Shown in pieces: positions 1-64,000 of a stretch of DNA of 64,000 nucleotides. Position 1 is the stretch's first letter. Every line of letters begins with the position of its first letter. The stretch comes from Paramagnetospirillum kuznetsovii (GTDB taxonomy: Bacteria > Pseudomonadota > Alphaproteobacteria > Rhodospirillales > Magnetospirillaceae). The position numbers and the translations under genes were made by a program. A model generated the notes under the pieces. The model was not told where the DNA came from and did not search any database. It worked only from the letters and a program-made list of their open reading frames with translations. The stretch is from assembly GCF_003284725.1 (NCBI RefSeq), contig NZ_PGTO01000010.1, positions 62,001 to 126,000 on the forward strand. The letters run 5' to 3'.

Positions 1-1904
1 ACCTTGGTGGCCACCTCGGCATTGTGCCAGATCTGGGAATTGACGGCGGCCTCGACCTTGCGGGTCTCCTCGGCGCTCAGCGCCTTGTTGTGGGCGAAGT
101 CGAAGCGCAGGCGCTCGGGTCCGACCTGGCTGCCCTTCTGGGTGACGTGATCGCCCAGCGCGTCGCGTAGCGCCGAATGCAGCAGATGGGTGGCCGAGTG
201 GTGGCCCCTTGTGGCATCGCGCCGGGCGATGTCGATGGCGAAATGGGCATCCTCGCCCACCGCCACCGGGGCGCCTTCCACCGTTCCGAAATGGACGATC
301 AGATCGCCCAGCTTCTTTTGGGTGTCGGTGACGGTGATGACCGCCTTGCCGCCCGCCACCGTGATGATGCCGGTATCGCCCATCTGGCCGCCCGACTCGC
401 CGTAGAAGGGCGTCTGATTGGAGATCACCGCCACGGAATGGCCGGGATGGACGGCTTCGACGCTTTTTCCGTCTTCCACCAGGGCGACGATCTTGCCTTC
501 CGCCTGCTCGGCGTCATAGCCGAGGAATTCCGACGCGCCCAGTTTGTCGCGCAGCTCGAACCACAGGGTCTCGGTGGCGGCGTCGCCCGAGCCGGACCAT
601 GCCTTGCGGGCCTCGGCGCGCTGGCGCTCCATGGCACTGGCGAAGCCGTCGGTATCGACGCCCAGCCCCTTGGCCTTGAGCGCGTCCTGGGTCAGGTCCA
701 GCGGGAAGCCGTAGGTGTCGTAGAGCTTGAAGGCGACCTCGCCCGCCAGCTTGGCGCCGCTGCCCATTTTGGCGGTCTCTTCCTCCAGCAGCTTCAGGCC
801 CTTGTCCAGGGTGGCCTTGAAGCGGGTCTCCTCCAGCTTCAGGGTCTCGGTGATCAGGGCGTTGGCGCGGACCAGTTCGGGATAGGCCTCGCCCATCTGG
901 CGCACCAGGGCGGGGAACAGCTTGTAGAGCATGGGATCGGTGCAGCCCATCAGATGGGCGTGGCGCATGGCGCGGCGCATGATGCGGCGCAGAACATAGC
1001 CGCGCCCCTCGTTGGACGGCAGCACGCCGTCGGCGATCAGGAAGGAGGCCGAGCGCAGATGGTCGGCCACCACCCGATGCGACACCTTGTGGGGGCCGTC
1101 GGGGTCGGTGTTGGAGGCGTCGGCCGAGGCCTCGATCAGCGCGCGCAGCAGGTCGACGTCGTAATTGTCGTGCTTGCCCTGCAGCAGGGCGGCAAGGCGC
1201 TCCAACCCCATGCCGGTGTCGATGGAGGGCTTGGGCAGCGGCACGCGGGTGTCCTTGTCCACCTGCTCGAACTGCATGAACACCAGATTCCAGATCTCGA
1301 TGAAGCGGTCGCCGTCCTGGTCGGGGCTGCCGGGCGGCCCGCCGGGGATCTTGTCGCCGTGATCGTAGAAGATTTCCGAGCACGGGCCGCAGGGGCCGGT
1401 ATCGCCCATGGCCCAGAAGTTATCCGAGGTGGGAATGCGGATGATGCGGGATTCGGGCAGTCCGGCGATTTTCTTCCAGGCGTCGGCGGCCTGATCGTCG
1501 TCGTGATAGACGGTGACCAGCAGGCGGTTCTTGTCGATGCCGAAATCCTTGGTGATCAAGTTCCAGGCCAGCTCGATGGCCAGATCCTTGAAGTAGTCGC
1601 CGAACGAGAAATTGCCCAGCATCTCGAAGAAGGTGTGATGCCGCGCCGTATAGCCCACATTGTCGAGATCGTTGTGCTTGCCGCCTGCACGGACGCATTT
1701 CTGCGAGGTGGTGGCGCGGACGTAATCGCGCTTCTCGACCCCGGTGAAGACGTTCTTGAACTGCACCATGCCTGCATTGGTGAACATCAAGGTGGGGTCG
1801 TTGCGCGGCACCAGCGGACTGGATGCAACCACGGCATGGCCGTTCCTGGCGAAGAAGTCGAGGAACGTGGTGCGGATGTCATTGGCTGTCTGCATGGTGT
1901 CCAT
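1..1904 (-). CDS. alaS: Alanyl-tRNA synthetase, N-terminal about 635 residues (3' end outside window)
   Basis: Charges tRNA-Ala in the cytoplasm. The reverse strand is open from 1904 to the window edge. The N-terminus reads [14 protein letters not shown] codons at 1904 and 1895 are in frame, and MQTAND (1895) aligns best with known AlaS starts. The class II catalytic core follows, with [19 protein letters not shown], then the tRNA-recognition region and the start of the editing domain, whose zinc motif begins as [12 protein letters not shown] near window position 160. A usual AlaS is about 880 residues, so roughly 245 are missing at the left edge. It is divergent from the nuclease-like gene at 2002. 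Confidence 0.97.
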
Positions 1905-2001
1905 CGCTGGCAAGAGGCTTGAGACTTAAGGCAAGGCGGTCTTTTTAACCCGTGGGGCTAAGGCCTGTCCAGCGGCGGGGCGGCGTGCTATCGTCGCTTG
2001 C

Positions 2002-2520
2002 ATGCATCGGATCATCCTCCTTCCAATCGTCATTCTCGCCTGGATCGCCTCGGCCCAAGCAGCGCCGTTGCGCTGTCCCGAGGATGTAGAGGGCGGCGCC
2101 TGCGTCTGGGGCAAGGTGGAAGGCTTCGACGGTGGTGCCGTCCAGATCCGGGGGCTGCACATCGCCCTGGCCGGCGTGGTGGTGCCGACCCGCAAGGATC
2201 TGTGCGCCAGCCGTGCCGCCAAGGAGGAGTTCGACTGCGCCCGCCCGGCCCGCAAGCGCATGGCGGAGCTGGTCGCCAAGGGCGTCGCCTGCGAGATCCT
2301 CGATGTGGCGTCGGGCCAGCTGTGGGGGCGCTGCCGCACGCCCGACGGCGATATCGGACGTCTGCTGGTCCAATCCGGCGTCGCCCGCGCCGCCAAGGAC
2401 GGTCCCTATGCCGATTCGCAAAAGCAGGCGGTGCAGGGCAAGAAGGGGCTGTGGGCGGCCGACATGGTGCTGCCCAAGGATTGGGAAACCGCCCGGCGCA
2501 AGGCCGAGGACGAGGATTAA
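2002..2520 (+). CDS. Exported SNase-like (thermonuclease fold) protein
   Basis: A 172-residue protein with a signal peptide (about 1-20, ending AQAA). The body resembles the staphylococcal-nuclease/OB fold family (COG1525 type): GKVEGFDGGAVQIRG, then LAGVVVP, the LCASRAAKEEFDCARPARKRM stretch split by Cys residues, and a C-terminal SGVARAAKDGPYADSQKQA block followed by GLW. The Arg/Glu catalytic set of the classic nuclease is not clearly conserved, so it may be a non-catalytic relative. No strong ribosome-binding site precedes the ATG. The stop overlaps the end of the convergent gene at 2517. Confidence 0.75.
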   Translation: MHRIILLPIVILAWIASAQAAPLRCPEDVEGGACVWGKVEGFDGGAVQIRGLHIALAGVVVPTRKDLCASRAAKEEFDCARPARKRMAELVAKGVACEILDVASGQLWGRCRTPDGDIGRLLVQSGVARAAKDGPYADSQKQAVQGKKGLWAADMVLPKDWETARRKAEDED

Positions 2521-2978
2521 TTCGCCTTCTTGACCTTCTTGGCCTCGCCGCAGGCCCGGACATTGTCGGGCGACGGTACCTGTTCGACGGCGTAATCCGA
2601 CATCTGGTGCCGGGTCAGGGTCAGCACCTTGTCGAACATGGGGGCGCGCATCTCGCAATATCCAGGGGTTTCGTGCACCGCCACGGATTCGTGGTTGGTC
2701 ACCACCGTATTATGGCGATCCAGCGCCGAGTCGCTCTTGAAATAGGCCTTGAGGGTGCGGGCGTTGTCGGCCAGCAAGGCGGCGTGGCGGCGGATATAGT
2801 CCTGCCATTTGCCCGGCAGCGAGGGATCGTCGCCCCGGCAATTCAGGGCGGCGACCTGAAGCTGGTAATGGAACTGGCGCAATTGCGCCGCCTGGAACTG
2901 TTCCGGGTTGGCGCATTCGGCCGCTGCTTGCGAACTCCACAGCAGAACGGCGCAGACGGCGGTTCGGACCAGATGCAC
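2517..2978 (-). CDS. Small exported protein of unknown function
   Basis: A GTG at 2978 is preceded by GAGGAG at good spacing and gives 153 residues beginning VHLVRTAVCAVLLW, a signal peptide cleaved after SQAAA. An ATG further upstream (3029) would put 17 basic residues before the signal peptide and has no comparable ribosome-binding site. The mature protein has four Cys residues and a lysine-rich tail (KKVKKAN). I do not recognise the family. It lies between the convergent nuclease-like gene and the glycosyltransferase gene, both of which give no functional hint. Confidence 0.65.
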   Translation of the reverse strand: MHLVRTAVCAVLLWSSQAAAECANPEQFQAAQLRQFHYQLQVAALNCRGDDPSLPGKWQDYIRRHAALLADNARTLKAYFKSDSALDRHNTVVTNHESVAVHETPGYCEMRAPMFDKVLTLTRHQMSDYAVEQVPSPDNVRACGEAKKVKKAN

Positions 2979-3032
2979 GGACGATCTCCTCACGGGAATG
3001 GGGCGTGAGTGTCGGTCAAGCGGGCGCAAACT

Positions 3033-4034
3033 TCAACGCATGATCGGCCGCAGATGGCCAAGGAATTCGCTGGCCACCCGCACCCAGGAAAAACGGGCGG
3101 CATGACGGCGGCATTCGCCGGGGTCGAGGTGGAGCGCCTGCAGGGCCGCCGCCTTGAGATCATGGGACAGTATGCCGACCGGGGCGTCGCCGATCACGTC
3201 CAGCGGCCCGGTCACCGGGAAGGCCGCCACCGGCACGCCCGAGGCCAGGGCTTCCAGCATGACGAGGCCGAAGGTGTCGGTCAGGCTGGGGAAGACGAAG
3301 ACATCGGCCGCCGAGAAGGCGGCAGACAATTGGGCATCGCCGTCGACGATGCGGAAATGGACGTCGGGGAAGCATTTCATCAGACCTGCCCGCGCCGGGC
3401 CGTCGCCCACCACCACCTTGGTGCCGGGCAGGTCCAGGCCCAGGAAGGCGGGCAGGTTCTTTTCCACCGCCACTCGGCCCACATACATGAAGATGGGGCG
3501 CGGCAGATCGAAGAAGTCCTTGCCCTGGGGGCGGAATGTCTCGGAATCGACGCCGTGAGACCATTCCACCGCGCCGCCGAAGCCGCGCTGGCGCAATTCC
3601 CGAAAGACCGAGGGAGAGGGGCACAGGGTCGCGGCCGCCTTGCCGTGAAAGCGGCGCATGACGGCATAGGGCCAGGACAGCGGCACCTTGGTGCGGGCCT
3701 GGACGTATTCGGGAAACTTGGTGTGATAGGCGGTGGTGAAGGGCAATTTGTGGCGCAGGCACCACGCCCGTCCGGCCCAGCCCAGCGGCCCCTCGGTGGC
3801 GAGGTGGACGGCGTCGGGGCGGAATTCATCCAGCATGGCGGCCAGCTTGGACTTGGGGAACAGGGCCAGGGGGATTTCAGGATAACTGGGGCAGGGGATG
3901 GAAGCGAAGGCCGAAGGTTCCATCACCTTGACCGTATGGCCCATGGAATCCAGTCCCGAAATCAGGCTGGAGAGGACTCGAACCACCCCGTTGCGCTGCG
4001 GCGTCCAGGCGTCGGTGACCATGGCGATTCGCAT
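3033..4034 (-). CDS. GT4-family glycosyltransferase
   Basis: A 333-residue GT-B fold glycosyltransferase, probably retaining and acting at the cytoplasmic face of the membrane. The N-terminal acceptor domain opens MRIAMVTDAWTPQRNGVVR with the glycine-containing loop; the C-terminal nucleotide-sugar domain contains YVGRVAVEKNL and the FPSLTDTFGLVMLEALASG block seen in MgtA/PimB/SQD2-type lipid glycosyltransferases. The sugar and acceptor cannot be told from the sequence; a glycolipid product is an inference from this subgroup. GGGGAGAG precedes the ATG. Not obviously in an operon with its neighbours. Confidence 0.85.
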   Translation of the reverse strand: MRIAMVTDAWTPQRNGVVRVLSSLISGLDSMGHTVKVMEPSAFASIPCPSYPEIPLALFPKSKLAAMLDEFRPDAVHLATEGPLGWAGRAWCLRHKLPFTTAYHTKFPEYVQARTKVPLSWPYAVMRRFHGKAAATLCPSPSVFRELRQRGFGGAVEWSHGVDSETFRPQGKDFFDLPRPIFMYVGRVAVEKNLPAFLGLDLPGTKVVVGDGPARAGLMKCFPDVHFRIVDGDAQLSAAFSAADVFVFPSLTDTFGLVMLEALASGVPVAAFPVTGPLDVIGDAPVGILSHDLKAAALQALHLDPGECRRHAARFSWVRVASEFLGHLRPIMR

Positions 4035-4105
4035 CCGTCTCTCCCCTTGTGTTCAGGGAATGGGTAGGACGGTGCGCAATCGCGCTCAAGTGACAGGATG
4101 ATGAA

Positions 4106-5623
4106 TTATTCCCCGGTCAGCAGCGACACGCCCAGCAAGGCCCGGCGCCGCAGCCACAGGCTGGGGCGATAGCGGGGATCGCCGGTGATCTCCTGCATGG
4201 CGTGAAGGATGGACAGGATCTTTTCCGCTCCGACGCGGTCGCCCCAGGCCAGCGGCCCGAACGGATAGCCGAGGCCCAGCGTCACCGCCCGGTCGATGTC
4301 GTCGGGGGTGGCGATGCGCTGCTGGGCGATGTCGCAGCCGATATTGACGATGGTGGCGATCACCCGCTGGGCGATGAAACCGGGGCTGTCGCTGATGACG
4401 GTGACCGGCTTGCCGTCGGCGCCGAACAGGCCGTGGGCACGCTCGCGCCATTTGGCCTCGGTCAGCGGATTGGTCATGACGGTGCGGTGGCTGTCCAGGC
4501 CGAACAGCGGGTCCACCGCCACGGTGCGGCGGGGGTCGAGGCCGAGACGCACGACGGCCGAGGTGCAGTCCTCGCCCAGGGGCGCGACGACGCAGAGGGC
4601 GCCTTTGCTGGGACGTTCGCCCGATTCCACCGAATTGCCCAGCTTGGCGGCCAGGGTGGCGACGGCGGCCCAGCCGTCGCCGGGGGCGACCCAGACGGAA
4701 TCCGGCTTGACCGTTGGGGCGGCGGGGACGGGGGTGACCACCGGCTTGTCGCCGTCATAGACATAGAAGCCGCGTTTGGTCTTGCGGCCCAGCAGACCGG
4801 CGGACAGACGCTGGCGGGTGATGGGCGAGGGGCGGAAGCGGGGTTCCTGGTAATACTGGTCGTAGATGCTTTCCATCACCGGATGCGAGACATCCAGAGC
4901 GGTCAAGTCCAGCAGTTCGAACGGCCCCATGCGGAATCCGGCGGCGTCGCGCAGCACCCGGTCCACGGCCGCGAAGTCGGCGACACCTTCGCCCACCAGC
5001 TTCAAGGCCTCGGTGCCATAGCCGCGACCAGCATGATTGACGATAAAGCCGGGGGTGTCCTTGGCCTTGACCGGGCTATGGCCCATGCGCCGCGCCAGGA
5101 TTGTCAGCGCCTCGCCCACCCAGGAGTCCGTCAGGACACCGTCGATGACCTCGACCACCTTCATCAGGGGAACGGGATTGAAGAAATGGAAGCCGCCGAC
5201 CCGGCCGGGCAGGCGGCAGGCCGCCGCGATGGAGGTGACCGATAGCGACGAGGTGTTGGACGCGATCAGGCAGTCGTCGGCGACGATGGCCTCCAACTGC
5301 CGCATCAGCGCCTGCTTGGCGTCCAGGGTCTCGATGATGGCTTCCACCACCACATGCGCCCCGGCCAGATCGGCCATGCTGGCGGCCACCTTCAGATTGG
5401 CGGTGGCGCTGGCCAGGGCCTCGGGCGCGAGCTTGCCCTTCTCGGCCAGTTTCCCCAGCATCTTGACCACATGGTCGCGGGCCTCGGCCGCCGCGCCGTC
5501 GCGGCTATCCACCAGGATGACGGTGCAGCCCGAGGCCGCAGCGATCTGGGCGATGCCGCGCCCCATGGCGCCGGTTCCCACCATGCCGAAGACGAGGTCG
5601 GAGCGATTGGCGTCGAGCGTCAT
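4106..5623 (-). CDS. 3-hydroxyacyl-CoA dehydrogenase (PaaH/PaaC-like, two-domain)
   Basis: Oxidises an L-3-hydroxyacyl-CoA to the 3-ketoacyl-CoA with NAD+. The 505 residues hold an N-terminal Rossmann domain (GTGAMG, residues 16-21), the catalytic motif HFFNPVPLM with His146 and Asn149, a 3HCDH C-terminal domain ending near FYVYDGDKP, and a second partial 3HCDH domain (DSPGFIAQRV to the end). This long architecture is typical of the phenylacetate-pathway 3-hydroxyadipyl-CoA dehydrogenase, although no other paa gene is in view, so the exact substrate is uncertain. The stop of the upstream enoyl-CoA hydratase gene lies three bases away, indicating one operon. Confidence 0.88.
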   Translation of the reverse strand: MTLDANRSDLVFGMVGTGAMGRGIAQIAAASGCTVILVDSRDGAAAEARDHVVKMLGKLAEKGKLAPEALASATANLKVAASMADLAGAHVVVEAIIETLDAKQALMRQLEAIVADDCLIASNTSSLSVTSIAAACRLPGRVGGFHFFNPVPLMKVVEVIDGVLTDSWVGEALTILARRMGHSPVKAKDTPGFIVNHAGRGYGTEALKLVGEGVADFAAVDRVLRDAAGFRMGPFELLDLTALDVSHPVMESIYDQYYQEPRFRPSPITRQRLSAGLLGRKTKRGFYVYDGDKPVVTPVPAAPTVKPDSVWVAPGDGWAAVATLAAKLGNSVESGERPSKGALCVVAPLGEDCTSAVVRLGLDPRRTVAVDPLFGLDSHRTVMTNPLTEAKWRERAHGLFGADGKPVTVISDSPGFIAQRVIATIVNIGCDIAQQRIATPDDIDRAVTLGLGYPFGPLAWGDRVGAEKILSILHAMQEITGDPRYRPSLWLRRRALLGVSLLTGE

Positions 5624-5626
5624 GAT

Positions 5627-6397
5627 CTATAGTCCCTCATAGGCGGGTTTGCGTTTTTCCAGGAAGGCCTTCATGCCCTCCTTCTGATCGCGGGACGCGA
5701 ACAGCATCTGGAAGGCCTTGCGTTCCAGCATCAGGGCGGTTTCCAGCGGAGCGTCCATGCCCGCCAGCATCACTTCCTTGATCTGGGCGATGGCCAGCGG
5801 CGGCATGCGCGCGATGGTCTTGGCCATGTCCAGGGCGGCGCTCAGGACGTCGGAATCGGGCACCACCGTGCTGGCCAATCCCATCTGCCCGGCCTCGATG
5901 CCGGTGATGGGCTGGGCGGTCATGGCCAGCCACATGGCCTTGTACTTGCCGACGGCGCGCACCAGACGCTGGGTGCCGCCCGCCCCCGGCATGATACCCA
6001 CCTTCACCTCGGGCTGCGAGAAGCTGGCGTTTTCGCCCGCCACGATGATGTCGGCATGCATGGCCAGCTCGCAGCCGCCGCCCCAGGCATAGCCGTTGAC
6101 GGCGGCGATGACCGGTTTGGGGCACTGGGCGATGGTGCGCCACAGCAGATGGTTGTTGCGCAGCATCAGCTCGATGGCGCCGATCTCGGCCATGTCCTTG
6201 ATGTCGGCCCCGGCGGCGAAGGCCTCCGCGTTGCCGGTCAGCACGATGGCGCGGACGGATTTGTCGGTGCCCAACACCCCCATATGCTCGGCCAACTGGC
6301 GGCGAACCTCGGCGTTCAGCGCGTTCTTGGCCTCGGGCCGGTTGATGCGCAGCAGCGCCACGCCGTCCAGGGGGTGTTCCAGCAGAACTTCACTCAT
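5627..6397 (-). CDS. Enoyl-CoA hydratase/isomerase (PaaF-like)
   Basis: Crotonase-fold enzyme of 256 residues from the ATG at 6397 (MSEVLLEHPLDG); the open frame extends 13 codons further but this start fits the family. Oxyanion-hole segments AFAAGADIKDM and GGGCELAMHADI and the catalytic-Glu loop PEVKVGIMPGAGGTQRLVR are all present, as is the C-terminal KAFQMLFASRDQKEGMKAFLEKRKP signature. It hydrates a 2-enoyl-CoA, giving the substrate for the dehydrogenase encoded immediately downstream. Together they form a beta-oxidation or phenylacetate-type module. The IclR gene at 6611 is divergent and may control them. Confidence 0.88.
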   Translation of the reverse strand: MSEVLLEHPLDGVALLRINRPEAKNALNAEVRRQLAEHMGVLGTDKSVRAIVLTGNAEAFAAGADIKDMAEIGAIELMLRNNHLLWRTIAQCPKPVIAAVNGYAWGGGCELAMHADIIVAGENASFSQPEVKVGIMPGAGGTQRLVRAVGKYKAMWLAMTAQPITGIEAGQMGLASTVVPDSDVLSAALDMAKTIARMPPLAIAQIKEVMLAGMDAPLETALMLERKAFQMLFASRDQKEGMKAFLEKRKPAYEGL

Positions 6398-6507
6398 GGC
6401 CGCCTCGTAATTTCGCTGTGCGAAAATGCATTTCACAGAACCGCATTTTTAGCCCATTATTCGAGGCCTGTCATCCGGGGAACGGGAGCGGTCGGTGCCT
6501 TCCTTAC

Positions 6508-6595
6508 ATTCGTCATCCCCGCGAAAGCGGGGATCCATGCTTGGGGCGAGGGGCGGCGGCGCCATGGATTCCCGCCTGCGCGGGAATGACGACGG
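6508..6595. repeat. Dispersed paired-hairpin repeat, copy 1
   Basis: Two self-complementary segments in inverted orientation: 6511-6540 contains CATCCCCGCGAAAGCGGGGA and 6565-6592 contains GATTCCCGCCTGCGCGGGAA. The same arms recur near 10.5, 55.7 and 61.6 kb. It occupies the spacer between the divergent enoyl-CoA hydratase and IclR genes. Confidence 0.85.
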
Positions 6596-6610
6596 TATTG
6601 GCGCGCAGCC

Positions 6611-7390
6611 ATGAGCCAAACCCACGACCGCCAATTCGTCATCGCCCTGGCGCGGGGGCTCGACATCCTGCGCTGCTTCCGCGCCTCTGATCCCATGCTG
6701 GGCAATCAGGAGATCGCGGCGCGCACCGGCCTGCCCAAGCCGACGGTGTCGCGCCTGACCCATACCCTGACCCGGCTGGGCTATCTGGTCCATGTGGAGC
6801 GTTACGCCAAGTACCGTCTGGGCACGGCGGTGATGTCGCTGGGCTATACCGCCCTGGCGGGCATGGATATCCGCGAGGTGGCGCGGCCGCTGATGCAGGA
6901 GCTGGCGGATTATTCCGACGTGGCGGTGGCGTTGGGCAGCCATGATCACACCAGCATGATCTATGTGGAGATCTGCCGGGGCAAGGGGGCGCTGACCGTC
7001 CGCCTCGGCACCGGCTCGCGCATTCCGGTGGCGGCCACCGCCATGGGGCGCGCCTATCTGGCGGCGGTGGGCGAGAGCGAGCGCGACGTCATCCTGGACG
7101 AGGTCCGCCGCCGCTATCCCGGCGAATGGCCAGCCTTGAAGGCGGGGGTGGAGCAGGCGGTGCGCGACATGGCGGAGCGCGGCTTCACCACCTCGCTGTC
7201 GGAATGGCAGACCGATGTGCACGCCGTCGGCGCGGTGGTACGCCAGCCGGGAACCGGCCCCATCATGGGTTTGAACTGCGGCGGTGCCGCCTTCCTGTTG
7301 CCGCCGGAACGGCTGGAACAGGATCTGGGGCCGCGTCTGGCCAAGCTGGCCTGCGATATCGAGATGGCTTTGGGACGGCGCCACCCTTGA
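6611..7390 (+). CDS. IclR-family transcriptional regulator
   Basis: A 259-residue regulator with an N-terminal winged helix-turn-helix (RGLDILRCFRASDPMLGNQE, then LPKPTVSRLTHTLTRLGYL) and a C-terminal IclR effector domain (SRIPVAATAMGRAYLAA and VGAVVRQPGTGPIMGLNCGG). The family senses aromatic or small organic acids and often controls divergent catabolic genes; here the divergent partner is the dehydrogenase/hydratase pair. That target is an inference from orientation only. A dispersed repeat fills part of the intergenic region. The ATG is at the very end of that spacer with no strong ribosome-binding site. Confidence 0.9.
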   Translation: MSQTHDRQFVIALARGLDILRCFRASDPMLGNQEIAARTGLPKPTVSRLTHTLTRLGYLVHVERYAKYRLGTAVMSLGYTALAGMDIREVARPLMQELADYSDVAVALGSHDHTSMIYVEICRGKGALTVRLGTGSRIPVAATAMGRAYLAAVGESERDVILDEVRRRYPGEWPALKAGVEQAVRDMAERGFTTSLSEWQTDVHAVGAVVRQPGTGPIMGLNCGGAAFLLPPERLEQDLGPRLAKLACDIEMALGRRHP

Positions 7391-7456
7391 CCGTGTCCGG
7401 CCTCACCGCTAGGGTTGCGTCGAATTTGTTGACCCCTTTGCATACGGCGGATTCCC

Positions 7457-8371
7457 ATGGGCATGAACGGCGCGCGGAAGCCCAGCTTCCAAAGCCTGAT
7501 CCTTACTCTCCAGGCCTTCTGGGCCGAGCAGGGCTGCGTCATCCTGCAGCCTTACGACATGGAGGTGGGGGCCGGAACCTTCCATCCCGCCACCACGCTG
7601 CGCGCCCTGGGGCCGGATCACTGGAAATGCGCCTATGTGCAGCCGTCTCGCCGCCCCAAGGACGGCCGCTACGGCGAGAATCCCAACCGCTTGCAGCATT
7701 ACTACCAGTATCAGGTGCTGCTGAAGCCCAGCCCGCAGAATTCCCAGGAGCTTTACCTGGAAAGCCTGAAGCGCCTGGGCATCGACCCGCTGGCCCATGA
7801 CATCCGCTTCGTCGAGGACGACTGGGAAAGCCCGACGCTGGGCGCCTGGGGCCTGGGCTGGGAAGTGTGGTGCGACGGCATGGAAGTCACCCAGTTCACC
7901 TATTTCCAGCAGGTCGGCGGCATCGAATGCGACCCGGTGGCGGTGGAGCTGACCTATGGTCTGGAACGCCTCGCCATGTATATCCAGGGCGTCGAGAACG
8001 TCTACGACCTGGACTTCAACGGCGACGGCGTCAAATACGGCGACGTCTTCCTTCAGGCGGAGAAGGAATACTCCGCCCATAATTTCGAGCACGCCAATAC
8101 CGACATGCTGCTGCAGCACTTCCTCGACGCCGAGAAGGAATGCCAGAACCTGCTGGAAAAGGGCGTGGCGCTGCCCGCCTATGACCAGTGCATCAAGGCC
8201 AGCCACCGCTTCAATCTGCTGGACGCGCGCGGCGTCATCTCGGTGACCGAGCGCCAAGCCTATATCGGCCGCGTCCGCGCCCTGGCGAAAGCCTGCTGCG
8301 AAGGCTGGCTGGCATCGCGTAGCGGCCCTGCGGCGCAGGCCGCAACTCCTTCCGACAAGAAGGGAGCATAA
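7457..8371 (+). CDS. glyQ: Glycyl-tRNA synthetase alpha subunit
   Basis: The 304-residue catalytic alpha chain of the bacterial heterotetrameric GlyRS. The conserved blocks are obvious: [58 protein letters not shown] and [19 protein letters not shown]. The C-terminus carries about 15 extra residues ([16 protein letters not shown]). The downstream glyS starts two bases after the stop, so the two subunits are co-transcribed and probably translationally coupled. The first ATG ([11 protein letters not shown]) is used; ATG three codons in cannot be excluded. Confidence 0.98.
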
Positions 8372-8373
8372 CC

Positions 8374-10440
8374 ATGGCTGAACTGCTCCTGGAAATCCTG
8401 TCCGAGGAAATTCCCGCCCGCATGCAGGCCCGCGCCGCCGAGGATCTGCACCGCATGGTCTGCGACGGCCTGGGCAAGAACGGCATCACCTTCGACGCCG
8501 CCCGCTCCTATGTGACGCCGCGCCGTCTGGTGCTGGTGATCGAGGGACTGCCGCTGGCCGGTCCCGACGTGTCGGAAGAAAAGCGCGGCCCCCGCGTCGG
8601 CTCGCCCGCCCAGGCCATGGAGGGCTTCCTCAAATCCACCGGCATGAGTGTCGATCAACTGGAAAGCCGCGACACCGGCAAGGGCGTGTTCTATTTCGCG
8701 GTGATCAACCGCAAGGGCCGCCCCACCGCCGAGGTTCTGAAAGAGGTCGTCGAGGAGGCCATGGCCGGTTTCCCCTGGCCGAAGAGCATGCGCTGGGGCG
8801 CCAATCCCCAACGCTGGGTGCGTCCCATCCAATCCATCATCTGCCTGCTGGACGGCGCGGTGGTGCCGGTCTCCTTCGGTCCCGTCACGGCGGGCAACCT
8901 GACCTCCGGCCATCGCTTCCTGGCGCCCGAGACCTTCCGGGTCAAGGACTTCGCCGAATACCTTGCCAAGCTGCGTCACGCCAAGGTCATGCTCGATCCC
9001 ATCGAGCGCCGCCACGCCATCCTGTCCGGTGCGGAAGCCCTTGCGCTGGCCGAGGGGCTGACGCTCAAATCCGACGACGGTCTGCTGGCCGAGGTCACCG
9101 GTCTGGTGGAATGGCCGGTTCCCCTGGTGGGCTCCATCGACGACAGCTTCATGGACGTGCCCGCCGAGGTGCTGATCACCTCCATGCGCTCGCACCAGAA
9201 GTATTTCTCGCTGCTCAAGGCTGACGGTTCCCTGGCGCCCCGCTTCATCGTGATCTCCAACATGGAGACCACGGACGGCGGCAAGGCGGTGGTGGCGGGC
9301 AATCAGCGCGTCCTGCGCGCCCGGCTGTCCGACGCCAAGTTCTTCTGGGACACCGACCGGAAACACAGCTTGCAAAGCCGGTTGGGCAAGCTGGACGAAC
9401 GGCTGTTCTACGCCAAGCTGGGCACGCTCGCCGACAAGGTGATCCGTATCCAGAATCTGGTGGGGGCGATGCCGTTCCTGTCGCTGGAAAGCAAGACCAA
9501 CGCCCTGGTGGCCGCCACCCTGTGCAAGGCCGATCTGTCGGCGGAGATGGTGGGCGAGTTCCCCGAGTTGCAAGGCATCATGGGCCGCTATTACGCGCTC
9601 AACGACGGCCTGCCCGCCGAGGTGGCCGACGCCATCGCCCAGCATTACTCGCCGCTGGGGCCGAACGATTCCTGCCCCACCGCCCTGGTTTCGGTGGCGG
9701 TGGCCCTGGCCGACAAGATCGACAGCTTGGTGGGCTTCTTCGGCATCGACGAGAAGCCGACCGGCTCCAAGGATCCCTTCGCGCTGCGCCGCGCCGCGCT
9801 GGGCGTCATCCGCCTGATCGTCGAGAACGGCTTGCGTGTCTCGCTGCTCGCCCTCTTCGCCGAGGGGCATAAGAGCTTTGAGTCGCCGTTGTCGGCGGAT
9901 GCCGCCTCGGTCGGCGCCGACCTGCTGGCCTTCTTCGCCGATCGTCTCACCGTCGCCCTGAAGGAAAAGGGCGTCCGTCACGACCTGATCAACGCCGTTT
10001 TCTCCCTGGGTGGCGAGGACGATCTGGTCCGCCTGCTGGCCCGGGTCGATGCCCTGGACGCCTTCCTCAAATCCGACGACGGCGCCAATCTGCTGGTGGC
10101 CTATCGCCGCGCCGCCAATATCGTGCGCATCGAGGAGAAGAAGGACGGAACCACCTTCACGGGCCACGCGGACGTCCAACTGCTGCGCCAGGATGAAGAG
10201 AAGGCGCTTGAGCATGCCTTGACCGATGTCGGGCAGTCGGTGAAGAACGCCCTCGCCACCGAGGATTTCGCGTCCGCCATGGCTGCCCTGGCCAAGCTGC
10301 GCCGTCCGCTGGACGCTTTCTTCGACAAGGTGACCGTCAATGCCGACGAGGCCTCCTTGCGCGTGAACCGCCTGAGGCTGCTGGCTCACATCGGTTCGAC
10401 CATGGGGCAACTGGCGGACTTCTCCAGGGTGGAGGGGTGA
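8374..10440 (+). CDS. glyS: Glycyl-tRNA synthetase beta subunit
   Basis: The 688-residue beta chain that binds tRNA-Gly and completes the alpha2beta2 enzyme. It opens [18 protein letters not shown], a hallmark start, and contains the HD-like middle ([25 protein letters not shown]) and the anticodon-binding DALR-type C-terminus ([22 protein letters not shown]). Length is normal. It starts two bases after glyQ with GGGAGCATAACC upstream. A dispersed repeat follows the stop. Confidence 0.98.
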
Positions 10441-10450
10441 GCATTCGGAT

Positions 10451-10560
10451 TCTTCGTCATTCCCGCGAAAGCGGGAATCCATGCGTCCGGCGGCACGATT
10501 CTTAGCGTTGAGTATCGGCCGGGAGCAAACATGGACCCCCGCCTTCGCGGGGGTGACGAG
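10451..10560. repeat. Dispersed paired-hairpin repeat, copy 2
   Basis: Left arm 10455-10482 contains CATTCCCGCGAAAGCGGGAA; right arm 10531-10557 contains GACCCCCGCCTTCGCGGGGG. Arms are inverted with about 50 bases between. It lies between glyS and ppdK, where it could form RNA hairpins in a read-through transcript. Confidence 0.85.
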
Positions 10561-10667
10561 AGAGAAAAAGGCCGGGGAGCGACACTCGGCCAGACTAGGC
10601 ATCGGGCCTGGGAAAGAGCATTATTCTTATACTCCGGTGAACTCCTTTTTTGGGTGCGAGGACGACC

Positions 10668-13352
<2,685 letters not shown>

Positions 13353-13362
13353 CGCAACGGTG

Positions 13363-13391
13363 AAAAGGAGGCTTTGGCCTCCTTTTCTTTT
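13363..13391 (+). terminator. Rho-independent terminator of ppdK
   Basis: Perfect stem AAAAGGAGGC / GCCTCCTTTT with a short loop, followed by CTTTTC, starting 10 bases after the ppdK stop. Confidence 0.85.
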
Positions 13392-13485
13392 CCCGCCCCC
13401 CTTGAGCGACGCGGAAGAAAGTGGCATCTGTTATGGGGCGATACGGACGAAAGTTTGTGTCGTCGTTTTTCAGGGGACCGTACTC

Positions 13486-13896
13486 ATGACCAGCCCGTTC
13501 GATGACAGCTTTATCGCCTGGATGTCGGAAAAGACCTTCCTGGTGGTCGAGGACATGGCCTCGTCGCGCATGCTGGAATCCAGTCTGCTGCGGGGGTTGG
13601 GTGCCAAGAAGGTCGTCGCGGCGGTGGATGGGGCTGACGCCCTGGCCAAGCTCGACGGCGGTGCCGCGCGGCCCGATATCATTATCTGCGACTGGGTGAT
13701 GCCCGGCATCGATGGCATGGGCGTGCTCGACGCCGCCAAGAAGCGCCTGCCGGGGGTGAAGGTGATCATGGTGACCGCCAAGACCGACCTTGAGGATGTC
13801 AAGACCGCCCATAGCCACGGCGCCGACGGCTACGTGGCAAAGCCGTTCACCCGCGACACCCTGGTCTCGGCGCTGAAGAAAATTCAAGGCGGCTGA
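13486..13896 (+). CDS. Single-domain response regulator (CheY-like)
   Basis: A 136-residue receiver with no output domain. Start is the ATG at 13486 (MTSPFDDSFIAWM), because the frame upstream overlaps ppdK and the terminator. Acidic pair Glu22/Asp23, phospho-acceptor Asp69 in IIICDWVMPGIDG, Thr97 in MVTAK and Lys119 in AKPF are all present, so it should be phosphorylatable. About 14 extra residues precede the receiver. No histidine kinase is adjacent; its partner lies elsewhere. It may work in chemotaxis or as a phosphorelay shuttle, which the sequence does not decide. Confidence 0.92.
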   Translation: MTSPFDDSFIAWMSEKTFLVVEDMASSRMLESSLLRGLGAKKVVAAVDGADALAKLDGGAARPDIIICDWVMPGIDGMGVLDAAKKRLPGVKVIMVTAKTDLEDVKTAHSHGADGYVAKPFTRDTLVSALKKIQGG

Positions 13897-13980
13897 TTTT
13901 ATTTTTCGGCTCGGGGAATAAACCGTGCCGCGTTGCTGTTGTCTCCATATGGCCGCTTATCGCCATGCATGGAGGAACCA

Positions 13981-14355
13981 ATGAACATTCGCTCTTTCGC
14001 CATTGCCGCCGCCGCCCTTTTGGCCGCATCCGCCGCCGTCGCCGCGCCCGCCATGACCGGGCAGTCCGCCAAGGGGCCGGTGCTCACCGATGCCAAGGGC
14101 ATGACCCTTTACACCTTCGACAAGGACGCGGGCGGCATGTCCAATTGCGTCGATGCCTGCGCCCAGAATTGGCCGCCGCTGATGGCCGCCTCGGGGGCCA
14201 TGGCGGAAGGCGACTACAGCGTGATCAAGCGGGCCGATGGCTCCATGCAATGGGCCTATAAGGGCAAGCCGCTCTATCTGTGGAGCAAGGATTCCAAGCC
14301 CGGCGATACCACCGGCGACGGCTTCAAGGACATCTGGCATGTCGCCAAGCCGTAA
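13981..14355 (+). CDS. Exported protein with PF03640-type secreted repeats
   Basis: 124 residues; ATG at 13981 preceded by GGAGGAACCA. Signal peptide about 1-21 (LLAASAAVAA). The mature part has the COG4315-type repeat pattern: GPVLTDAKGMTLYTFDKD, then CVDACAQNWPPLMA with two Cys residues, and MQWAYKGKPLYLWSKDSKPGDTTGDG. The function of the family is unknown; members often sit beside ECF sigma/anti-sigma genes, as here, where the sigma gene begins 10 bases downstream. It is probably a periplasmic target or sensor of that system, which is inference from context. Confidence 0.85.
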   Translation: MNIRSFAIAAAALLAASAAVAAPAMTGQSAKGPVLTDAKGMTLYTFDKDAGGMSNCVDACAQNWPPLMAASGAMAEGDYSVIKRADGSMQWAYKGKPLYLWSKDSKPGDTTGDGFKDIWHVAKP

Positions 14356-14364
14356 TCTTCGCCC

Positions 14365-14871
14365 ATGAGTACGGTGGAGAGCCAGATAGAGGAGCTGATT
14401 CCGGCGTTGCGGCGCTATGCCCGGGCCTTGACCGGGAATATCAGCGTCGCCGACGACCTGGTTCAGGATTGCCTGGAGCGCTCGCTGTCGCGTCTCGCCC
14501 TGTGGCGGCGCGGCAGCGACCTGCGGGCTTGGCTCTTCACCATCATGCGCAATATCCGGGTCAATGACCTGACCCGACAGCGGACGCGGCCCGACATGAC
14601 CGCCTCCGACGAGGATTTGGACCGACAATCCGCCGCGCCGACCCAGGGTGATCGCATGGTGGTGCGCGACCTCGCCTCGGCCTTGGAGCAACTGGTGCCG
14701 GAACAGCGCGAGGTGGTGCTTCTGGTCGGGCTGGAAGGTATGAGTTATGCCGAGGTCGCCGAGGTCACGGGTGTTCCGCTGGGAACGGTGATGTCGCGGC
14801 TGAAACGGGGTCGTGACCGGTTGAGTCACCTGATGAACGGCTCGGAGCCCGCCATCAGGCGTGTGAAATGA
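14365..14871 (+). CDS. ECF-type RNA polymerase sigma factor
   Basis: 168 residues with sigma region 2 (LRRYARALTGNISVADDLVQDCLERSL, then LRAWLFTIMRNIRVNDLTR) and region 4 (LEQLVPEQREVVLLVGLEGMSY, helix-turn-helix YAEVAEVTGVPLGTVMSRLKRGR). No extra domains, so a two-domain ECF factor. It lies between the exported repeat protein and a membrane anti-sigma gene ten bases downstream. By analogy it directs transcription of a small envelope-stress or oxidative-stress regulon that probably includes this operon. Confidence 0.95.
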   Translation: MSTVESQIEELIPALRRYARALTGNISVADDLVQDCLERSLSRLALWRRGSDLRAWLFTIMRNIRVNDLTRQRTRPDMTASDEDLDRQSAAPTQGDRMVVRDLASALEQLVPEQREVVLLVGLEGMSYAEVAEVTGVPLGTVMSRLKRGRDRLSHLMNGSEPAIRRVK

Positions 14872-14881
14872 CGAGGACGAG

Positions 14882-15646
14882 ATGAACGGGCGCGTGAGCG
14901 AGGACGATCTGCATGCCTATCTGGACGGCCAATTGGAGCCGGAGCGGGTCGCCGCCGTGGAGGCTTGGTTGGCCTCCGACCCCATCGATGCCGAGCGGGT
15001 TCGTCAATGGGCCGAGCAGAAAGACGGCCTGCATCGGCTGTTCGACCGGGTGCTCGACGAGCCGGTTCCACCCCGTCTGACCATCGCCGCCATCACCGCC
15101 CGCCGGAGATGGGCAGGGCGGTCTTTGCCGCGGCTGGCGGCCGCCTTGGCGCTGGTGATGCTGGGCGCTGTCGGCGGTTGGTGGCTGCGCGACGAGCAGG
15201 GGCTTGCGGGGACCGGCGGCGCGGTGGCCATGGTGGGCGACGCCTTGTCGGCGCATGTGGTCTTCGCCTCGGAAGTCCGCCATCCGGTCGAAGTTGCGGT
15301 GTCCGAGCGGGCCCATCTGGTGGGTTGGCTGTCCAAGCGTCTGGGCGCCGAATTGAAGGTTCCCGACCTTTCTCCCTCCGGCTACGCGCTGATTGGTGGG
15401 CGTCTGCTGCCCGCCAGCACGGGACCGGCGGCGCAGTTCATGTATGAGAGCAAGACCGGCCTGCGGCTGACCCTTTATCTGCGGCGCGGCGACGGCGGTG
15501 CCACCGCCTTCCGCTTCGCCAACCAGAACGGCGTCGAGGCCTTTTACTGGATGGACGGGCCTTTTGGGTATGCCATCGTGGCCGACTTGCCGCGAGATCA
15601 GCTGATGCCGCTCGCGAAGGCGGTCTATCTCCAACTGGAAAAGTGA
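14882..15646 (+). CDS. Transmembrane anti-sigma factor
   Basis: 254 residues. The N-terminal cytoplasmic part (SEDDLHAYLDGQLEPERVAAVEAWL) is typical of anti-sigma domains that clamp ECF factors, but no His-Cys-Cys zinc motif is seen. One membrane helix lies at about residues 80-102 (RLAAALALVMLGAVGGWWL), followed by a periplasmic domain with VEVAVSERAHLVGWLSKRLG and a C-terminal DLPRDQLMPLAKAVYLQL. This matches the family that holds an ECF factor at the membrane until a periplasmic signal arrives. A terminator six bases after the stop closes the operon. Confidence 0.9.
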   Translation: MNGRVSEDDLHAYLDGQLEPERVAAVEAWLASDPIDAERVRQWAEQKDGLHRLFDRVLDEPVPPRLTIAAITARRRWAGRSLPRLAAALALVMLGAVGGWWLRDEQGLAGTGGAVAMVGDALSAHVVFASEVRHPVEVAVSERAHLVGWLSKRLGAELKVPDLSPSGYALIGGRLLPASTGPAAQFMYESKTGLRLTLYLRRGDGGATAFRFANQNGVEAFYWMDGPFGYAIVADLPRDQLMPLAKAVYLQLEK

Positions 15647-15651
15647 CGCAG

Positions 15652-15682
15652 AGTTGGCGGTATCGCCGCCAACTTGTCTTTA
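15652..15682 (+). terminator. Rho-independent terminator of the sigma/anti-sigma operon
   Basis: Nine-base stem AGTTGGCGG / CCGCCAACT with loop TATCG, then TGTCTTTAT. Confidence 0.8.
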
Positions 15683-15962
15683 TCCGTAACAAGAATGCGC
15701 TGGCCCCAAGGCGGCGGAGGCCCCAACATTGCCTTGCAACGGGGGCGGGGCGATGACAGGATTTGTTGTCCCAGTCTTCGAAGAAACGGATCAACCGTTC
15801 GAACCGATTGATTGGGCGGGGGATGGGCCTTGAGGGGCGCATCGGAAGGCAGGGGGGTGCAATTCATCCGAATTGACCAATATTGGTTCGTAAGCGTTCA
15901 GCGCGTTCTGCTCGAAGAATGGCCGCCAGCAGCGATGCTGGCCGCCGCCAGGGAGGTTTTCG
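15683..15962. other. Leader and promoter region of the acyl-CoA ligase/liv operon
   Basis: About 280 bases with no convincing gene; short reverse frames here are arginine/proline-rich and lack ribosome-binding sites. The one conspicuous element is the perfect palindrome ACCAATATTGGT at 15876-15887, about 75 bases before the ligase start, which could be an operator. GGGAGG at 15950 serves the ligase ATG. Confidence 0.6.
15876..15887. promoter_or_regulatory. Candidate operator palindrome upstream of acyl-CoA ligase
   Basis: Twelve-base perfect palindrome ACCAATATTGGT, extended imperfectly by GA/TC on the flanks. It is the only strong dyad in the spacer and is well placed for a repressor of the downstream uptake/activation operon. 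No regulator gene is adjacent, so the assignment is tentative. Confidence 0.4.
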
Positions 15963-17597
15963 ATGTCCGTGACTGCCGATAGCCCGTATTTGCACGATCT
16001 TGATCGCAACGACGCCAATTTCGTTCCGCTGACTCCGTCCAGCCTTATCAAGCGCGCCGCCCGGATTTTCCCTGACTATCCTTCCGTCATTCACGGCGAC
16101 GTGAAATTCACTTGGGGCCAGACCTATACGCGCTGCCGCCGTCTTGCCTCGGCGCTGACCAAGCGCGGCATCGGCCTCAATGATTCGGTCTCGGTGATCG
16201 CTTCGAACATTCCGGCCATGTATGAATGCCATTTCGGCGTGCCCATGATCGGCGCCGTGCTCAACACCATCAATATCCGCCTGGACGCCGCCGCCGTGGC
16301 CTTCATCCTGGATCACGCCGAAGCCAAGTTCCTGCTGGTGTCGGGCGACTTCCTCGAACTGGCCAGGCAGTCGCTTGCCCTGTCCAAGGTCCAGCCGCCC
16401 ATGATCGTCATCGACGAGGAAGGCTGCGATCCCAATTCCGCATACGAACGCTTCCTGGCCGAGGGCGATCCCGAATTCGAATGGAAGCCGCCGGCCGACG
16501 AGTGGCAGGCCATCTCGCTGTCTTATACCTCGGGCACCACCGGCAATCCCAAGGGCGTGGTGACGCATCATCGCGGCGCCTATCTCAACGCCCTGTGCAA
16601 CGCCCTGCAATGGGACATGGGGCCGCATCCGCGCTATCTGTGGACGCTGCCCATGTTCCACTGCAACGGCTGGTGCTTCCCCTGGACGCTGGCCGCCGTG
16701 GCGGGCGTCAGCATCTGCTTGCGCCGGGTTTCCGCGAAAGGCATCTACGACGCCATCGCCGATCACGGGGCCAACCATCTGTGCGCCGCGCCGACGGTGC
16801 TGACCTTCATCATCAACGCCAAGAAGGACGAAGTGCGCGACAAGCCGCATCTGGTCAAGGTGATGACCGCCGGTGCCGCGCCGCCCGCCGCCATCATCGC
16901 CGCCATGACGGAAAAGGGCTTCGCCATCGAGCACGTCTACGGCCTGACCGAGGTTTACGGCCCAGCCGCCAGCTGCGTCTGGAAGGACGAGTGGAACGAC
17001 CTGCCGCTGACCGAGCGGGCGCGCCTGAAGGCCCGCCAGGGCGTGCCCTATCCGGTGGAAGAGGATGTCCAGGTGCTGGATCCCAACACCATGGAAGCGG
17101 TGCCGTGGGACGGCGAGACCATGGGCGAGATCATGTTCCGCGGCAATGTGGTGATGAAGGGCTACTTCAAGAACCCCGCCGCCACCAAGGAAGCCTTCGC
17201 GGGTGGCTGGTTCCACAGCGGCGATCTCGGCGTCATGCATCCCGACGGCTATATCCAGCTCAAGGACCGCTCCAAGGACATCATCATTTCCGGCGGCGAG
17301 AACATCTCGTCGGTGGAGGTGGAAGAGGTGCTCTACCGCCATCCCGCCGTTCTGGAAGCCGCCGTGGTGTCGCGGCCCGACGAGAAATGGGGCGAGACGC
17401 CCTGCGCCTTCGTCACGGTACGCGACGGCGTCACGGTGACCGAACAGGACATCATCGCGTTCTGCCACGAGCATCTGGCCAAGTTCAAATGCCCACGGAC
17501 GGTGGTGTTCACCTCCCTGCCCAAGACCTCGACCGGCAAGATCCAGAAGTTCCAGCTTCGGAAGGCCGCCGAGGAAATGAATCAGCGCAAGGGTTAG
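15963..17597 (+). CDS. AMP-forming acyl-CoA synthetase
   Basis: Activates a carboxylic acid with ATP and CoA through an acyl-adenylate. The 544-residue ANL enzyme has the P-loop-like YTSGTTGNPKGV (about residues 187-198), HHRGAYLNAL, the aromatic motif VYGLTEVYGP, the hinge GWFHSGDLGV / LKDRSKDIIISGGENISS and the catalytic Lys in STGKIQK near the C-terminus. It is closest in style to the medium/long-chain and DmdB-like group. It leads a run of five liv-type transporter genes, so it probably activates the imported acid; the substrate (short fatty, branched or aromatic) is not determined. Confidence 0.92.
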   Translation: MSVTADSPYLHDLDRNDANFVPLTPSSLIKRAARIFPDYPSVIHGDVKFTWGQTYTRCRRLASALTKRGIGLNDSVSVIASNIPAMYECHFGVPMIGAVLNTINIRLDAAAVAFILDHAEAKFLLVSGDFLELARQSLALSKVQPPMIVIDEEGCDPNSAYERFLAEGDPEFEWKPPADEWQAISLSYTSGTTGNPKGVVTHHRGAYLNALCNALQWDMGPHPRYLWTLPMFHCNGWCFPWTLAAVAGVSICLRRVSAKGIYDAIADHGANHLCAAPTVLTFIINAKKDEVRDKPHLVKVMTAGAAPPAAIIAAMTEKGFAIEHVYGLTEVYGPAASCVWKDEWNDLPLTERARLKARQGVPYPVEEDVQVLDPNTMEAVPWDGETMGEIMFRGNVVMKGYFKNPAATKEAFAGGWFHSGDLGVMHPDGYIQLKDRSKDIIISGGENISSVEVEEVLYRHPAVLEAAVVSRPDEKWGETPCAFVTVRDGVTVTEQDIIAFCHEHLAKFKCPRTVVFTSLPKTSTGKIQKFQLRKAAEEMNQRKG

Positions 17598-17619
17598 CAA
17601 AGCCAGGGGGCAAGCGCGT

Positions 17620-18367
17620 ATGAGCGGCGACAACATCATCGAGACCAAGGGACTGACGAAGGAGTTCAAGGGCTTCATCGCCGTCTCCGACGTGGATTTG
17701 AAGGTCAAGCGGCATACCATTCACGCCCTGATCGGCCCCAATGGGGCGGGCAAGACCACCTGCTTCAACCTGTTGACCAAGTTCCTGACTCCCAGTGCCG
17801 GTCAGATCCTGTTCAACGGCAAGGACATCACCCAGGCCAAGCCCGCCGCCATTGCCCGCCAGGGCATGGTGCGCTCGTTCCAGATCTCGGCGGTGTTCGG
17901 CCATCTGACGGTATTGGAAAATGTCCGGGTCGCCTTGCAGCGGGTGGAGGGAACCTCCTTTCACTTCTGGCGCTCGGACGAATGCCTCAACAGCCTGAAT
18001 GCCAAGGCGGAAGAACTGATCGAGGCGGTCGGCGTCGCCGAATATCGCGACACCCCGGCGGGCGAGCTGTCCTATGGCCGCAAGCGGGCGCTGGAAATCG
18101 CCACCACCCTGGCGCTGGACCCGGAGATGCTGCTGCTGGACGAGCCCATGGCGGGCATGGGCACCGAGGACATCAAGCGCACCGCCGAGCTGATCAAGCG
18201 GGTGTCGGCCAACCGCACCATCTTGATGGTGGAGCACAATCTCTCGGTGGTGGCCGATCTGTCGGACACCATCACGGTGCTGAAACTGGGCCGCGTCCTG
18301 GCCGAAGGCAGTTACGCCGAGATTTCCAAAAATCCCGAGGTCGTCGAAGCCTATATGGGGTCCGGAC

Positions 18368-18375
<8 letters not shown>
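17620..18375 (+). CDS. livG: Branched-chain amino-acid-type ABC transporter ATPase LivG
   Basis: 251 residues; Walker A GPNGAGKTT, LivG-type RSFQISAVFGHLTVLENV, signature LSYGRKRALEIA (LSYG in place of LSGG), Walker B LLLDEPMAGMG and the switch His in VEHNLSVV. It powers import together with LivF. The start is 22 bases after the ligase stop and its 3' end overlaps livF by eight bases. In this context the cargo may be an organic acid rather than an amino acid. Confidence 0.93.
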
Positions 18376-19078
<703 letters not shown>

Positions 19079-19102
19079 AACACACTTGGGAGGACTAGGC
19101 AG

Positions 19103-20314
19103 ATGATTATGAAACGGTTGCTGCTCAGTGCCGCGGCGCTGGCGCTTTCCACCGGACTGGCCCATGCCCAGTTCACCGACGGCAAGGTCAAGATCGGCGT
19201 GCTGACCGATCTGTCGGGCACCTATTCCGATCTGGCGGGCCAGGGCGCCATCGTCGCCGCCCAAATGGCCATCGAGGATTTCGGCGGCAAGATCAACGGC
19301 CAGCCCATCGAGCTGATCTCCGCCGATCACCAGAACAAGGCCGACATCGCGTCCGGCATCGCCCGCAAGTGGTATGAGAACGAAGGCGTCGACGCCATCG
19401 CCGAACTGGTGACCACCGCGGCCGCCGTGGCGGTGCGCGAGGTCGCCCGAGAGAAGGGCAAGATCGACCTCAATTCCGGCGCGGCCTCCACGCCGCTGAC
19501 CAACGACAAATGCTCGCCCACCGGCTTCCACTGGACCTATGACACCTACGCCATGGCCGTCGGCACCGGCGACGCGGTGGTGAAAAGCGGTGGCAAGACC
19601 TGGTTCTTCCTGACCGCCGACTACGCCTTCGGCCACAACCTTCAGGCCCAGACCGAGCGGGTGGTGCTGGCCAATGGCGGCACCGTCAAGGGCTCGGTGA
19701 AGCATCCCTTCCCGAACGCCGACTTCTCGTCCTTCCTGCTGCAGGCCCAGGCCTCGGGGGCTCAGATCATCGGTCTGGCCAATGCGGGCGCCGACACCAT
19801 CAACGCCATCAAGCAGGCCAAGGAATTCGGCATCGTCGCAGGCGGCCAGAAGCTGGCCGGTCTGCTGGTCTTCATCACCGATGTCAACTCGCTGGGCCTC
19901 GACATCGCCCAGGGCATGGTGCTGACCACCGGCTTTTACTGGGACATGGATGACGGCACCCGCGCCTTCTCCAAGCGCTTCGCCGAGCGCATGAAGGGCA
20001 AGATGCCCTCCATGGTGCAGGCGGGCGTTTATTCCCAGGTCACCCACTACCTGAAGGCCGCCGCCGCCGCCAAGACCGACGAAGGCATCAAGGTCGCCGA
20101 CAAGATGCGTGAACTGCCCATTCAGGATTTCTTCGCCAAGAACGGCAAGATCCGCGCCGACGGCCGTATGGTCCACGACATGTATCTGGCCCAGGTCAAG
20201 GCGCCGTCCGAGTCCAAGGGGCCTTGGGATTACTACAAGGTCTTGCGCACCATTCCGGGCGACGAGGCGTTCCAGCCTCTGTCCATGAGCACCTGCCCGC
20301 TGGTGAAGAAGTAA
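19103..20314 (+). CDS. livK: Periplasmic substrate-binding protein of the liv-type importer
   Basis: 403 residues of the type I periplasmic binding fold. GGGAGG nine bases upstream favours the first ATG (MIMKRLLLSAAALALS); signal peptide ends at AHA-Q near residue 22. Body motifs are KIGVLTDLSGTYSDLAGQGA, FFLTADYAFGHNLQAQ and FPNADFSSFLLQAQASGAQ. The C-terminal FLAQVKAP-type region is typical of binding proteins next to acyl-CoA ligases and probably binds an aromatic or branched carboxylic acid; this is inference. A Cys near the C-terminus and one at GAASTPLTNDKCSPTG could form a disulfide. Confidence 0.9.
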   Translation: MIMKRLLLSAAALALSTGLAHAQFTDGKVKIGVLTDLSGTYSDLAGQGAIVAAQMAIEDFGGKINGQPIELISADHQNKADIASGIARKWYENEGVDAIAELVTTAAAVAVREVAREKGKIDLNSGAASTPLTNDKCSPTGFHWTYDTYAMAVGTGDAVVKSGGKTWFFLTADYAFGHNLQAQTERVVLANGGTVKGSVKHPFPNADFSSFLLQAQASGAQIIGLANAGADTINAIKQAKEFGIVAGGQKLAGLLVFITDVNSLGLDIAQGMVLTTGFYWDMDDGTRAFSKRFAERMKGKMPSMVQAGVYSQVTHYLKAAAAAKTDEGIKVADKMRELPIQDFFAKNGKIRADGRMVHDMYLAQVKAPSESKGPWDYYKVLRTIPGDEAFQPLSMSTCPLVKK

Positions 20315-20372
20315 GGGGACGGAGGGGACGCCGGACACTCCGGCGTCCCGCCGCTCAAAGGGATACGAAGAC

Positions 20373-21260
20373 ATGATGACCATTTTCGGCATACCGACCC
20401 AAGCCCTGTTCGGGCAATTGCTGCTGGGCCTCATCAACGGCGCCTTCTACGCCATGCTGAGCCTGGGACTGGCGCTGATCTTCGGCCTTCTCAACATCAT
20501 CAATTTCAGCCACGGCGCCCTTTACATGATGGGCGCCTTCGTGGCCTGGCTGTTTCTCAACCTGCTGGGGGTGGGCTACTGGTGGTCGCTGCTGCTGGCG
20601 CCCATCGTGGTCGCCGCGTTCGGTATCCTGATCGAGCGCACCATGTTGAGCCGCCTCTACAAGCTGGACCACCTTTACGGATTGCTGCTGACCTTCGGCC
20701 TGGCCCTGATCATCGAAGGGGCGTTCCGTCAGCTCTACGGCATTTCCGGCATGCCCTACGCGGTGCCCCCCGAACTGGCGGGCGGCTGGAATCTCGGATT
20801 CATGTATCTGCCCATCTATCGCGGCTGGGTGGTGGTGGCCTCGCTGATTCTGTGCCTGGGCTCGTGGCTGCTGATCGAAAAGACCAAGCTCGGCGCCTAT
20901 CTGCGCGCCGGGACCGAGAACGCCACCCTGGTACAGGCCTTCGGCATCAACGTGCCCATGATGGTGACCCTGACCTATGGTTTCGGCGTCGCCCTGGCCG
21001 CCATCGCCGGTGTGCTGGCGGCGCCCATCTATTCGGTCAATCCGCTGATGGGATCCAACCTGATCATCGTGGTCTTCGCGGTGGTGGTGATCGGCGGCAT
21101 GGGCTCCATCCTGGGCGCCATCATCACCGGCTTCATGCTGGGGCTGGTGGAGGGCCTGACCAAGGTGTTCTACCCGGAAGCCGCCAGCACCGTGATCTTC
21201 GTGGTGATGTCCATCGTGCTGATGATCAAGCCGGCCGGCCTGTTCGGAAAGGGAAACTGA
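20373..21260 (+). CDS. livH: ABC transporter permease LivH
   Basis: 295 residues with about eight hydrophobic segments. Family markers are LLLGLINGAFYAMLSLGLALIFG at the N-terminus, IINFSHGALYMMGAF and the ATPase-coupling region GTENATLVQAFGINV. It pairs with LivM to form the membrane channel. Fifty-eight bases separate it from livK, in which GC-rich inverted bases (CGGACACTCCGGCGTCCCG) may be a weak hairpin that tunes expression of the binding protein relative to the permeases. Confidence 0.93.
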   Translation: MMTIFGIPTQALFGQLLLGLINGAFYAMLSLGLALIFGLLNIINFSHGALYMMGAFVAWLFLNLLGVGYWWSLLLAPIVVAAFGILIERTMLSRLYKLDHLYGLLLTFGLALIIEGAFRQLYGISGMPYAVPPELAGGWNLGFMYLPIYRGWVVVASLILCLGSWLLIEKTKLGAYLRAGTENATLVQAFGINVPMMVTLTYGFGVALAAIAGVLAAPIYSVNPLMGSNLIIVVFAVVVIGGMGSILGAIITGFMLGLVEGLTKVFYPEAASTVIFVVMSIVLMIKPAGLFGKGN

Positions 21261-21264
21261 CGCC

Positions 21265-22233
21265 ATGACCTCGGCAAACCCCGCCATCGCCCAATCCGGC
21301 GGCCTGACGCCCCAGCGCATCCTGGTGTTCGGCCTGCTGGCGCTGGGCCTGATCGCCCCGTTCGGCGTCTATCCCATCTTCCTGATGAAGGGCTTCTGCT
21401 TCGCCCTGTTCGCCGCCGCCTTCAACCTGCTGCTGGGCTATGTGGGGCTGCTGTCCTTCGGCCACGCCATGTTCTTCGGCTTTTCCGCCTATGTGACCGC
21501 CCATGCCGCCAAGGAATGGGGGCTGACGCCGGAAATCGCCATCCTGCTGGGCGTCGCCACGGCAACGGTGCTGGGCGCGGTCACCGGTTGGCTGGCCATC
21601 CGCCGCTCGGGCATTTATTTCGCCATGGTGACCCTGGCCTTTTCGCAGATGATGTATTTCGTCGCGGTCCAGGCCCCCTTCACCCATGGCGAGGACGGCA
21701 TCCAGGGCGTGCCGCGCGGCCATCTGCTGGGCTTGATCGACCTTAACGACACCCTGACCATGTATTACTTCGTCTTCGCGGTGCTGGTGGCGTCGCTGCT
21801 GTTCCTCCACCGCATCGTCAATTCGCCGTTCGGCCAGGTGCTGAAAGCCATCCGCGACAACGAGCCGCGCGCCATCAGCCTGGGCTACGAGGTGGATCGT
21901 TACAAGCTGCTGGCCTTCACCCTGTCGGCGGCGCTGGCCGGGCTGGCGGGGTCGGTCAAGTCGTTGGTGTTCCAGCTTGCCTCGCTCACCGACGTGCACT
22001 GGCATGCCTCGGGCGAGGTGGTGCTGATGACCCTGCTGGGCGGGGTGGGAACGGTGTTCGGCCCCAGCGCCGGAGCCTTCCTGGTGGTCGCCATCCAGGA
22101 TTACTTCTCGGGCATCGGGTCGTGGGTGACCATCATCCAGGGCGCCATCTTCGTGGTCTGCGTGCTGCTGTTCCGCAGCGGCATCGTCGGCGTCATGGCG
22201 CCCATGCTGAAGCGGCGGGGGATTCAGGCCTAG
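21265..22233 (+). CDS. livM: ABC transporter permease LivM
   Basis: 322 residues, multi-spanning; starts four bases after livH. LivM hallmarks are NLLLGYVGLLSFGHAMFFG, the coupling helix LKAIRDNEPRAISLGYEV and the C-terminal GGVGTVFGPSAGAF. It completes the five-gene importer. The stop is directly followed by the phasin promoter region. Confidence 0.93.
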   Translation: MTSANPAIAQSGGLTPQRILVFGLLALGLIAPFGVYPIFLMKGFCFALFAAAFNLLLGYVGLLSFGHAMFFGFSAYVTAHAAKEWGLTPEIAILLGVATATVLGAVTGWLAIRRSGIYFAMVTLAFSQMMYFVAVQAPFTHGEDGIQGVPRGHLLGLIDLNDTLTMYYFVFAVLVASLLFLHRIVNSPFGQVLKAIRDNEPRAISLGYEVDRYKLLAFTLSAALAGLAGSVKSLVFQLASLTDVHWHASGEVVLMTLLGGVGTVFGPSAGAFLVVAIQDYFSGIGSWVTIIQGAIFVVCVLLFRSGIVGVMAPMLKRRGIQA

Positions 22234-22239
22234 TCAAAT

Positions 22240-22318
22240 ATTTTGCTGCGGTGCAACATTGGGCTTGCGTTCTCGGGTGAGGGGCGTATAACAGCATCAT
22301 GTTGCAGCGCAGCAAAAT
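22240..22318 (+). promoter_or_regulatory. Phasin promoter bracketed by two inverted PhaR-like operators
   Basis: Two 20-base copies, 22240-22259 (ATTTTGCTGCGGTGCAACAT) and 22299-22318 (same on the reverse strand with one mismatch), flank a sigma-70-like promoter: TTGCGT at 22265-22270, 16 bases, TATAAC at 22287-22292. Each copy has the core CTGC-N3-GCAA, close to the CTGC-N3/4-GCAG sites reported for the polyhydroxybutyrate regulator PhaR. Repression of the phasin gene until PHB accumulates is the natural reading. Confidence 0.7.
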
Positions 22319-22349
22319 GCTGTGGAACCCAAACCAAAGGACGTCCGCT

Positions 22350-22697
22350 ATGTCGACCGCCGCTTTCGAACAGATCACCGCCGCCACCAAGGCCAATGCC
22401 GAAGCCCTGACCCAGAGCGGCAACGCCGCCATCGCCGGTTTCCAGGAGCTGGCCAAGGCCTATCAGGCTCTGGCCACCAAGAACGCCGAGAAGCTGACCT
22501 CCTCCATCCAGGCGCTGGCCACCGTGAAGTCGCCGGAAGAGTTCGTCTCCCTGCAGCAGAAGCTGGTCAAGGAAGCCGTCGACGCCGCCGTCGCCGACAG
22601 CACCAAGATCGCCGAGCTGACCACCTCGGTTTTCAACGCCGCTTTCGAGCCGGTGAAGAAGCAGGTCGAGGCCGTGCAGAAGTCCGTGAAGAAGTAA
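22350..22697 (+). CDS. phaP: Phasin family protein
   Basis: 115-residue, alanine-rich helical protein from the ATG at 22350 (MSTAAFEQITAATKANAEAL), with AAAGGACG upstream. Features typical of phasins are SGNAAIAGFQELAKAYQALA, KSPEEFVSLQQKLVKEAVDAAV and the end FEPVKKQVEAVQK. Phasins coat polyhydroxyalkanoate granules. An upstream in-frame ATG (22299) falls inside the second operator and is rejected. The flanking operator pair and the terminator show it is a single-gene unit. Confidence 0.88.
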   Translation: MSTAAFEQITAATKANAEALTQSGNAAIAGFQELAKAYQALATKNAEKLTSSIQALATVKSPEEFVSLQQKLVKEAVDAAVADSTKIAELTTSVFNAAFEPVKKQVEAVQKSVKK

Positions 22698-22736
22698 TCA
22701 GGCACCCCGCCCCGCAAGGGGCGCCGCCAAGATTGA

Positions 22737-22767
22737 AGCCGCATCCCGCCGGGATGCGGCTTTTTTC
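22737..22767 (+). terminator. Rho-independent terminator of the phasin gene
   Basis: Stem GCCGCATCCC / GGGATGCGGC with a two- to three-base loop, then TTTTTTC. Confidence 0.92.
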
Positions 22768-22815
22768 ATGTCCGGCGTTGGGAGGCCGGGGCGATCAAGC
22801 GGAACTTCGAATTGA

Positions 22816-23040
22816 GTGCCGTGGCATGGTAACTCAACGCTGGATGAAGGGGCACTGGAGGCCGCCATCCAGGCCATCGAGGAATTCATCACGGAGCGTG
22901 ATCTACACCCGACGTCGCCCCAAAAGGCAGCATTAGTTGCAGCCCTATACTCATTATATATCGATCAGGAGAGTAAAGAGGTTGTGGCAACGCCTGGATA
23001 CGTTGCACAGTTGTTCCGTCTTGTCTCAAGGGGGCGGTGA
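22816..23040 (+). CDS. Small orphan protein, unknown function
   Basis: 74 residues from a GTG start with no clear ribosome-binding site; the real start may be further in. The interior reads LEAAIQAIEEFITERDLHPT and KAALVAALYSLYID, an amphipathic helical pattern. Codon use is more AT-rich than the neighbours (ATA, TTA, CTA codons at 22930-22975). The next gene begins four bases after the stop. No family recognised. Confidence 0.5.
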   Translation: MPWHGNSTLDEGALEAAIQAIEEFITERDLHPTSPQKAALVAALYSLYIDQESKEVVATPGYVAQLFRLVSRGR

Positions 23041-23043
23041 CGG

Positions 23044-23403
23044 ATGGACGGCAAGGATCAGAAAGCGAAAATCAGCCATATGCGCCGTATTCTTGCCGAA
23101 GTGGCCGGATTGAATGACAACAGGCCATCCAGGACGGTGATTCGTCTACAGAAGGCAGCGCCGTCATTTTATCCGAATCGGGCGGCAGCCAATACCATCA
23201 CCGACCTCCGCTCCGCCCTGGATCTGGAGCTGAAGGATCTGTCGGAGGCCGACCGCATCAGTTTCTGGATGCGAGTGCAGGAGGTCTACCCCGGGTGCGG
23301 CGTCGATTTTCTCGACGTGGAGCAGCTGCGGGCCGTGCTGGCCAGGCTGGACCGCTTCACGAGGTCGGAGCCGTGCGTTCATATCCGGGAGTTCCGGACA
23401 TGA
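23044..23403 (+). CDS. Small orphan protein, unknown function
   Basis: 119 residues starting MDGKDQKAKISHMRRILAEV. Mixed charged and hydrophobic helices, no signal peptide, two Cys residues (positions about 85 and 110). Not recognised. It begins four bases after the preceding small gene and its stop overlaps the ATG of the next gene in the ATGA arrangement, so the three genes form one translationally coupled unit. Confidence 0.55.
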   Translation: MDGKDQKAKISHMRRILAEVAGLNDNRPSRTVIRLQKAAPSFYPNRAAANTITDLRSALDLELKDLSEADRISFWMRVQEVYPGCGVDFLDVEQLRAVLARLDRFTRSEPCVHIREFRT

Positions 23404-23882
23404 ACTGGCGTTTCTTGGCGCTGGCCGCCGCCCTGCACCCCTCCTTTGCCCTGGGACAGGACATTTCTCCCCTGCAGGGCGACCTGTCAGCCTTGTGCGG
23501 CGCCAAGGCCGTCGTCTCAGGCGAGGGCGCGACGCGCAGCGCTTATGTCGAGTGCCGCAGCCGAATGCAGGGCGTGCACGTCATTGGCCCAGGCGCCGAA
23601 CCCGTCGCCGTCGAAGCCACGGTCGATCTGAGGCCCAAGAATACCGGTGACAGCCATGTCTTCATGGTCAAGGTCATGCGCAACCTGCTTGACGATAAGG
23701 ATTGGCCAGAGGGGCAGTGCTTCATTGAAAGCTGCCTGAAAAAGCTCTACGTCCCGGAAGCCAAGGAACGTCGATTCGGCGCCTATTCAATGCGGCTTGA
23801 ACGGACGTCCGACGTCATGATGACCATGATCATCGCCAAAGGCGCGAAGGCGTATCATCCCGCTCTTGACCCTTGGAAGTGA
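23400..23882 (+). CDS. Exported protein of unknown function
   Basis: 160 residues from the ATG at 23400, which overlaps the preceding stop (ATGA). Signal peptide MNWRFLALAAALHPSFALG cut near residue 19-20. The mature part has Cys pairs (LCGAKAV, ECRSRM, CFIESCLKK) suggesting disulfides. Not recognised. Last gene of a three-gene unit next to tRNA-Lys. Confidence 0.6.
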   Translation: MNWRFLALAAALHPSFALGQDISPLQGDLSALCGAKAVVSGEGATRSAYVECRSRMQGVHVIGPGAEPVAVEATVDLRPKNTGDSHVFMVKVMRNLLDDKDWPEGQCFIESCLKKLYVPEAKERRFGAYSMRLERTSDVMMTMIIAKGAKAYHPALDPWK

Positions 23883-24055
23883 CTTTAAAACCAAGTGTCC
23901 AGGAGCCAATTTTTTGCGGTCAATGCAAAACCTACCGCCGCCACCGCTCCACCTCGGAACACTAGGCATCCCGCCACATCCCAATCTATCCCGGATAGTC
24001 CCAGTTCCCTTCAGAACCTAGTGTCCCCTTACACCCGGCTTCCCCGCAACGAAAC

Positions 24056-24086
24056 AAGGCCTTAGCGGTTGCCCGCTAAGGCCTTG
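24056..24086 (-). terminator. Terminator of tRNA-Lys
   Basis: Strong stem CAAGGCCTTAGCGG / CCGCTAAGGCCTTG lying eight bases beyond the CCA end of the tRNA on the reverse strand, followed there by TTTCG. Confidence 0.75.
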
Positions 24087-24093
24087 AAAAACT

Positions 24094-24169
<76 letters not shown>

Positions 24170-24346
24170 ATAAGATCCGCGAGGCGTTGGTACCCCTGGC
24201 GGAGGGCGGCTTTATATGTCGATACGGGGCATGGCGCAAGGGGAAAATGCAAAGGCTTTCCAACCGGATCGCGGCCCCTTTGCAAAGGGTCGCGGCGGGG
24301 GTAAAACCACGGGCAGAAATACACCCGCGAACAGGGGATCGAGGAC

Positions 24347-25705
24347 ATGACCGAGAGCACCAAATACCTGCTGTCCGAGGACCGGCTTCCCAAGGCTTGG
24401 TACAATCTCAACGCCGATCTGCCGGTGCCCGCGCCGCCGCCGCTGCATCCCGGCACCGGCCAGCCCATCGGTCCCGATGACCTTGCCCCCATCTTCCCCA
24501 TGGCGGTCATCGCCCAGGAGGTCAGCAGCGAGCGCTGGGTGGAGATCCCCGAGCCGGTGCGCGAGGTCTATCGTCTGTGGCGGCCGTCGCCGCTGGTCCG
24601 CGCCCGCCGCCTGGAAAAGGCGTTGGATACCCCCGCCAGGATCTATTTCAAATACGAGGGCGTCAGCCCGGCGGGCAGCCACAAGCCCAATACCTCGGTG
24701 CCCCAGGCCTTCTACAACAAGCAAGAAGGCGTCAAGCGCATCGCCACCGAGACCGGGGCGGGCCAGTGGGGATCGTCCATGGCCTTCGCCGGATCGCTGT
24801 TCGGCCTGGAAGTGGAGGTCTTCATGGTCAAGATCTCCTTTGAGCAAAAGCCCTATCGCCGCGCCCTGATGGAGACCTATGGCGCCAAGTGCATCGCCAG
24901 CCCGTCGCCGCTGACCCATGCCGGGCGCGCCATCTTGGAGAAGGATCCCAATTCCAACGGCTCGCTGGGCATCGCCATCTCCGAGGCGGTGGAGGTGGCG
25001 GCGTCGCGCGACGACACCAAATACGCCCTGGGCAGCGTGCTCAACCATGTCTGCCTGCACCAGACGGTGATCGGCGAGGAAGCCATGCTGCAGATGGAGA
25101 TGGCAGGCGATACCCCCGACATCGTCATCGCCTGCACCGGCGGCGGCTCCAACTTCGCCGGTCTGGCCTTCCCCTATATCCGCGAGAAGCTGAAGGGCCA
25201 GAAGGTCCGCGTCATCGGCGTCGAGCCCGCTTCCTGCCCGACCCTGACCAAGGGCCTCTACGCCTACGACTTCGGCGATACCGGCAAGCTGACCCCGCTG
25301 GTCAAGATGCACACCCTGGGCGCCACCTTCATGCCGCCGGGCTCGCATGCCGGAGGGCTTCGCTATCACGGCATGGCCCCCATGGTCAGCCATGTGAAGG
25401 AACAGGGGCTGATGGAGGCCCGCGCCTATCACCAGACCGAGTGCTTCGCGGCCGCCGTGCTGTTCGCCCGCGCCGAGGGCATCGTGCCCGCGCCGGAATC
25501 CTCGCACGCGATCAAGGCGGCGGTGGACGAGGCTTTGCGCTGCAAGGAAGAGGGCAAGGCCGAGACCATCCTGTTCAATCTGTCGGGCCACGGTCATTTC
25601 GACATGCAGGCCTATACCGACTATTTCTCGGGCAAGCTGAAGGACACACTCTACAGTCAGGCCGACCTGGACGCCGCCTTGGCCGAATTGCCCAAGGTGG
25701 GGTGA
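24347..25705 (+). CDS. TrpB2-type tryptophan synthase beta chain-like enzyme
   Basis: 452-residue PLP enzyme, longer than TrpB1 (about 400). The Schiff-base Lys is K113 in SPAGSHKPNTS; the phosphate-binding loop is IACTGGGSNFAG; TrpB2-specific features are RPSPLVRARRLEKAL, KYEGVSPAGSHKPN and the C-terminal LFNLSGHGHFDM. TrpB2 proteins can condense indole with serine or O-phosphoserine but are often not the main TrpB. No trpA or other trp gene is nearby, so it is an orphan salvage-type enzyme by inference. ATG follows AGGGGATCGAGGAC. Confidence 0.9.
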   Translation: MTESTKYLLSEDRLPKAWYNLNADLPVPAPPPLHPGTGQPIGPDDLAPIFPMAVIAQEVSSERWVEIPEPVREVYRLWRPSPLVRARRLEKALDTPARIYFKYEGVSPAGSHKPNTSVPQAFYNKQEGVKRIATETGAGQWGSSMAFAGSLFGLEVEVFMVKISFEQKPYRRALMETYGAKCIASPSPLTHAGRAILEKDPNSNGSLGIAISEAVEVAASRDDTKYALGSVLNHVCLHQTVIGEEAMLQMEMAGDTPDIVIACTGGGSNFAGLAFPYIREKLKGQKVRVIGVEPASCPTLTKGLYAYDFGDTGKLTPLVKMHTLGATFMPPGSHAGGLRYHGMAPMVSHVKEQGLMEARAYHQTECFAAAVLFARAEGIVPAPESSHAIKAAVDEALRCKEEGKAETILFNLSGHGHFDMQAYTDYFSGKLKDTLYSQADLDAALAELPKVG

Positions 25706-25744
25706 GGAGGGGAGCGGGCGGGACGCCCGCGCTCCAAGCACGTC

Positions 25745-25946
25745 GGCGCCTGAGGGACATATATGGAGCGACGCGACTGGCGCATTGCGCGCCCGCCGCT
25801 CGTGCGGCGAAAGCCAAGAGAGCGGAGCGAACGCCCGGCGCCTGAGGGACATATAGAGGAGCGAAGCGACTAGCCCGTTGAGGGCGCGCGCCCCATGGCG
25901 CGAAAGCCAAGCGAACGGAGTGAGCGCCCGGCGACTGAGGGACATA
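25745..25946. repeat. Tandem repeat, two units of 92-93 bp plus a partial third
   Basis: Units begin at 25745, 25837 and 25930. Each starts GGCG-CTGAGGGACATA and ends with AAAGCCAAG, GCGAACGGAGTGAGCGCCC-like sequence. The third unit is cut after 17 bases, where the cbb terminator begins. The core CATGGCGCGAAAGCCAAG (25894-25911) recurs exactly at 61147-61164. In both places it is intergenic. Reverse-strand frames through it encode low-complexity repeats and are not counted as genes. Confidence 0.85.
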
Positions 25947-25981
25947 AAAAAAGGGCCGGCGGGAGGGTATCCGCCGGCCCA
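25947..25981 (-). terminator. Terminator of the cbbM-cbbP operon
   Basis: Stem GGGCCGGCGG / CCGCCGGCCC around an eight-base loop; on the reverse strand it is followed by TTTTTTTATG. Lies 15 bases after the cbbP stop. Confidence 0.85.
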
Positions 25982-25995
25982 GTTTGGCTCCTTCG

Positions 25996-26889
25996 TCAGC
26001 CAAGGACGGACCGGCGGTCCTCCATGATCCGGCGAAGGATCGGGGTTAGGATCAATTCCATGGCAAGCCCCATCTTGCCGCCGGGCACCACGATGGTGTT
26101 GCGGCGGCTCATCCAGGAATCCTTCAGCATCTGCAGCAGGAAGGGAAAGTCGACCCGGAAGCGGTCGGGTTTGCGAAAGCGGATCACCACCAGGCTTTCA
26201 TCGGCGGTGGGGATGTCGCGGGCGATGATGGGGTCCGAGGTATCGACGATGGGAACGCGCTGGAAGTTGATGTCGGTCAGCTTGAACTGCGGCACCACGT
26301 AGTGAACATAGTCGTGCATGCGGCGCAGGATGGTCTCCATGACCGCTTCCTCGGAATAGCCGCGTTCCGATGTGTCGCGATGGATCTTCTGGATCCACTC
26401 CAGATTGATCACCGGCACCACGCCGATCTTGAGGTCGGCATGCTGGGCCACATTGGTGGTCTTGGTGGAGACGCAGCCGTGCAGGCCTTCGTAGAACAGG
26501 CAGTCGGTATCCTCGGGGATTTCCTCCCAGGGGGTGAACTCGCCCGACTTGACGCCGAGATGGGCCAGTTCGGCCGCCTCGTCGTCGTTATGGACGTAGA
26601 GGCGGCGCCGTCCGCGTCCGGTATCGCCATAGGTTCCGAACAGTTCCTCCAACTCGCCGAACAGATTGGCCTCGGGGCCGAAATGGCTGAAGGTGCGGCT
26701 GCCCTTCTTTTCCGCCTCGGCCAGGGCCTTCTTCATGTCCACCCGGTTATAGCGGTGGAAGCTGTCGCCCTCGACGATGGCGGGCTTGATGCCTTCGCGC
26801 CGGAACATGTGTTCGAAGGCTTCCTTGACGGTGCTGGTTCCGGCGCCGCTTGAGCCGGTCACCGCGATGATGGGATGTTTTCTCGACAT
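25996..26889 (-). CDS. cbbP: Phosphoribulokinase
   Basis: Phosphorylates ribulose 5-phosphate to ribulose 1,5-bisphosphate, the RuBisCO substrate. 297 residues, the length of the octameric bacterial type. P-loop GSSGAGTST (about residues 12-20), then PAIVEGDSFHRYNR with the catalytic-base region, and the FYEGLHG motif. It follows cbbM by 27 bases on the same strand, and the two are the only Calvin-cycle-specific genes in view. A strong terminator lies just downstream. Confidence 0.96.
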   Translation of the reverse strand: MSRKHPIIAVTGSSGAGTSTVKEAFEHMFRREGIKPAIVEGDSFHRYNRVDMKKALAEAEKKGSRTFSHFGPEANLFGELEELFGTYGDTGRGRRRLYVHNDDEAAELAHLGVKSGEFTPWEEIPEDTDCLFYEGLHGCVSTKTTNVAQHADLKIGVVPVINLEWIQKIHRDTSERGYSEEAVMETILRRMHDYVHYVVPQFKLTDINFQRVPIVDTSDPIIARDIPTADESLVVIRFRKPDRFRVDFPFLLQMLKDSWMSRRNTIVVPGGKMGLAMELILTPILRRIMEDRRSVLG

Positions 26890-26916
26890 ATTGGTGCTCC
26901 CCCAGAATCCCTCGAC

Positions 26917-28293
26917 TCAGCCGATGCGCAATTTCTCGCGCCAGCCCGGATAGATGCGGTCGGCATCGGCGGCGAAGGATTCGAACGCCCCCTTCAATTC
27001 GGGATGCGACTTGGCGTAATCCACCAGATCGACGCCCTCGATCCAGGCCTGATGGGCCTGACGCAGGCTCATGGCGCCCGCCACGGCGCCGTCCTTGTGG
27101 CCGAAGGCGCCGCCACCCGAGGTCTGGATGACGTTGGAATGGCCGAGATTGGTGAAGAAGCCCGGCAGCCGCAGCGCATTCATGCCCCCCGAGATGATGG
27201 GCGTGCACGACTTCATGCCGCACCAGTCCTGGGTATAGTACGGCCCCTCGGCCACGTCGCGTTCCAGCATATAGGCCACCATCTTCTCGGTGGGGTCGCC
27301 CTCCATCTTGCCATAGCCCATGGTGCCGGTGTGAATGCCGCTGGCGCCGAGCAGCCGGGCCATCTTCATATGCACAAGCACGGTATAGCCGCGCTTGGAC
27401 TGGTTGGAGGTCACGGCGCCGTGACCGGCGCGGTGATAGTGGAGGAACTGGGCCGGGAAGTTGCGCCGACAGGTGGTCACCGCCGTCGGACCGGCGACAT
27501 AGCCGTCCACCAGGAAGGCGACGTGGCTGGCGTTCTCGGCGAAGGTCTCCAGGATGTAGTGGCCGCGCGCCAGCATCTCGGCGGGATCGTCGGCGGTGAT
27601 ATTGGCCGAGAACAGCTTGGCCTGTCCGGTCTCGTCCTGAGCCCGCTTCATGGCGTCGGCCACCAGCCGGATGGTCTCCTTCAAGGGCGCGAAGACCTGA
27701 TTGCCCTGGGGCTCGTCGTTCTTGATGAAATCGCCGCCCAGCCAGAACTGATAGCAGGCGTCGGCGAAGGGTTGAGGGCGCAGGCCCAGCTTCGGCTTGA
27801 TGATGGTGCCCACCACCATGCCGCCATCGGTCTGGGGGCGGCCCAGGGCGCGCCACATCTCGGCGATATTGGTCGCCGGTCCGTCGAACAGTTGGAGAAA
27901 TTTGGGCGGCACGTAGAAATCCACCATCTTGGCGTATTCCACGTCGCTCATGCCCTGGTTGTTGCCGATGGTCAGCGTCAGGAAGGACGCGATCATGGCG
28001 CGGCCGTCGATGATGTTGCGGTCGAACAGATCCACCGGATAGGCGATCTTCATCAGTTCGCGCTGCTCGTCGATCTCGTAGACCAGGGCATCGACGCCGC
28101 GGGTGAAGTCGTCGGTGGTGCAGACCTCAACATTGGTGCCGGTGGAGGATTCGGCGGCGAAGTGGGCGGCGGTTGCCAGATAGGCGTGCCCGCTCTTGGG
28201 CTTCATGCGGTAGGCGCACAGCACATGGGTGCCGCCCTCGATCAGGGCCGCTTCCTTGAGGCCGAGATTGGCATAGCGCTTTGATTGATCCAT
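26917..28293 (-). CDS. cbbM: RuBisCO form II large subunit
   Basis: Carboxylates ribulose 1,5-bisphosphate. 458 residues from the ATG at 28293 ([12 protein letters not shown]) with GGGAG upstream; the frame opens 23 codons earlier without a good site. Residue numbering matches the R. rubrum enzyme: catalytic Lys166 in TIIKPKLGL, carbamylated Lys191 with Asp193/Glu194 in [11 protein letters not shown], and loop and phosphate motifs [12 protein letters not shown]. Form II needs no small subunit. Its low CO2/O2 specificity fits microoxic or anoxic growth. No cbbR lies beside it in this window. Confidence 0.98.
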
Positions 28294-28442
28294 GTCGGAT
28301 GATCTCCCTGGGTCTTTTTTCGTTGCCCCCACTCTGGCGTCATCGCGAGGGGAGGAGAACACCCATGCGGGGAGTGTGGAAAAATGACATGGGTGGGGAA
28401 AAAGCCATCCCTATGGGCGGCGAAAGGGTGGGGGGCTGCGCT

Positions 28443-28868
28443 TCAGCCTTCTTTTGTCACCGTGACACCGGCTTCGCTGAACATGGTTGCGGCGGTGTCG
28501 AACTCCTCGACCGGCATGGAGGTGGTGCCGCTGGCCACCGTGACGGCGGTGACGCCCGCCTGGATCAGCGAACGGGCGCAGCGCGAACAAGGATAGTGGG
28601 TGACGAAGACCTGGCATCCCTTGAGGCTGACGCCGACCCGGGCGGCATGGGCCACCAGGTTCTCCTCGGCATGGGAGGTCCAGAGGTATTTGGCGGGGCG
28701 TTCCATGCGCTCGGGCCGGTCCTCGACGCCGCGCGGCAGGCCGTTATAGCCGGTGGCGCGGATTTCGCCGTCGGGGCCGACGGCGACGGCGCCCACCTTG
28801 GTGGAGGGATCCTTGGACTTGGCCGCCGCGTGCTTGGCGAAGCCCATGAAGTAGTCCTGCCAGTTCAT
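28443..28868 (-). CDS. dCMP deaminase-family zinc deaminase
   Basis: 141 residues from the ATG at 28868 (MNWQDYFMGFAKHAA), chosen for the GGGAGGGTGG just upstream. Zinc/catalytic motifs are SHAEENLVAHAARVG (His and Glu) and PCSRCARSLI (two Cys). These place it in the deoxycytidylate/ComEB-like deaminases, which convert dCMP to dUMP for dTMP synthesis. The allosteric insertion of phage T4 dCMP deaminase is short here, so substrate is probable rather than certain. Lies upstream of cbbM, with 149 bases between. Confidence 0.85.
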   Translation of the reverse strand: MNWQDYFMGFAKHAAAKSKDPSTKVGAVAVGPDGEIRATGYNGLPRGVEDRPERMERPAKYLWTSHAEENLVAHAARVGVSLKGCQVFVTHYPCSRCARSLIQAGVTAVTVASGTTSMPVEEFDTAATMFSEAGVTVTKEG

Positions 28869-29056
28869 GTCCACCCTCCCGTCTTTGGTCATCCACTCAG
28901 GAGCAGAGCACTAGCGACAGCGGCCAGCTTCGTCAATAGGCCAAGGGGGTCGGATTTGGGACGCGGCAGCTGCATGTTTCCTGCATAGCTTTTTTGGGCT
29001 ATTCCTCATGGAGGCATTGCCTGGCAGGCAGTTAAGAATCCCACGGAGAAATGACG
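28869..29056. other. Spacer upstream of the PBP-channel gene
   Basis: 188 bases between two divergent genes. It contains the 13-base dyad TGCCTGGCAGGCA at 29018-29030, some 25 bases before the channel start, a plausible operator. No convincing -35/-10 pair was identified. Confidence 0.45.
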
Positions 29057-31297
29057 ATGCGCCGACTTTTGACCGTACTTCTCGCCCTTCTTGCCGTCCT
29101 GTTCACGGCCGAGGCCGAAGCCAAGACGTACAAGGTCGGGGTGTTGGTCCCATTGACCGGCCCATCCGCCGATAAGGGAATTCCGCTCAAGAACGCCGCC
29201 GAGCTGTTCGCGGAGCAATTCAATACCGGCGCCGATGCCAGCGGCAATAAGATTGAACTCGTCGTCCGCGATGATTTCGACGATCCGGAAAAAGCAAAGG
29301 CCGCCGCCGCCGAATTGGTCAAGGACGAGTCCCTGATCGCCGTGATCGGCCACTACTATCCTGGCGTCGCCCTGGCCACCGGCAAAATCTTCGCCGATGC
29401 CAAGATCCCGTTCCTGTCGCCCAATGTCAGCAGCCCGGCGGCCTTTTCCGGCAATAAGTGGATGTTCGCCATGAACATGCCGGACAGCGTTCAAGGCGCT
29501 TTCCTGGCCACCTATATCAAGGAAGTCCTCAAGAAGGACAACGTGCTGGTGATCCACAATACCGACCCGTTCGGCACGGCGCTGCGCGATGCCTTTCTCG
29601 ACAAGGCGGCCCGCCTGGGCCTCAAGGTCTTGAAGACGCAGCCGGTGGAGGTTGGGCCGGTGCAGAAGGGTTGGGTTGCCGCGACCTTGCCCGATGCCGC
29701 CGAGAACCAGCGATTCGGCATCGTCGCCGCGCTGACCCACAGCGAGTCCGGCCTGTCCTTCCTGCCCCAACTGCGCGATCATGGCATCAAGGTTCCGGTC
29801 ATGGCGCCAAACACGTGGTCGAACCCGAAATTCCTCACCGAGGTGGACGAGAAATACACGGCGGATGTCTATCTCGCCTCTGCCTTCCTGTGGGAAATCG
29901 CCAATCAGAAGGCCTCCGCCTTCGCCAGTACCTATGCCAAGCGGTTCGGGGGACGGCCCTCGGTCGCCGCCGCCATGTCCTACGATGCGGTCAATCTGGT
30001 CAGCAACGCCATCAAGGCGGCGGATTCAAGTGGCGCGACCCGGTCTTCCGTCCGCGATTACATCGCCGGGATCGAGTGGCACGGCTTCGTCGAGGGGGTG
30101 ACCGGCAATCTGTTCTTCAAGAACGGCCGCGACATGACCGCTGAATACGTCGCCAAATATCTGCGCGAGGCCAAGGGGGTGACGGAACCCCCGCGTCCGC
30201 TTGGCGAGACGGCGGTCCAGTCCGCTTATCGGGATGTCTATGTCTCGGTGATGAAGGATGGCCGTTTCAAGACCGCCTCGGTGCAACTGCTGATTCCGCA
30301 CGAGGAATACGTGCTCAAGGAATTGGCCGAGCGTATCGGCAAGGGGCAGGTCACCCTGGTGGACGGCACGCCCTATCATGTCGTCGATGTGGTCTCGGTC
30401 GGCGTCGACGTGATCCGCATCAATGATGTCAGCATCAAGGACATGCAGTGGGATGTGGACGTCTTCATGTGGTTCAAATGGGCCGGCGGCCGCCTTGACG
30501 CCAAGGATATCGAGAAGATCGGCGCCATCAACGCGGTCAAGGAGCAATCCTCCCTGTTCAAGGAGGATCTCTCGCATTCGACCAAGTACCGCGCCTATCG
30601 CAAGCGTCTGACCCTGACCGCGCCCTACGATCTGTCGAACTTCCCGTTCGATTCGCAGGTCTTGCCGCTCGAGATCGCCCATATCAACAAGAACTCGACC
30701 CATGTGATGCTCGTTCCCGACACCCGTCATATGGAAACGGTGCCGGTGAAGGATATCAAGCCGCAGGAGTGGATTTACACGGGCCGGAGCGTGTTTTCGG
30801 ATCTTTATCGCTACGATTCGACGTTCGGTGATCCCGATTACCGTCTGGGGACGGGCTACAAGAGCCCGGTCTATTTCTCGACGGTCAATCTGGATATCAA
30901 CATCCATAGAATGTTGAAGCCTTACCTCTTCACCTTCTTCCTGCCCCTGCTCATCATCCTGGGCATCATCCTGATCATTCTGTGGGTTCCGCTCGACCAG
31001 TTCGCTCCCCGCATCAATGCCACGATCTCCGGCTTGATCGGTGTGCTGGTCTACCACATGTCCCAGAAGAACTCGTTTCCCAAGGTCGGCTATACCATGG
31101 TCGCCGACTATTACTTCCTGGTGGCCTATGCCTTCGTGGTGTCGATGATCTTCGCCATCATCCTCATCCAGACCATGATGTCCAAGGGGAAGAAGGACGA
31201 GGCGAAGGTCTGGAACCGCAGACTCAGTCTGGGGGCCATGCTTACTGCGGTGACGATCTACCTCACCATGACGTTTGTTTCGATGTATGGGGCTTAG
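29057..31297 (+). CDS. Periplasmic binding protein fused to a pentameric ligand-gated ion channel
   Basis: 746 residues. ATG at 29057 is eight bases after GGAG; the in-frame ATG at 29051 is only two bases from it. Order (numbered from the 29051 ATG): signal peptide 1-24; type I periplasmic binding domain about 26-380 (YKVGVLVPLTGPSADKG, AVIGHYYPGVALATG, VSSPAAF, IHNTDPFGTALRDAF), like LivK-type amino-acid receptors; linker; pLGIC ligand domain about 405-618, with the Cys-loop equivalent YDLSNFPFDSQVLPLEI lacking both Cys residues; then four membrane helices at about 621-646 (with the conserved Pro), 653-671, 684-708 and 725-745. No cysteine occurs in the protein. It should be a homopentameric inner-membrane channel whose binding domains hang in the periplasm. 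Stands alone, with hairpins after the stop. Ion selectivity and ligand are unknown. Confidence 0.93.
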   Translation: MRRLLTVLLALLAVLFTAEAEAKTYKVGVLVPLTGPSADKGIPLKNAAELFAEQFNTGADASGNKIELVVRDDFDDPEKAKAAAAELVKDESLIAVIGHYYPGVALATGKIFADAKIPFLSPNVSSPAAFSGNKWMFAMNMPDSVQGAFLATYIKEVLKKDNVLVIHNTDPFGTALRDAFLDKAARLGLKVLKTQPVEVGPVQKGWVAATLPDAAENQRFGIVAALTHSESGLSFLPQLRDHGIKVPVMAPNTWSNPKFLTEVDEKYTADVYLASAFLWEIANQKASAFASTYAKRFGGRPSVAAAMSYDAVNLVSNAIKAADSSGATRSSVRDYIAGIEWHGFVEGVTGNLFFKNGRDMTAEYVAKYLREAKGVTEPPRPLGETAVQSAYRDVYVSVMKDGRFKTASVQLLIPHEEYVLKELAERIGKGQVTLVDGTPYHVVDVVSVGVDVIRINDVSIKDMQWDVDVFMWFKWAGGRLDAKDIEKIGAINAVKEQSSLFKEDLSHSTKYRAYRKRLTLTAPYDLSNFPFDSQVLPLEIAHINKNSTHVMLVPDTRHMETVPVKDIKPQEWIYTGRSVFSDLYRYDSTFGDPDYRLGTGYKSPVYFSTVNLDINIHRMLKPYLFTFFLPLLIILGIILIILWVPLDQFAPRINATISGLIGVLVYHMSQKNSFPKVGYTMVADYYFLVAYAFVVSMIFAIILIQTMMSKGKKDEAKVWNRRLSLGAMLTAVTIYLTMTFVSMYGA

Positions 31298-31337
31298 AGT
31301 TTTTCGCACTTAAGCTGAATCGGAAAGTCGAAGAACT

Positions 31338-31430
31338 CTCAAGCCCGAGCGGCGCTTGAGTCCTGAAAAAGCGAAGCTTTTTCGTTCAGACAGAATCCTG
31401 GAGTGCATCAGCTTGAAGCTGATGCACTCT
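31338..31430. terminator. Cluster of three hairpins between the convergent channel and hemN genes
   Basis: Hairpin 1: CTCAAGC / GCTTGAG (31338-31360). Hairpin 2: GAAAAAGC-GAA-GCTTTTTC (31365-31383), a likely terminator for the channel gene. Hairpin 3: a near-perfect 29-base palindrome at 31401-31429, arms GAGTGCATCAGCTT / AAGCTGATGCACTC around one base. The last has no T-run. Confidence 0.7.
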
Positions 31431-31435
31431 AGCCC

Positions 31436-32788
31436 CTACACCGCCTTGGAGTGGCGCTGTTCGCCCGCTTTCAGATAACGGTCGAAGGCGGCGCAGACGG
31501 CGCGCACCAGGGTGCGGCCGTCATGGGTGACGGTGATGCGGTTGCCGTCGAGGCTGACCATGCCGTCGGCCTGCAAGGGCTTCAGGCTGTCCAGTTCGGC
31601 GGCGAAGTCGGCGGGAACGCCGTGGCGGGCGGCCACGGCGTCCAGGTCGATTTCCAGATCGCACATCAGCCGTTCGATGATTTCGCGGCGCAGGCGGTCG
31701 TCGTCGCTGATGGCGACACCGCGCGAGGTGGCCAGTCGGCCTTCGGCGATGGTGCGCTGATAGGCGTGGACCTCGCCTTCGTTGACCACATAGCCCTGGG
31801 GCAGGGAACCGATCCCCGAGGCGCCGAAGCCGATCAGGGTCGAGGCGGAATCGGTGGTGTAGCCCTGGAAGTTGCGGTGCAGTTTCTTGGCGTTCAGGGC
31901 CACGGCCATGGCGTCATCGGGGGCGGCGAAATGGTCGAGCCCGATCTGCACATAGCCATGGGTCTCGGTCAGCAGCTTGCAGCCCTTCTCGTATTGCTGC
32001 CAGCGGGTCTCGGTATCGGGCAGGGTCTCGTCGGGGATCAGGCGCATGTGCTTCTTCATCCACGGCACATGGGCATAGCCGAACAGGGCGACCCGTCGCG
32101 GCGTGAAGCCGCGAATGGCGGTGTCGATGGTTTCCAGCAGTCCGTCCACCGTCTGATGCGGCAGGCCGTAGACCAGATCGATATTGACCTCGGGCACGCC
32201 GTATTGGCGCAGCCAGCCCACCACTCGGTCCGTGACCTCGTAGGGCTGGATGCGGTTGATGGCCTGCTGCACCTTGGGGTCGAGATCCTGCACCCCGATG
32301 GAGGCCCGCGTCACCCCTGCTCCGGCCATGGCCTTGACATAGGCCTCGTCGGCGGTGCGGGGGTCCAGTTCCACCGCCACCTCGGCGCCGTCCTTCAGCA
32401 GGAAGCGGCTTTTCAGCAGGTCGATGGTGCGCACGAAATCGTCGGATTTCAGGATGGTCGGGCTGCCGCCGCCGAAATGGATGTGGCGCGCCGTCATGCG
32501 CCGGGGCAGGGCTTCGGCCACCAGTTCGATCTCGCGCCACAGGGCGTCCATATAGGCGGCGACCGGGCCGTATTTCTTGGTGATCTTGGTATGGCAGCCG
32601 CAGAACCAGCACATCTCGGCGCAAAAGGCGATGTGGAGGTAGAGCGACAGTTCCAGATTCGGGTCCATCTCGGCCAGCCAGCCGCCATAGGCCTCGCCGG
32701 TCACGCCGGGATGGAAATGCGGCGCGGTGGGGTACGAGGTGTAGCGGGGGACGCGAAGGTCGTATTTGGCCGCGAGATCGGGGCGCAT
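31436..32788 (-). CDS. hemN: Oxygen-independent coproporphyrinogen III dehydrogenase
   Basis: Radical-SAM enzyme of heme and chlorin synthesis, converting coproporphyrinogen III to protoporphyrinogen IX without oxygen. 450 residues, the usual length. The HemN-type cluster motif CAEMCWFCGC gives Cys56, Cys60, Cys63 and Cys65 (the first three bind the 4Fe-4S cluster, the fourth is HemN-specific). RYTSYPTAPHF near the N-terminus, HFGGGSPT and a C-terminal HemN domain (ERLMCDLEID) follow. No FNR-type dyad was found in the short upstream spacer. Fits microaerobic life. Confidence 0.96.
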   Translation of the reverse strand: MRPDLAAKYDLRVPRYTSYPTAPHFHPGVTGEAYGGWLAEMDPNLELSLYLHIAFCAEMCWFCGCHTKITKKYGPVAAYMDALWREIELVAEALPRRMTARHIHFGGGSPTILKSDDFVRTIDLLKSRFLLKDGAEVAVELDPRTADEAYVKAMAGAGVTRASIGVQDLDPKVQQAINRIQPYEVTDRVVGWLRQYGVPEVNIDLVYGLPHQTVDGLLETIDTAIRGFTPRRVALFGYAHVPWMKKHMRLIPDETLPDTETRWQQYEKGCKLLTETHGYVQIGLDHFAAPDDAMAVALNAKKLHRNFQGYTTDSASTLIGFGASGIGSLPQGYVVNEGEVHAYQRTIAEGRLATSRGVAISDDDRLRREIIERLMCDLEIDLDAVAARHGVPADFAAELDSLKPLQADGMVSLDGNRITVTHDGRTLVRAVCAAFDRYLKAGEQRHSKAV

Positions 32789-32865
32789 GGGATATATCCT
32801 GGTGAAGCCGGGCTGGAACCCTACTCCCGAGTGCGAGCCGTTGGCAATAACCAGGGGAGCAAAGG

Positions 32866-32893
32866 AGCCCGGATCATCTCCGGGCTCCTCGCC
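32866..32893 (-). terminator. Terminator of the TonB-dependent receptor gene
   Basis: Reverse-strand stem GGAGCCCGGA / TCCGGGCTCC with a short loop, followed by TTTGCTCC, about ten bases after the receptor stop. Confidence 0.75.
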
Positions 32894-32902
32894 ATCGTCA
32901 CA

Positions 32903-34915
32903 TCAGAACCGGACGGTACCCCGCATCCAAAGGGTGCGGCCGGGTTCGTTCACCCGCCTTGTATCCTGATAGGCGGCAAGATTGCTCATGCCGGTCAGGG
33001 TGCCGGTCTTGCTCACATGCTCGGCATAGTTCTTGTCGAAGATGTTGTCGATGCCGCCGGTCACGGTGATGGCGTCGTGGGGCCGCCAACCGGCATTGGC
33101 CGACAGGACGGCGAAGCCGCTGGTGCGGCCGATATCCTGGCCGATCACGTTACCCCAACCCACTTGAACCTGTTCCTGGCTGGACACGGCGCGCAGCAAC
33201 AGGCCGCCCAGGAATGTGCCATCGTCGTATTTGACCGCCCAGGTGGTGTTCAACGGCGGCGTCTGGGCCAGCGCCCGGCCATCGGTCAGATTCTCGCCGC
33301 GAACGAAAGCGGCGGTGGCCTCGGCTGTCCAATTGGTCAGGAAGGAATAGGCCAGTTCAGCTTCGACGCCCCTGGTCTGCGCTTCGATGTTCTTGGACCA
33401 GCCCGATGAGACAAGGATGTAGTTGCTGGTCCGGGTGGCGAAGGCCGAAACCGAACCACTCCAATCCGCACTCTTGAACAGCGCCCCCACATCCACTTGA
33501 TTGGTTCGCTCCGACTGGATGGAGAACGAGGCGGTGGATTTCGAGCGTTCCCAGTAATCGGGGGCGCGCTGCACATGGCCGAGACTGGCGAAGGTAGTCA
33601 CCGGCAGGCCCAGGTCGATGTCATGCTCGAAACGGCCGAAACCGGAATGCAGATCGCGGGTGTCGCTGAGATTGGGCCAGGCATTGTGCTTGACCGCCTC
33701 GATATGGGTGAGGCGATAACCGCCGATGACGCGGCTTGCCTGGGTGATGTCCTGGCGCACTTCGCCGAAGGCGGCGACGGTGTCGAAGGTCATGTCGGCA
33801 AGGCGGTTCTTATCGTTGATGTTTTGGCCCGCGGTATATTGGGCGGCGGTCAGGGCGCGCGACGAATGCTTGTCCTGATTGTAGTCGATGCCGGTCGTCA
33901 CCAGGGTGCTGTCGGTGGGGGTGAGTTCCAGGCGCGCCTTGCCGCCCACCATCAGGTGATCCACATTGCTGGCGCCCATGCCCACATAGGGCCGCATGGT
34001 ATAGCCGTCCATCAGATGATCGACGTAATTGTAGTAGCCGATGACCTGCGCTTTCGAGATCAAGGGCGTCAACTGGGTCTTGGTGACGCCCAGCTTGACG
34101 CTGTCGCGGTCGAAGCGGACACCGTCCATGCCGCCGCCCGCATAGGCCGCCTGGGCCTGGCTGTGGTCGAGGGTGGCCTCGACGCGGGTGGTGTCGTCGG
34201 GGGTCCAGCCCAGCATGGCGGTGCCGCTGGCCCGCCAGTAGTTGGAATGGACCAGGTCGCCGACGCCGCTGCGATAGTCGTCGCTGGACGAGTGATTGCC
34301 CATCATGCGGATATAGCCGGTCTTGGCGCCGCTGGTCAGGTCCAGGGTCTCGTCGTTACGGTTGAACGAGCCGTACAGGCCGGTGGCATTGGCCCGGAAT
34401 CCCAGCTCGGAGAAACGCTTGGTGTCTCGGTCCACCAGGACGGTGCCCAGCGCGGTGCCGCCATGGACGACGCTCTGCGGCCCTTTCAGAACCGTCAGCT
34501 TGTCGAACGAGCCGGGGAAGATATAGGCGGTGGGCGGATCCATGCGATTGGGGCAGCCGCCCAGCAGCGGGGTGCCGTCCAGCAGGACGTTGAGGCGCGA
34601 TCCGCCCTGGCCGCGCAGCAGCGGCTCGCCGTCGATGCCGCCCTGGCGGACGACGGAGAAGCCGGGAATGTTCTTCAAGTAACCGGCCCCGTCGGCCGGC
34701 GGGACCGGCTGGCGCGGATTGCGCGGATCGGTCTCGATCACCATGGGCTCGTTCATCCGGGGGGCGGTGATGATGACTTCACCGAAATCCCGCGCCGACG
34801 GGTCGCTTTGGGACACCGGGGCCTCCTCGGCCTTGGCGCCCAGGGGGGTGAGAAGAATGGACATGCCCGTCAGCAGGGCATGGACGGAGGTAGATCCTTT
34901 TAGTCGTGCAAGCAT
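32903..34915 (-). CDS. TonB-dependent copper receptor (OprC/NosA type)
   Basis: Outer-membrane gated barrel of 670 residues from the ATG at 34915 (MLARLKGSTSVHALLTG; CAGGGGAATCAAC upstream). Signal peptide ends near GAKAEE. The plug domain spans about 45-165 (FGEVIITAPR, NIPGFSVVRQGGIDGEPLLRG), and the barrel runs to a C-terminal Phe (MRGTVRF). The motif GGCPNRMDPPTAY supplies the Cys121-x3-Met125 pair known to bind copper in OprC; His-x-Met pairs at 300-302 and 320-322 could complete the site. A Cys/His-rich protein and Sco follow upstream, strengthening the copper assignment. Confidence 0.9.
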   Translation of the reverse strand: MLARLKGSTSVHALLTGMSILLTPLGAKAEEAPVSQSDPSARDFGEVIITAPRMNEPMVIETDPRNPRQPVPPADGAGYLKNIPGFSVVRQGGIDGEPLLRGQGGSRLNVLLDGTPLLGGCPNRMDPPTAYIFPGSFDKLTVLKGPQSVVHGGTALGTVLVDRDTKRFSELGFRANATGLYGSFNRNDETLDLTSGAKTGYIRMMGNHSSSDDYRSGVGDLVHSNYWRASGTAMLGWTPDDTTRVEATLDHSQAQAAYAGGGMDGVRFDRDSVKLGVTKTQLTPLISKAQVIGYYNYVDHLMDGYTMRPYVGMGASNVDHLMVGGKARLELTPTDSTLVTTGIDYNQDKHSSRALTAAQYTAGQNINDKNRLADMTFDTVAAFGEVRQDITQASRVIGGYRLTHIEAVKHNAWPNLSDTRDLHSGFGRFEHDIDLGLPVTTFASLGHVQRAPDYWERSKSTASFSIQSERTNQVDVGALFKSADWSGSVSAFATRTSNYILVSSGWSKNIEAQTRGVEAELAYSFLTNWTAEATAAFVRGENLTDGRALAQTPPLNTTWAVKYDDGTFLGGLLLRAVSSQEQVQVGWGNVIGQDIGRTSGFAVLSANAGWRPHDAITVTGGIDNIFDKNYAEHVSKTGTLTGMSNLAAYQDTRRVNEPGRTLWMRGTVRF

Positions 34916-34931
34916 GTTGATTCCCCTGTCG

Positions 34932-34954
34932 GCACGCCGTGGCATGGCGTGCCG
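34932..34954. promoter_or_regulatory. Inverted repeat in the copper receptor leader
   Basis: GGCACGCC / GGCGTGCC around a seven-base spacer, about 20 bases upstream of the receptor start. It could be an operator or an mRNA hairpin; no regulator gene is adjacent. Confidence 0.4.
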
Positions 34955-35046
34955 CTGGCCGTGATCCGCCTTGGATCAGGGCCGAGTCATGACGAAGCGA
35001 CGCTTCGGGCCAAGGCCATGGGCGTCTCGATTCGGTCGTCTTGGGC

Positions 35047-35424
35047 TCAGGAAAGGGGAGGGGCTCGGGCGCGATTGTGGCCGGGAGCGGTCCCGGGCGA
35101 AAAGTCCGTCTGGGTCGGGGAATAGGCGATCCGGACCGACGGCGTGGTGGGCGGGGACAAGCCGGGAATGGGCGGGGCCAATTCCACGGTCTGGCCCACA
35201 TGGCAATAGACGCAGCAATTATGGACGGGCGTCGGCGCGTCGCTTTCCGCCGCCTTGCTTTCACCTGGGCGGGGCGTATGGCAGATGTCGCCGCCGAAAA
35301 CCGGATCACCGGCAAGGGCACGCGCCCCGGCCATGACATCGCCGATGGATCCCAGGCACAAGGCGACCGCCAGCAGCGCCGCCGCCGCCGTCCGCCAAAT
35401 CCTGCCCGGTATCATACGGCCCAT
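35047..35424 (-). CDS. DUF2946-like Cys/His protein of the copper cluster
   Basis: 125 residues from the ATG at 35424 (MGRMIPGRIWRTAAAALLAV); a start at 35415 is also possible. Signal peptide or anchor about 8-30. The mature part has CHTPRPGES and HNCCVYCHVGQ, clustered Cys and His residues that could bind copper. Small proteins of this type (DUF2946) are common neighbours of TonB-dependent copper receptors; the role is unproven. Same strand as the receptor gene, 131 bases upstream of it. Confidence 0.7.
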   Translation of the reverse strand: MGRMIPGRIWRTAAAALLAVALCLGSIGDVMAGARALAGDPVFGGDICHTPRPGESKAAESDAPTPVHNCCVYCHVGQTVELAPPIPGLSPPTTPSVRIAYSPTQTDFSPGTAPGHNRARAPPLS

Positions 35425-35608
35425 CACGGTGTTCCATCCATATCGTGCGCAACCTAGGCCGGTGCGGCCCTCCCCACGGTGACCATCGTCAATTAGGGGA
35501 GTCGTCACAGACGTCTTACTCGAAAGTATGAGGTGTTTCACTCTCGACTTAGGTCTAGGCTTGATCTCCATCATGGAGACTGGGTACGGATATGCTCAGA
35601 CTGCCACG

Positions 35609-36166
35609 ATGAACAAGTTCAGCGCATATCTCACGGCTTTGCTGCTGAGCGTTTTGCTGGCGGTCGGGACGGCGCGGGCCGATCCTATCGGCGGGCCGTT
35701 CACCCTGGCCGGTCCCGAGAACCGCGTGGTCAGCGACAGTGATTTTCGCGGCCGGTGGATGCTGGTCTATTTCGGCTATACGTCGTGTCCCGATGCCTGC
35801 CCCACCGATCTTCAGCGCATGACGGAGGCGCTGGATGCCCTTGGGCCACTGGCCGAGCGTATTCAGCCGCTTCTCATCACCCTCGATCCCGCCCGCGATA
35901 CCCCGGCACGGCTGGCCGAGTATGTGACGATGTTCCATCCGCGCCTGATGGGACTGTCCGGTTCGACGGACCAGATCGACGAGGTCGCCAAGCGCTTCCG
36001 CGCCCGTTTCGTCCGCCATCCGCCCGATAAGGACGGCAATTACGCGGTGGACCATACCACCATCATTTATCTGGTCGGACCCCATGGCGGCTTCGTGGAG
36101 TGGTACAAGTCGGGGGTTCCCGTGGCCGACATGGCCCAGGCCATCCGCCGCCAGATGTTTCGCTAG
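35609..36166 (+). CDS. SCO1/SenC-family copper chaperone
   Basis: 185 residues from the ATG at 35609 (MNKFSAYLTALLLSVLLAVG), a signal peptide or membrane anchor. Thioredoxin-like fold with the copper ligands Cys60 and Cys64 (GYTSCPDACPTDL) and a His in YAVDHTTIIYLV. The family delivers copper to the CuA centre of cytochrome oxidase, or acts in thiol redox control. It is divergent from the DUF2946-like gene. The ribosome-binding site is weak and an ATG at 35573 in the same frame is an alternative start. Confidence 0.9.
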   Translation: MNKFSAYLTALLLSVLLAVGTARADPIGGPFTLAGPENRVVSDSDFRGRWMLVYFGYTSCPDACPTDLQRMTEALDALGPLAERIQPLLITLDPARDTPARLAEYVTMFHPRLMGLSGSTDQIDEVAKRFRARFVRHPPDKDGNYAVDHTTIIYLVGPHGGFVEWYKSGVPVADMAQAIRRQMFR

Positions 36167-36231
36167 GGCCAATCGATATTCAGGGAATTCGGCCGATTTC
36201 AGCTTGAAACGTCTGTCTGGCAGGAATTTTA

Positions 36232-36319
36232 GCCACAGATGAACACAGATACACACAGATGAATTGAGAGATTTCCATATCTGTGCCCCGCGTAGCGAGT
36301 ATCTGTGTGCATCTGTGGC
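36232..36319. repeat. Inverted repeat with CACAGAT motifs between convergent genes
   Basis: Arms 36232-36252 and 36299-36319, 21 bases each with one mismatch (GCCACAGATGAACACAGATA and its complement). The left side also has an extra CACAGATGAA copy. Lies between the sco-like and marR-like genes, where it could terminate both transcripts. Similar CACAGATGAACACAGAT sequences are scattered in many bacterial genomes. Confidence 0.75.
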
Positions 36320-36354
36320 CCATTTTCCTTCTATCCATTTGATTATCGATTGTT

Positions 36355-36828
36355 TTAATCCCCCTTGATGGGCGAGCGGCTGAATGGGTTGTTCTGGCTG
36401 ACCAGCTTATCCAGCAGTATCAGCACCTGCCGCCGCTCCTCGGGGGCGAGGGGATAGAGAATCCGCTCTTGGGTACGCAGCACCGCCGGGGTGATGGCAT
36501 CCAGAAGCTGGCGGCCCTGCTCGGTGATGTAAAGCTCGCGGGTGCGGCGATCCGCTTGGCCGACGCGGCGGTCGATCAGTCCCTTGGCCTCCAGCCGCTC
36601 CACCACGCCGCCGATGGTGGTGCGGTCAAAGGCGATGGCGCCCGATAGGCCGATCTGATCGAGGCCCGGACGGGCGCAGATGGCGTCCAATGCCGCGAAC
36701 TGCACCGGCGTCAGGTCGAATTGACGAGACTCGTCCAGGAAAATGCCCACGGCGATCTGGTGCAGCCTGCGGATCAGATGTCCGGGAAGCTGGTCCAGCG
36801 CGAGGGGTGGGCTGTGGGTCTCGTCCAT
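36355..36828 (-). CDS. MarR-family regulator of the gentisate cluster
   Basis: 157 residues from the ATG at 36828 (MDETHSPPLALDQLPGHL). Winged helix core: FDLTPVQFAALDAI, GLSGAIAFDRTTIGGVVERLEAKGLIDRR and the wing RVGQADRRTRELYITEQGRQLL. MarR proteins usually repress divergent catabolic genes and release DNA on binding an aromatic ligand. Here the divergent gene begins the 3-hydroxybenzoate pathway, so 3-hydroxybenzoate or gentisate is the likely inducer (inference). Confidence 0.9.
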   Translation of the reverse strand: MDETHSPPLALDQLPGHLIRRLHQIAVGIFLDESRQFDLTPVQFAALDAICARPGLDQIGLSGAIAFDRTTIGGVVERLEAKGLIDRRVGQADRRTRELYITEQGRQLLDAITPAVLRTQERILYPLAPEERRQVLILLDKLVSQNNPFSRSPIKGD

Positions 36829-36910
36829 TGCGGAGCGGCCTGTCAATAGCACAATGGTCGAGCATGCGGGAGGGGGCAACCGGGCGTCAAGCGAACCTCC
36901 GAAAATATAA

Positions 36911-36938
36911 TTGACAGTATGCTGATTAATTTGATAAC
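36911..36938 (+). promoter_or_regulatory. Promoter candidate for the gentisate operon
   Basis: TTGACA at 36911-36916, 16 bases, GATAAC at 36933-36938, about 39 bases before the hydroxylase start. The AT-rich stretch CTGATTAATTTGAT between the boxes is a likely site for the divergent MarR protein. Confidence 0.55.
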
Positions 36939-36976
36939 CCTGGATTGTCTCTAAAGAACGACAAGAGGGCGTCCCC

Positions 36977-38167
36977 ATGGGTAGCAAGGCCAAGCGCAAG
37001 GTGATTATTGCCGGTGGCGGCATCGGCGGTTTGTCGGCGGCTCTCGGGCTGGCCAACAAGGGCTGTTCGGTGACGGTGCTGGAGCAATCGGAAAAGTTCG
37101 GCGAAATCGGCGCCGGTATCCAGATCGGCCCCAATGCCTTCCACGCCATGGACTATCTGGGCGTCGGCGATGCCGGGCGCGCCAAGGCGGTCTATATCGA
37201 CAAGTTGGTGATGATGGACGGGCTGTCGGGCGACCAGATCGCCCAGATCCCGGTGGACGAGCCGTTCCGCAAGCGCTTCGGCAATCCCTATGCGGTGATC
37301 CACCGCGCCGATCTGCACGGCGTGTTCCTGGACGGCTGCGTCAAGCATCCCGACATCACCCTGATCAACACCGAGCGGGCGGTCGCCTATGAAAACACCG
37401 CGTCTGGGGCCAAGGTCATCACCGAGAAGGGCAGCGTCTACGAGGGCGATGCCGTCATCGGCTGCGACGGGGTTCGCTCGAAGCTCCGCGAACAGCTGAC
37501 CGGCGGCGACGCCCTGCGCCTGTCGGGTCACGTGGCGTACCGCGCCGTGCTGCCCATCGACAAGATGCCGGAAGACCTGCGCTGGAACGCCGCCACCCTA
37601 TGGGCCGGGCCGAAGTGCCACATGGTCCATTATCCGTTGCAGGGCTGGAAGACCTTCAATCTGGTGGCCACCTTCGTCACCGATATCGAGAACGTGGGAA
37701 CCAACGAACCGGGCCACCGCGACGAGGTTCTGTCCCGGTTCGGCGACATCGTGCCGCGTGCCCGCAAGCTTTTGGAGGTGCCCACCGAATGGCGGCGCTG
37801 GGTGCTGGGCGACCGCGAGCCCATCGAGAACTGGTCCGACGGCAACGTCACCCTGCTGGGCGACGCCGCCCATCCGACCCATCAGTATTTCGCCCAGGGC
37901 GCCTGCATGGCCATGGAGGACGCGGTTTGCCTCGCCGATCGGGTCGAGAAATTCGACGGTGACTTCAAGTCGGCCTTCATCGCCTATCAGGACGAGCGGA
38001 TCATCCGCGCTTACCGGGTGGTGTTGTCGTCGCGGCAATTGGGGCTGCTCTATCATGCCCAGGGCGTCGAGCGTAAGATCCGCAACGCGGTGCTTGGCGC
38101 CAAAAGCCCGAACGACTTCTACAACAGCCTGGAATGGCTGTATGGCGGCACCGGATTGGGAGGCTGA
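36977..38167 (+). CDS. 3-hydroxybenzoate 6-hydroxylase (FAD monooxygenase)
   Basis: 396-residue class A flavoprotein monooxygenase converting 3-hydroxybenzoate, NADH and O2 to gentisate. FAD motif IAGGGIGGLSAALGLA near the N-terminus, the DG motif AVIGCDGVRSKLREQL and the GD motif VTLLGDAAHPTHQYFAQGA with MAMEDAV. The specific substrate is assigned from the downstream genes, which encode the full gentisate ring-cleavage route; salicylate hydroxylase paralogues share these motifs. First gene of a four-gene operon; AGAGGGCG precedes the ATG. Confidence 0.88.
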   Translation: MGSKAKRKVIIAGGGIGGLSAALGLANKGCSVTVLEQSEKFGEIGAGIQIGPNAFHAMDYLGVGDAGRAKAVYIDKLVMMDGLSGDQIAQIPVDEPFRKRFGNPYAVIHRADLHGVFLDGCVKHPDITLINTERAVAYENTASGAKVITEKGSVYEGDAVIGCDGVRSKLREQLTGGDALRLSGHVAYRAVLPIDKMPEDLRWNAATLWAGPKCHMVHYPLQGWKTFNLVATFVTDIENVGTNEPGHRDEVLSRFGDIVPRARKLLEVPTEWRRWVLGDREPIENWSDGNVTLLGDAAHPTHQYFAQGACMAMEDAVCLADRVEKFDGDFKSAFIAYQDERIIRAYRVVLSSRQLGLLYHAQGVERKIRNAVLGAKSPNDFYNSLEWLYGGTGLGG

Positions 38168-38172
38168 TCCCC

Positions 38173-38814
38173 ATGAAGCTTTATGGATTTTTCCGCTCGT
38201 CGGCGGCCTATCGGGTCCGCATCGCCCTCGGCCTCAAGAGCATCGCCGTGGATCACGCTTTCGTCCATCTGCGTCGGAAGGATCAGCAGGCGCCCGGCTA
38301 TGTGGAGATCAATCCCCAGGCGCTGGTGCCCACCCTGATCACCGATTCCGGCCAGCCCCTGACCCAGTCCCTGGCCATCATGGAGTATCTCGACGAGATT
38401 CAGCCCAGTCCGGCCCTTCTGCCCAAAAGCCCGGAAGATCGCGCCTGGGTCCGTTCCCTGGCCTTGGCGGTGGCCTGTGACATCCATCCGCTCAACAATA
38501 CGCGGGTACTCGGCTACCTGAAGGAGGGCATGGGCCTGGACCAGGCCGCCGCCGACCGTTGGTACGCCCATTGGATCGCGGTGGGCCTGCAGGGGCTGGA
38601 AGCCATGCTGGCCAAGGATTCCCGCGTCGGACCCTATTGCTGCGGCGACCAAGTGACCCTGGCCGATATCTGCCTGGTGCCGCAATTGTTCAACGCCGAG
38701 CGCATGAACTGCCCCACCGAGGCCTATCCCACCATTCGCCGCATCGCCGCCGCTCTCCGGGCCTTGCCAGCCTTCCAGGCGGCCGAGCCCGGCCGCCAGC
38801 CCGACGCCGAGTAG
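38173..38814 (+). CDS. Maleylpyruvate isomerase (zeta-class GST)
   Basis: 213 residues, ATG at 38173 ([21 protein letters not shown]), six bases after the hydroxylase stop. The zeta-GST signature [11 protein letters not shown] carries the active-site Ser pair; [21 protein letters not shown] and [13 protein letters not shown] are also characteristic. It isomerises the gentisate ring-cleavage product maleylpyruvate to fumarylpyruvate with glutathione. Maleylacetoacetate isomerase is the close alternative, but context favours the gentisate route. Confidence 0.9.
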
Positions 38815-38824
38815 GAGAGACACC

Positions 38825-39868
38825 ATGAGTTCACTGGGAACCCTGGCCGATCTTCCGGTCGAGTACGTGGAGGGTCTGACGGCGCGCAATCTGGTGCCGC
38901 TGTGGCCCAGCCTGCGCTCGGTCCTGCCCTACGGCATCCCGGCGCGGCGCACCAAGCCGGTGGTGTGGCGCTATGGCGAGATCCGTCCCAACCTTTTGAA
39001 GGCGGGCGAGCTGACCCCCATTCACAAGGCGGAGCGCCGGGTGCTGGTCCTGGCCAATCCCGGCCTGGGGCTGGAGAACATGCAGGCGACGCCCTCCATC
39101 TATATCGGCATGCAGCTGATCCTGCCGGGCGAGACCGCGCCCAACCACCGCCACAGCCCCAGCGCGGTGCGCTTCGTGGTGGAGGGCGAGGGGGGCTTCA
39201 CCGCCGTGGACGGCGAACGGCTGCCCATGGAAAAGGGCGACCTGATCCTGACGCCGTCGGGCCTGTGGCACGAGCACGGCCATACCGGCAAGGGGCCGGT
39301 GGTGTGGCTGGACGCCCTGGACCTTCCGGCGGTCTACGCGCTGGAAGCCTCGTACTGCATCGAGGGCCAGTCGCAGACCGTGCGCAACGAGCCGGATTCA
39401 TCGCAGACCCGCTATCGCCGCGCCGGATTGCTGCCCTATACCGCGCTGGGCAAGGGCCGCTCGCCCTATCCGCTGCTGCGCTTCCCCTGGCGCGACGTGC
39501 GCGAGTCGCTGGAGGCGCTGGCCGGAGTCACTCCGCGCGACGAGATGGTCCACCTCGCCTATGTCAATCCCGAGACCGGCCAGGAATGCTTGCCGATCCT
39601 GGGCTTCTCCGCGATCATGCTGCGGCCCGGCGAGACGGTCCGGCCGACAAGGCGCTCCGCCTCGGCGGTGATCCATGCCGTATCGGGCAGCGGCCAGACC
39701 GAGATCGACGGCGTCACCCTGACCTGGGACGAAAGCGACACCATGGCGGTTCCCACCCACGCCAAAGTCACCATCACCAATGCCAGCGCCAAGGCGCCGG
39801 CCTTCCTGTTCATGGTCGACGACGCGCCCATGCAGCGCAAGCTCGGCTATTACGAAGACTTCGCCTGA
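38825..39868 (+). CDS. Gentisate 1,2-dioxygenase
   Basis: 347-residue bicupin Fe(II) dioxygenase that opens gentisate between C1 and C2 to maleylpyruvate. The N-terminal cupin has the metal ligands in [17 protein letters not shown] and a downstream HEHGH; the C-terminal cupin ([20 protein letters not shown]) lacks an obvious His set. [11 protein letters not shown] and [11 protein letters not shown] are family blocks. Starts ten bases after the isomerase stop with GGAGAGACACC upstream. Confidence 0.94.
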
Positions 39869-39882
39869 AGGAGGCCCCCGAC

Positions 39883-40578
39883 GTGAGCATGATCTTCACC
39901 CCGCCCGAAACCGTCTCGGCCCCCATCGACGGCAGCGATGACCGCTTCCCCATCCGCCGCATCTTCTGCGTCGGCCGCAATTACGAGGCCCATGCCAAGG
40001 AAATGGGCGTGGTGGCCGACCGCGAGGCGCCCTTCTACTTCATGAAGGGCAATTACGCCTATTGCCCGTCGGGCGCCACCATCGCCTATCCGCCGGGCAC
40101 CGCCAATTATCACCACGAAATGGAACTGGTGGTGGCCATCGGCAAGGGCGGATTCCGCATCGCCGCCGACAAGGCCCTGGATCATGTCTACGGATATGCC
40201 TGCGGTCTCGACATGACGCGGCGCGACCTGCAGACCCAGGCCCGCGAAAAGCAGCGCCCCTGGGATCTGGGCAAGGATTTCGAGGATTCGGCGGTGCTGA
40301 GCCCCATCGTTCCCTCCAGCCGCATCGGCCATCCGGCCAAGGCCGCCATCGCTCTCACCGTCAACGGCGCCACCAAGCAGTCGTCCAGCACGGCGGAGCT
40401 GATCCACCCGGTTCCGGCCCTGATCGCCCATCTGTCGCAGTACTATCACCTGCAGCCGGGCGACCTGATCTATACCGGTACGCCCGAAGGCGTCGGACCG
40501 GTCAAGCCGGGCGACAGGATCGAAGGCGTCATCGAAGGCGTCGGCACCATCGCCCTGACCATCGGTCCGGCGGAATAA
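39883..40578 (+). CDS. Fumarylpyruvate hydrolase (FAH family)
   Basis: 231 residues from the GTG at 39883, eight bases after AAGGAGG; the ATG two codons in is 14 bases away. The FAH fold is clear: CVGRNYEAHAKEMG, metal ligands in YHHEMELVVAIGKGG, GLDMTRRDLQ, GKDFEDSAVLSPIVP and YTGTPEGVGPVKPGD. It splits fumarylpyruvate into fumarate and pyruvate, the last step of the pathway. A strong terminator begins right after the stop. Confidence 0.93.
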   Translation: MSMIFTPPETVSAPIDGSDDRFPIRRIFCVGRNYEAHAKEMGVVADREAPFYFMKGNYAYCPSGATIAYPPGTANYHHEMELVVAIGKGGFRIAADKALDHVYGYACGLDMTRRDLQTQAREKQRPWDLGKDFEDSAVLSPIVPSSRIGHPAKAAIALTVNGATKQSSSTAELIHPVPALIAHLSQYYHLQPGDLIYTGTPEGVGPVKPGDRIEGVIEGVGTIALTIGPAE

Positions 40579-40579
40579 G

Positions 40580-40617
40580 AAACAGGCCCCGGGACTATCG
40601 CCCGGGGCCTGTTTGCT
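40580..40617 (+). terminator. Rho-independent terminator of the gentisate operon
   Basis: Thirteen-base stem AACAGGCCCCGGG / CCCGGGGCCTGTT with loop ACTATCG, then TGCTTC. It also lies at the end of the convergent small gene at 40618. Confidence 0.9.
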
Positions 40618-40932
40618 TCAGCGCCGGGACCGGATTTCCCTGGCGCTCAGGGCTTCGTCGTCGTCGCTGCCATAGCCGTCGTAATGGATGAAGCAGCGGC
40701 CGTCGCGCAGCGGGTCCAGCACCACGGCCGGGTACCACGCACCTTCCGACAAGGCTTCGATCTGGGCGCCGGGCACGCAGGCCGACGCCGCCTCGACTTT
40801 CCTCGGCGCGCCCGAGGTCGCGGATTCGGGCGGATTCGCCCAGGACGGCGTTCCCGCCGATGGCTGGGCAAGAACCGGCAAGGCGGTCATCGCGACCATG
40901 GCGAGCGCTAGGGGTAGTCTGCAATGAGGCAT
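40618..40932 (-). CDS. Exported protein with Tudor/agenet-like domain
   Basis: 104 residues from the ATG at 40932 (MPHCRLPLALAMVAMTALPVLAQ), a signal peptide cleaved after VLA. The C-terminal 50 residues, GAQIEALSEGAWYPAVVLD then CFIHYDGYGSDDDEALSAREIR, look like a Tudor-knot/agenet module of a barrel type usual in chromatin readers and found in some bacterial exported proteins. The upstream frame continues to 41055 without a signal peptide at its start. Function unknown. Confidence 0.65.
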   Translation of the reverse strand: MPHCRLPLALAMVAMTALPVLAQPSAGTPSWANPPESATSGAPRKVEAASACVPGAQIEALSEGAWYPAVVLDPLRDGRCFIHYDGYGSDDDEALSAREIRSRR

Positions 40933-41336
40933 TTCCGGTCTCCATCGGTAAGGGATCGCATGCTGACTGCGAAGCATGGCGAATTCATGGCGCAATAGGG
41001 CAGCATGCCCCGTTCCGCCGCTTGCCGAAACCCGAAAACGACCATGCGACCGCATGGGAATGCGACGCCGGAAGCGGTGCCGACCTCATGGAAATTAGAT
41101 CTCCCATAAATGTTAATGAAATCCCTTCCATTTACATGCGGGACTGTGCATGTGGGTTGGTGTAAACTTAAGTATAGCTAACCATATCCCAAAAATAATA
41201 GACACAGATTCAATGCATCTTTGCCTTAATCCATTGCACAATGTGTTGGATTGTTGCGTTGCAACCATATGAATTGACATGACTGCAGCAACCAAACATA
41301 TATTGACCCCTTGTTAAGCAATGGCGAGGGTGGTCT
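40933..41336. other. AT-rich spacer upstream of the chemoreceptor gene
   Basis: 404 bases, visibly richer in A/T from 41095 on than the surrounding genes. No credible coding frame. It contains short dyads CATTG-CA-CAATG (41232-41243) and GTTGC-GTT-GCAAC, and a promoter candidate near its right end. Confidence 0.6.
41274..41304 (+). promoter_or_regulatory. Promoter candidate for the chemoreceptor operon
   Basis: Consensus TTGACA at 41274-41279 and TATATT at 41299-41304, spacing 19 (a CATATA two bases earlier gives 17). About 33 bases ahead of the ATG. Confidence 0.5.
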
Positions 41337-43025
41337 ATGACGTGGCTCGACAACAAGAAGATCGGAATAAAGATCGGATTGATCGTGCTGACCGCCTTTC
41401 TGGGCATGGGCATTATCTCTTTCGGGGCACTCAGCCTTCTCGACGATGAGATTTTGTCGGCGCGCAAGACCAAGGTCCAGGATCTGGTCCTGACCGCCGC
41501 CAGCATCCTGGGCTCCTATGAATCCGAGGCCAAGGCCGGTCGTATGGGCGAGGACGAGGCGAAGGCGGCGGCGCTGCGCGACATCAAGGCGCTGCGCTAC
41601 GGCGACAATGACTATTTCTGGGTGCATGACCTGAACGGCAAGATGGTGATGCATCCCATGAAGCCGGACCTTGACGGCACCGACGTCACCGCCATCAAGG
41701 ACGCCTCGGGGCAACCGCTGTTCGTGCGCATGAACGATGTGGTGAAGGCGCAGGCGGCGGGCTTCCACACCTATACCTGGCCCAAGCCGGGATCGGATAA
41801 GGCGGTTTCCAAGATCTCGTATGTCAAGGGCTTCGCCCCTTGGGGGTGGGTGGTCGGAACCGGCCTCTACATCGACGATCTGAACGCCGTTTTCTGGTCA
41901 CGGGCGCTGTTGTTCGGTCTGGGCGTCGTCTTGGTGGCCGGGTCCATGTTGCTTTTGTCCATGTTGGTGGCGCGCCGCATCACCAGGCCCCTGGCCGTCT
42001 TGTCGGACACCATGACGCAATTGTCCAAGAAAGAGTTTCATATCGAGGTTCCCGCCACCCATCGGCTCGATGAATTGGGCGACATGGCGCGGACCGTGGA
42101 AATCTTCAAGGAGGGGCTGATTGTCGCCGAGGAACTGGCGGAACAGCAGCGTCAGGCGGATTGGACCAAGGACAGGCGGGCGCAGGTGGTCGACAACCTG
42201 CTTAAATCCTTCAACGAGGAAGTGACCGAGGCGCTGTCAGGCATGGTCGAGACCGCGACCCAATTGGAAACCACCTCGGAAAGCCTGTCCGCGACCGCCC
42301 AAAGTGCGTCCAGTCAAGCAACCGCCGTGGCATCCGCAATTGAAGAGACGGCGGTCAATATGCGCACCGCCGCCGGTTCGGCCGAGCAACTGGCGACCTC
42401 TGGCGAGCTGATCAGCCGCCGGGTCAGTGAATCGGTCGAGATATCCGAAAACGCGTCCAATGAAGCCAGCCGGACGACCGCCTTGGTGAACAGCCTTGCC
42501 GCTGCGGTGGGCAAGATCGGCGATGTGGTCGGCCTGATCGCCGACATCGCCGCCCAGACCAATCTGCTGGCGCTCAACGCGACGATCGAGGCCGCGCGCG
42601 CCGGAGATGCGGGCAAGGGATTCGCGGTGGTGGCGGGCGAGGTGAAAAGCCTCGCCACCCAGACCGCCCGTGCCACCGACGAGATCGGCAGCCAGATCGC
42701 GACGGTGCAAAAGGTCACGGCCGATGCGGTGACCGCCATTTCGTCCATTGCGAAGGTCATCGAACGAATCGGCGAGACGGCGTCGGGGATTGCCCAGGCC
42801 GTGCACGAGCAGGACATGGCCACCGGCGAAATCGCGTCCAATGTTCAGCAGGTGGCCCAGGCCACCTCCGAGGTCAGTTCCAATATCCTTGGTGTCAATC
42901 AAGCCGCCGAACAGACTGGCGAGGCGGCGGCGCATGTCCTGGGGACCGCCCAGGACGTTACCGGCCGCGCCAATCGCCTGCGCGAGCGTGTCGACACCTT
43001 CCTTACCAGCATTCGCGCTTCCTGA
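41337..43025 (+). CDS. Methyl-accepting chemotaxis protein with sCache_2 sensor
   Basis: 562-residue inner-membrane receptor. First membrane helix about 10-34; periplasmic single-Cache domain about 35-183 with [21 protein letters not shown] and [18 protein letters not shown]; second helix about 187-211; HAMP about 212-265 ([12 protein letters not shown]); cytoplasmic signalling domain with the hairpin tip [33 protein letters not shown]. No C-terminal CheR-tether pentapeptide. sCache_2 domains often bind small carboxylates. Two partner-switch genes follow directly, which is unusual for a chemoreceptor. Confidence 0.95.
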
Positions 43026-43038
43026 GACGGTTTGAGAC

Positions 43039-43350
43039 ATGACAAACATCACCTACGGCATCAAGACCACGGCTACGGGCACTGAAATCAATCTCATTGG
43101 CCGATTGACCTTTACCGAAGCATCGGTGTTCTCCGCGATTTTGGGCGAACTGGCGTCGTCCAACAAGGAGCGGTGGGACTTTCACGTCGGCCAACTGGAC
43201 TTCATCGATTCCACCGGTATGAGTCTGTTCGTCCATATCTACGACGCCGCCGCCGCGGACAAGACCAAGGTCGTCATCCACGGTGCCGCGGGCATGGTCC
43301 GCGCCGCTCTGGAGCGTGCGGCCTTCCACACACTGTTCGAGTTGAAGTGA
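43039..43350 (+). CDS. STAS-domain anti-sigma-factor-antagonist-like protein
   Basis: 103 residues consisting of a lone STAS domain. The phospho-acceptor Ser58 lies in LDFIDSTGMSLFVHIYDAA, the canonical SpoIIAA/RsbV position. C-terminal GAAGMVRAALERAAFHTLFEL is typical. It starts 13 bases after the chemoreceptor stop, and its stop overlaps the GTG start of the ATPase gene, its probable kinase. Such proteins switch partners according to phosphorylation. Confidence 0.93.
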   Translation: MTNITYGIKTTATGTEINLIGRLTFTEASVFSAILGELASSNKERWDFHVGQLDFIDSTGMSLFVHIYDAAAADKTKVVIHGAAGMVRAALERAAFHTLFELK

Positions 43351-44048
43351 CAAACGGCAGGGCGGGGACGATCGTTCACTCTGCGGATGGATTGCGCAGT
43401 CAGACCATCGTTGACCGTCTCGCCGCCACGCCACTTCTTTGCACCGAAGGCGGCGGTCTGGTCGCGCTGTTCGATGATGCCGCCGCCGGTTCCCTGGGCG
43501 CCATTCTTGACGGAAGCGTGGTGGCCGCCATCGATCTGGGCTGTGCCCGGCCGCTGGTGGGCTTGCGATCGTGTCGGGCTGATCTCCTTGTCCGCGTTGC
43601 CACCGCGACCCTTCTGCATCACGACGTGGCGGGCCCCATCAGCCAGGCCCTGTGTCGACGCCAGCCAAGGCTGGCGGTTCACCAGGCGGAACTATGCACC
43701 GCCTTGCAAGAGGCGGTGGGCAATGCGGTGCTGCATGGCAATCTGGAAGTCGGGAGTGGGCTGCGAGCCAAAGCCGCCGATCTGGGAGCCTTTGCCGATT
43801 TGATGGCACGGCGGGGCGCCGACCCGGTCCACGCGTCGCGGCCGGTCACCATTATCGCCCGTTGGCGCGGCGAAAGCCTGATTCTTTCCGTGGAGGACGA
43901 AGGGCCGGGCTTTCACGCGGCCTCGACCAATCCCGCCGCAAGCGTCACCGCCCCCAGCGGACGAGGACTCGCCGAGATCAGGGCGGCCTGCCGTCGTCTG
44001 TCTCATTCCCGAGGCGGGCGCCGCGTCACCATGAGATTCTCCCCCTAG
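43347..44048 (+). CDS. GHKL ATPase, RsbW/SpoIIAB-like serine kinase
   Basis: 233 residues from the GTG at 43347, overlapping the STAS stop (GTGA). The C-terminal half is a HATPase_c domain: N box LCTALQEAVGNAVLHGNLEV (Glu122, Asn126), G1 box SVEDEGPGF (Asp184) and a G2-like PSGRGLAEIRAAC. The N-terminal 100 residues are of no family I recognise and are longer than in plain RsbW. By analogy it phosphorylates the STAS protein; what it sequesters otherwise (a sigma factor or a receptor-linked protein) is unknown. Confidence 0.85.
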   Translation: MTNGRAGTIVHSADGLRSQTIVDRLAATPLLCTEGGGLVALFDDAAAGSLGAILDGSVVAAIDLGCARPLVGLRSCRADLLVRVATATLLHHDVAGPISQALCRRQPRLAVHQAELCTALQEAVGNAVLHGNLEVGSGLRAKAADLGAFADLMARRGADPVHASRPVTIIARWRGESLILSVEDEGPGFHAASTNPAASVTAPSGRGLAEIRAACRRLSHSRGGRRVTMRFSP

Positions 44049-44082
44049 GACCGTACACCCGTCGCTCGGATCGCGGGCCGCT

Positions 44083-44390
44083 TCAAGCCTCTGAGACCGG
44101 CTCGATGCTGGCCCGCACCAGGAAACGCCTGTCCTGCCACTGATCCATCCAGTGCAGGGTGGCGCCCAGCGGAGTCACCTCCATGATGCCCCAGAAGGAG
44201 TGGTGGCAGCCGCGATTGAATGGCGGCAGTGCCGGATGGGTGTTGATGGTTCCCCACCGGATGGATCCCAGAAACGCCGGATCGACTTCGCGCATGCAGG
44301 AATATCCGCCGGTTGGAACGGTAAGCGGAGCCTTGCATGCGGACTCCGTGGCCGCCGGAAAGGCGATGAATTCCAGCCATTGCCCTGGGT
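44083..44390 (-). pseudogene. Formyltransferase-fold remnant
   Basis: On the reverse strand an open frame without a usual start upstream of 44295 encodes a clear C-terminal part of a formyltransferase-like fold: GSIRWGTINTHPALPPFNRG, then HHSFWGIMEVTPLGATLHWMDQ, matching the HPxLLP/xGxTxHxMD core of methionyl-tRNA and related formyltransferases. Continuing upstream, the frame reads WLEFIAFPAATESACKAPL. The N-terminal half of the formyl-binding domain (Asn and first strands) is absent and the frame runs into the divergent neighbour. It looks like a truncated copy; a very small functional protein starting at ATG 44295 (70 residues) is less likely. Confidence 0.6.
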
Positions 44391-44433
44391 GCCAACCACT
44401 GCTAAACCTCCGCGACCCGATGGAGGACTGGCG

Positions 44434-45012
44434 ATGTTGACGCGGATCTATGATTGGATGATGGCCAAGGCGGCGGACCGGCGCGCCATCTGGTGGCTTG
44501 CGGCGGTCTCATTCATCGAAAGCTCGTTCTTCCCCATCCCGCCCGACGTCATGCTGATTCCCATGGTCATCGCGGCGCCGACCCAGTGGCTGCGCGTCGC
44601 GCTGGTCTGCACGATCTCCTCGGTTGTCGGCGGCTATCTCGGCTACGCCATCGGCTATTTCGCCATGGACAGCATCGGCGCCGCCATTCTGGGAGCCTTC
44701 CACCTTCAGGACAAGTTCCTGGCCTTGAAGCCGATCATCGACGAATGGGGCGTGTGGTTCATCATCATCAAGGGGATGACGCCCATTCCCTACAAGCTGG
44801 TGACCATTACGGCGGGCGCCTTCGACTTCGACCTGATGAAGTTCACCTTTGCATCCATCCTGGCCCGTGGCATGCGGTTCTTCATGGTGGCGGCGCTGTT
44901 GTGGAAGTTCGGCCCGCCCATCCGCGATTTCGTGGAAACCCGGTTGAAGCTGGTGACCACGGTGTTCGTGGTGGTGCTGGTGGGCGGCTTTTTCGTGGTG
45001 AAGCTGCTTTGA
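44434..45012 (+). CDS. DedA/YqaA-like inner-membrane protein
   Basis: 192 residues from the ATG at 44434 with TGGAGGACTGGCG before it. About four to five hydrophobic segments. Family blocks: SFIESSFFPIPPDVMLIPMV (reentrant-type segment with FPIPPD), VGGYLGYAIGYF, and IKGMTPIPYKLVTITAGAF. The DedA superfamily is linked to undecaprenyl-phosphate or lipid handling and proton-motive force; the YqaA branch is little studied. Upstream in the same frame is non-coding overlap with the formyltransferase remnant. Confidence 0.88.
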   Translation: MLTRIYDWMMAKAADRRAIWWLAAVSFIESSFFPIPPDVMLIPMVIAAPTQWLRVALVCTISSVVGGYLGYAIGYFAMDSIGAAILGAFHLQDKFLALKPIIDEWGVWFIIIKGMTPIPYKLVTITAGAFDFDLMKFTFASILARGMRFFMVAALLWKFGPPIRDFVETRLKLVTTVFVVVLVGGFFVVKLL

Positions 45013-45044
45013 GGCGCGAATAAAAGCCCTTTCGCGGCCCCCCG

Positions 45045-46397
45045 CTAGCGCATGAACCTGGGCCGAGGGGCGGGTTTGCGCCCCACCACTTCGCCCCACA
45101 GGTCGTAGTCCTCGGCCGCTTCCACCTTGACCTCGACCACGTCGCCGGGAGACAGATCGGTTTCGCCGTTGATATAGACCTCGCCGTCCACCTCGGGGCT
45201 GTCGGATTTGGTGCGGCCGATGGCGCCTTCCTCGTCCACTTCGTCGATGATCACGTCCACCACCGTGCCCACCTTGGCGCTTGCCCGTGCATCGGCGATC
45301 TGGCGGGCGGCTTCCATGAAGCGCTGGTGGCGCTCCTCCTTGACGTCCTCGTCCACGTGATCGGCAAGGGTATTGGCCTGGGCGCCCCGGACATTCTCGT
45401 ATTTGAAGCAGCCGACCCGGTCCAGCTGGGCTTCGTCCAGCCAATCCAGCAGGGATTCGAAGTCGTCCTCGGTCTCGCCGGGGAAGCCGACGATGAAGGT
45501 GGAGCGGATGGCCAGATCGGGGCAGGTCTCGCGCCAAGACCTAATCCGCCCCAACACCTTTTCCTGGTTGGCCGGGCGCCGCATGGCCTTCAAGACATTG
45601 GGGCTGGCGTGCTGGAAGGGGATGTCCAGATAGGGCAGGATCTTGCCCTCGGCCATCAGGGGAATGACCTCGTCCACATGGGGATAGGGGTAGACGTAGT
45701 GCAGGCGGATCCAAATGCCCAGATCGCCCAGCGCCGAGGCCAGGTCGGTCAGGTGGGTGCGTAGCGGGCGGCCGCGCCACTGGCCCTCGGCGTGGCGCAG
45801 ATCCAGGCCGTAGGCGCTGGTATCCTGGGAGATCACCAGCAGTTCGCGCACGCCCGCCTCGGCAAGGCGCTCGGCCTCGCCCAGCACCTCGGCGATGGGG
45901 CGCGAGGCCAGCGGGCCGCGGATGTCGGGAATGATGCAGAACGAGCAGCTGTTGTGGCAGCCCTCGGAAATCTTCAGATAGGCGTAGTGGCTGGGCGTCA
46001 GATGCAGGCCTTCCGGCGGCACCAGCGACTGCTTGGGGTCGTGCTGGGGCGGCACCACGCCGTGCACCGCCTCGACCACCGCCTGATACTGATGCGGCCC
46101 GGTCACCGACAGCACCGAGGGGTGGAGCGCGCGGATGGTCTTCTCGTCGCCGCCCATGCAGCCGGTGACGATGACCTTGCCGTTCTCCGCCAAAGCCTCG
46201 CCGATGGCCTCCAAGGATTCGGCGCGGGCGGAATCCAGGAAGCCGCAGGTATTGACGATCACCACATCGGCGCCGTCATAGCTGTCGGAGATGTCGTAGC
46301 CCTCGGCCCGAAGGCGGGTCAGGATGCGCTCGGAATCCACCAGCGCCTTGGCGCAGCCGAGGCTGACGATACCGACCTTGGGAACTGACGTGGTCAT
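45045..46397 (-). CDS. rimO: Ribosomal protein S12 methylthiotransferase
   Basis: Adds a methylthio group to an Asp of ribosomal protein S12. 450 residues from the ATG at 46397 ([23 protein letters not shown]). The N-terminal UPF0004 domain holds three cluster Cys residues ([21 protein letters not shown]); the radical-SAM motif CHNSCSFC follows; the C-terminal TRAM domain includes [19 protein letters not shown]. RimO rather than MiaB is supported by [15 protein letters not shown] and the S12-type ending. Convergent with the DedA-like gene. Confidence 0.96.
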
Positions 46398-46559
46398 GGC
46401 AAGTCCTGATGGCATGAGCGGGAGCGCGTGACTTAGCGGAAATGGGCGTCCGAACGCAAGGAGTTCGCGGCAGGGGCCGACCACAGGCTCTGCAGGGTCA
46501 TTCGTTTCTTAACAGTCATCCGCAAAGAATGCACAATGGAGCAAGAAAACGGGAGTTCC

Positions 46560-47264
46560 ATGCTCGATCTTGCCGCCGCCCTGTCCAGCGCCATGGCGCT
46601 GGTGACCTCACTCGATCCGCAGATGCTCGTCATCGTGCGGCTTTCGGTGCTGGTGTCCGGCTCCGCCGTGCTGCTGGCGGCGGTCATCGGCTTGCCATTG
46701 GGGGCGCTGCTGGCCTTGTCCGATTTTCCCGGGCGCGGGGCGCTGGTGGTGGCCATCAACGCCTGCATGGGATTGCCGCCGGTGGTGGTGGGCCTTGTCG
46801 TCTATCTGCTGCTGTCGCGGGCTGGGCCGCTGGGAGAGTTCGGGCTGCTGTTCACGCCCTCGGCCATGGTGGCGGCGCAGACGGTCCTGGTGCTGCCCAT
46901 CGTGGCCGCGCTGTCGCGCCAGGTGGTGGCCGATCTGTGGGAGGAATACGGCGAGCAACTGCGTTCGCTGGGGGCGTCGCGTCCGGCGGTGGTCGCCACC
47001 TTGCTGTGGGACGGCCGCTTCAGCCTGCTGACCGCCATTCTGGCGGGCTTCGGTCGCGCTTCCGCCGAGGTGGGGGCGGTGATGATCGTCGGCGGCAACA
47101 TCAACGGCGTGACGCGCACCATGACCACCGCCATCGCCCTGGAGACCAGCAAGGGCGATCTGGCGCTGGCGCTGGGGTTGGGGATCATCCTGATCGGATT
47201 GGTGACGGCGGTGAATGCCGCGGTCTTCCTGCTGGGCCACGTCGCCCGTCGGAGGATGGGGTGA
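46560..47264 (+). CDS. tupB: Tungstate ABC transporter permease
   Basis: 234 residues. ATG at 46560 (MLDLAAALSSAM) fits TupB N-termini and has GGGAG close by; an in-frame ATG at 46536 has none. Five or so membrane segments and the ABC coupling loop EEYGEQLRSLGASRPAV, with EVGAVMIVGGNINGVTRTMTTAIALET, a segment typical of TupB. Pairs with the ATPase whose GTG overlaps its stop. Selectivity for tungstate over molybdate is taken from the binding protein. Confidence 0.88.
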   Translation: MLDLAAALSSAMALVTSLDPQMLVIVRLSVLVSGSAVLLAAVIGLPLGALLALSDFPGRGALVVAINACMGLPPVVVGLVVYLLLSRAGPLGEFGLLFTPSAMVAAQTVLVLPIVAALSRQVVADLWEEYGEQLRSLGASRPAVVATLLWDGRFSLLTAILAGFGRASAEVGAVMIVGGNINGVTRTMTTAIALETSKGDLALALGLGIILIGLVTAVNAAVFLLGHVARRRMG

Positions 47265-47998
47265 ACCGGGAGACCGACAGCATACTGCCGCTTGAACTGG
47301 ACGGGGTCGGATATGCCGTGCAGGGACGTCGTCTGCTTCAGGGGGTAAGTCTACGGCTGGAAGCGGGAACGCGCACCATCGTGCTTGGGCCCAACGGCGC
47401 GGGAAAGAGCCTGTTGCTGCGGCTGTGCCACGGCTTGCTGGAGCCGACCGAGGGACTTTTGCGTTGGGGCGGTGCTTCCGGTCTGGCCGAACAGGCGTTG
47501 CGCCGCCGCCAGGCCATGGTGTTCCAGCGGCCGGTGTTATTGCGCCGTTCCGCCTTCGCCAACGTCACCTATGTGTTGGGGCTGCTGGGCATGCCCTTGG
47601 TGGCGCGCGCCGAAGCGGCCATGGCGGCGCTGGACCGCTTCGGCCTGGCCGATCTGGCGGCGCGACCGGCCAGGGTGCTGTCGGGCGGCGAGCAACAGCG
47701 CCTGGCCCTGGCGCGGGCCTGGGCCATGGAACCCGATATTCTGTTCCTGGACGAGCCGACCTCGGCCTTGGACCCATCCTCGACCCTGGCGGTGGAGATG
47801 GCCATTCACGACTTCCATGTCGCGGGCGTCAAGATCGTCATGACGACCCATGATCTCGGTCAGGCGCGGCGGCTGGCCGACGAAGTGATTTTCCTGTCGC
47901 GGGGGCAACTGATCGAGGCGTCCCCCGCCGCAACCTTCTTCAAAGGGCCTGTCAGCGGGCAGGCCAGGGCTTTCCTTGCGGGAGAATTGGTATGCTGA
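47261..47998 (+). CDS. tupC: Tungstate ABC transporter ATPase
   Basis: 245 residues from GTG 47261 (GGAGGATGGG upstream; GTGA overlap with tupB). Walker A LGPNGAGKSLLLRL, Q-loop VFQRPVLLRRS, signature LSGGEQQRLALARA, Walker B ILFLDEPTSALDP and switch His in TTHDLGQARRLADE. Overlaps the start of tupA by seven bases, so the three genes are tightly coupled. Confidence 0.92.
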   Translation: MNRETDSILPLELDGVGYAVQGRRLLQGVSLRLEAGTRTIVLGPNGAGKSLLLRLCHGLLEPTEGLLRWGGASGLAEQALRRRQAMVFQRPVLLRRSAFANVTYVLGLLGMPLVARAEAAMAALDRFGLADLAARPARVLSGGEQQRLALARAWAMEPDILFLDEPTSALDPSSTLAVEMAIHDFHVAGVKIVMTTHDLGQARRLADEVIFLSRGQLIEASPAATFFKGPVSGQARAFLAGELVC

Positions 47999-48804
47999 AA
48001 CGGATCATGATTGTCGCGGCCATGCTGTTCTGCGCGGCGCCGCAGGTGAGTGCCCAGGAGCGCTTCATTACCCTGGCTTCCACCACCTCCACCGACCAGT
48101 CGGGGCTGTTCGGCCATCTGCTGCCCATGTTCAGGGCGGAGACGGGCATTTGGGTGCGAGTGGTGGCGGTGGGAACCGGCCAAGCCCTCAAACTGGGCGA
48201 GCGCGGCGACGCCGACGCCCTGTTGGTGCATGACCGGGCGGGCGAGGACAAATTCGTCGCCGAGGGATTCGGCATCGATCGCCGCGACGTCATGTATAAC
48301 GACTTCGTGGTGGTGGGGCCAAAGGCCGACCCGGCCGGAGTCAAGGGCGCCCCTTCGGTGGCCGAGGCCTTCAAGCGCATCGCCGCCACCAAGGCGCCCT
48401 TCGCCTCGCGCGGCGATGATTCGGGGACGCATCGTTCGGAACTGCGCATCTGGAAGTCGGCGGGGGTCGATGTGAAGGCCGCCGGTTCCGGCTGGTATCG
48501 TGAACTCGGCTCGGGCATGGGGCCGACGCTGAACACCGCCGCCGGGATGAATGCCTACGCCTTGGCCGATCGCGGCACCTGGGCGGGCTTCAAGAACCGC
48601 CAGTCCCTGGTGATCGTGTCCGAGGGCGACAGGTCGCTGTTCAATCCCTATGGCAGTATTCTGGTCAATCCGGCCCGCCATGCCGGCATCAAGGCGGCGG
48701 ATGCGGTCGTCTGGCATCGCTGGCTGACCGGACCGAAGGGCCAAGCGGCCATCGCGGGCTTCAAGATCGACGGTGAGCAGTTGTTCTTTCCCGATTCCAA
48801 ATAG
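47992..48804 (+). CDS. tupA: Tungstate-binding periplasmic protein
   Basis: 270 residues; signal peptide 1-22 (MLKRIMIVAAMLFCAAPQVSA). The oxyanion-binding motif TTSTDQSGLF near the N-terminus is the TupA hallmark, followed by VGTGQALKLGERGDADALLVHDR and FASRGDDSGTHRSEL. TupA binds tungstate very tightly for W- or Mo-cofactor enzymes. It is the last gene of the set, whereas tupA is commonly first. Confidence 0.93.
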   Translation: MLKRIMIVAAMLFCAAPQVSAQERFITLASTTSTDQSGLFGHLLPMFRAETGIWVRVVAVGTGQALKLGERGDADALLVHDRAGEDKFVAEGFGIDRRDVMYNDFVVVGPKADPAGVKGAPSVAEAFKRIAATKAPFASRGDDSGTHRSELRIWKSAGVDVKAAGSGWYRELGSGMGPTLNTAAGMNAYALADRGTWAGFKNRQSLVIVSEGDRSLFNPYGSILVNPARHAGIKAADAVVWHRWLTGPKGQAAIAGFKIDGEQLFFPDSK

Positions 48805-48809
48805 CAGGC

Positions 48810-49004
48810 CTATTGAATCCGCTTGAGAAGCACCTGGATGTTGGGGTGGTGGTCGAACGCGTCCATGGTCCACCCCACATCCTTGATGCGGTACCATTTG
48901 CCGGTGCGGGTCTTAATGGCCTGGCCGACCTTGGGGAACATGTCGGATTCGAAGTAGCGGTTAAGCTCACTCTTGTCGAAGCTTTCGTGGATTACGTACC
49001 GCAT
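48810..49004 (-). CDS. Small cytoplasmic protein of unknown function
   Basis: 64 residues starting MRYVIHESFDKSELNRYFESD, ending FDHHPNIQVLLKRIQ. GGCGGGTGCATC precedes the ATG. The composition is protein-like (balanced charge, KTRTGKWYRIKDVGW), with no signal peptide or membrane segment. Convergent with tupA, five bases apart. Family not recognised. Confidence 0.65.
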   Translation of the reverse strand: MRYVIHESFDKSELNRYFESDMFPKVGQAIKTRTGKWYRIKDVGWTMDAFDHHPNIQVLLKRIQ

Positions 49005-49308
49005 GATGCACCCGCCAAATACCTAGAATTAAGTCATAGCTATACTGTAGTTATGTTTTGTGAATCATTCAGTGATCGCCTTAACATAACAATTTTATCG
49101 AAATTTTTATTTTGTTTGTTCGCATTCATCGCCCGACAGATGTCAGCATCGGGGGCAGGGTGTTGGCAAAAAAAGCTCTATCGGGTTGTTGAAGAATATC
49201 CGGGCAAGTGTCACCTTGAATCGGAAGGACGGACATGTCCTTGGCCAAGTTTGAACGGAAGACGGCTTCGGGTCGGCTTTCGGAACCTCGACGGTCAGGA
49301 GAATGCGC
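49005..49308. other. AT-rich spacer upstream of the DUF1465 gene
   Basis: 304 bases with a markedly A/T-rich left half (49020-49130). No gene. It includes the imperfect dyad CATAGCTA / TAGTTATG around 49037-49057. A TTAA-N7-ATTT at 49081-49095 resembles half of a CtrA site but is too degenerate to call. Confidence 0.55.
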
Positions 49309-49710
49309 ATGCAGCAACCCGCTTTCTTCCTCAAGACCTACGATGAAGCCATGGATCTCATGGTCGAGGCCCGTAATTACATGCGCTATGTGGAACGCCG
49401 CGAGCGTGTCAGGGTCGGGGCCATGGCCGGGCTGCGCATGAGCTGCGAGGCTCTGCGGGTAACCTCGAGACTGACCCAGGTCATGGCGTGGCTGCTGATG
49501 CAGCGGGCGGTTCATCAGGGCGAACTGAGCGCCGAGGCGGCGCTGGAAGAGCATTACCGCCTGTCGGGTGGCGGGGTCTGCCTGGACGAGAGTCACAGCG
49601 GCGACGCCGCTCTACCCCGGGGACTGCGCAGCTTGATGGATCGCAGTTTCCGGCTTTACGTGCGGGTGGCGCGATTGGAGGAAATGCTTGTGCGGCGCGT
49701 GCTGCACTGA
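49309..49710 (+). CDS. DUF1465/RcdA-type protein (regulator of CtrA degradation)
   Basis: 133 residues from the ATG at 49309, seven bases after AGGAG; the ATG at 49303 is only one base from it. All-helical pattern with LKTYDEAMDLMVEARNYMRY, RMSCEALRVTSRLTQVMAWLLMQRAVHQGELS and a C-terminal LRSLMDRSFRLYVRVARLEEML. This matches the alphaproteobacterial DUF1465 family, to which Caulobacter RcdA, an adaptor for ClpXP degradation of CtrA, belongs. Whether it serves CtrA here is inference. Confidence 0.85.
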   Translation: MQQPAFFLKTYDEAMDLMVEARNYMRYVERRERVRVGAMAGLRMSCEALRVTSRLTQVMAWLLMQRAVHQGELSAEAALEEHYRLSGGGVCLDESHSGDAALPRGLRSLMDRSFRLYVRVARLEEMLVRRVLH

Positions 49711-49715
49711 AACCC

Positions 49716-51500
49716 CTACCAGGGCACTTCCCAAAGCTGGAAGGGATCGCGAAAGCCTTTGAGGGAATGCATGCCGGCATTGCCCCAGGGAATGGGCTTC
49801 GAGCCCGCCAAATCCTTGACCACCTGGGTGCATAGGGTCTGATCCGACAAGGTGGCGGCGCAGACGCGGGCGGCCAACTGGACGGTGGAACCGAACAGGT
49901 CGTCCTCTTCCTGGATCGGCTCGCCGGAATTCAGTCCGATGCGCAGATGTAGCGGCAGATTGGGCTGCTTCTCGTTATGGGTCGCCACCTGGCGCTGAAT
50001 CTGGATGGTTGCGTCCACCGCGTTGGCCGCCGAGGCGAAGGAGGCCATGATCCCATCGCCGGTATGCTTGACCTCGTGACCGGCGAACTGGGTCAGCGCC
50101 GTTCGCACGATGGCGTTGTGCTTGCGCACGATCTCCTGGGCGGCCACGTCGCCGCGCGCCTGGGTCAGGTCGGTGGAGCCGACCATGTCGGTGAACATCA
50201 CCGTCATGATGGAGGACTTCTTCTCGCTGGTCGGCTTGTTCCAGTCCTTCAGCGAGGTCTGGAGCGTGATCTGCGGTGTCATTTCGTCACCGGCGGTCCA
50301 AGACTCCATGGCCGACTTGCCCGCCAGGATCATGCGGCCGTATTTGGTCTCGCGGGCGTAATCGGGAACCTTCTCGTAGAAGGCGGCCGCTTGGTCGGAC
50401 GGGGTGCCCAGCTTCTGGATGATGGCCTTCAGCAGCTTGCGCTGGCCGTTGGAATCCATCTTGTTGACGGTGGCGATGCTTTGAACCGCGCCCGCCATGT
50501 AGAGGTTGAGGCCGAACAGGGTGTATTTGTCGGGCGAGGCGGTCTGCTGGCGAATGATGTCCAACGCCTTTCCCACGAAGCGGTCGGTGACCGCCTGCGA
50601 GGATTCCAGTTCCGGAGTGGAGGGGAGGGCATCCACCGAGGTGGCGGCCATGGTCGGTTCGGCGGATTGAGGGACCAGCGGCGGCGGCTCATCGTCCAGA
50701 TCGGGCCGAATTTCAGGCAGGTTGTCGTCGGGGGAAGCCGCCGGGGAAATGTCGGCGGTATCGTCATCGTCATCGGCCCATTTGTCGGGGATCTGCTCCC
50801 AGGCGGCTTCGGCGGCCAGTTTGTCCAGGGATTTCTTGAGCTTGGCGTCGGTGGCTTGCCGCTGCGTCGGCTGTGATCCTCCCCAATTCATATTGGGCCG
50901 CCGCAAGGCGATATTGGCATTGCGCGGAATCATGCGCAGCCCCAGCGGCACGCCGGTCAGCAATAGGACGCCGATGAACACGGCGAACAGCAATTGGCCG
51001 TATTCGTCGGGGGTGACCCGGAACCCATATTCGTACAGGAAGCTGACCACGGACGGGACCAGCCGCAGGGCGCCCAGGGCAAAACCCACCGCCACCAACA
51101 AGACGATCAGCAGGCGAAACAGGACTTTCACCATTCCGGCGGTGTCGGCACGGGCCTTGGCGCGTTGCGCCGCGACCATGGCCGCCGTCTTCTTGGCGGC
51201 CGGACCGCTGGCCTTGCGGCCAACTTCGGCCGTAGCGCCGGGCCTGGAATAGCCGCCGCCCGCTGGCAGTCCACCCTTCTTGGGCTGGATATTGTGGCCG
51301 CTGATATAGACCTCGGCCTCGTCCATCTGATTGGAATCGGTATTGTAGGTCTCGCGGACTACCTTCACCCGGATGCCCAGGGTGCTTTCCAATTCCTTGG
51401 CTTCGCGAACGGCCTCGTCACGTTCGAGTCGCGGAAAACGGGCGTGGAGCATCCAGCCACGGTTCTCTTGGACGTAGACTTCGAAGTGGACGATAATCAT
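49716..51500 (-). CDS. Membrane-bound class III adenylate/guanylate cyclase
   Basis: 594 residues from the ATG at 51500. An N-terminal soluble segment (1-75, IIVHFEVYVQENRGWMLHARF) precedes two membrane helices at about 124-146 and 167-190, an acidic low-complexity linker (240-300), a helical region, and a C-terminal cyclase domain from about 428. Metal ligands Asp438 (FTDMVGSTDL) and Asp482 (KHTGDGIMASF) are present, with Lys478 at the base-recognition position. In the transition-state segment the usual Asn-x3-Arg appears as VQLAARV, with Gln541 in place of Asn and Arg545 retained. Product (cAMP by the Lys) is likely; activity level uncertain. Confidence 0.9.
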   Translation of the reverse strand: MIIVHFEVYVQENRGWMLHARFPRLERDEAVREAKELESTLGIRVKVVRETYNTDSNQMDEAEVYISGHNIQPKKGGLPAGGGYSRPGATAEVGRKASGPAAKKTAAMVAAQRAKARADTAGMVKVLFRLLIVLLVAVGFALGALRLVPSVVSFLYEYGFRVTPDEYGQLLFAVFIGVLLLTGVPLGLRMIPRNANIALRRPNMNWGGSQPTQRQATDAKLKKSLDKLAAEAAWEQIPDKWADDDDDTADISPAASPDDNLPEIRPDLDDEPPPLVPQSAEPTMAATSVDALPSTPELESSQAVTDRFVGKALDIIRQQTASPDKYTLFGLNLYMAGAVQSIATVNKMDSNGQRKLLKAIIQKLGTPSDQAAAFYEKVPDYARETKYGRMILAGKSAMESWTAGDEMTPQITLQTSLKDWNKPTSEKKSSIMTVMFTDMVGSTDLTQARGDVAAQEIVRKHNAIVRTALTQFAGHEVKHTGDGIMASFASAANAVDATIQIQRQVATHNEKQPNLPLHLRIGLNSGEPIQEEDDLFGSTVQLAARVCAATLSDQTLCTQVVKDLAGSKPIPWGNAGMHSLKGFRDPFQLWEVPW

Positions 51501-51614
51501 GCGACAGCCCAATAATCCCTAGACTTGCTCTAACCCCTTCGGCAAGTGATGTCCATAGCAAACGCCTTCAGCCGACAAGTTGCCGGCCGACCACTATGAC
51601 ACAGGTTCTGAGGA

Positions 51615-51655
51615 CTTGGGAAAAGCAGCGGCGGCGGCCAAACGGCCGCCGACCG
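51615..51655 (-). terminator. Terminator of rpmE
   Basis: Reverse strand GGCGGCC-GTTT-GGCCGCC extended by a CGGC run, followed by GCTTTTCCC, just after the rpmE stop. Confidence 0.7.
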
Positions 51656-51665
51656 GATTTCGAAC

Positions 51666-51899
51666 TCAGCTGTTGGTGGACTTGATTCCAAAGCCGTCGA
51701 AGCGCTTCTTGAACTTGGCGAGCTGGCCGCCAGTATCGACCAGACGATGCACGCCGGTCCAAGCCGGGTGGGACTTGGGGTCGATGTCCAGGCGAATGGT
51801 ATCGCCGGCCTTGCCCATGGTCGAACGAGTCTTGAACTCGGTGCCGTCCGTCATGACCACGTTGATTTCGTGGTAGTCGGGGTGAATGTTGTCCTTCAT
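51666..51899 (-). CDS. rpmE: 50S ribosomal protein L31
   Basis: 77 residues, [20 protein letters not shown] then [25 protein letters not shown]. The four zinc-binding Cys residues of E. coli L31 are absent, so this is the Cys-minus form usual in alphaproteobacteria and independent of zinc. Compact conserved ribosomal gene with its own terminator. Confidence 0.97.
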
Positions 51900-52021
51900 A
51901 GCGCAAAGCTCCGCAAATCGAAGGCGCCTCTATAGCCAAAACGCCGGGCCGGTGCAAGCCATCCTTCACCCCATGGCGCAAATCGGTCTAACATCGCCGC
52001 CTTGATGATGGAGAACCTGGA

Positions 52022-52327
52022 ATGAGCCTCGACGAAAGCCGCTTCGTTTCCCTGGCCGATCAGCTGATCGAGCACATCGCCGACGCGGTGGAAGATGCCC
52101 TGGACAAGGCCGATGCCGATATTCAGTCGGGCATCCTGACCATCACCCTGCCCGGCGTCGGCCAATGGGTGATCAACAAGCACACCCCCAATCGCGAGAT
52201 TTGGGTGTCGTCGCCCAAGAGCGGCGCCTATCACTTCGCCCATAACGACGGCGGGTGGGTGTCCACCCGCGACGCCTCGGTGGCCATGGTGCCCTTGCTG
52301 GCGGCCGAACTGGGGGTGGAGCTTTAA
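52022..52327 (+). CDS. cyaY: Frataxin homologue CyaY
   Basis: 101 residues, normal frataxin length. Acidic first helix (FVSLADQLIEHIADAVEDALDKADADIQ), then GILTITLPGVGQWVINKHTPNREIWVSSPKSGAYHF and a closing SVAMVPLLAAELGVEL. Frataxin binds iron and modulates cysteine desulfurase in iron-sulfur assembly; the isc operon lies about 5 kb away. ATG follows TGGAGAACCTGGA. Confidence 0.95.
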   Translation: MSLDESRFVSLADQLIEHIADAVEDALDKADADIQSGILTITLPGVGQWVINKHTPNREIWVSSPKSGAYHFAHNDGGWVSTRDASVAMVPLLAAELGVEL

Positions 52328-52332
52328 GGAGG

Positions 52333-52352
52333 GGGCGGGCGTCCCGCCCGCT
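52333..52352. terminator. GC-rich hairpin between convergent cyaY and tyrS
   Basis: GGGCGGG-CGT-CCCGCCC directly after the cyaY stop; on the reverse strand it is followed by CCTCCTTAAAG. No clear T-run, so a weak bidirectional terminator at best. Confidence 0.45.
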
Positions 52353-53602
52353 CAGACCGGCTTCACCAGGATGTGACGCTTCTTGCCCGCCGTCAGTTTC
52401 AGGACGCCGTCCTTTAGATCGTTGGTCCCCACCGCCTGGGTCTCGCTGGTCAGGGCGGCATCGTTGACCTTGCCGCCGCCGCCTTTGATCAGGCGCTTGG
52501 CGTCGCCGTTGGATTCGGCCAGACCTGCGCGCACGAACAGGGCAAAGGCGGGAATTCCGGCGGCCAGTTCGGCGGCGGGAATCTCGATGGTGGGCAGATT
52601 GGCGGCGGCGGCGCCTTCCTCGAAGGTCTTGCGCGCCGTCTCGGCGGCTTCCTGCGCGGCGGATTCGCCATGGGCCAGCTTGGTGACCTCGTTGGCCAGG
52701 ATCTTCTTGGCCTCGTTGATCTCGGCGCCCTGCAAAGCCTCAAGCCGGGCGATCTCGTCCAGCGGCAGTTCGGTGAACAGCTTGAGGAAGCGGCCCACAT
52801 CGGCGTCCTCGGTGTTGCGCCAGTACTGCCAGAACTCCCACGGCGACAGGGCGTCGGCGTTCAGCCAGACGGCACCCTGGGCGGTCTTGCCCATCTTGGC
52901 GCCCGAAGACGTGGTCAGCAGCGGGCTGGTCAGGCCGTACAGCTCGGCCTGATCGGCGCGGCGGCCCAGCTCGACGCCGTTGATGATGTTGCCCCACTGG
53001 TCCGAGCCGCCCATCTGCAGGATGCAGGTGTTGCGGCGGTACAGTTCCACGAAGTCGTAGCCCTGCAACAGCATGTAGTTGAATTCCAGGAAGGTGAGCG
53101 GCTGCTCGCGTTCCAGCCGCAGCTTGACCGAATCAAAGGTCAGCATGCGGTTGATGGTGAAGTGGTGGCCGTAATCGCGCAGGAAGTCGATATAGTTCAG
53201 CTTGTCCAGCCAGTCGGCGTTGTTGACCATCACCGCATCGGTCTTGCCCGATCCGAAGGTCAGATACTTGCCGAACACCGACTTGATGCCGTCCATGTTG
53301 CGGGTGATATCGGCGTCGGTCAGCATCTTGCGGGCCTCGTCCTTGCCGGACGGGTCGCCGATGCGGGTGGTGCCGCCGCCCATCAGCACGATGGGCTTGT
53401 GGCCGGTCTTCTGCCACCAGCGCAGCAGCATGATCTGCATCAGCGAGCCCACATGCAGCGAGGACGCCGTGCAGTCGAAGCCGATATAGGCCGCCGAGCA
53501 GGTCTCGGACAGGCGCTTGTCCAGCGCGTCCAGGTCGGTGCACTGGTGCATATAGCCGCGCTCGGTGATGGTGCGCAGGAAATCGGACTTGAGACTGGTC
53601 AT
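52352..53602 (-). CDS. tyrS: Tyrosyl-tRNA synthetase
   Basis: 416 residues from ATG 53602 ([16 protein letters not shown]). Class I motifs: HIGH variant [10 protein letters not shown] (about 48-57), tyrosine-binding [15 protein letters not shown] and KMSKS variant [14 protein letters not shown]-terminal S4 RNA-binding domain ([17 protein letters not shown]). Divergent from anmK, with 76 bases between starts. Confidence 0.97.
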
Positions 53603-53678
53603 GTGAGGCCTGTATGGCTTGCTGCTGCGAGGCCGCTCGTTTATCACAATCCGGACAGTGCGACAATCCGAGGGTGCC

Positions 53679-54791
53679 ATGCTGGCTTTGGGCCTGATGA
53701 GCGGAACCTCCCTGGACGGCGTTGACGCCGCCCTGGTGGAGACCGACGGCGAAGCGGTCGAACGTCTCGGCCCCAGCCTCACCGTGCCCTATCCGCCGGA
53801 GCGGCGCGAGGCGTTGCGCGCCATCCTCGGCGGTGTCGGCGACGTGGCGGGGGTCGAGCGCGACCTCACCCTGTTCCATGCCGAGGTGGTCAAGCGCCTG
53901 CTGCGGGAAGCGGGCGTGGATGCCGCCCAGGTCGGGCTGATCGGCTTTCACGGCCATACCATCGCCCATCGCCCCGAGGAACGCCGCACCTGGCAAATCG
54001 GCGACGGCGCCTTGCTGGCGGCCGCGACCGGCATCACCGTGGTCAATGAATTCCGCAGCGACGACGTGGCCCAGGGCGGCCAGGGCGCGCCTTTGGTGCC
54101 GGTGTTCCACCGGGCCTTGGCGCAAGGCTTGAAGACGCCGCTGGCGGTGCTCAACCTGGGCGGCGTCGGCAATATTACCTGGATCGGTAAGGCTGGGATC
54201 GGTAAGGCTGGGATCGGTAAGGCTGGGATCGGGGCCGATGGCGGGCTATTGGCCTTCGATACCGGCCCCGGCAATGCCCTGATCGACGACTGGATGCTGC
54301 GCCATACCGGCAAGGCGCTGGACGACGGCGGAAGTCTGGCCGCCACCGGGCGGATGAACACCGGCAAGATCGCCGAATTCCTGACCCATCCCTATTTCGC
54401 CAGGACGCCGCCGAAATCGCTGGACCGCGACGACTTCGCCGCTTTCGCCGCCGCTCTGGTGGCGGGCATGGAGGCCGCCGACGGCGCCGCTACCCTGGCC
54501 GGTTTCACGGCCGCCGCGGTCTCGGCCGCCGCCCGCCATTTCCCGGCGGCGGCCGAGCGCTGGCTGATCTGCGGCGGCGGCCGCCATAATAAAGTCATCA
54601 TGATGGCGCTGACTTCGCAATTGGGACTGCCGGTGGAGCCGGTGGAAGCGGTGGGCTGGGACGGTGACGCCATGGAGGCCCAGGCCTTCGCCTTCCTCGC
54701 CGTCCGCGCCGCGCGAGGCCTGCCCATCACCTATCCGGAAACCACCGGCGCGCCCCGCCCCCTGGGCGGCGGCCGGGTTCACAGAGTGTAG
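53679..54791 (+). CDS. anmK: Anhydro-N-acetylmuramic acid kinase
   Basis: 370 residues from the ATG at 53679 ([20 protein letters not shown]). Phosphorylates and opens 1,6-anhydroMurNAc in cell-wall recycling. ATPase-fold blocks: [50 protein letters not shown] and [11 protein letters not shown] with [17 protein letters not shown] 15-base unit repeated three times (54182-54226) inserts extra GKAGI copies after the phosphate loop. The frame is kept, and all catalytic motifs are intact. Confidence 0.95.
54182..54226 (+). repeat. Three perfect 15-bp tandem units inside anmK
   Basis: Unit GATCGGTAAGGCTGG at 54182-54196, 54197-54211 and 54212-54226, followed by a partial GATCGG. Encodes GIGKA-type pentapeptides; any change in copy number stays in frame. 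Confidence 0.97.
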
Positions 54792-54800
54792 GAGACCCAA

Positions 54801-55121
54801 ATGCGACTGAGATCCTTCGTGGCCGCCCTCATCCTGCTGGCGACGCCGAGCCTGGCCCTGGCCGACCAGGACAGCGCCCTGGCGGCGGCCCGCTCGCGGC
54901 CGGGCGTTCTCGACGCCTCTATCGACGATCGCGGCAATCTCTGGGTGGTGGTCAAGAACGCCAATATCTCGTGGGACCAGTTCGCCAATTATATGTGCGA
55001 CGTGGTGCGCCCCCATAAGGCACGGGTCTTCATCGCCCATATCGTCGACGTGACATCGGTGGGACGCGGCAAGAAATCATCGGAGTGGAAGCAACTGGCG
55101 GCGGCAAGCTGCGCCCGGTAG
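54801..55121 (+). CDS. Small exported protein of unknown function
   Basis: 106 residues; AGGAGACCCAA precedes the ATG. Signal peptide MRLRSFVAALILLATPSLALA. Mature part contains DASIDDRGNLWVVVKNANISW, FANYMCDVVRPHKARVFIAH and a C-terminal Cys, so one disulfide is possible. Ten bases after anmK, probably co-transcribed. Not recognised. Confidence 0.7.
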   Translation: MRLRSFVAALILLATPSLALADQDSALAAARSRPGVLDASIDDRGNLWVVVKNANISWDQFANYMCDVVRPHKARVFIAHIVDVTSVGRGKKSSEWKQLAAASCAR

Positions 55122-55130
55122 AAAAAAGCC

Positions 55131-55152
55131 CCCGTCGTATGGGACGGGGTTT
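55131..55152 (+). terminator. Terminator of anmK operon
   Basis: CCCCGTC-GTATG-GGACGGGG-like stem followed by TTTGGG, ten bases after the small exported gene. T-run is short. Confidence 0.6.
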
Positions 55153-55352
55153 GGGATACGAGGGGAGGGCGTCGCGGGGAAGCGAGGCGCCCTTTTGCTT
55201 TTCGCGGCCCACGACTGCCGAGAAAGTTGTCGTTTCCGACTGGGCTTATTTCGGCGATCCAGGTGATTGAGGCAATGTGCTCTGGTCTGTGCCTGGCGCT
55301 CGGAAACGGCTATTAGGGCCGCGCAGGCGATTCGATCCTGTCACCGCAATGC

Positions 55353-55397
55353 GGTAACTCGTTACCAAAGGCGGTCGAGACGGTAACGCAGTTACCG
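55353..55397. repeat. Two adjacent GGTAAC/GTTACC palindromes
   Basis: GGTAAC-TC-GTTACC at 55353-55366 and CGGTAAC-GCA-GTTACCG at 55381-55397, followed by a looser GGTTACGG and GGGTACGG. Spacing centre to centre is about 30 bases, three helical turns. Looks like paired protein-binding sites, but no gene starts near it. Confidence 0.6.
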
Positions 55398-55693
55398 GGG
55401 TTACGGTGGTGGGTACGGTGCCACTGCACTTAATTCTAATGGCCGGATGTGTCCCGGCCGCCCTCGCGGTTTCGCTGCAAAGTGTTGTGAAACAATAATT
55501 CAGGCGGATGGGCGTGGATGTCCGGAACGGGTCCGGGCATGACGGAGGGCGACGAACCGTGTCGGCCTCTTGGTGTTCGGGGTGCCTTGGTGGTGATTCC
55601 TTTGCGAGTCCCATGCCGAAGGCGAGCCGCTGAAATTCAGGCGGACTCGGGCCAAGGATGAGATCGGGCGGATTTAACAGGGGCGGAAAATCC

Positions 55694-55800
55694 CCGTCAT
55701 TCCCGCGAAAGCGGGACTCCACGCATCAGGCGCTCAATATTTTGTCGCTAAAGCCTGGCCTTGCGTCAGCATGGACCCCCGCCTGCGCGGGGGTGACGAT
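55694..55800. repeat. Dispersed paired-hairpin repeat, copy 3
   Basis: Left arm 55696-55722 contains CATTCCCGCGAAAGCGGGAC; right arm 55770-55798 contains GACCCCCGCCTGCGCGGGGG. Same arrangement as the copy at 10.5 kb. Confidence 0.85.
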
Positions 55801-55898
55801 AAAAGGGGGGGGCGAGAACGCGTTTTTTCGCAGCCGATTGAAACCGGCCCCCCTCCTTATCCCGGACGCCCCCGTCTTTTGGGACGGGGGCTGTTTCC

Positions 55899-56588
55899 TT
55901 ACGGCAGGGCCACGGCCAGTTCCGGTTCGCGCACCGGTTCCGGGGCGGCGACGCGGATGGCGTCGGACAGATAGGTGTCAACCATCTCGCCCAGGGTTTC
56001 CAGATGGGTGCCGAAGAAGTGGTTGGCGCCCTCGATGGTCTGGTACTTGACCCGGATATTGCGCTGGGTCGCCAGCTTGGTCGCCAGCTTGGCCACCGTC
56101 GGCTCGGGGACCAGATCGTCGGCGCTGCCGTGCACGATCAGGCCCGAGGAGGGGCAGGGGGCCAGGAACGAGAAGTCGAACACATTGGCGGGCGGCGCCA
56201 CCGAGACGAAGCCGTCGATCTCGGGGCGGCGCATCAGCAGTTGCATGCCGATCCAGGCGCCGAACGAGAAGCCGCCGACCCAGCAGGCGCTGGCATTGGG
56301 GTTGAAGCTCTGCATCCAGTCCAGCGCCGAGGCGGCATCGGACAATTCTCCCTGGCCGTTGTCGAACTTGCCCTGGCTGCGGCCGACGCCGCGGAAGTTG
56401 AAGCGCAGCGTCGAGAAACCACGACGGACGAAGGCATGATACAAGGCATAGACCACCTTGTTGTTCATGGTGCCGCCATGCTGCGGATGCGGGTGCAGCA
56501 GCAGCGCCAAGGGCGCGCTGGGCGATTTTCCATGATGGTAGCGCCCTTCCAGGCGTCCGTCGGGTCCGTTGAAAATGACTTCAGGCAT
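55899..56588 (-). CDS. Alpha/beta hydrolase, serine-type
   Basis: 229 residues. HPHPQHGGTMNN holds the oxyanion region, FNFRGVGRSQG the first conserved loop, and GGFSFGAWIG the nucleophile elbow (G-x-S-x-G with Ser); Asp in GSADDLVP and His in GANHFFGTHLE complete the triad. It belongs to the small dienelactone hydrolase-like group (COG2945). Substrate unknown. Divergent from cysE. Confidence 0.9.
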   Translation of the reverse strand: MPEVIFNGPDGRLEGRYHHGKSPSAPLALLLHPHPQHGGTMNNKVVYALYHAFVRRGFSTLRFNFRGVGRSQGKFDNGQGELSDAASALDWMQSFNPNASACWVGGFSFGAWIGMQLLMRRPEIDGFVSVAPPANVFDFSFLAPCPSSGLIVHGSADDLVPEPTVAKLATKLATQRNIRVKYQTIEGANHFFGTHLETLGEMVDTYLSDAIRVAAPEPVREPELAVALP

Positions 56589-56686
56589 GGCTCACCATAA
56601 AACTCCATTGCCCGATACGGCTTGTATAACCAAGCTCAGCGATCGGGGAAAATCCGTATAAATTTCAGGATTGCGGCCGGGCAAAC

Positions 56687-56715
56687 TTGACCAGCCTTGT
56701 CGGACATCCTATATT
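56687..56715 (+). promoter_or_regulatory. Sigma-70 promoter of the cysE-isc operon
   Basis: TTGACC at 56687-56692, 17 bases, TATATT at 56710-56715. Transcription from here rules out a TTG start at 56697 and leaves a leader of about 80 bases before the cysE ATG. No obvious IscR box was recognised. Confidence 0.7.
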
Positions 56716-56801
56716 CACCTTCATTGGTATCGACGCCACCCGATGGGCTCCCCCCTGACGACCGCGCCGATGTCGTGGCGTACATTAACATATTGAGAGC
56801 T

Positions 56802-57659
56802 ATGCTTTTCAAGAGTCTTAAAGAAGATATCGCGGCCATTCGTCATCGCGACCCGGCGGCCCATTCCTGGTTGGAAGTGGTTTTGTGCTATCCCGGCTTG
56901 CACGCGGTCATGATCCATCGGGCGTCGCAATGGTGTTGGAAGAGGGGGTACAGGGTGCTGGGCCGCTTCATCTCGCATCTTGGCAAGATCTTCACCGGCA
57001 TCGAGATTCATCCCGCCGCTACCCTGGGGCCGCGCTTCTTCATCGATCACGGCACCGGCGTGGTGATCGGCGAGACGGCGGTGATCGGCGCCGACGTCAC
57101 CCTCTATCACGGCGTGACCCTGGGCGGCACCTCGCTGCATAAGGGCAAGCGCCATCCCACCTTGGAAGACGGCGTCATCGTCGGCTCCGGCGCCCAGGTG
57201 CTGGGCCCCATCACCGTGGGCAAGGGGGCGCGCATCGGCGCCAATGCGGTGGTGCTGACCGACGTGCCGCCCGGCGTCACCATGGTCGGCATTCCGGCCC
57301 GCATGGTCATGCGCCGCCAGGAAGGCGAGTTCTGCGCCTATGGCCTGTCGGACGGCGACTTGCCCGATCCGGTGGTGCGCGCCATCGATTCGGTGCGCGG
57401 CCAGGTCAGCGCGCTGCTGGAGCGGGTGCAGGAATTGGAAACCGAATTGCACGGCCATCCCAGCGAGGCCTGCTGCCAGATCGAACGCATGCTGCCCCAT
57501 GACGCGGCAAAGCCCGCGGGGGCCGCCGACCCGGAGCCAATCCGGGCGGATACGGGCAAAAAACCCGCAACCACCAAAAAGGCCAATTCGAAGCCGAGCA
57601 GTAATCCGGCCCAGGCGATCTCGGTCGCTGCGGCCAATAACAGGGAGATCGGATCGTGA
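56802..57659 (+). CDS. cysE: Serine O-acetyltransferase
   Basis: Makes O-acetylserine, the precursor of cysteine. 285 residues from the ATG at 56802 ([20 protein letters not shown]); the longer frame starts with TTG inside the promoter. N-terminal helical SATase domain ([19 protein letters not shown]), then left-handed beta-helix hexapeptide repeats with the catalytic His region [18 protein letters not shown] and [18 protein letters not shown]. The C-terminal 70 residues are lysine/alanine-rich and variable. Its TGA overlaps the iscR GTG, tying cysteine synthesis to iron-sulfur assembly. Confidence 0.96.
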
Positions 57660-58129
57660 AACTCAGCACCAAGGGACGCTATGCCGTCATGGCCATGGTC
57701 GATCTGGCCAGCCATTCGCAGGGAAGCCCGGTGGCGCTCGCCGATATCGCCGAGCGTCAGGAAATTTCACTGTCCTATCTGGAGCAGTTGTTCGGAAAGC
57801 TCCGCAAGGGCGGATTGGTGAAAAGCGTGCGCGGTCCGGGGGGCGGCTATCTGTTGTCGCGAATCCCACAACAAACGCGCATCTCCGACATTATCCTGGC
57901 GGTTGACGAACCAATCCAGACGACGCGCTGCTCGCCCGGCTCGCCGGCGGGCTGCCATAACAACAAGGGACGCTGCCTGACCCATGATTTGTGGGAAGAG
58001 CTCGGCAACCAGATTTATCTCTATCTCAGCTCGGTGTCCCTGGCCGATGTGTGCGAACGCCGCATCCTGGGCAGTTCGGGCATGTTCCACGGCGGAACCG
58101 GCACCGCCGGGGCCGTCGCCGCCCAGTAG
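57656..58129 (+). CDS. iscR: Rrf2-family iron-sulfur regulator IscR
   Basis: 157 residues from GTG 57656 (GTGA overlap with cysE). Winged helix [18 protein letters not shown] with [29 protein letters not shown]. Cluster-binding residues Cys92, Cys100, Cys107 and a nearby His (CLTHDLW) match IscR. Holo-IscR represses isc genes when clusters are plentiful. First gene of the isc set. Confidence 0.95.
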
Positions 58130-58149
58130 CGGAAAGGGGATAAGGAACC

Positions 58150-59289
58150 GTGAGCAGGGCCGTCTACCTCGATCATAACGCCGGAGCACCGGCGCGCCCC
58201 GAGGTGGCGGCGGCGGTGGCCGAGGCCCTGCTGCATGGCGGAAATCCGTCCTCCATCCACGCTTCCGGCCGGGCGGCCCGCCAGCGAATCGAGCAAGCCC
58301 GCGCCCAGGTCGCCGCCCTGGTGGAGGCCGATCCCGCCGGGGTGATCTTCACCTCCGGCGGCACCGAGGCCAACGCCTTGGTCCTGGCCGGTTGTGGCCG
58401 GATCATCCGCATGGCGTCGGCGGTGGAGCACCCCTCGGTTCTCGATGCCGGAATCGACCGGATCATTCCCGTCGACGGTAATGGAATTGTCGACCTCGCG
58501 GCGCTGGACGCCATGCTGGCCGCCGAATCCGGCCTCGCCCTGGTGTCGCTGATGCTGGCCAATAACGAGACCGGAATCATCCAGCCGGTGGCCGAGGCCG
58601 CAGCCCTTTGCCATGCCCGTGGCGCCCTGTTTCACTGCGACGCCGCCCAGGCGGTCGGGCGCATGAAACTTTCAATTCGGTATTTTAATGCTGATTTTTT
58701 GACGCTGTCCGCTCATAAAATGGGCGGGCCGTCCGGCGTCGGTGCCGTGGTCATGGCGGATCCTGAGTTTAGAATGGCACCAATCTTGCTAGGTGGTGGG
58801 CAGGAGCGTCGGCGTCGGGCCGGCACAGAGAATTTGTCGGGTATTGTCGGCTTCGGAACCGCCGCCGCCTTGGCCGGGGATGATTTGTCGGGCGGCGACA
58901 CCATATCGGAGATATGCGGATTGCGTGATCGGCTGGAACGCGAGGCGGCGAGGATGGTGCCCGAGGCCCGGGTGATCGGCCAAGCCGTGGCGCGTCTGCC
59001 CAACACCACCTGCCTGGCCTTGCCGGGATTGGCGGGGCAAACCCAGGTGATGGCGCTGGATCTGGCCGGCGTGGCGGTGAGCGCCGGGGCGGCCTGCTCG
59101 TCGGGCAAGGTCACGGAAAGCCGGGTGCTGGCGGCCATGGGCCTGGAGCCCGAAATTCGGGGCTCGGCCATCCGGATCAGCATGGGGCGGGACACCCGCT
59201 CCGAGGATGTGGACTGTTTCCTTGCCGCCTGGGCCGAACTGGCGCGGCGCAAGGGTTACACGGTGAATGGGGCGGCCGCGGCCGCCTGA
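58150..59289 (+). CDS. Cysteine desulfurase, NifS/IscS-like (first of two)
   Basis: 379 residues from a GTG at 58150 with AAGGA upstream. PLP Lys190 in LTLSAHKMGGPSG, persulfide Cys316 in SAGAACSSGKVTESRVLAAMG, cofactor-binding FTSGGTEANALVL. The insert after Cys is short, like NifS/IscS group I. It precedes the canonical iscS in the same operon. A local A/T-rich patch (about 58670-58850, with codons TTA, ATA, GAT, TTT) covers the Lys segment and differs from the rest of the gene. A separate role (for example thiolation or another scaffold) is possible. Confidence 0.9.
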   Translation: MSRAVYLDHNAGAPARPEVAAAVAEALLHGGNPSSIHASGRAARQRIEQARAQVAALVEADPAGVIFTSGGTEANALVLAGCGRIIRMASAVEHPSVLDAGIDRIIPVDGNGIVDLAALDAMLAAESGLALVSLMLANNETGIIQPVAEAAALCHARGALFHCDAAQAVGRMKLSIRYFNADFLTLSAHKMGGPSGVGAVVMADPEFRMAPILLGGGQERRRRAGTENLSGIVGFGTAAALAGDDLSGGDTISEICGLRDRLEREAARMVPEARVIGQAVARLPNTTCLALPGLAGQTQVMALDLAGVAVSAGAACSSGKVTESRVLAAMGLEPEIRGSAIRISMGRDTRSEDVDCFLAAWAELARRKGYTVNGAAAAA

Positions 59290-59333
59290 AGTAAGACCAC
59301 GACGAAGAAGATGAAGAAGAAGGGACTGATCTT

Positions 59334-60590
59334 ATGACCGCAATCGGCGCCAAGCCCTGTCCGACCCTGTCGCGCCCGAAAGGTGCTCCCGTCTACCTGG
59401 ACTATCAGGCCACCACGCCGTGCGACCCGCGGGTGGTCGAGGCCATGCTGCCCTGGTTCACCGAGAAATTCGGCAATCCCCATTCGCGCAACCACCTCTA
59501 CGGCTGGGAAGCGGAAGAGGCGGTGGAAAAGGCCCGCGAGCAGATCGCCGCCATCATCGGCGCCGATGCCAAGGAGGTGATCTTCACCTCGGGCGCCACC
59601 GAGTCCAACAATCTGGCGCTCAAGGGCGTGGCGCATTTCTACAAGGACAAGAAGAACCACATCGTCACCGTGGTGACCGAGCACAAATGCGTGCTCGATA
59701 CCTGCCGTTATCTCGAACAGGAAGGCTTCCAGGTCACCTATCTGCCGGTCCAGGCCAACGGCCTGATCGATCTGGCCGAGTTGGAAGCCGCCATCACCGA
59801 TCAGACCGCCATCGTGTCGGTCATGGCGGTGAACAACGAGATCGGCGTCATCCAGCCCCTGGCCGAGATCGGCGCCCTGTGTCGCAAGAAGGGCGCCTTC
59901 TTCCATACCGATTGCGCCCAGGCGGTGGGAAAGATCCCGCTGGACGTCAACGCCATGAATATCGACCTCATGAGCATCTCCGGGCATAAGATCTATGGCC
60001 CCAAGGGCATCGGCGCCCTGTTCGTGCGCCGCCGTCCCCGCGTGCGGCTGGTGCCGCTGATCACCGGCGGCGGCCAGGAGCGCGGCATGCGCTCGGGCAC
60101 CCTGCCCACGCCCTTGTGCGTCGGCATCGGCGAGGCCTGCGCCATCGCGCAGGCGGAGATGGCGTCCGAGGCCGAACGGCTGACCGGATTGCGCAATCGC
60201 CTGCTGGGCGGGCTGCGGCAGCGGCTGCCGGAGATCTATGTCAACGGCGACCTGGACAACCGCATTCCCGGCAATCTCAACATCTCCTTCGCCTTCGTCG
60301 AGGGCGAGGGGCTGATGATGGGGGTCAAGGAACTGGCGGTCTCGTCGGGATCGGCATGCACCTCGGCCTCGCTGGAGCCGTCCTATGTGCTGCGCGCCCT
60401 GGGCGTCGACGTGGAGATGGCCCATACCTCGCTGCGCTTCGGGCTGGGACGCTTCACCTCGGGCGAGGACATCGACTTCGCCATCGACCATATCGTCGAG
60501 GCGGTGGAGCATCTGCGTGCCATGAGCCCGCTGTGGGACATGCATCTGGACGGCGTCGACATCAAGTCGATCCAGTGGGCCGAGCACTAA
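59334..60590 (+). CDS. iscS: Cysteine desulfurase IscS
   Basis: 418 residues. Supplies sulfur to IscU. PLP Lys219 in [17 protein letters not shown], catalytic Cys342 in [21 protein letters not shown], and the IscS-specific C-terminus [21 protein letters not shown], which binds partner proteins. An N-terminal extension of about 18 residues precedes [12 protein letters not shown]. Confidence 0.96.
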
Positions 60591-60673
60591 GACTGCACGT
60601 CCGGGCACCGGACGTGGTATGATTTTAGAATGATTCCGGTGTAACCCACCGGTTGGACGTTTGGAGGCAGGTT

Positions 60674-61075
60674 ATGGCGTATAGCGACAAGGTCATCGAC
60701 CACTACGAGCACCCCCGCAATGTGGGCGCTCTCGACAAGGACGACGGGGCGGTCGGCACCGGATTGGTCGGCGCTCCGGCCTGCGGCGACGTGATGAAGC
60801 TGCAAATCAAGGTGAGCGCCGAAGGCATCATCGAGGACGCCAAGTTCAAGACCTTCGGCTGCGGCTCGGCCATCGCGTCGAGCTCGCTGGTGACCGAGTG
60901 GGTCAAGGGCAAGACCCTGGACGAGGCGGCCTCCATCAAGAACACCGACATCGCCCAGGAACTGGCGCTGCCGCCGGTCAAGATCCATTGTTCGGTTCTC
61001 GCCGAGGATGCTATCAAGGCCGCCATCGCCGATTACAAGAAGAAGTCGGGCAAGGACGAAGAGGCGGCGGAGTAG
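60674..61075 (+). CDS. iscU: Iron-sulfur scaffold IscU
   Basis: 133 residues from the ATG at 60674 with GGAGGCAGG upstream. Cluster ligands Cys37, Asp39, Cys63, His105 and Cys106 are all present (APACGDVMKL, FGCGSAIASSS, KIHCSVLAEDA). The HscA-binding LPPVK motif is present at 99-103. 83 bases after iscS. Confidence 0.97.
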   Translation: MAYSDKVIDHYEHPRNVGALDKDDGAVGTGLVGAPACGDVMKLQIKVSAEGIIEDAKFKTFGCGSAIASSSLVTEWVKGKTLDEAASIKNTDIAQELALPPVKIHCSVLAEDAIKAAIADYKKKSGKDEEAAE

Positions 61076-61082
61076 GTCTCCG

Positions 61083-61204
61083 CCGCGAACACGAACCGAC
61101 GAGCGCAATCCTGCGTTCGGAGGCAAGGCCGACGGCCGCCGCGCCACATGGCGCGAAAGCCAAGGGGTTCGGAGAACCCCGCTCGGCGATTGAGAGACGC
61201 TTGA
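61083..61204. repeat. Related copy of the 25.8-kb repeat between iscU and iscA
   Basis: Contains the exact 18-base core CATGGCGCGAAAGCCAAG (61147-61164), then GGGGTTC-GGAGAACCCC and GGCGATTGAGAGACGC, which parallel the GGCGACTGAGGGACATA end of the tandem units. Sits inside the isc operon without breaking it. Confidence 0.7.
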
Positions 61205-61227
61205 ATAAAGAAGAAAGGGGGTATGCC

Positions 61228-61563
61228 ATGGCACCCGCACCCATGACCATAACCGATGCCGCCGCCGAACGGGTCAAGAGCATGCTCGCCAAGCGCGGCA
61301 AGCCCTCGGTCGGCATCCGCATCGGCGTCCGCTCCAAGGGCTGCTCCGGCATGTCCTATACCCTGGAATACGCCGACGAAAAGACTCAGTTCGACGAGAT
61401 CGTCGAGGACAAGGGCGTCACCGTCCTGATCGACCCCAAGGCGACCATGTTCATCCTGGGGACCGAGATGGACTACGTCGAAGAGAAGATGCAGTCGGGC
61501 TTCGTGTTCCGCAATCCCAACGAAAAGGGACGCTGCGGCTGCGGCGAGTCGTTCCACGTCTAG
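61228..61563 (+). CDS. iscA: A-type iron-sulfur carrier IscA
   Basis: 111 residues from the ATG at 61228 (MAPAPMTITDAAAERVKSML). The three conserved Cys residues are Cys39 (KGCSGMSY), Cys103 and Cys105 (GRCGCGESF). AAGGGGG precedes the start. Carries clusters or iron from the scaffold to target proteins. Confidence 0.95.
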   Translation: MAPAPMTITDAAAERVKSMLAKRGKPSVGIRIGVRSKGCSGMSYTLEYADEKTQFDEIVEDKGVTVLIDPKATMFILGTEMDYVEEKMQSGFVFRNPNEKGRCGCGESFHV

Positions 61564-61574
61564 TCATCTTAAGG

Positions 61575-61688
61575 TCGTCACCCCCGCGCAGGCGGGGGTC
61601 CATGGTGGGGACAAGCCATATGCCGGATGCCTGTTGTTGTGCCGCTGGACACATGGAATCCCGCTTTCGCGGGAATGACGATGGTATT
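61575..61688. repeat. Dispersed paired-hairpin repeat, copy 4
   Basis: Left arm 61577-61604 contains CACCCCCGCGCAGGCGGGGG; right arm 61650-61681 contains AATCCCGCTTTCGCGGGAAT. Between iscA and hscB, within the operon. Confidence 0.85.
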
Positions 61689-61702
61689 CTAGAGAAAACG
61701 CC

Positions 61703-62326
61703 ATGAACGCATCCGCTGTCGCCGCCGTATCGCCGTGCTGGTCCTGCAAGGGGCCGGTGGCGACGCGCGCCCTGTTCTGCTCGGTCTGCGGCGCCGTCCA
61801 GGGGCCGGGCGCCATCGACCATTATTCCCGCTTAGGGATGACGCCCAGCTTCGATATCGACCAGGACCAGTTGCAGACCCAGTATTTCGGGTTCCAGCGC
61901 CGACTGCATCCCGATCGCTTCGCCGCCAAGTCCGCCCGGGAAAAGGCGCTGTCGCAAAGCCAGGCCACCGCCCTGAACGAAGCCTACGAGACCTTGAAGG
62001 ATCCCTTGAAGCGCGCCGCCTATCTGCTGGGCCTGCTGGGCCATCCGGTGGACCTGACCGCCTGCGGCACCATCAACGACCGTGAATTGCTGATGGAGCA
62101 GATGGAAAAGCGCGAAGCCCTGTCCGAGGCCACCACCCCGGAACAGGTCGCCAAGCTGGCCATGGAAAACGAGTCCGAGGTCATTGCCTGCCAGTGCCAT
62201 ATTTCGGCCGCCTTCAATTCGGGCAATCTGGACGAGGCGTCGCACCTTTCCATCCGGCTGAAATATCTGGTCAAGCTGGCCGAAGAGGCCCGCTCCAAGA
62301 AATCCCGCATCACGAGGTTGCCCTAG
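61703..62326 (+). CDS. hscB: Iron-sulfur co-chaperone HscB with N-terminal zinc ribbon
   Basis: 207 residues. J domain with HPDRF at 69-73 follows DHYSRLGMTPSFDID; the C-terminal HscB oligomerisation helix bundle binds IscU. An extra N-terminal segment has Cys12, Cys15, Cys26 and Cys29 (CWSCK, FCSVCG), a rubredoxin-like zinc knuckle found in eukaryotic HSCB and some bacteria but not in E. coli. It hands IscU to HscA. Confidence 0.95.
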   Translation: MNASAVAAVSPCWSCKGPVATRALFCSVCGAVQGPGAIDHYSRLGMTPSFDIDQDQLQTQYFGFQRRLHPDRFAAKSAREKALSQSQATALNEAYETLKDPLKRAAYLLGLLGHPVDLTACGTINDRELLMEQMEKREALSEATTPEQVAKLAMENESEVIACQCHISAAFNSGNLDEASHLSIRLKYLVKLAEEARSKKSRITRLP

Positions 62327-62327
62327 C

Positions 62328-64000
62328 ATGTTGTTGCAGTTGCACGAACCCGGCGAGAGCCCGGCGCCGCACGAGTCCGAGCGCGGCCTTGCCGTGGGTA
62401 TTGATCTCGGGACCACCAATTCGGTGGTGGCGGTGGCCAGGGATGGCGATACCGAGGTCTTGCGCGACGCCGACGGCAAGGGATTGATCCCCTCGGTGGT
62501 CTATTACGCCGCCGATGGCGAGATCACCGTCGGACAGGATGCACGGCGCATGCTGCTGGAATATCCCGACCGGGTGGTCAGCTCGGTCAAGCGGCTGATG
62601 GGGCGCGGCACCGAGGATCTGAAGACTCTGGCCGGCACCTTGCCGTTCAAGCTGGACGTGGCCGCCGATGGCGGCATGGTGCGGCTGTCGGTGGCGGGGC
62701 GCACCCTGACGCCGGTCGAGGTCTCGGCCGATATCCTGCGCGCCGTCAAGGCCCGCGCCGAGGCGGCTCAGGGCAAGACGGTGGACCGCGCCGTGGTCAC
62801 GGTTCCCGCCTATTTCGACGACGCCGCCCGCACCGCCACCAAGGACGCCGCCCGCCTGGCCGGTCTGGAAGTCCTCCGGCTGGTCAACGAGCCCACAGCC
62901 GCCGCTCTGGCCTATGGCCTGGATAACGCGGCGGAAGGGCTTTATGTGGTCTATGATCTGGGCGGCGGTACCTTCGACGTCTCGATCCTGCGCATGGAAA
63001 AGGGCGTGTTCCAGGTCAAGGCCACCGGCGGCGACGCCTCGCTGGGCGGCGACGATATCGACCATGCCATCGCCGAACGCTTCCTGGCCGAGCGCACCGC
63101 CGAGCACGGCGCGGAAACCATCACCGAGGGCGAGGCCAAGCAGGCCCTGGCGGCGGCCCGCGTCGCCAAGGAATGCCTGTCCAGCCGCCGCGAGGGCGAC
63201 TGGGTCATCGAGGTGGACGGCAAGCCGTCGCGCCACAAGATGACCCGCGACCAGTTGGAAGCGCTGGCGGCGCCGCTGGCGGAACGCACCGTCGGCATCT
63301 GCCGCAACGTCATCGAGGACGCCGGGATCGAGGTCTCCGAGATCAAGGGCGTGGTGCTGGTGGGCGGCTCCACCCGCATGCCGCTGATCCGCCGCAAGGT
63401 GAAGGATATCTTCGGGCTGGATCCGCTGGCCGACATCAATCCCGACGAAGTGGTGGCGGTGGGTGCCGCCCTGCAGGCCGAGGCGCTGACCATCGGCTCG
63501 GATACCCTGCTGCTGGACGTGACGCCGCTGAGCCTCGGCATCGAGACCATGGGCGGCATCGTGGAAAAGGTGATTCCGCGCAACACCCCCATCCCGGTGG
63601 CCATGGCCCAGGAATTCACCACCTATCAGGACGGCCAGACCGCCATGGCCATCCATGTGCTGCAGGGCGAGCGCGAGATGGTGGACCAATGCCGCTCGCT
63701 GGCCCGCTTCGTGCTGCGCGGCATCCCCAATATGGCGGCCGGGGCGGCGCGCATCCGCGTGACCTTCACGGTGGATGCCGACGGGCTGCTGACGGTGGCG
63801 GCAAGCGAGGCCACCACCGGCGTCGAGCAGCAGGTGGCGGTCAAGCCGTCCTATGGTCTGACCGATGACGAGATGGCCAATATGCTGCGGGATTCCCTGG
63901 TTCACGCCAAGGACGACATGGAGCAGCGCCTGTTCGCCGAAACCGCCGTCGAGGCCCGCCGTTCGGTCCTGGCGGTCCAGGCGGCGCTGAAAGTGGATTC
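62328..64000 (+). CDS. hscA: Hsp70-type chaperone HscA, partial (3' end outside window)
   Basis: The first 557 residues of an expected 620-640. Starts two bases after hscB. ATPase domain motifs: VGIDLGTTNSVVAVA, VVTVPAYFDDAARTATKDA, YDLGGGTFDVSIL and VVLVGGSTRMPLIRR. Substrate-binding domain begins at DVTPLSLGIETMGG. It drives cluster release from IscU using the LPPVK motif seen in iscU here. A ferredoxin gene would be expected next, beyond the window. Confidence 0.97.
   Translation, partial: MLLQLHEPGESPAPHESERGLAVGIDLGTTNSVVAVARDGDTEVLRDADGKGLIPSVVYYAADGEITVGQDARRMLLEYPDRVVSSVKRLMGRGTEDLKTLAGTLPFKLDVAADGGMVRLSVAGRTLTPVEVSADILRAVKARAEAAQGKTVDRAVVTVPAYFDDAARTATKDAARLAGLEVLRLVNEPTAAALAYGLDNAAEGLYVVYDLGGGTFDVSILRMEKGVFQVKATGGDASLGGDDIDHAIAERFLAERTAEHGAETITEGEAKQALAAARVAKECLSSRREGDWVIEVDGKPSRHKMTRDQLEALAAPLAERTVGICRNVIEDAGIEVSEIKGVVLVGGSTRMPLIRRKVKDIFGLDPLADINPDEVVAVGAALQAEALTIGSDTLLLDVTPLSLGIETMGGIVEKVIPRNTPIPVAMAQEFTTYQDGQTAMAIHVLQGEREMVDQCRSLARFVLRGIPNMAAGAARIRVTFTVDADGLLTVAASEATTGVEQQVAVKPSYGLTDDEMANMLRDSLVHAKDDMEQRLFAETAVEARRSVLAVQAALKVD

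Follow-up and report, generated by a model that had tools for sequence, protein, structure and literature searches.

A stretch of 64,000 nucleotides from Paramagnetospirillum kuznetsovii (hereafter the window) encodes a protein that joins, in a single chain, a type I periplasmic binding domain (PBP-I) to a pentameric ligand-gated ion channel (pLGIC), and the same PBP-I followed by a homologous extracellular domain (ECD) is also found in one frame on an MscS-type pore in its relatives, including members of the window's own genus. This MscS-borne counterpart is the part that specialists would not expect; the layout of the window's fusion is itself already known. The domains, their order, their homology, their conservation and the selection acting on them are directly observed. 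The selection on all three parts of the protein (PBP, ECD and transmembrane region), together with a Pro-loop that among PBP-bearing frames is kept only with a pLGIC pore, would favour a coupled receptor.

The frame, open throughout from 29051 to 31297 of the forward strand, yields 748 aa when counted from its first ATG at 29051, and all residue numbers used below refer to this version (P0001). A GGAGA element lies 7 bases ahead of a further ATG at 29057, as against 1 base ahead of ATG 29051; ATG 29057 is therefore the better start, from which the fusion gene amounts to 746 aa plus stop (Table 1). The initial annotation had described a single uninterrupted frame holding a signal peptide, a LivK-like PBP-I and a pLGIC with its ligand domain and four helices, and both the frame and these domain calls are borne out, the latter by Pfam, PDB and NCBIfam matches. 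Proteins 56-83% identical to it, with matches across all or nearly all of its length, are each encoded by one open frame in independent genomes, one of which (G009) is a single contig, and hence the fusion is not an assembly artefact. Separate frames, a frameshift and an assembly chimera are all ruled out, as the homologues of the relatives likewise sit in single open frames. Conservation is far lower in the signal peptide (35-54% identity to L015, L016 and L009) than in the remainder, and no cysteine is found among the 748 residues.

Table 1. Features of the fusion gene, with window coordinates; residues are numbered as in P0001.
Feature	Position	Strand	Basis and remarks
GGAGA, likely ribosome binding site	29045..29049	+	seen in sequence
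PBP-I/pLGIC fusion gene	29057..31297	+	frame and ten further distinct type-1 frames
Signal peptide	29057..29122	+	translation; probable AEA-K cut after residue 24, by eye
Type I periplasmic binding domain, LivJ/LivK type	29126..30289	+	Pfam, PDB sequence matches, Foldseek
pLGIC extracellular (ligand-binding) domain	30356..30907	+	residues about 436-619, approximate boundaries; sequence profiles
Pro-loop motif P-F-D-S-Q	30644..30658	+	residues 532-536; P532, D534 and Q536 invariant in 8 A1 rows
Transmembrane helices M1-M4	30902..31288	+	aligned to GABA-A receptors and ELIC; limits from low-confidence model
A-P-R before and at M2 position 0'	31004..31012	+	gap-free against A-A-R of GABA-A alpha-5

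Residues 26-380 had been assigned to the type I binding proteins, with a missing match named as the outcome that would tell against the fusion; a Peripla_BP_6 match was recovered over residues 26-358 (E 8.7e-49, above the Pfam cut-off), and the last strands of the domain probably extend past its end to about residue 413. Sequence searches retrieved the solved LivK/LivJ relatives 3hut (4e-26) and 4gnr (9.2e-25), and Foldseek, run with an AlphaFold model whose confidence is high chiefly in the PBP half, again retrieved 3hut (7.3e-19) along with LivJ and LivK. Profile and fold matches to LIVBP-like type I binding proteins span the whole domain, and the Pfam scan of P0001 revealed no PBP-II family at E <= 1. 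E232 aligns with a glutamate of the LivJ protein 4gnr, at a position that is acidic in all eight rows of A1 (E in seven and D in one) and that in the LIVBPs holds the amino group. The ligand is probably an amino acid or some other small solute bearing an amine.

In the second half, Pfam recovered Neur_chan_LBD (2e-4) and Neur_chan_memb (0.0084), both under the Pfam cut-offs. Searches against solved structures matched ELIC (2yn6) to residues 525-734 at 3.7e-11, a profile of eight channel halves found the GABA-A alpha-5 chain 8bej in the PDB at 2.8e-11, and the NCBIfam model LGIC_1 matched residues 517-718 at 1.6e-14, which is far below the very high cut-off of that model. The matches to solved pLGICs and to LGIC_1 therefore settle this half as a pLGIC despite the sub-cut-off Pfam matches. 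Two AlphaFold models built with 8 related rows had a mean pLDDT of 53.6 and 42.8 and gave no reliable ECD, blocks with a mean of about 20-40 covering most of it; both of these low-confidence models contain four transmembrane helices, one of them giving approximate limits of 618-645, 652-675, 683-711 and 715-746 for M1-M4. M2 and the M2-M3 loop align with GABA-A alpha-5 without a gap (FPKVGY in the window's protein versus LPKVAY).

The protein possesses the features of the pLGICs, namely an ECD homologous in sequence, the Pro-loop FPFDSQ (531-536) and M1-M4 with a proline in the M2-M3 loop, and lacks the cysteine pair that forms the Cys-loop disulfide of the animal receptors. Given FPFDSQ and the lack of any cysteine, it is a Pro-loop receptor and not a Cys-loop receptor in the strict sense; the earlier label "Cys-loop-type" thus holds for membership of the superfamily and fails in its strict meaning. 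A passage of Tasneem et al. (PMC549065) gives E-[RK] as usual in cation channels and A-[RK] in anion channels, both of which it expects in bacteria. The M2 motif of the window's protein, A-P-R, is without the acidic residue typical of cation channels, and [A/T]-P-R is present in 11/11 type-1 frames, the close family of the window's protein. This suggests a filter other than the usual cation-selecting one, which may pass anions, although the suggestion is drawn from the motif and the proline at -1' departs from the animal version.

Six loci of the genome collection hold relatives with 57-83% identity in the best segment. Among 149 genomes, 11 (the window's included) match at E <= 1e-30; the 13 matches in these, sorted by local profiles, comprise five PBP-pLGIC frames, one of them the window's, and eight PBP-ECD-MscS frames. 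After removal of identical proteins the type-1 family of PBP-pLGICs numbers 11 distinct frames, the window's included and two in one genome (L001, L009-L013, L014 twice, L015, L016 and L041, with L013 cut by a contig end). In a comparison that covered the type-1 family apart from L041, dN/dS lies well below 1 in the PBP, the ECD and the transmembrane part. Comparison with three genus-level proteins (L015, L016 and L009) gave dN/dS values of 0.16-0.17 for the PBP, 0.09-0.10 for the ECD and 0.15-0.23 for the transmembrane part, and dN values of 0.109-0.119, 0.058-0.075 and 0.090-0.119 respectively, the ECD being the lowest. In the more distant L013 the transmembrane part is 82% and the ECD 76% identical. 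Across the family, almost no variation is seen in M2 and the M2-M3 loop.

Several relatives display organizations of their own. In L014, a Gallionellaceae MAG, two PBP-pLGIC frames overlap in tandem (7992-10295 and 10252-12564; 57 and 56% identical to the protein of the window), and such a pair could possibly form a heteromer. In G563, from the class that contains Magnetococcales, a PBP-pLGIC gene is directly followed by a gene for about 400 aa that includes an ECD but no PBP, which Pfam does not recognize as a pLGIC and which has a relative, L033, in another class; pairs in this class are seen at L041 (1120-3465 and 3-1145, both on the minus strand) and L071 (4601-6925 and 3418-4620). The 691-aa frame of L034 (310-2382, plus strand) shows weak matches to pLGIC ECD and transmembrane models in its C-terminal part, and its N-terminal half of about 390 aa yields no PBP by Pfam.

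Pores could be assigned in 50 distinct PBP-bearing frames, of which 29 are of the MscS type (L019-L026, L028-L031, L042-L054, L057, L058, L061 and L062) and 21 are pLGICs; two further PBP-bearing frames, cut by the ends of their loci, stand outside these assignments. Where uncut, the MscS fusions measure 935-1086 aa from stop to stop. Pfam identified Peripla_BP_6 and MS_channel_2nd together in L020, L021 and L022, the MscS part at E 1e-15 to 1.6e-18, and NCBIfam added MscS matches below its cut-offs in L020 and L022; L021 comes from a single-contig genome. A frame of L031 (1-3549, minus strand), cut at 1183 aa, combines PBP-I, ECD and an MscS pore (MS_channel_2nd) with a cNMP-binding domain (4.5e-20). 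The fusions other than these four Pfam-scanned loci were assigned by local profiles.

The ECD borne by the MscS fusions is well supported as a homolog of that of the pLGIC fusions. Profile-profile comparison of the two returned a probability of 98.4 (E 9.6e-15, 220 columns), and comparison of the ECD cores alone (28 MscS versus 10 type-1 rows), which excludes any contribution of the last PBP strands, returned 98.2 (E 3.3e-14), whereas 200 column shuffles reached a probability of 7.8 at most; chance resemblance is ruled out by this control. A profile built solely from MscS-borne ECDs recovered the ECDs of the PBP-pLGICs, those of the PBP-less L033, L041b and L034 and, weakly, that of L039 (0.0054), likewise PBP-less, with no further match at E <= 10 among 523 frames, these E-values referring to a small set that was gathered with the family's own profiles and queries, MscS rows included. 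A PDB search with a profile of 7 MscS-borne ECDs yielded no pLGIC, its best match being agrin (E 1.3), and the tie of this domain to the solved pLGICs is therefore made through the ECDs of the PBP-pLGICs. The open-access literature searched yielded no record of PBP-ECD-MscS fusions.

The two sets of fusions differ sharply in the Pro-loop. In a joint alignment of 56 ECDs the signature PxDxQ is present in 21/21 PBP-pLGIC frames versus 0/29 MscS frames; of the six other ECDs, L034 and L039 possess it, and L033, L041b, L055 and L056 do not. The Pro-loop contacts the pore domain in pLGICs, and its lack on an MscS pore is what would be expected if the loop serves coupling.

Two trees, in both of which the root and the long branches are unsure, bear on how this arrangement arose. 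In the ECD tree (56 members: 29 MscS, 25 labelled pLGIC, of which 4 are PBP-less, and 2 unassigned) the MscS members form one clade (99/92), the outgroup including the PBP-less L033 and L041b under the pLGIC label; no pLGIC model matches these two in Pfam, nor L033 in NCBIfam or the PDB, and their transmembrane part compared with that of type 1 reaches a non-significant probability of 5.6. The free PBP tree (55 members: 28 MscS, 21 pLGIC, 4 stand-alone and 2 unassigned) has three label changes for MscS, with L002 and L032 (type-2 pLGIC) and L059 falling among the MscS PBPs, and the AU test does not reject a single clade for MscS (p 0.17). The simplest reading would be that the pLGIC pore was exchanged once for an MscS pore, a direction that hangs on the unsure root. 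That PBP-I with the pLGIC ECD is a portable sensor, which moved once from a Pro-loop pore to an MscS-type pore and lost the Pro-loop on the way, is to us an evenly balanced proposition. If true, one sensor gates two unrelated channels, the window's gene being the version with the pLGIC pore, and the ECD works in rings of different symmetry or couples in another mode; MscS of E. coli is a heptamer.

A merged ECD profile at E <= 1e-5 matched 8/385 genomes of a class sample and 43/398 of a phylum sample, which share genomes, the window's among them; all 13 class-sample matches and, of the phylum sample, the 30 loci listed were classified by pore. In the class of G563, 35/48 genomes match at E <= 1e-15, and a protein of one of these genomes (G602) is identical to that of the Magnetococcales MAG L011. 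Phyla beyond the window's own were scanned for close relatives only, and viral contigs held no relative of the fusion.

The window's genome encodes a second, distant PBP-I/pLGIC fusion (L002, on contig C11 of G000; 731 aa; 28% and 21% identity), in which the pLGIC half is similar to GLIC chains (4.3e-6 to 5e-5) and to a chimera of ELIC/GLIC type (5.2e-7). Its M2 begins with K-E-R versus A-P-R in the window's protein, so that under the above-mentioned E-[RK]/A-[RK] rule opposite selectivity is conceivable, and it is a fair guess that the two fusions differ in this way. The window's gene stands alone, its two neighbors, hemN and a gene resembling cytidine deaminase, being on the opposite strand; farther off, at 25996-28362 on the minus strand, a phosphoribulokinase gene adjoins that of a RuBisCO large chain (Pfam families), whose form we would guess to be II. 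A neighboring 577-aa frame (24212-25945, minus strand), in which Pfam finds no family at E <= 1, is perhaps not a gene. No operon partner of the fusion gene is seen within the window, and a scan for promoters and terminators found signals no more frequent than in shuffles.

Two genomes of the genus, G005 and G009, carry a TRAP transporter (DctP, DctQM) beside their type-1 fusion, and another lies near L002 with a histidine kinase gene in between (DctP 61% identical). Loci combining TRAP genes with PBP-pLGICs, of two fusion types, are L073 (1771-8531, with the histidine kinase gene), L069 (3286-8561) and L070 (5957-11298). TRAP genes were not found in the window or in seven other loci of at least 6 kb (L009-L012, L014, L071 and L072), and the fusion therefore has no fixed gene partner. 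The TRAP neighbors offer a hint that PBP-pLGIC receptors might watch over solute uptake.

We think it probable that the window's protein is an inner-membrane chemoreceptor channel, in which a LivJ/LivK-like periplasmic clamshell sits on a pentameric Pro-loop channel and makes it ligand-gated. The clamshell would close on its ligand in the periplasm, the beta-sandwich of the ECD and the Pro-loop would relay this closure as far as the M2-M3 loop, and movement of the latter would open or tune the pore. Gating by closure of the PBP is what we infer, as are the ligand class, the pentamer, the direction of gating and the ion selectivity; the literature searched holds no function, ligand or structure for any PBP-pLGIC. 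Alternatively, the PBP might only capture and present the solute, the true agonist site being at the ECD interface, as in the 'preliminary concentration or sensing' proposed in a passage of Tasneem et al. (PMC549065). We regard this as unlikely, though deserving of weight: it agrees with dN being lowest in the ECD when the three parts are compared with the genus-level proteins, whereas L013 indicates that the ECD is not always the best-conserved part, and the occurrence of PBP-I with the ECD on Pro-loop-less MscS pores weakly favors a single PBP-plus-ECD sensor unit.

A vestigial or structural PBP, serving assembly or contact with lipid or peptidoglycan in a channel that responds to pH, calcium or the state of the membrane, would have a precedent in the N-terminal domain of DeCLIC, which is of another fold and is described in parts of two reports as modulatory and calcium-sensitive (PMC9897478, PMC12664993). 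However, the PBP of the window's protein is under purifying selection (dN/dS 0.16-0.17) and an acidic residue is kept at the position of the LivJ glutamate, which makes such a role improbable. We consider it highly improbable that the protein is a non-conducting signaling or osmotic accessory with a channel-like fold: no report of conduction by any PBP-pLGIC was found in the literature searched and the gene has no operon partner hinting at its role, but M2 and the M2-M3 loop hardly vary in type 1, and where the other large group replaces the pLGIC pore it does so with another channel pore, that of MscS (29 versus 21).

ELIC and GLIC share with the window's protein the ECD, Pro-loop and M1-M4 at the sequence level (ELIC directly, GLIC through its match to L002) and differ from it in M2, where the window's protein has A-P-R at -2' to 0'. 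Neither is known to have an N-terminal PBP. DeCLIC, also a prokaryotic pLGIC, likewise carries an additional N-terminal domain in the periplasm, which however consists of two jelly-roll lobes and not of a PBP, according to a section of PMC9897478. NMDA and AMPA receptors, too, are ligand-gated channels whose outermost layer is a PBP-I domain. These belong to another channel superfamily, and as a passage of PMC549065 has it, the channel of NMDA-type receptors is inserted in a PBP-II domain with the PBP-I amino-terminal to it; the window's protein, with its pLGIC-type pore and no PBP-II, therefore resembles only their outer layer. The parallel to glutamate receptors drawn in the initial annotation accordingly survives for the PBP-I layer and not for the channel-bearing PBP-II domain. 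In the PBP-I/ECD/MscS fusions both PBP-I and ECD are homologous to those of the window's protein and equally ordered; these fusions differ in the MscS-type pore and the want of a PxDxQ Pro-loop.

The earlier belief that surveys had noted such fusions proved correct. Passages of Tasneem et al. 2004 (PMC549065) report fusions of PBP-I to ART-LGIC domains in Magnetospirillum magnetotacticum and Bradyrhizobium japonicum, describe their architecture and propose a role in chemotaxis. Like the window's protein, these fusions have a signal peptide, a PBP-I directly N-terminal to the ECD and four transmembrane segments in one chain, and they might include an ortholog of it. The same source, in the part bearing on this, finds a single member in most genomes with such channels, versus the two distant PBP-pLGICs of the window's genome. 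A statement in Jaiteh et al. 2016 (PMC4795631) places such domain associations at the genome level only and calls for experiments.

The window's protein provides a clean, conserved and cysteine-free case of a clamshell of well-studied kind set on a channel of the nerve-receptor type, and once its ligand is identified, the role of prokaryotic pLGICs would become testable. The MscS versions carry the same two sensor layers, so that two unrelated pores share them and only one is accompanied by a Pro-loop. Comparison of the pLGIC and MscS fusions thus offers a naturally occurring test that would tell the sensing part of a Cys-loop-type receptor from the part coupled to the gate.
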